From NCBI GenBank assembly GCA_021823555.1, contig JAKANW010000067.1:1-6993 (forward strand): a DNA stretch of 6,993 bases. The letters are read 5' to 3'. The stretch comes from Chloroflexota bacterium. Lineage in GTDB: Bacteria; Chloroflexota; Anaerolineae; Anaerolineales; Villigracilaceae. The notes beneath the pieces were generated by a model that was not told where the DNA came from, did no database searches, and saw nothing but the letters and a program-made list of their open reading frames with translations. Positions 1 to 6,993 of this stretch are shown here, in pieces. Position numbers and translations under genes: made by a program. Every line of letters begins with the position of its first letter. Positions within the stretch are counted from its first letter, which is position 1.

Positions 1-2
1 TT

Positions 3-215
3 TCGTGCGAGATCGTCGAGACGAACGAAGAAGGTTTTGCAAGAAACATTTTGTTAGCCAACAAAGAGCCATACACCGATGGCTGGCTCGTAAAAGTACG
101 AGCGACAGATTTGGAAAACGAACGCGGTCATCTTGTGACAGGTGCAGAAGCGCTTGAAAGATATAAGGAGAGAATTCGAGAATTGAAAGTCAATTGTTTG
201 AGGTGTATTGATTAA
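3..215 (+). CDS. GcvH-like lipoyl carrier protein, C-terminal end (5' partial)
   Basis: An open frame enters from the left edge and ends at TAA 213-215, giving 70 residues. The stretch with 'LLANKEPYTDGWLVKV' matches the C-terminal half of glycine-cleavage H proteins, where 'N..PY..GWL.K' closes the barrel of the lipoyl domain. In that family the domain carries a lipoyl-lysine arm that shuttles intermediates between enzymes. The lipoylated lysine lies upstream of the window and cannot be checked. After the barrel there is a charged helix-like tail (ERYKERIREL) and then a terminal 'NCLRCID' with a CxxC pair. I do not recall that pair in ordinary GcvH. The protein could be a true GcvH or one of the GcvH-like carriers used in other lipoate-dependent pathways. 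A lipoate-protein ligase follows 141 bp downstream on the same strand, which supports a lipoylated substrate. Family assignment is good; the exact pathway is unknown. Confidence 0.75.
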   Translation, partial: SCEIVETNEEGFARNILLANKEPYTDGWLVKVRATDLENERGHLVTGAEALERYKERIRELKVNCLRCID

Positions 216-225
216 CAACCTGTCA

Positions 226-303
226 TTGCGAGCCGCGAAGCGGCGAAGCAATCCCCTCATTTAGCGGGAGATTGCTTCGGGCGGAAAAGCACCGCCCTCG
301 CAA
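226..303. repeat. Cloverleaf-forming dispersed-type repeat
   Basis: The stretch folds into a four-way junction with no unpaired base between its parts. The closing stem is TTGCGAG 226-232 with CTCGCAA 297-303. Hairpin 1 is CCGC-GAA-GCGG (233-243). Hairpin 2 is CGAAGCAATC 244-253 with GATTGCTTCG 270-279. Hairpin 3 is GGCGG 280-284 with CCGCC 292-296. Motifs like 'TGTCATTGCGAG' and 'CGAAGCAATC' are familiar to me as dispersed palindromic repeats in many bacterial genomes, but copy number here cannot be tested. It sits between the carrier gene and lplA and could also act as a weak transcript end or RNA processing site. It has no T-run, so it is not a classic terminator. Confidence 0.75.
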
Positions 304-332
304 CACTTGCACCTGCATGCAAGTGCAGGTGT
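303..332. promoter_or_regulatory. Imperfect palindrome upstream of lplA
   Basis: Thirty bases form a near-perfect palindrome centred at 317/318, with one T-G wobble pair, one T-T opposition and one further mismatch. The site can also fold as either of two mutually exclusive hairpins: CACTTGCA 304-311 with TGCAAGTG 318-325, or CACCTGCA 310-317 with TGCAGGTG 324-331. It ends 24 bp before the lplA ATG. It could be a dimeric regulator operator, an RNA switch-like element, or a piece of repeat DNA; the sequence does not decide. Confidence 0.45.
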
Positions 333-346
333 GACATAAAACCAAC

Positions 347-352
347 GAGGTG
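347..352 (+). promoter_or_regulatory. Ribosome binding site of lplA
   Basis: GAGGTG lies 4 bases before the ATG at 357. It supports that start for the ligase. Confidence 0.7.
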
Positions 353-356
353 ACTT

Positions 357-1442
357 ATGTCCAAAAAAATCCGCTTGCTATACATGGAAGGCGTATCCCC
401 GCTCCGCTCGCAGACTGTCTATCATGCGGTCGGGTATGCCATGAAACAAGACACGCCGAATACCATCATCCTGGTCTCGCCGAACGGCCCATATGTGTCC
501 ATTGGATATCACCAGGACATACAAAAGGAAGTCGACCTGGACTACTGCGCCCAACGCAATCTGCCCGTCTATCGCCGCGAGGTCGGTGGTGGAGCAGTGT
601 ATCTCGACAATGGTCAACTCTTCACGCAATGGATTTTCCGCAAGGAAGATTTGCCCGCGTCGCTGGAAGAACGTTTCAAACTTTATATTGACCCGCTTGT
701 GCAAACATATCAAGCTTTGGGAATCAATGCCAATCATCGTCCCATCAACGATGTGCACGTTAATGGCAAAAAGATTGGTGGCACAGGCGCGGCGCAGATG
801 GGAATCGCGGAAGTGGTCGTCGGCAGTTTGATGTACACGTTCGACAAGAAAACCATGTCGCAGGTGTTGAAGGTCCCCTCCGAGAAAATGCGTGACAAGA
901 TTTTCGAGTCACTCGAGCAATACATGACGACGATGACCGAACAACTCGGCTCCACGCCCGACCGCGCGATGGTCAAGGATTTGTATATGAAGAAAGTCTC
1001 TGAAGCCTTGGGCGCGGAAGTGTATGAAGGCGAATGGACAGCCGAAGAGGAAATCGTGGCGCAGGAGATTGATGCACGTTTCACGTCCGACGAGTGGCTG
1101 TATCAAAAAGGACGCTTGCAACAGCAAGGCGTGAAAATCCATCAGGATGTACACATCGTCGAAGCGGCGTTCAAGGCACAGGGTGGTCTGATCCGAGTCA
1201 TCGCCCGTCTGCGCGAAGGCCGCATTGACGACGTCTCCATTTCGGGCGACTTTACTTTGCTTCCGTCGTTTGCATTGGGGGCGCTCGAACAGTCCATTCG
1301 AGGCATGAGCGCAACGCCCGAAACGTTGAAGACACGGATCGAAGAAGCATACTATCGCCTGAATATTCAGTCGCCCGGCGTTACTCCCGTTGACTTTACC
1401 ACCGCGATCATGAACGCGGTCGCGCCGTCGAGTCCCGCATGA
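357..1442 (+). CDS. lplA: Lipoate-protein ligase (LplA/LplA-like)
   Basis: The 361-residue protein belongs to the lipoate/biotin ligase fold family. It would activate lipoate with ATP to lipoyl-AMP and transfer it to a lysine of a carrier protein in the cytoplasm. Visible signatures are RREVGGGAVYLD at 73-84 (family RRxxGGGxVxHD, here with Leu in place of the usual His) and NDVHVNGKKIGG at 131-142, with Lys139 in the position of the catalytic lysine. The 'HGTLL' segment usual after it is replaced by VVVGSLMYTFD (153-163). Residues 240-340 form the accessory C-terminal domain, and total length is close to two-domain LplA (about 340). An RBS GAGGTG supports the ATG at 357. The GcvH-like carrier upstream is the likely substrate. 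A convergent purine operon follows. Octanoyl-transferases of the LipM type share this fold, but the C-terminal domain argues for a ligase. Confidence 0.85.
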   Translation: MSKKIRLLYMEGVSPLRSQTVYHAVGYAMKQDTPNTIILVSPNGPYVSIGYHQDIQKEVDLDYCAQRNLPVYRREVGGGAVYLDNGQLFTQWIFRKEDLPASLEERFKLYIDPLVQTYQALGINANHRPINDVHVNGKKIGGTGAAQMGIAEVVVGSLMYTFDKKTMSQVLKVPSEKMRDKIFESLEQYMTTMTEQLGSTPDRAMVKDLYMKKVSEALGAEVYEGEWTAEEEIVAQEIDARFTSDEWLYQKGRLQQQGVKIHQDVHIVEAAFKAQGGLIRVIARLREGRIDDVSISGDFTLLPSFALGALEQSIRGMSATPETLKTRIEEAYYRLNIQSPGVTPVDFTTAIMNAVAPSSPA

Positions 1443-1710
1443 ACCATGGCCGCGGTTTTCTGTGATAATCAAATAGCGTAGCCTCCAGCTGCAACCAAAA
1501 GATCGCCAATCATGCTTTACTGCCGGGGCATAATAGGTTTAGCTGTTGCGCTAAAAACCGACAGAGCAATCGAGGCGAAAGTCAAACTTCTTTGGTGTGA
1601 AATTGCACTTTGAAAACCCCTGGGTTGGACAGATAAGATGCAAAGTCATCCTGGTTGGCTTGTTTCGCATCCAGGTAAAAGTTGATGGTCACAACTGCTC
1701 CATGATCAGA
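1443..1710. other. Convergent intergenic region, no confident gene
   Basis: This lies between the lplA stop and the restored end of purB, where the two transcription units meet. A bulged stem-loop, GGTTTAGC 1536-1543 with GCTAAAAACC 1550-1559, might help end transcription, but it has no clear T-run on either strand. On the minus strand, codons directly after the second purB TAG (1711-1713) stay open to TGA 1582-1584. That gives 42 codons reading like strand-helix-strand (VTINFYLDA, QDDFASYLSN, GVFKVQFHTKEV). A GTG at 1690-1692 would give 36 residues, but I see no RBS and recognise no family. Confidence 0.4.
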
Positions 1711-1866
1711 CTATATAACGGCGATCAGACGATCAACCAGTTGCATGGCCAGACCTATATACGATTGCGGTGATAACGAAGCCAAGCGGATTCGCACTTC
1801 TTTACTGACATCAATCGCTTCCAGCCAGGACCTGTAATCTGCTTCCGTTAAAACGCGTCCACGCGT
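1711..1866 (-). pseudogene. purB: Detached C-terminal end of adenylosuccinate lyase
   Basis: These 51 codons plus a TAG (1711-1713) lie in the same frame as purB, directly after its in-frame TAG (1867-1869). They read TRGRVLTEADYRSWLEAI followed by segments such as VRIRLASLSPQSYIG and LAMQLVDRL. From memory of E. coli PurB, its end has 'KELTRGKRV', 'LPEEEKARLKAMTPANYIGRA' and 'MVDEL', and the match is position for position. With the stop codon read as an amino acid, the full protein would be 453 residues, close to E. coli PurB at 456. The segment is therefore the conserved helical third domain of the enzyme, cut off by one nonsense codon. It would be made only by readthrough, or if the stop is a sequencing error or strain-specific mutation. 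Confidence 0.85.
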
Positions 1867-3072
1867 CTAACGTTTGAGCGACTCGTACGCGTCACCCTGG
1901 CCCGCCGCGCGCAAGATCGTCTGCGCGCCCTCGCTGATGACCTCCCAGTGTGCATCAAGATCGGCTTTGAGCTTCTCTTCGTTCGCGGCAATGCGACTTA
2001 GGCCGCGCGTGAGATTAATCCACGCTATCAGTGTGTGACCCAGTGCGGTCCCAAATGTTCGTCGGACAGTTGAATCAGATAAGTCGCGTTGCAAGCGCGA
2101 AACCGTCAGCTTTTGGGCGTAATGGTTGAATAATGAATTGGCAATGCCAAGATTTCCCTCTGCATTTTCAAAGTCGATCGGGTTGACTTTTTGCGGCATG
2201 GTCGAGGAACCCACCTCCCCCTCCACGACCGCCTGCTTGAGATAACCATCGCTGATGTAACGCCAGATGTCTTGCGAGAAGTCAATCAAGATGGAATTGG
2301 TCAGACGCAAGGCATCGAAGTAGCAAACCCAATTATCGTATGGCAGGATTTGAGTCGTAAGCAGATTTGGTTCAAGATCATATCCTGCGATAAATGCTTT
2401 GCTGAAAGACACCCAATCCACTTGCGGGGCGGCAGCCTGCAAAGCGTTGAGATTGCCGACTGCGCCTGTCAGTTTGGCTTCGAAGCGGTGTGCAGCGATT
2501 TTATCACGCGTCTTTTTAAGTCTTGAAAGATAAACGGCAACTTCCTTGCCTAATGTAGTGGGGACGGCGAACTGTCCATGGGTGCGCGCCAGCATGGGCA
2601 GGGCGCGGGTACGGATGGCGAGATCGTACAGAGAGCTAAGCAGCGCGTCCAACGCGGGAAGCAGGATTGTATCGCGCGCCTCGTGCAAGGAAATCGCCTG
2701 CCCGATGCTATTCACGTCTTCGGAAGTCAGGCCGAAGTGGATCCAGGACAACAAGTCATTGAGTGATGTGTCGTGCAATTTCTCTTGCAAAAAGTATTCA
2801 ATAGCTTTTACGTCGTGACACGTCTCACGTTCGTGAGTGCGAATGGACTCGGCATCAGCGGAGGAAAAGGTAGATTTAATCGATTCGATCTGAATGGTTT
2901 CGGAATCGGTCAAAGGGCGGAAGAGGCCCGTTTTGGAAAGAGCAGACAAATAGTCCAGCTCGACGCGGAGGCGATCGCGCAGAAACGCGAATTCAGAGAA
3001 GAGTCCACTCAAAGGTGCAGTCAGTTCCGCATAGCGGCCATCCAATGGCGAGAGGGCGTTCAGTTCATTCAT
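1867..3072 (-). CDS. purB: Adenylosuccinate lyase, truncated by in-frame amber stop
   Basis: PurB removes fumarate from SAICAR and from adenylosuccinate, so it serves two purine steps. The frame encodes 401 residues. Fumarase/ASL-superfamily signatures are present: ERETCHDVKAIEYFL (81-95), TSEDVNS (116-122), ARTHGQFAVPTTLGKE (162-177, His165 the likely catalytic base region) and the signature loop GSSTMPQKVNP (288-298) with the catalytic serine. The start is ATG 3070-3072 (MNELNALSPLDGRY), matching the family N-terminus; a longer upstream frame to 3183 lies inside the preceding gene and is rejected. The start overlaps the last codons of the IMP cyclohydrolase gene by 8 bases (ATGAATGA), so translation is probably coupled. 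TAG at 1867-1869 stands where E. coli PurB has Leu (KELTRG versus KR*TRG), one base change from TTG. The remaining 51 codons follow intact. Activity of the truncated form is doubtful. Confidence 0.93.
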   Translation of the reverse strand: MNELNALSPLDGRYAELTAPLSGLFSEFAFLRDRLRVELDYLSALSKTGLFRPLTDSETIQIESIKSTFSSADAESIRTHERETCHDVKAIEYFLQEKLHDTSLNDLLSWIHFGLTSEDVNSIGQAISLHEARDTILLPALDALLSSLYDLAIRTRALPMLARTHGQFAVPTTLGKEVAVYLSRLKKTRDKIAAHRFEAKLTGAVGNLNALQAAAPQVDWVSFSKAFIAGYDLEPNLLTTQILPYDNWVCYFDALRLTNSILIDFSQDIWRYISDGYLKQAVVEGEVGSSTMPQKVNPIDFENAEGNLGIANSLFNHYAQKLTVSRLQRDLSDSTVRRTFGTALGHTLIAWINLTRGLSRIAANEEKLKADLDAHWEVISEGAQTILRAAGQGDAYESLKR

Positions 3073-3640
3073 GGTTTGCCAAATATTCCGAGATGGTTGC
3101 ATCGTAGCGCGCGGTGACAGTGAAGCCTTTGACGGCGAGAGCTTTACGTTGTTCAGAACGGATGCCACCGTTCTGAAGCGCATTTAGTACGGACCGGTAA
3201 TCGGTGGGGTCGCAGACGAGGGTTACACGCTCGTGGTTTTTCGCCGCGGCGCGAATGAGCGTGACACCGCCGATATCTATGTTTTCGATGACATCGGCGT
3301 AAGAGGCATTCGGCTTGGCAATGGTCGCTTCAAAAGGATAGAGGTTGACAGTCACGAGGTCAATGTAATTCCAGCCAAGATCGAGCAGTTGTTGATGATC
3401 TTCCTGCGTTGGGCGCGCCAGCAAACCGCCGTGAATCGCAGGATGTAGAGTTTTGACGCGCCCACTGAGGATTTCGGGCGATTTGGTGTAATCTGCCACT
3501 TCGGTGACGGGCAGATCGTTCTCGCGCAGTAGTTTGGCTGTACCACCTGAGGCAAGCAGAGTCCAGCCGAGCGCGGCAAGGCCTTGGGCAAAATCAACGA
3601 CGCCAGTTTTATTGTGAACGGAGAGGATGGCGATAGGCAT
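3065..3640 (-). CDS. purH: Stand-alone IMP cyclohydrolase (PurH N-terminal domain only)
   Basis: This 191-residue protein is the MGS-like IMP cyclohydrolase half of PurH, which closes FAICAR to IMP, the last step of IMP synthesis. Motifs: SVHNKTG (7-13), ASGGTAK (30-36), GRVKTLHPAIHGGLLAR (60-76), NLYPFE (99-104) and NIDIGGVTLIRAAAKN (120-135). Ordinary bacterial PurH is about 510-530 residues and carries an AICAR transformylase domain after this point. Here the protein ends cleanly with YDATISEYLANHE at the natural domain border, with TGA at 3065-3067. The stop overlaps the purB start, so no transformylase half can follow in this operon. Separate cyclohydrolase and transformylase genes are known in some archaea (I recall the names PurJ and PurV), so a split pathway is the likely reading rather than decay. 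ATG 3638-3640 is preceded by a good RBS. Confidence 0.88.
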   Translation of the reverse strand: MPIAILSVHNKTGVVDFAQGLAALGWTLLASGGTAKLLRENDLPVTEVADYTKSPEILSGRVKTLHPAIHGGLLARPTQEDHQQLLDLGWNYIDLVTVNLYPFEATIAKPNASYADVIENIDIGGVTLIRAAAKNHERVTLVCDPTDYRSVLNALQNGGIRSEQRKALAVKGFTVTARYDATISEYLANHE

Positions 3641-3646
3641 AAAGAA

Positions 3647-3655
3647 TTTCCTTTC
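3647..3655 (-). promoter_or_regulatory. Ribosome binding site of the purine operon
   Basis: The minus strand reads GAAAGGAAA, with AGGA about 8 bases before the ATG at 3640. It fixes the cyclohydrolase start. Confidence 0.7.
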
Positions 3656-3658
3656 GGT

Positions 3659-3745
3659 AACGGATTTGGGTAGCAGATTTAGAAACGGATAAACGGATGG
3701 TTAAGCGGATTGGAAGTAAACTTTAAAATGGATAAATGGATGGAT
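3659..3745. repeat. Octamer repeat cluster upstream of the purine operon
   Basis: Variants of AAACGGAT recur: AACGGAT 3659-3665, AAACGGAT 3683-3690 and 3691-3698 (exact tandem), AAGCGGAT 3703-3710, AAATGGAT 3726-3733 and 3734-3741 (exact tandem), then GGAT 3742-3745. On the minus strand, the direction of the operon, these read ATCCGTTT and ATCCATTT. They lie in its leader and promoter region. They could be regulator sites or simple slippage repeats. No clear -35/-10 pair was recognised among them. Confidence 0.55.
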
Positions 3746-3802
3746 AGGCAGATCGGGGGTAGCACCACAGTTAAGCGTGGAGTCTGCGAATTGATCTAAA
3801 TT

Positions 3803-3871
3803 AACCGCGAAGCCCGCAAAGAGCGCGAAGAAAACCTTTAAAACTTTGCGAACTTCGCGCGCTTCGCGGTT
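3803..3871. repeat. Large inverted repeat with 9-bp periodic arms
   Basis: The outer stem is AACCGCGAAG 3803-3812 with CTTCGCGGTT 3862-3871. Each arm holds three GCGAAG/GCAAAG units spaced every 9 bp. Further pairs are GCGCGAAG 3823-3830 with CTTCGCGC 3853-3860, and alternatively CGCAAAG 3815-3821 with CTTTGCG 3844-3850, so the arms can pair in more than one register. Similar 'AACCGC(A/G)AAG' elements are known to me as dispersed repeats in several phyla. A near-direct repeat flanks it: CACCACAGTTAAG at 3763-3775 and CACCACGGTTAAG at 3893-3905. It lies between the terminator of the secreted-protein gene and the purine operon leader. Confidence 0.65.
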
Positions 3872-3917
3872 CAAAAAGGCTTGGTTGTAAACCACCACGG
3901 TTAAGTGCAGTCCTACC

Positions 3918-3951
3918 GAAAAGTAGCGCGGAATCGTCCGCGCTGCTTTTC
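3918..3951 (-). terminator. Intrinsic terminator after the secreted-protein gene
   Basis: Stem GAAAAGTAGCGCGGA (3918-3932) pairs with TCCGCGCTGCTTTTC (3937-3951) around a 4-base loop, with one G-T type mismatch. Read on the minus strand it is a GC-rich hairpin flanked by A-rich and T-rich arm ends. It begins 17 bases after the TAG of the 3968-4537 gene. The symmetric A/T ends could let it work in both directions. It separates that gene from the purine operon. Confidence 0.8.
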
Positions 3952-3967
3952 TGCGCTTCATTCTGGA

Positions 3968-4537
3968 CTAGCGGTTGCCACCGTTCCCCTTGCCGTTCCC
4001 GCCGCCCGCCCACAGGGGCTGGCCCGTTGAACTGCGGAAGGAGTAGACCTGTCCGCGACCATCGGGAGTATCGAGCGTGACGGTAATCGCGGAGTACAGT
4101 CCCTGGTCACCGGGAAAGCCGTTGACTGTAACGCCCTCGCCGACCTGCGGCGCGAAGCCGATGGATTGGCTGTAGCGCGAGCTACCCAGTTGGACATACA
4201 GCGCGGTTCCATCATCGAGGGTGAGGCTCAAGCCTGTCAGGTCAAAGCTGACGACGGTGCCGTGTACGGTGGTCGCGCCGCTGATGTCGGCTTGCGGTAC
4301 GCCATTGTTAGTGGATGGGTTGCCGCTGTTGCCATTGCCCTGTCCGCCCGGACTCCCATTGCCGCTCACAGTGCCTTGCCCTGTGGAGCCATTGCCGTTG
4401 ACGGTAACCACCTGTGGTTGGACGGCGGGTACGCTTACGTCAGGCGCGGCCATCGCGGAGTAGACGCTCGCGCCGATGGCGACAACGATCACGGCGGCCA
4501 GAATTCCAGCCAGGAGAATTTTTAGTGTTTTCATCAT
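3968..4537 (-). CDS. Secreted OB-like domain protein with Gly/Asn-rich linker
   Basis: The 189-residue protein begins MMKTLKILLAGILAAVIVVA: Lys residues, a hydrophobic core at about 6-26, and an AMA|AP site near 28-31 that suits signal peptidase, so export is likely. Residues 46-80 are a linker rich in Gly, Asn and Ser. Residues 90-157 (VHGTVVSFDL, LTLDDGTALYVQLG, GFAPQVGEGVTVNGF, SAITVTLD) read as a small beta-barrel of the kind annotated as OB-like or DUF5666-like. The tail has TGQPLWAGGG and ends NGKGNGGNR. I recall similar 'PLWAG' tails in Chloroflexota proteins of unknown function, so no function is assigned. The start is placed at ATG 4535-4537 because GAGG (4544-4547) lies 6 bases upstream. 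An ATG 12 bases earlier (4547-4549) lacks such a site. It is a single-gene unit with its own terminator. Confidence 0.7.
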   Translation of the reverse strand: MMKTLKILLAGILAAVIVVAIGASVYSAMAAPDVSVPAVQPQVVTVNGNGSTGQGTVSGNGSPGGQGNGNSGNPSTNNGVPQADISGATTVHGTVVSFDLTGLSLTLDDGTALYVQLGSSRYSQSIGFAPQVGEGVTVNGFPGDQGLYSAITVTLDTPDGRGQVYSFRSSTGQPLWAGGGNGKGNGGNR

Positions 4538-4572
4538 GATATGCCTCATTTCATTTTGGTTTCAAATTGGAT

Positions 4573-4593
4573 GGTTACAGTTTTCCTGTAACC
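4573..4593. promoter_or_regulatory. Inverted repeat in the leader of the secreted-protein gene
   Basis: GGTTACAG 4573-4580 and CTGTAACC 4586-4593 are perfect 8-bp arms around a 5-base spacer, 36 bases upstream of the gene at 4537. It may be an operator or a leader hairpin. A further half-site CTGTAAC occurs at 4735-4741, 17 bases before the divergent ATG at 4758, which hints at a shared regulator. No convincing -35/-10 pair was found in 4550-4757. Confidence 0.45.
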
Positions 4594-4757
4594 TTGCCCC
4601 CATGATAGGACTCGAATGTAAAGATGTCTTAAACATTGGGTCAAGACTATGCAAAATTTGTGACAATGCGTTCTTTATAAATTCTTCACGCAATCTTGTC
4701 GGGGTCTATAAGCTGGGCTGATAAAAATGGGTCACTGTAACTTTGATTGGAGTAACA

Positions 4758-5180
4758 ATGACCGACCCAACCCCTCAACCTTCCCTCTTTGAACGGATCC
4801 GCTCCCGCCTTGCGCCGAATGAGTTGCCCAGCGATGACCGCGGCCGTATGCGCATGGTGGTCGATAGTCTGATCCTGCACCTGCATCCCACCAAGGTGGC
4901 CGTGCCCACCATGAACTGGACCTACAGTTGGGGTCTGGGCGGACTTTCGGCTTTGCTGATGGTTCGCACACCTTCGATGTCTACGCCACTGACATGCTTG
5001 GAAATGCTGATGCTTTGCCCGCTTCCTATACTTGGACAGTGGACGGTCAACACCGGCTCGAGTAACGGCACCCTCCGTCTGGATGTGGGAACCGGGGGCA
5101 GTATTGTGGATGCGGCTCTCAATCCGCTGGCGGGTGGCATCACCGTGGGTGCGCCTACAATCCTTTGCGCTACTGCCTAG
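4758..5180 (+). CDS. Chimeric ORF: cytochrome b N-terminus joined to Ig-like repeat pieces, probable pseudogene
   Basis: GGAG (4749-4752) lies 5 bases before the ATG, so expression looks possible; a TTG at 4743 is less likely. Of 140 residues, 1-66 resemble the start of a Chloroflexi-type cytochrome b of a bc or alternative complex: a charged N-terminus, then SLILHLHPTKV (37-47) and NWTYSWGLGGLSALL (53-67), just where the first membrane helix begins. No haem-ligand helix follows. After about position 4952 the same frame reads nonsense (RTPSMSTPLTCLEML), while the neighbouring frame reads a surface-protein Ig-like repeat. From about 5043 this frame again makes sense as another such repeat: TVNTGSSNGTLRLDV, SIVDAALNPLAGG. 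The ORF ends at TAG 5178-5180. It looks like a rearrangement or deletion scar. A misassembly is the main alternative. A functional cytochrome b is excluded. Confidence 0.65.
   Translation: MTDPTPQPSLFERIRSRLAPNELPSDDRGRMRMVVDSLILHLHPTKVAVPTMNWTYSWGLGGLSALLMVRTPSMSTPLTCLEMLMLCPLPILGQWTVNTGSSNGTLRLDVGTGGSIVDAALNPLAGGITVGAPTILCATA
4952..5047 (+). pseudogene. Ig-like repeat fragment in a shifted frame
   Basis: Read from 4952, the DNA gives FADGSHTFDVYATDMLGNAD followed by ALPASYTWTVDG. This is the recurrent 'DGSHTF.V.ATD..GN.D..PASYTWTVD' unit of large bacterial surface proteins. It has no start codon of its own and reaches a stop at 5063-5065. It is +2 relative to the cytochrome b part, while the following repeat piece (from 5043) returns to the cytochrome b frame. 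The junctions sit in short similar stretches: TTTGCTGATGGT, and TATACTTGGACAGTG, where both repeat types encode Y-T-x-T-V. Loss of DNA between short homologies could explain both. Confidence 0.7.
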
Positions 5181-5252
5181 ATAACAAATCAGACGCTACC
5201 ATCTTGCGTCGCGCTAATAGTGAATTGTAAGGTGCATTATCCGAGCGCGAAG

Positions 5253-5258
5253 TATAAT
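5253..5258 (+). promoter_or_regulatory. -10 promoter box before the sensor gene
   Basis: A perfect TATAAT ends 10 bases before the ATG at 5269. Normal spacing puts the transcript start at about 5265-5269, so the message would be leaderless or have only a few leader bases. No Shine-Dalgarno is present in the intervening bases. No good -35 is seen; TTGTAA at 5225-5230 is 22 bp away, too far. Confidence 0.55.
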
Positions 5259-5268
5259 ATTGCTCTTC

Positions 5269-6993
5269 ATGGATTCGCTGTCACTTCAGTTTGGACCATA
5301 TCCCTTTCTCGGTGTGCTGCTGTCTATTCTGGGGCTGGTCAGCACTATTTTTCTAGCGCGATTCGAATACAAGACCACTGCCATGCGGTTTGCAACGCTG
5401 GCCCTGGCAGGCTTCACTGCCAGCATGGTTACCATATTCCTGGTAAGCGCCCTGGTTCTGTGGGGAAGCGCTTTCTGGCCGTTGCAAGATGCGTGGGCGG
5501 TCTTCAGTATGGCGGCAGTCACCGGCTTGATTTACCACTACCCCGCGAAAGACTCCTCAATGGAAGCGCGGCTGGCCCAGTGGCTCGGAGTCGGCACGGT
5601 CGTTCTTGCTTTCGGTTACAGTTTTTATTTTGCCTGGGGGATTCTGTTCAACCATAAATTCGACCAGGTTCTAAACCCGTTTTATCTCTATCTCATGCCA
5701 ATCGCGGTGGTGGCAACGCTGGGATTGGCCGTGCGTCGCACCGTCATCGTTCATCGCACCGCAATGGACAGCCACTCGTCTCGACGAAGCATTCTGTCGG
5801 CTTTCGTTTCTCCCCACGCGCGCGCCCGTCCTCTGCGTAACCTTTGCGTGGCGCTAATGTTGGGGACGTTGCAAGGGCTGGCCTCGGGGCTGGGAGTTTT
5901 TGGATTGTTGCCCATGCCATTGGATATGTATGCCACCGGCTTATCTTTGATGGCGATGATTATCGTGCTGGTTTATTCCACCTGGGGATACGCAACACGC
6001 CAGCCGAGCTTGATCGTCAAATTGATCGGTCTGGCTTTGGTTACGCTGTTGGCGGCTTTGGGGACGGTGGGAATGTTCGATATCCACAATGTTGTTTTAC
6101 AAAGCGAGGCGGCGCGACTGATGGAGCTTGAGATCGCACGCCAATCTGTGCAGGCTGGCGACTTGAGCGCCTTGCCTCCCACCATTGAATATATCGTTGC
6201 CCGTCCCGACCCTGGGACCGCGCAGGGATCTGTGCGGCTGATCTATGCGCGCGATGCTGACGACAAGGCAGGAGCGCCGCTATCCGAAATCCAGGCGTTG
6301 ACAGAGAGGGTTGCCCAACCGCCCGCCGCCTGGGGTTATTATTATGATTACTACCTGACTGTTGGTCAGCCGCGTGTGCGCGCCAATCTGTATTTTGGCA
6401 GCCATCCTATAGGCAGTTACCATCAATATGTGGGATACACCTTCCGCAGCGGGCCTTCCAATGGCAACGCTCCATCTCGGACCTACGAGGCGCTCTTCGA
6501 TCTGGCGGCTGCCAATGCTCCCGTGCATCACGCCGGGCTGACCATGACAGTCGTGATCCTGGTCAGCAGTCTATTCATCCTGGTTGTCTTCCCGCTGTTC
6601 TTTCGCGCCAGTATCACGAATCCTCTTGACCGTTTGCTGCGCGGCGTCACCCAGGCTAATGCCGGCGATCTGAGCGTGTCGGTCCCCATTTCGCAGGATG
6701 ATGAAATCGGCTTTTTGACCCAATCGTTCAACGCAATGATTGCTTCGATCCAGACTCAGATTGAGGCGCGCCAACAAAAGGAGGCAGCGCTGCAAGAACT
6801 GACTACCTCCCTGGAACAGCGCATCACCAATCGGACGCGTGAGCTGTCCGTTCTCTACGATATTTCTGCCGCCGCCAGCCAGGCGCAAACCATCGAGACA
6901 TTACTCACCCGTTCGTTAGCGCAAGCCATGACCGCCCTTGGTTCCGATCTGGGCGCGGCCTTCCTGCTCGAACCGTCAGACAACCTGAACAAC
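5269..6993 (+). CDS. Multi-pass membrane sensor with HAMP and GAF domains (3' partial)
   Basis: The frame is open from ATG 5269 to the window edge: 575 residues, with the C-terminus missing. Hydrophobic segments lie near 10-30, 42-66, 75-90, 105-127, 137-155, 191-213, 222-240 and 250-270. The basic loop 156-190 is placed inside, giving an N-out eight-helix sensor. Residues 275-421 form an extracytoplasmic domain with a Tyr-rich part (WGYYYDYYLTVG, 355-366). TM9 is at 424-445. A HAMP domain follows at about 446-498 (NPLDRLLRGV, DEIGFLTQSFNAM), then a coiled coil (500-528) and the start of a GAF domain (LSVLYDISAAASQAQTIETLL onward). Such proteins usually end in a histidine kinase, cyclase or similar output, which is beyond the edge. 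The start follows a TATAAT with no RBS. The closest upstream in-frame stop is at 5221-5223, and no better start lies between. Confidence 0.85.
   Translation, partial: MDSLSLQFGPYPFLGVLLSILGLVSTIFLARFEYKTTAMRFATLALAGFTASMVTIFLVSALVLWGSAFWPLQDAWAVFSMAAVTGLIYHYPAKDSSMEARLAQWLGVGTVVLAFGYSFYFAWGILFNHKFDQVLNPFYLYLMPIAVVATLGLAVRRTVIVHRTAMDSHSSRRSILSAFVSPHARARPLRNLCVALMLGTLQGLASGLGVFGLLPMPLDMYATGLSLMAMIIVLVYSTWGYATRQPSLIVKLIGLALVTLLAALGTVGMFDIHNVVLQSEAARLMELEIARQSVQAGDLSALPPTIEYIVARPDPGTAQGSVRLIYARDADDKAGAPLSEIQALTERVAQPPAAWGYYYDYYLTVGQPRVRANLYFGSHPIGSYHQYVGYTFRSGPSNGNAPSRTYEALFDLAAANAPVHHAGLTMTVVILVSSLFILVVFPLFFRASITNPLDRLLRGVTQANAGDLSVSVPISQDDEIGFLTQSFNAMIASIQTQIEARQQKEAALQELTTSLEQRITNRTRELSVLYDISAAASQAQTIETLLTRSLAQAMTALGSDLGAAFLLEPSDNLNN

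What the first reader, a model, noticed from the sequence alone, without database searches (positions are those of the whole stretch)
1711..1869. purB interrupted by a single in-frame amber codon with the C-terminal domain intact behind it
The sequence shows AYESLKR-TAG-TRGRVLTE in one frame, and the next 51 codons match the family C-terminus up to a second TAG. The restored length (453) fits E. coli-type PurB. The amber replaces a conserved Leu, one base from TTG. TAG is used as an apparently genuine stop at 1711, 3968 and 5178, so genome-wide reassignment is unlikely. Options are a fresh nonsense mutation in an essential-type gene, stop-codon readthrough making two isoforms, a suppressor tRNA, a second purB elsewhere, or a base-call error.
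Basis: partly seen in the sequence, partly recalled or inferred. Interest (0 to 1): 0.75.

Follow-up and report, generated by a model that had tools for sequence, protein, structure and literature searches.

The report
Amber-truncated purB in an Anaerolineales bacterium
A purine-synthesis gene in an uncultured Chloroflexota bacterium is cut short by one stop codon, most likely a recent inactivating mutation rather than a new way of reading the genetic code.

Summary
On the minus strand an E. coli-type adenylosuccinate lyase gene (purB, codon 1 at 3072) has an in-frame TAG at 1869-1867 (codon 402). 51 further in-frame codons match the family C-terminus, up to a TAG at 1713-1711.

Leu holds for distant PurBs.

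TAG looks like an ordinary stop here: it falls at the family C-terminal end in purB itself and in the 3968 gene. The tail behind the stop is conserved like any relative's, so the stop is young.

The body also carries two Arg-to-Cys changes, at positions that are Arg in 119/119 and 116/119 homologs. By summed severity 0 of 119 homologs match this at columns conserved >=95% or >=97%, but 2 do at >=90% and 4 at >=99%. Neighbouring purHN and lplA show no radical change. This leans towards a gene starting to decay. The cut removes three predicted helices of the lid domain.

Not settled: no whole genome or reads are held, so a second purB, a suppressor tRNA and base support are untested. I rate it an ordinary recent nonsense allele, of low interest.

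The parts
1870..3072 (-). purB (adenylosuccinate lyase, E. coli type), codons 1-401 before the amber
   Evidence: NCBIfam PRK09285 524.9 bits over cut-off 446; Pfam Lyase_1 and the first 76 of 115 positions of ASL_C
1867..1869 (-). in-frame TAG at codon 402; the column is Gln in 113 of 119 listed homologs
1714..1866 (-). 51 in-frame codons behind the amber: C-terminal part of PurB (predicted helices 410-419, 424-431, 435-452; the last with low confidence)
   Evidence: PRK09285 positions 409-455, E 2.2e-6; 0 of 18 columns conserved at >=95% broken; AlphaFold2 model
1711..1713 (-). second TAG, at the family's C-terminal end
   Evidence: 108 of 119 listed homologs are 448-456 aa, range 444-477, median 453, against 453 here
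2818..2820 (-). codon 85, TGT (Cys) where 119 of 119 listed homologs have Arg; Arg or Asn in 110 of 110 loci compared (4 duplicates included)
2323..2325 (-). codon 250, TGC (Cys) where 116 of 119 listed homologs have Arg
3065..3640 (-). IMP cyclohydrolase part of PurH as a stand-alone 191-aa gene, its end overlapping the purB start; full length for its family (PurH is split in relatives too)
357..1442 (+). lipoate-protein ligase, full length for its family, convergent with purB; used as a control gene
3968..4549 (-). hypothetical protein ending in TAG at its relatives' C-terminal end; control for TAG as a stop

Best explanation
This is the purB gene of an uncultured Anaerolineales (Chloroflexota) bacterium carrying a recent nonsense mutation (a Gln codon changed to TAG, a transition). 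Translation ends at codon 401, before the last three predicted helices of domain 3, the lid that closes over the active site. The product is probably inactive or unstable. Two further radical changes at near-invariant arginines suggest that selection on this copy had already weakened, so it is an allele or copy in early decay. The cell presumably obtains AMP by purine salvage, from a neighbour, or from another copy not on this contig. Shown: the stop, the conserved tail, TAG as a normal stop in two genes, and the radical changes. Inferred: loss of activity, weakened selection, and how the cell copes.
For: Collinear match of both pieces to one PurB model. Gln at the column in 113 of 119 listed homologs; CAA or CAG in 34 of 36 loci at >=70% identity, duplicates included. 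The tail-versus-body identity contrast is at the 49th percentile of 119 homologs, and to the closest homolog P0002 the tail is 91% identical against 84% for the body, so the stop is young. TAG falls at the family end in purB itself and in the 3968 gene, where 8 of 9 matches in 6 loci could be read to their stops, from 2 residues before to 7 after the window's. Among relatives, 83 of 83 matches that cover codon 402 with E <= 3.2e-161 have no internal stop (82 genomes; hand count; weaker fragments left out of that count include two with stops, in G107 and G121). Summed BLOSUM62 penalty at conserved columns: 0 of 119 homologs reach the window's purB at >=95% and at >=97% conservation, 2 of 119 at >=90%, 4 of 119 at >=99%; purHN and lplA have 0 radical changes at each threshold. 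The predicted helices after 403 are lost; in human ADSL domain 3 is the lid, and Arg396His/Cys there cause disease (PMC6301967, passages read). No intact version of this exact protein is among the 120 listed hits; the next best is 84%.
Against: The number of unusual residues is not extreme: 7 private residues in the body against a mean of 3.1, reached by 13% of homologs. Two or more radical changes occur in 8, 4 and 2 of 119 homologs at >=90, >=95 and >=97% conservation, so the decay signal is modest and rests on two sites. Neighbour purHN also breaks 3 columns conserved at >=95%, as many as only 14 of 120 homologs do, though none radically. 0 of 18 conserved tail columns are broken, which would equally fit a tail that is still translated. 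purB is single-copy over the cut-off in 16 of 16 relatives searched, so its loss should be costly. There are no reads and no genome.
Confidence: 0.6

Rival explanations
1. Assembly or base-call artefact: the organism has an intact purB and the TAG is a wrong consensus base (or a mixture of strains).
For: The tail is fully conserved. The contig is short (longest listed 9319 bases) and has an abrupt junction at about 4962 that may itself be a misassembly. No reads are available.
Against: The identical 401-aa protein is listed on 2 contigs and no intact version of it is among the 120 hits shown, although the two may come from the same reads. An isolated error would not explain the two Arg-to-Cys changes in the same gene, with no radical change in the neighbours.
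Confidence: 0.2
2. The amber is read through or suppressed in part (near-cognate Gln tRNA, or a CUA suppressor tRNA of the cell or of a phage), so full-length PurB is still made, perhaps at a reduced level.
For: The tail is conserved; purB is normally single-copy in relatives; the inserted residue could be the family's own Gln. In one survey 375 of 715 phages predicted to use TAG=Gln carried a Sup-CTA tRNA (PMC11210395, passages).
Against: No structure beyond chance around the stop in three stretches (z 0.24, 0.94, -0.29). No tRNA in the window. No stop in the 83 relatives' matches covering that codon (hand count). The radical changes elsewhere suggest weakened selection.
Confidence: 0.13
3. 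A second, working adenylosuccinate lyase elsewhere in the genome makes this copy redundant and lets it decay. This is a variant of the best explanation, not exclusive of it.
For: One relative, G044, has two full copies at 58% identity each, and G121 has a purB C-terminal fragment with a TAA near an intact gene.
Against: 16 of 16 relatives searched with TIGR00928 have one gene over the cut-off (further matches below the cut-off are there in 14 of the 16). The window's own genome is not held.
Confidence: 0.2
4. TAG is reassigned to Gln throughout this genome.
For: The column is Gln in relatives.
Against: Two TAGs sit at families' C-terminal ends. purHN and lplA, full length for their families, contain no in-frame TAG and use CAA and CAG. 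PylS N-domain over cut-off in 0 of 152 family genomes. A screen of over 250,000 genomes describes UGA and arginine-codon changes in bacteria (PMC8629427, passages).
Confidence: 0.01

Closest known systems
PurB / adenylosuccinate lyase, E. coli type (PRK09285; structures 2PTS, 2PTQ, 3GZH)
   Same: Residues 2-449 of the read-through protein align with 4-455 of 2PTS; best fold matches of the model are E. coli adenylosuccinate lyase (TM about 0.75, rmsd 5.5).
   Different: Product ends at residue 401; Cys at positions 85 and 250; the other 119 listed homologs are 444 aa or longer.
Ordinary nonsense allele or young pseudogene
   Same: A single transition-class change to TAG, a conserved frame behind it, and radical changes at conserved sites.
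   Different: Only one disabling site so far; inactivity is not shown.
Phage TAG=Gln recoding (translation table 15; PMC11210395, passages)
   Same: TAG stands where Gln is expected.
   Different: A housekeeping gene on a contig with bacterial genes; one such TAG only, and other TAGs at gene ends.

Membership tests
PurB (adenylosuccinate lyase, PRK09285) | Match over the curated cut-off | tested here: met
   524.9 bits against cut-off 446, with codons 1-401 alone; TIGR00928 309.5 bits, below its cut-off 326.2
PurB (adenylosuccinate lyase, PRK09285) | Complete C-terminal (ASL_C) domain in the translated product | tested here: not met
   Only 76 of 115 ASL_C positions precede the stop
PurB (adenylosuccinate lyase, PRK09285) | Enzyme activity | not testable with these tools
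   needs assay or complementation
Nonsense allele / young pseudogene | Premature in-frame stop absent from relatives | tested here: met
   0 of 83 strong matches covering codon 402 have an internal stop (hand count)
Nonsense allele / young pseudogene | Relaxed constraint in the gene | tested here: inconclusive
   Severity sum reached by 0 of 119 homologs at >=95% and >=97% conserved columns, 2 at >=90%, 4 at >=99%; number of changes within range; tail pN/pS mean 0.38 against 0.29 among relatives (5-95% range 0.17-0.46), synonymous sites near saturation
TAG reassigned to sense | TAG not used as a stop | tested here: not met
   TAG at family C-terminal ends in purB and the 3968 gene
Pyrrolysine decoding of TAG | pylS in the clade | tested here: not met
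   0 of 152 family genomes over cut-off, 1 weak match below it; among 14 controls only Methanosarcina acetivorans rings; the window's own genome not testable
Programmed readthrough or suppressor | CUA suppressor tRNA in the genome | not testable with these tools
   no genome held; none in the window
Programmed readthrough or suppressor | Stop conserved in relatives | tested here: not met
   no stop at the column in 119 homologs, 110 loci or 83 genome matches

The most novel reading that the evidence does not exclude
A Chloroflexota bacterium keeps its only purB working through amber suppression by a Gln-inserting tRNA, its own or a phage's, so that an essential purine step depends on a suppressor. 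The conserved tail does not exclude this; the radical changes elsewhere and the lack of any stop in relatives speak against it.
Probability: 0.08. Interest if true: 0.6.

Novelty: new member of a known kind. Interest (0 to 1): 0.2.

Why it matters
As a probable loss-of-function allele of a normally single-copy biosynthetic gene, it hints at purine auxotrophy or leaky growth in part of an Anaerolineales population, and it warns that single in-frame stops in short contigs need a check of the whole gene before recoding is invoked. If suppression were real it would be a natural case of an essential bacterial gene depending on amber decoding.

Tried and rejected
Genome-wide TAG reassignment: rejected on the two TAGs at family C-terminal ends. 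Pyrrolysine: no pylS N-domain over cut-off in the family. RNA element for readthrough: no fold beyond chance, no Rfam match at gathering. Old pseudogene: rejected by tail conservation. Split PurH as a second broken gene: rejected, because relatives L002 and L004 have the same split and listed homologs are mostly 189-193 aa. lplA and purHN as further broken genes: no. NYN-like reading of the stretch behind the second TAG: Pfam E 0.03, below the cut-off; the DNA of that stretch matches 3 of 152 family genomes, best a 198-column 78% match, where the longest frame without a stop that touches it is 87 codons, so I take it as intergenic. A second purB and a suppressor tRNA in the own genome: could not be tested. 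A suppressor-tRNA scan of relatives was not tried, because they do not carry the stop. Literature: the listings of searches showed no report of this allele; only the held open-access library was searched, and passages of three papers were read.

Full report
Observation. The minus strand from 3072 reads as adenylosuccinate lyase for 401 codons, then TAG (1869-1867), then 51 codons, then TAG (1713-1711). Codons 1-401 hit PRK09285 at 524.9 bits (positions 4-406 of 456), and the 51-codon tail alone hits positions 409-455 (E 2.2e-6). So this is one gene with one interrupting amber.

Origin. The best listed protein apart from the window's own, P0002, is 84% identical. The window's own genome is not held, so the assignment rests on these relatives.

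What was replaced. In the 119 listed homologs other than the window's own, the column is Q 113, H 3, R 1, K 1, I 1. In 36 loci at >=70% identity the codon is CAA 20, CAG 14, AAA 2; four of these are the same gene fetched twice. TAG differs from CAG by one transition.

Is the stop old? Probably not. The tail-versus-body identity contrast sits at the 49th percentile of the 119 homologs; to P0002 the tail is 91% and the body 84% identical. 0 of 18 tail columns conserved at >=95% are broken. pN/pS of the tail against 33 relatives averages 0.38, against 0.29 among the relatives (5-95% range 0.17-0.46), with synonymous sites near saturation: slightly high, within range.

Is TAG a stop in this organism? 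The second TAG of purB lies at the family's end: 108 of 119 listed homologs are 448-456 aa, median 453, and 453 here. The TAG at 3968 follows GGNGKGNGGNR; of 9 matches in 6 relative loci, 8 could be read to their stops (TAA or TAG), which lie from 2 residues before to 7 after. The 5178 TAG ends a scrambled fragment and is no evidence. CAA and CAG are used 30 and 25 times in the stretches counted, which are purB, lplA, purHN and the 3968 gene; lplA and purHN are full length for their families and have no in-frame TAG. The PylS N-domain is over cut-off in 0 of 152 family genomes. Shulgina and Eddy's screen describes UGA and arginine-codon reassignments in bacteria (PMC8629427, passages read). 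Reassignment is therefore unlikely.

How rare is it? Of the purB matches listed from 152 family genomes, 83 (in 82 genomes) cover codon 402 with E <= 3.2e-161, by hand count, and none has an internal stop. Left out of that count: weaker fragments, many at contig ends, among them a split purB with two stops in G107 and a C-terminal fragment with a TAA in G121. 16 of 16 close genomes have exactly one TIGR00928 gene over the cut-off. The database lists the identical 401-aa protein on 2 contigs and no intact twin among the 120 hits shown.

Signs of decay elsewhere in the gene. Codon 85 is Cys where 119 of 119 homologs have Arg, and codon 250 is Cys where 116 of 119 have Arg. Position 85, next to an invariant His-Asp pair, is Arg or Asn in 110 of 110 loci, duplicates included. 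On a BLOSUM62 severity sum, 0 of 119 homologs reach the window's purB at columns conserved >=95% or >=97%, 2 at >=90% and 4 at >=99%; two or more radical changes occur in 8, 4 and 2 of 119 at >=90, >=95 and >=97%. purHN and lplA (120 homologs each) show no radical change, though purHN breaks 3 columns conserved at >=95%, as many as 14 of 120 homologs do. Against this, the number of private residues in purB's body (7) is reached by 13% of homologs. The signal is modest and rests on two sites.

Consequence. The AlphaFold2 model of the read-through protein (21 sequences aligned; mean pLDDT 73.6, the other four models 41.5-65.6; last nine residues under 50) matches E. coli adenylosuccinate lyase best. 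It puts codon 402 near the end of helix 393-403, so helices 410-419, 424-431 and 435-452 are lost. In human ADSL domain 3 is a lid whose closing is part of catalysis (PMC6301967, passages read); that the lost tail belongs to this domain is my inference from the alignment, not mapped residue by residue. Loss of activity is inferred, not shown. A PDB entry titled a truncated Salmonella adenylosuccinate lyase exists (5E3V), so the body may be able to fold without this part.

Verdict. A recent nonsense allele, probably inactivating, in a gene copy that may already be under weakened selection. Artefact (0.2) and partial suppression (0.13) remain open because reads, genome and proteome were not available.

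Noticed in passing
window 4743-5180: A cytochrome b-like N-terminus (aa 1-74; the strongest relatives' open frames are about 460-545 aa) breaks off at 4961-4963, at the same point against 8 loci from 5 relative genomes, and is followed by pieces resembling a repeat-rich long protein (aa 101-144) and further sequence in another frame: a rearrangement or an assembly junction.
   Followed up: partly
window 3968-4549: The 193-aa protein aligns with the two ends of relatives' mostly 355-445 aa open frames, so its middle may be deleted; some relatives (e.g. 214 and 237 aa) have a short form too.
   Followed up: partly
L002 3633-11718: In L002 PurH is split: AICAR transformylase (392 aa), PurN, IMP cyclohydrolase (190 aa), PurB, CarA, CarB in a row; L004 is similar with a 494-aa guaB-like gene before purB. 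Names other than PurB and IMP cyclohydrolase are my reading.
   Followed up: partly
window 1443-1713: The intergenic stretch between purB and lplA has a 198-column 78% match in G011 and short matches (31-38 bases) in G011, G089 and G103: perhaps a dispersed intergenic repeat.
   Followed up: partly
G121:C3:32162-32341: A purB C-terminal fragment with a TAA lies downstream of an intact purB: perhaps the remnant of a duplication.
   Followed up: no
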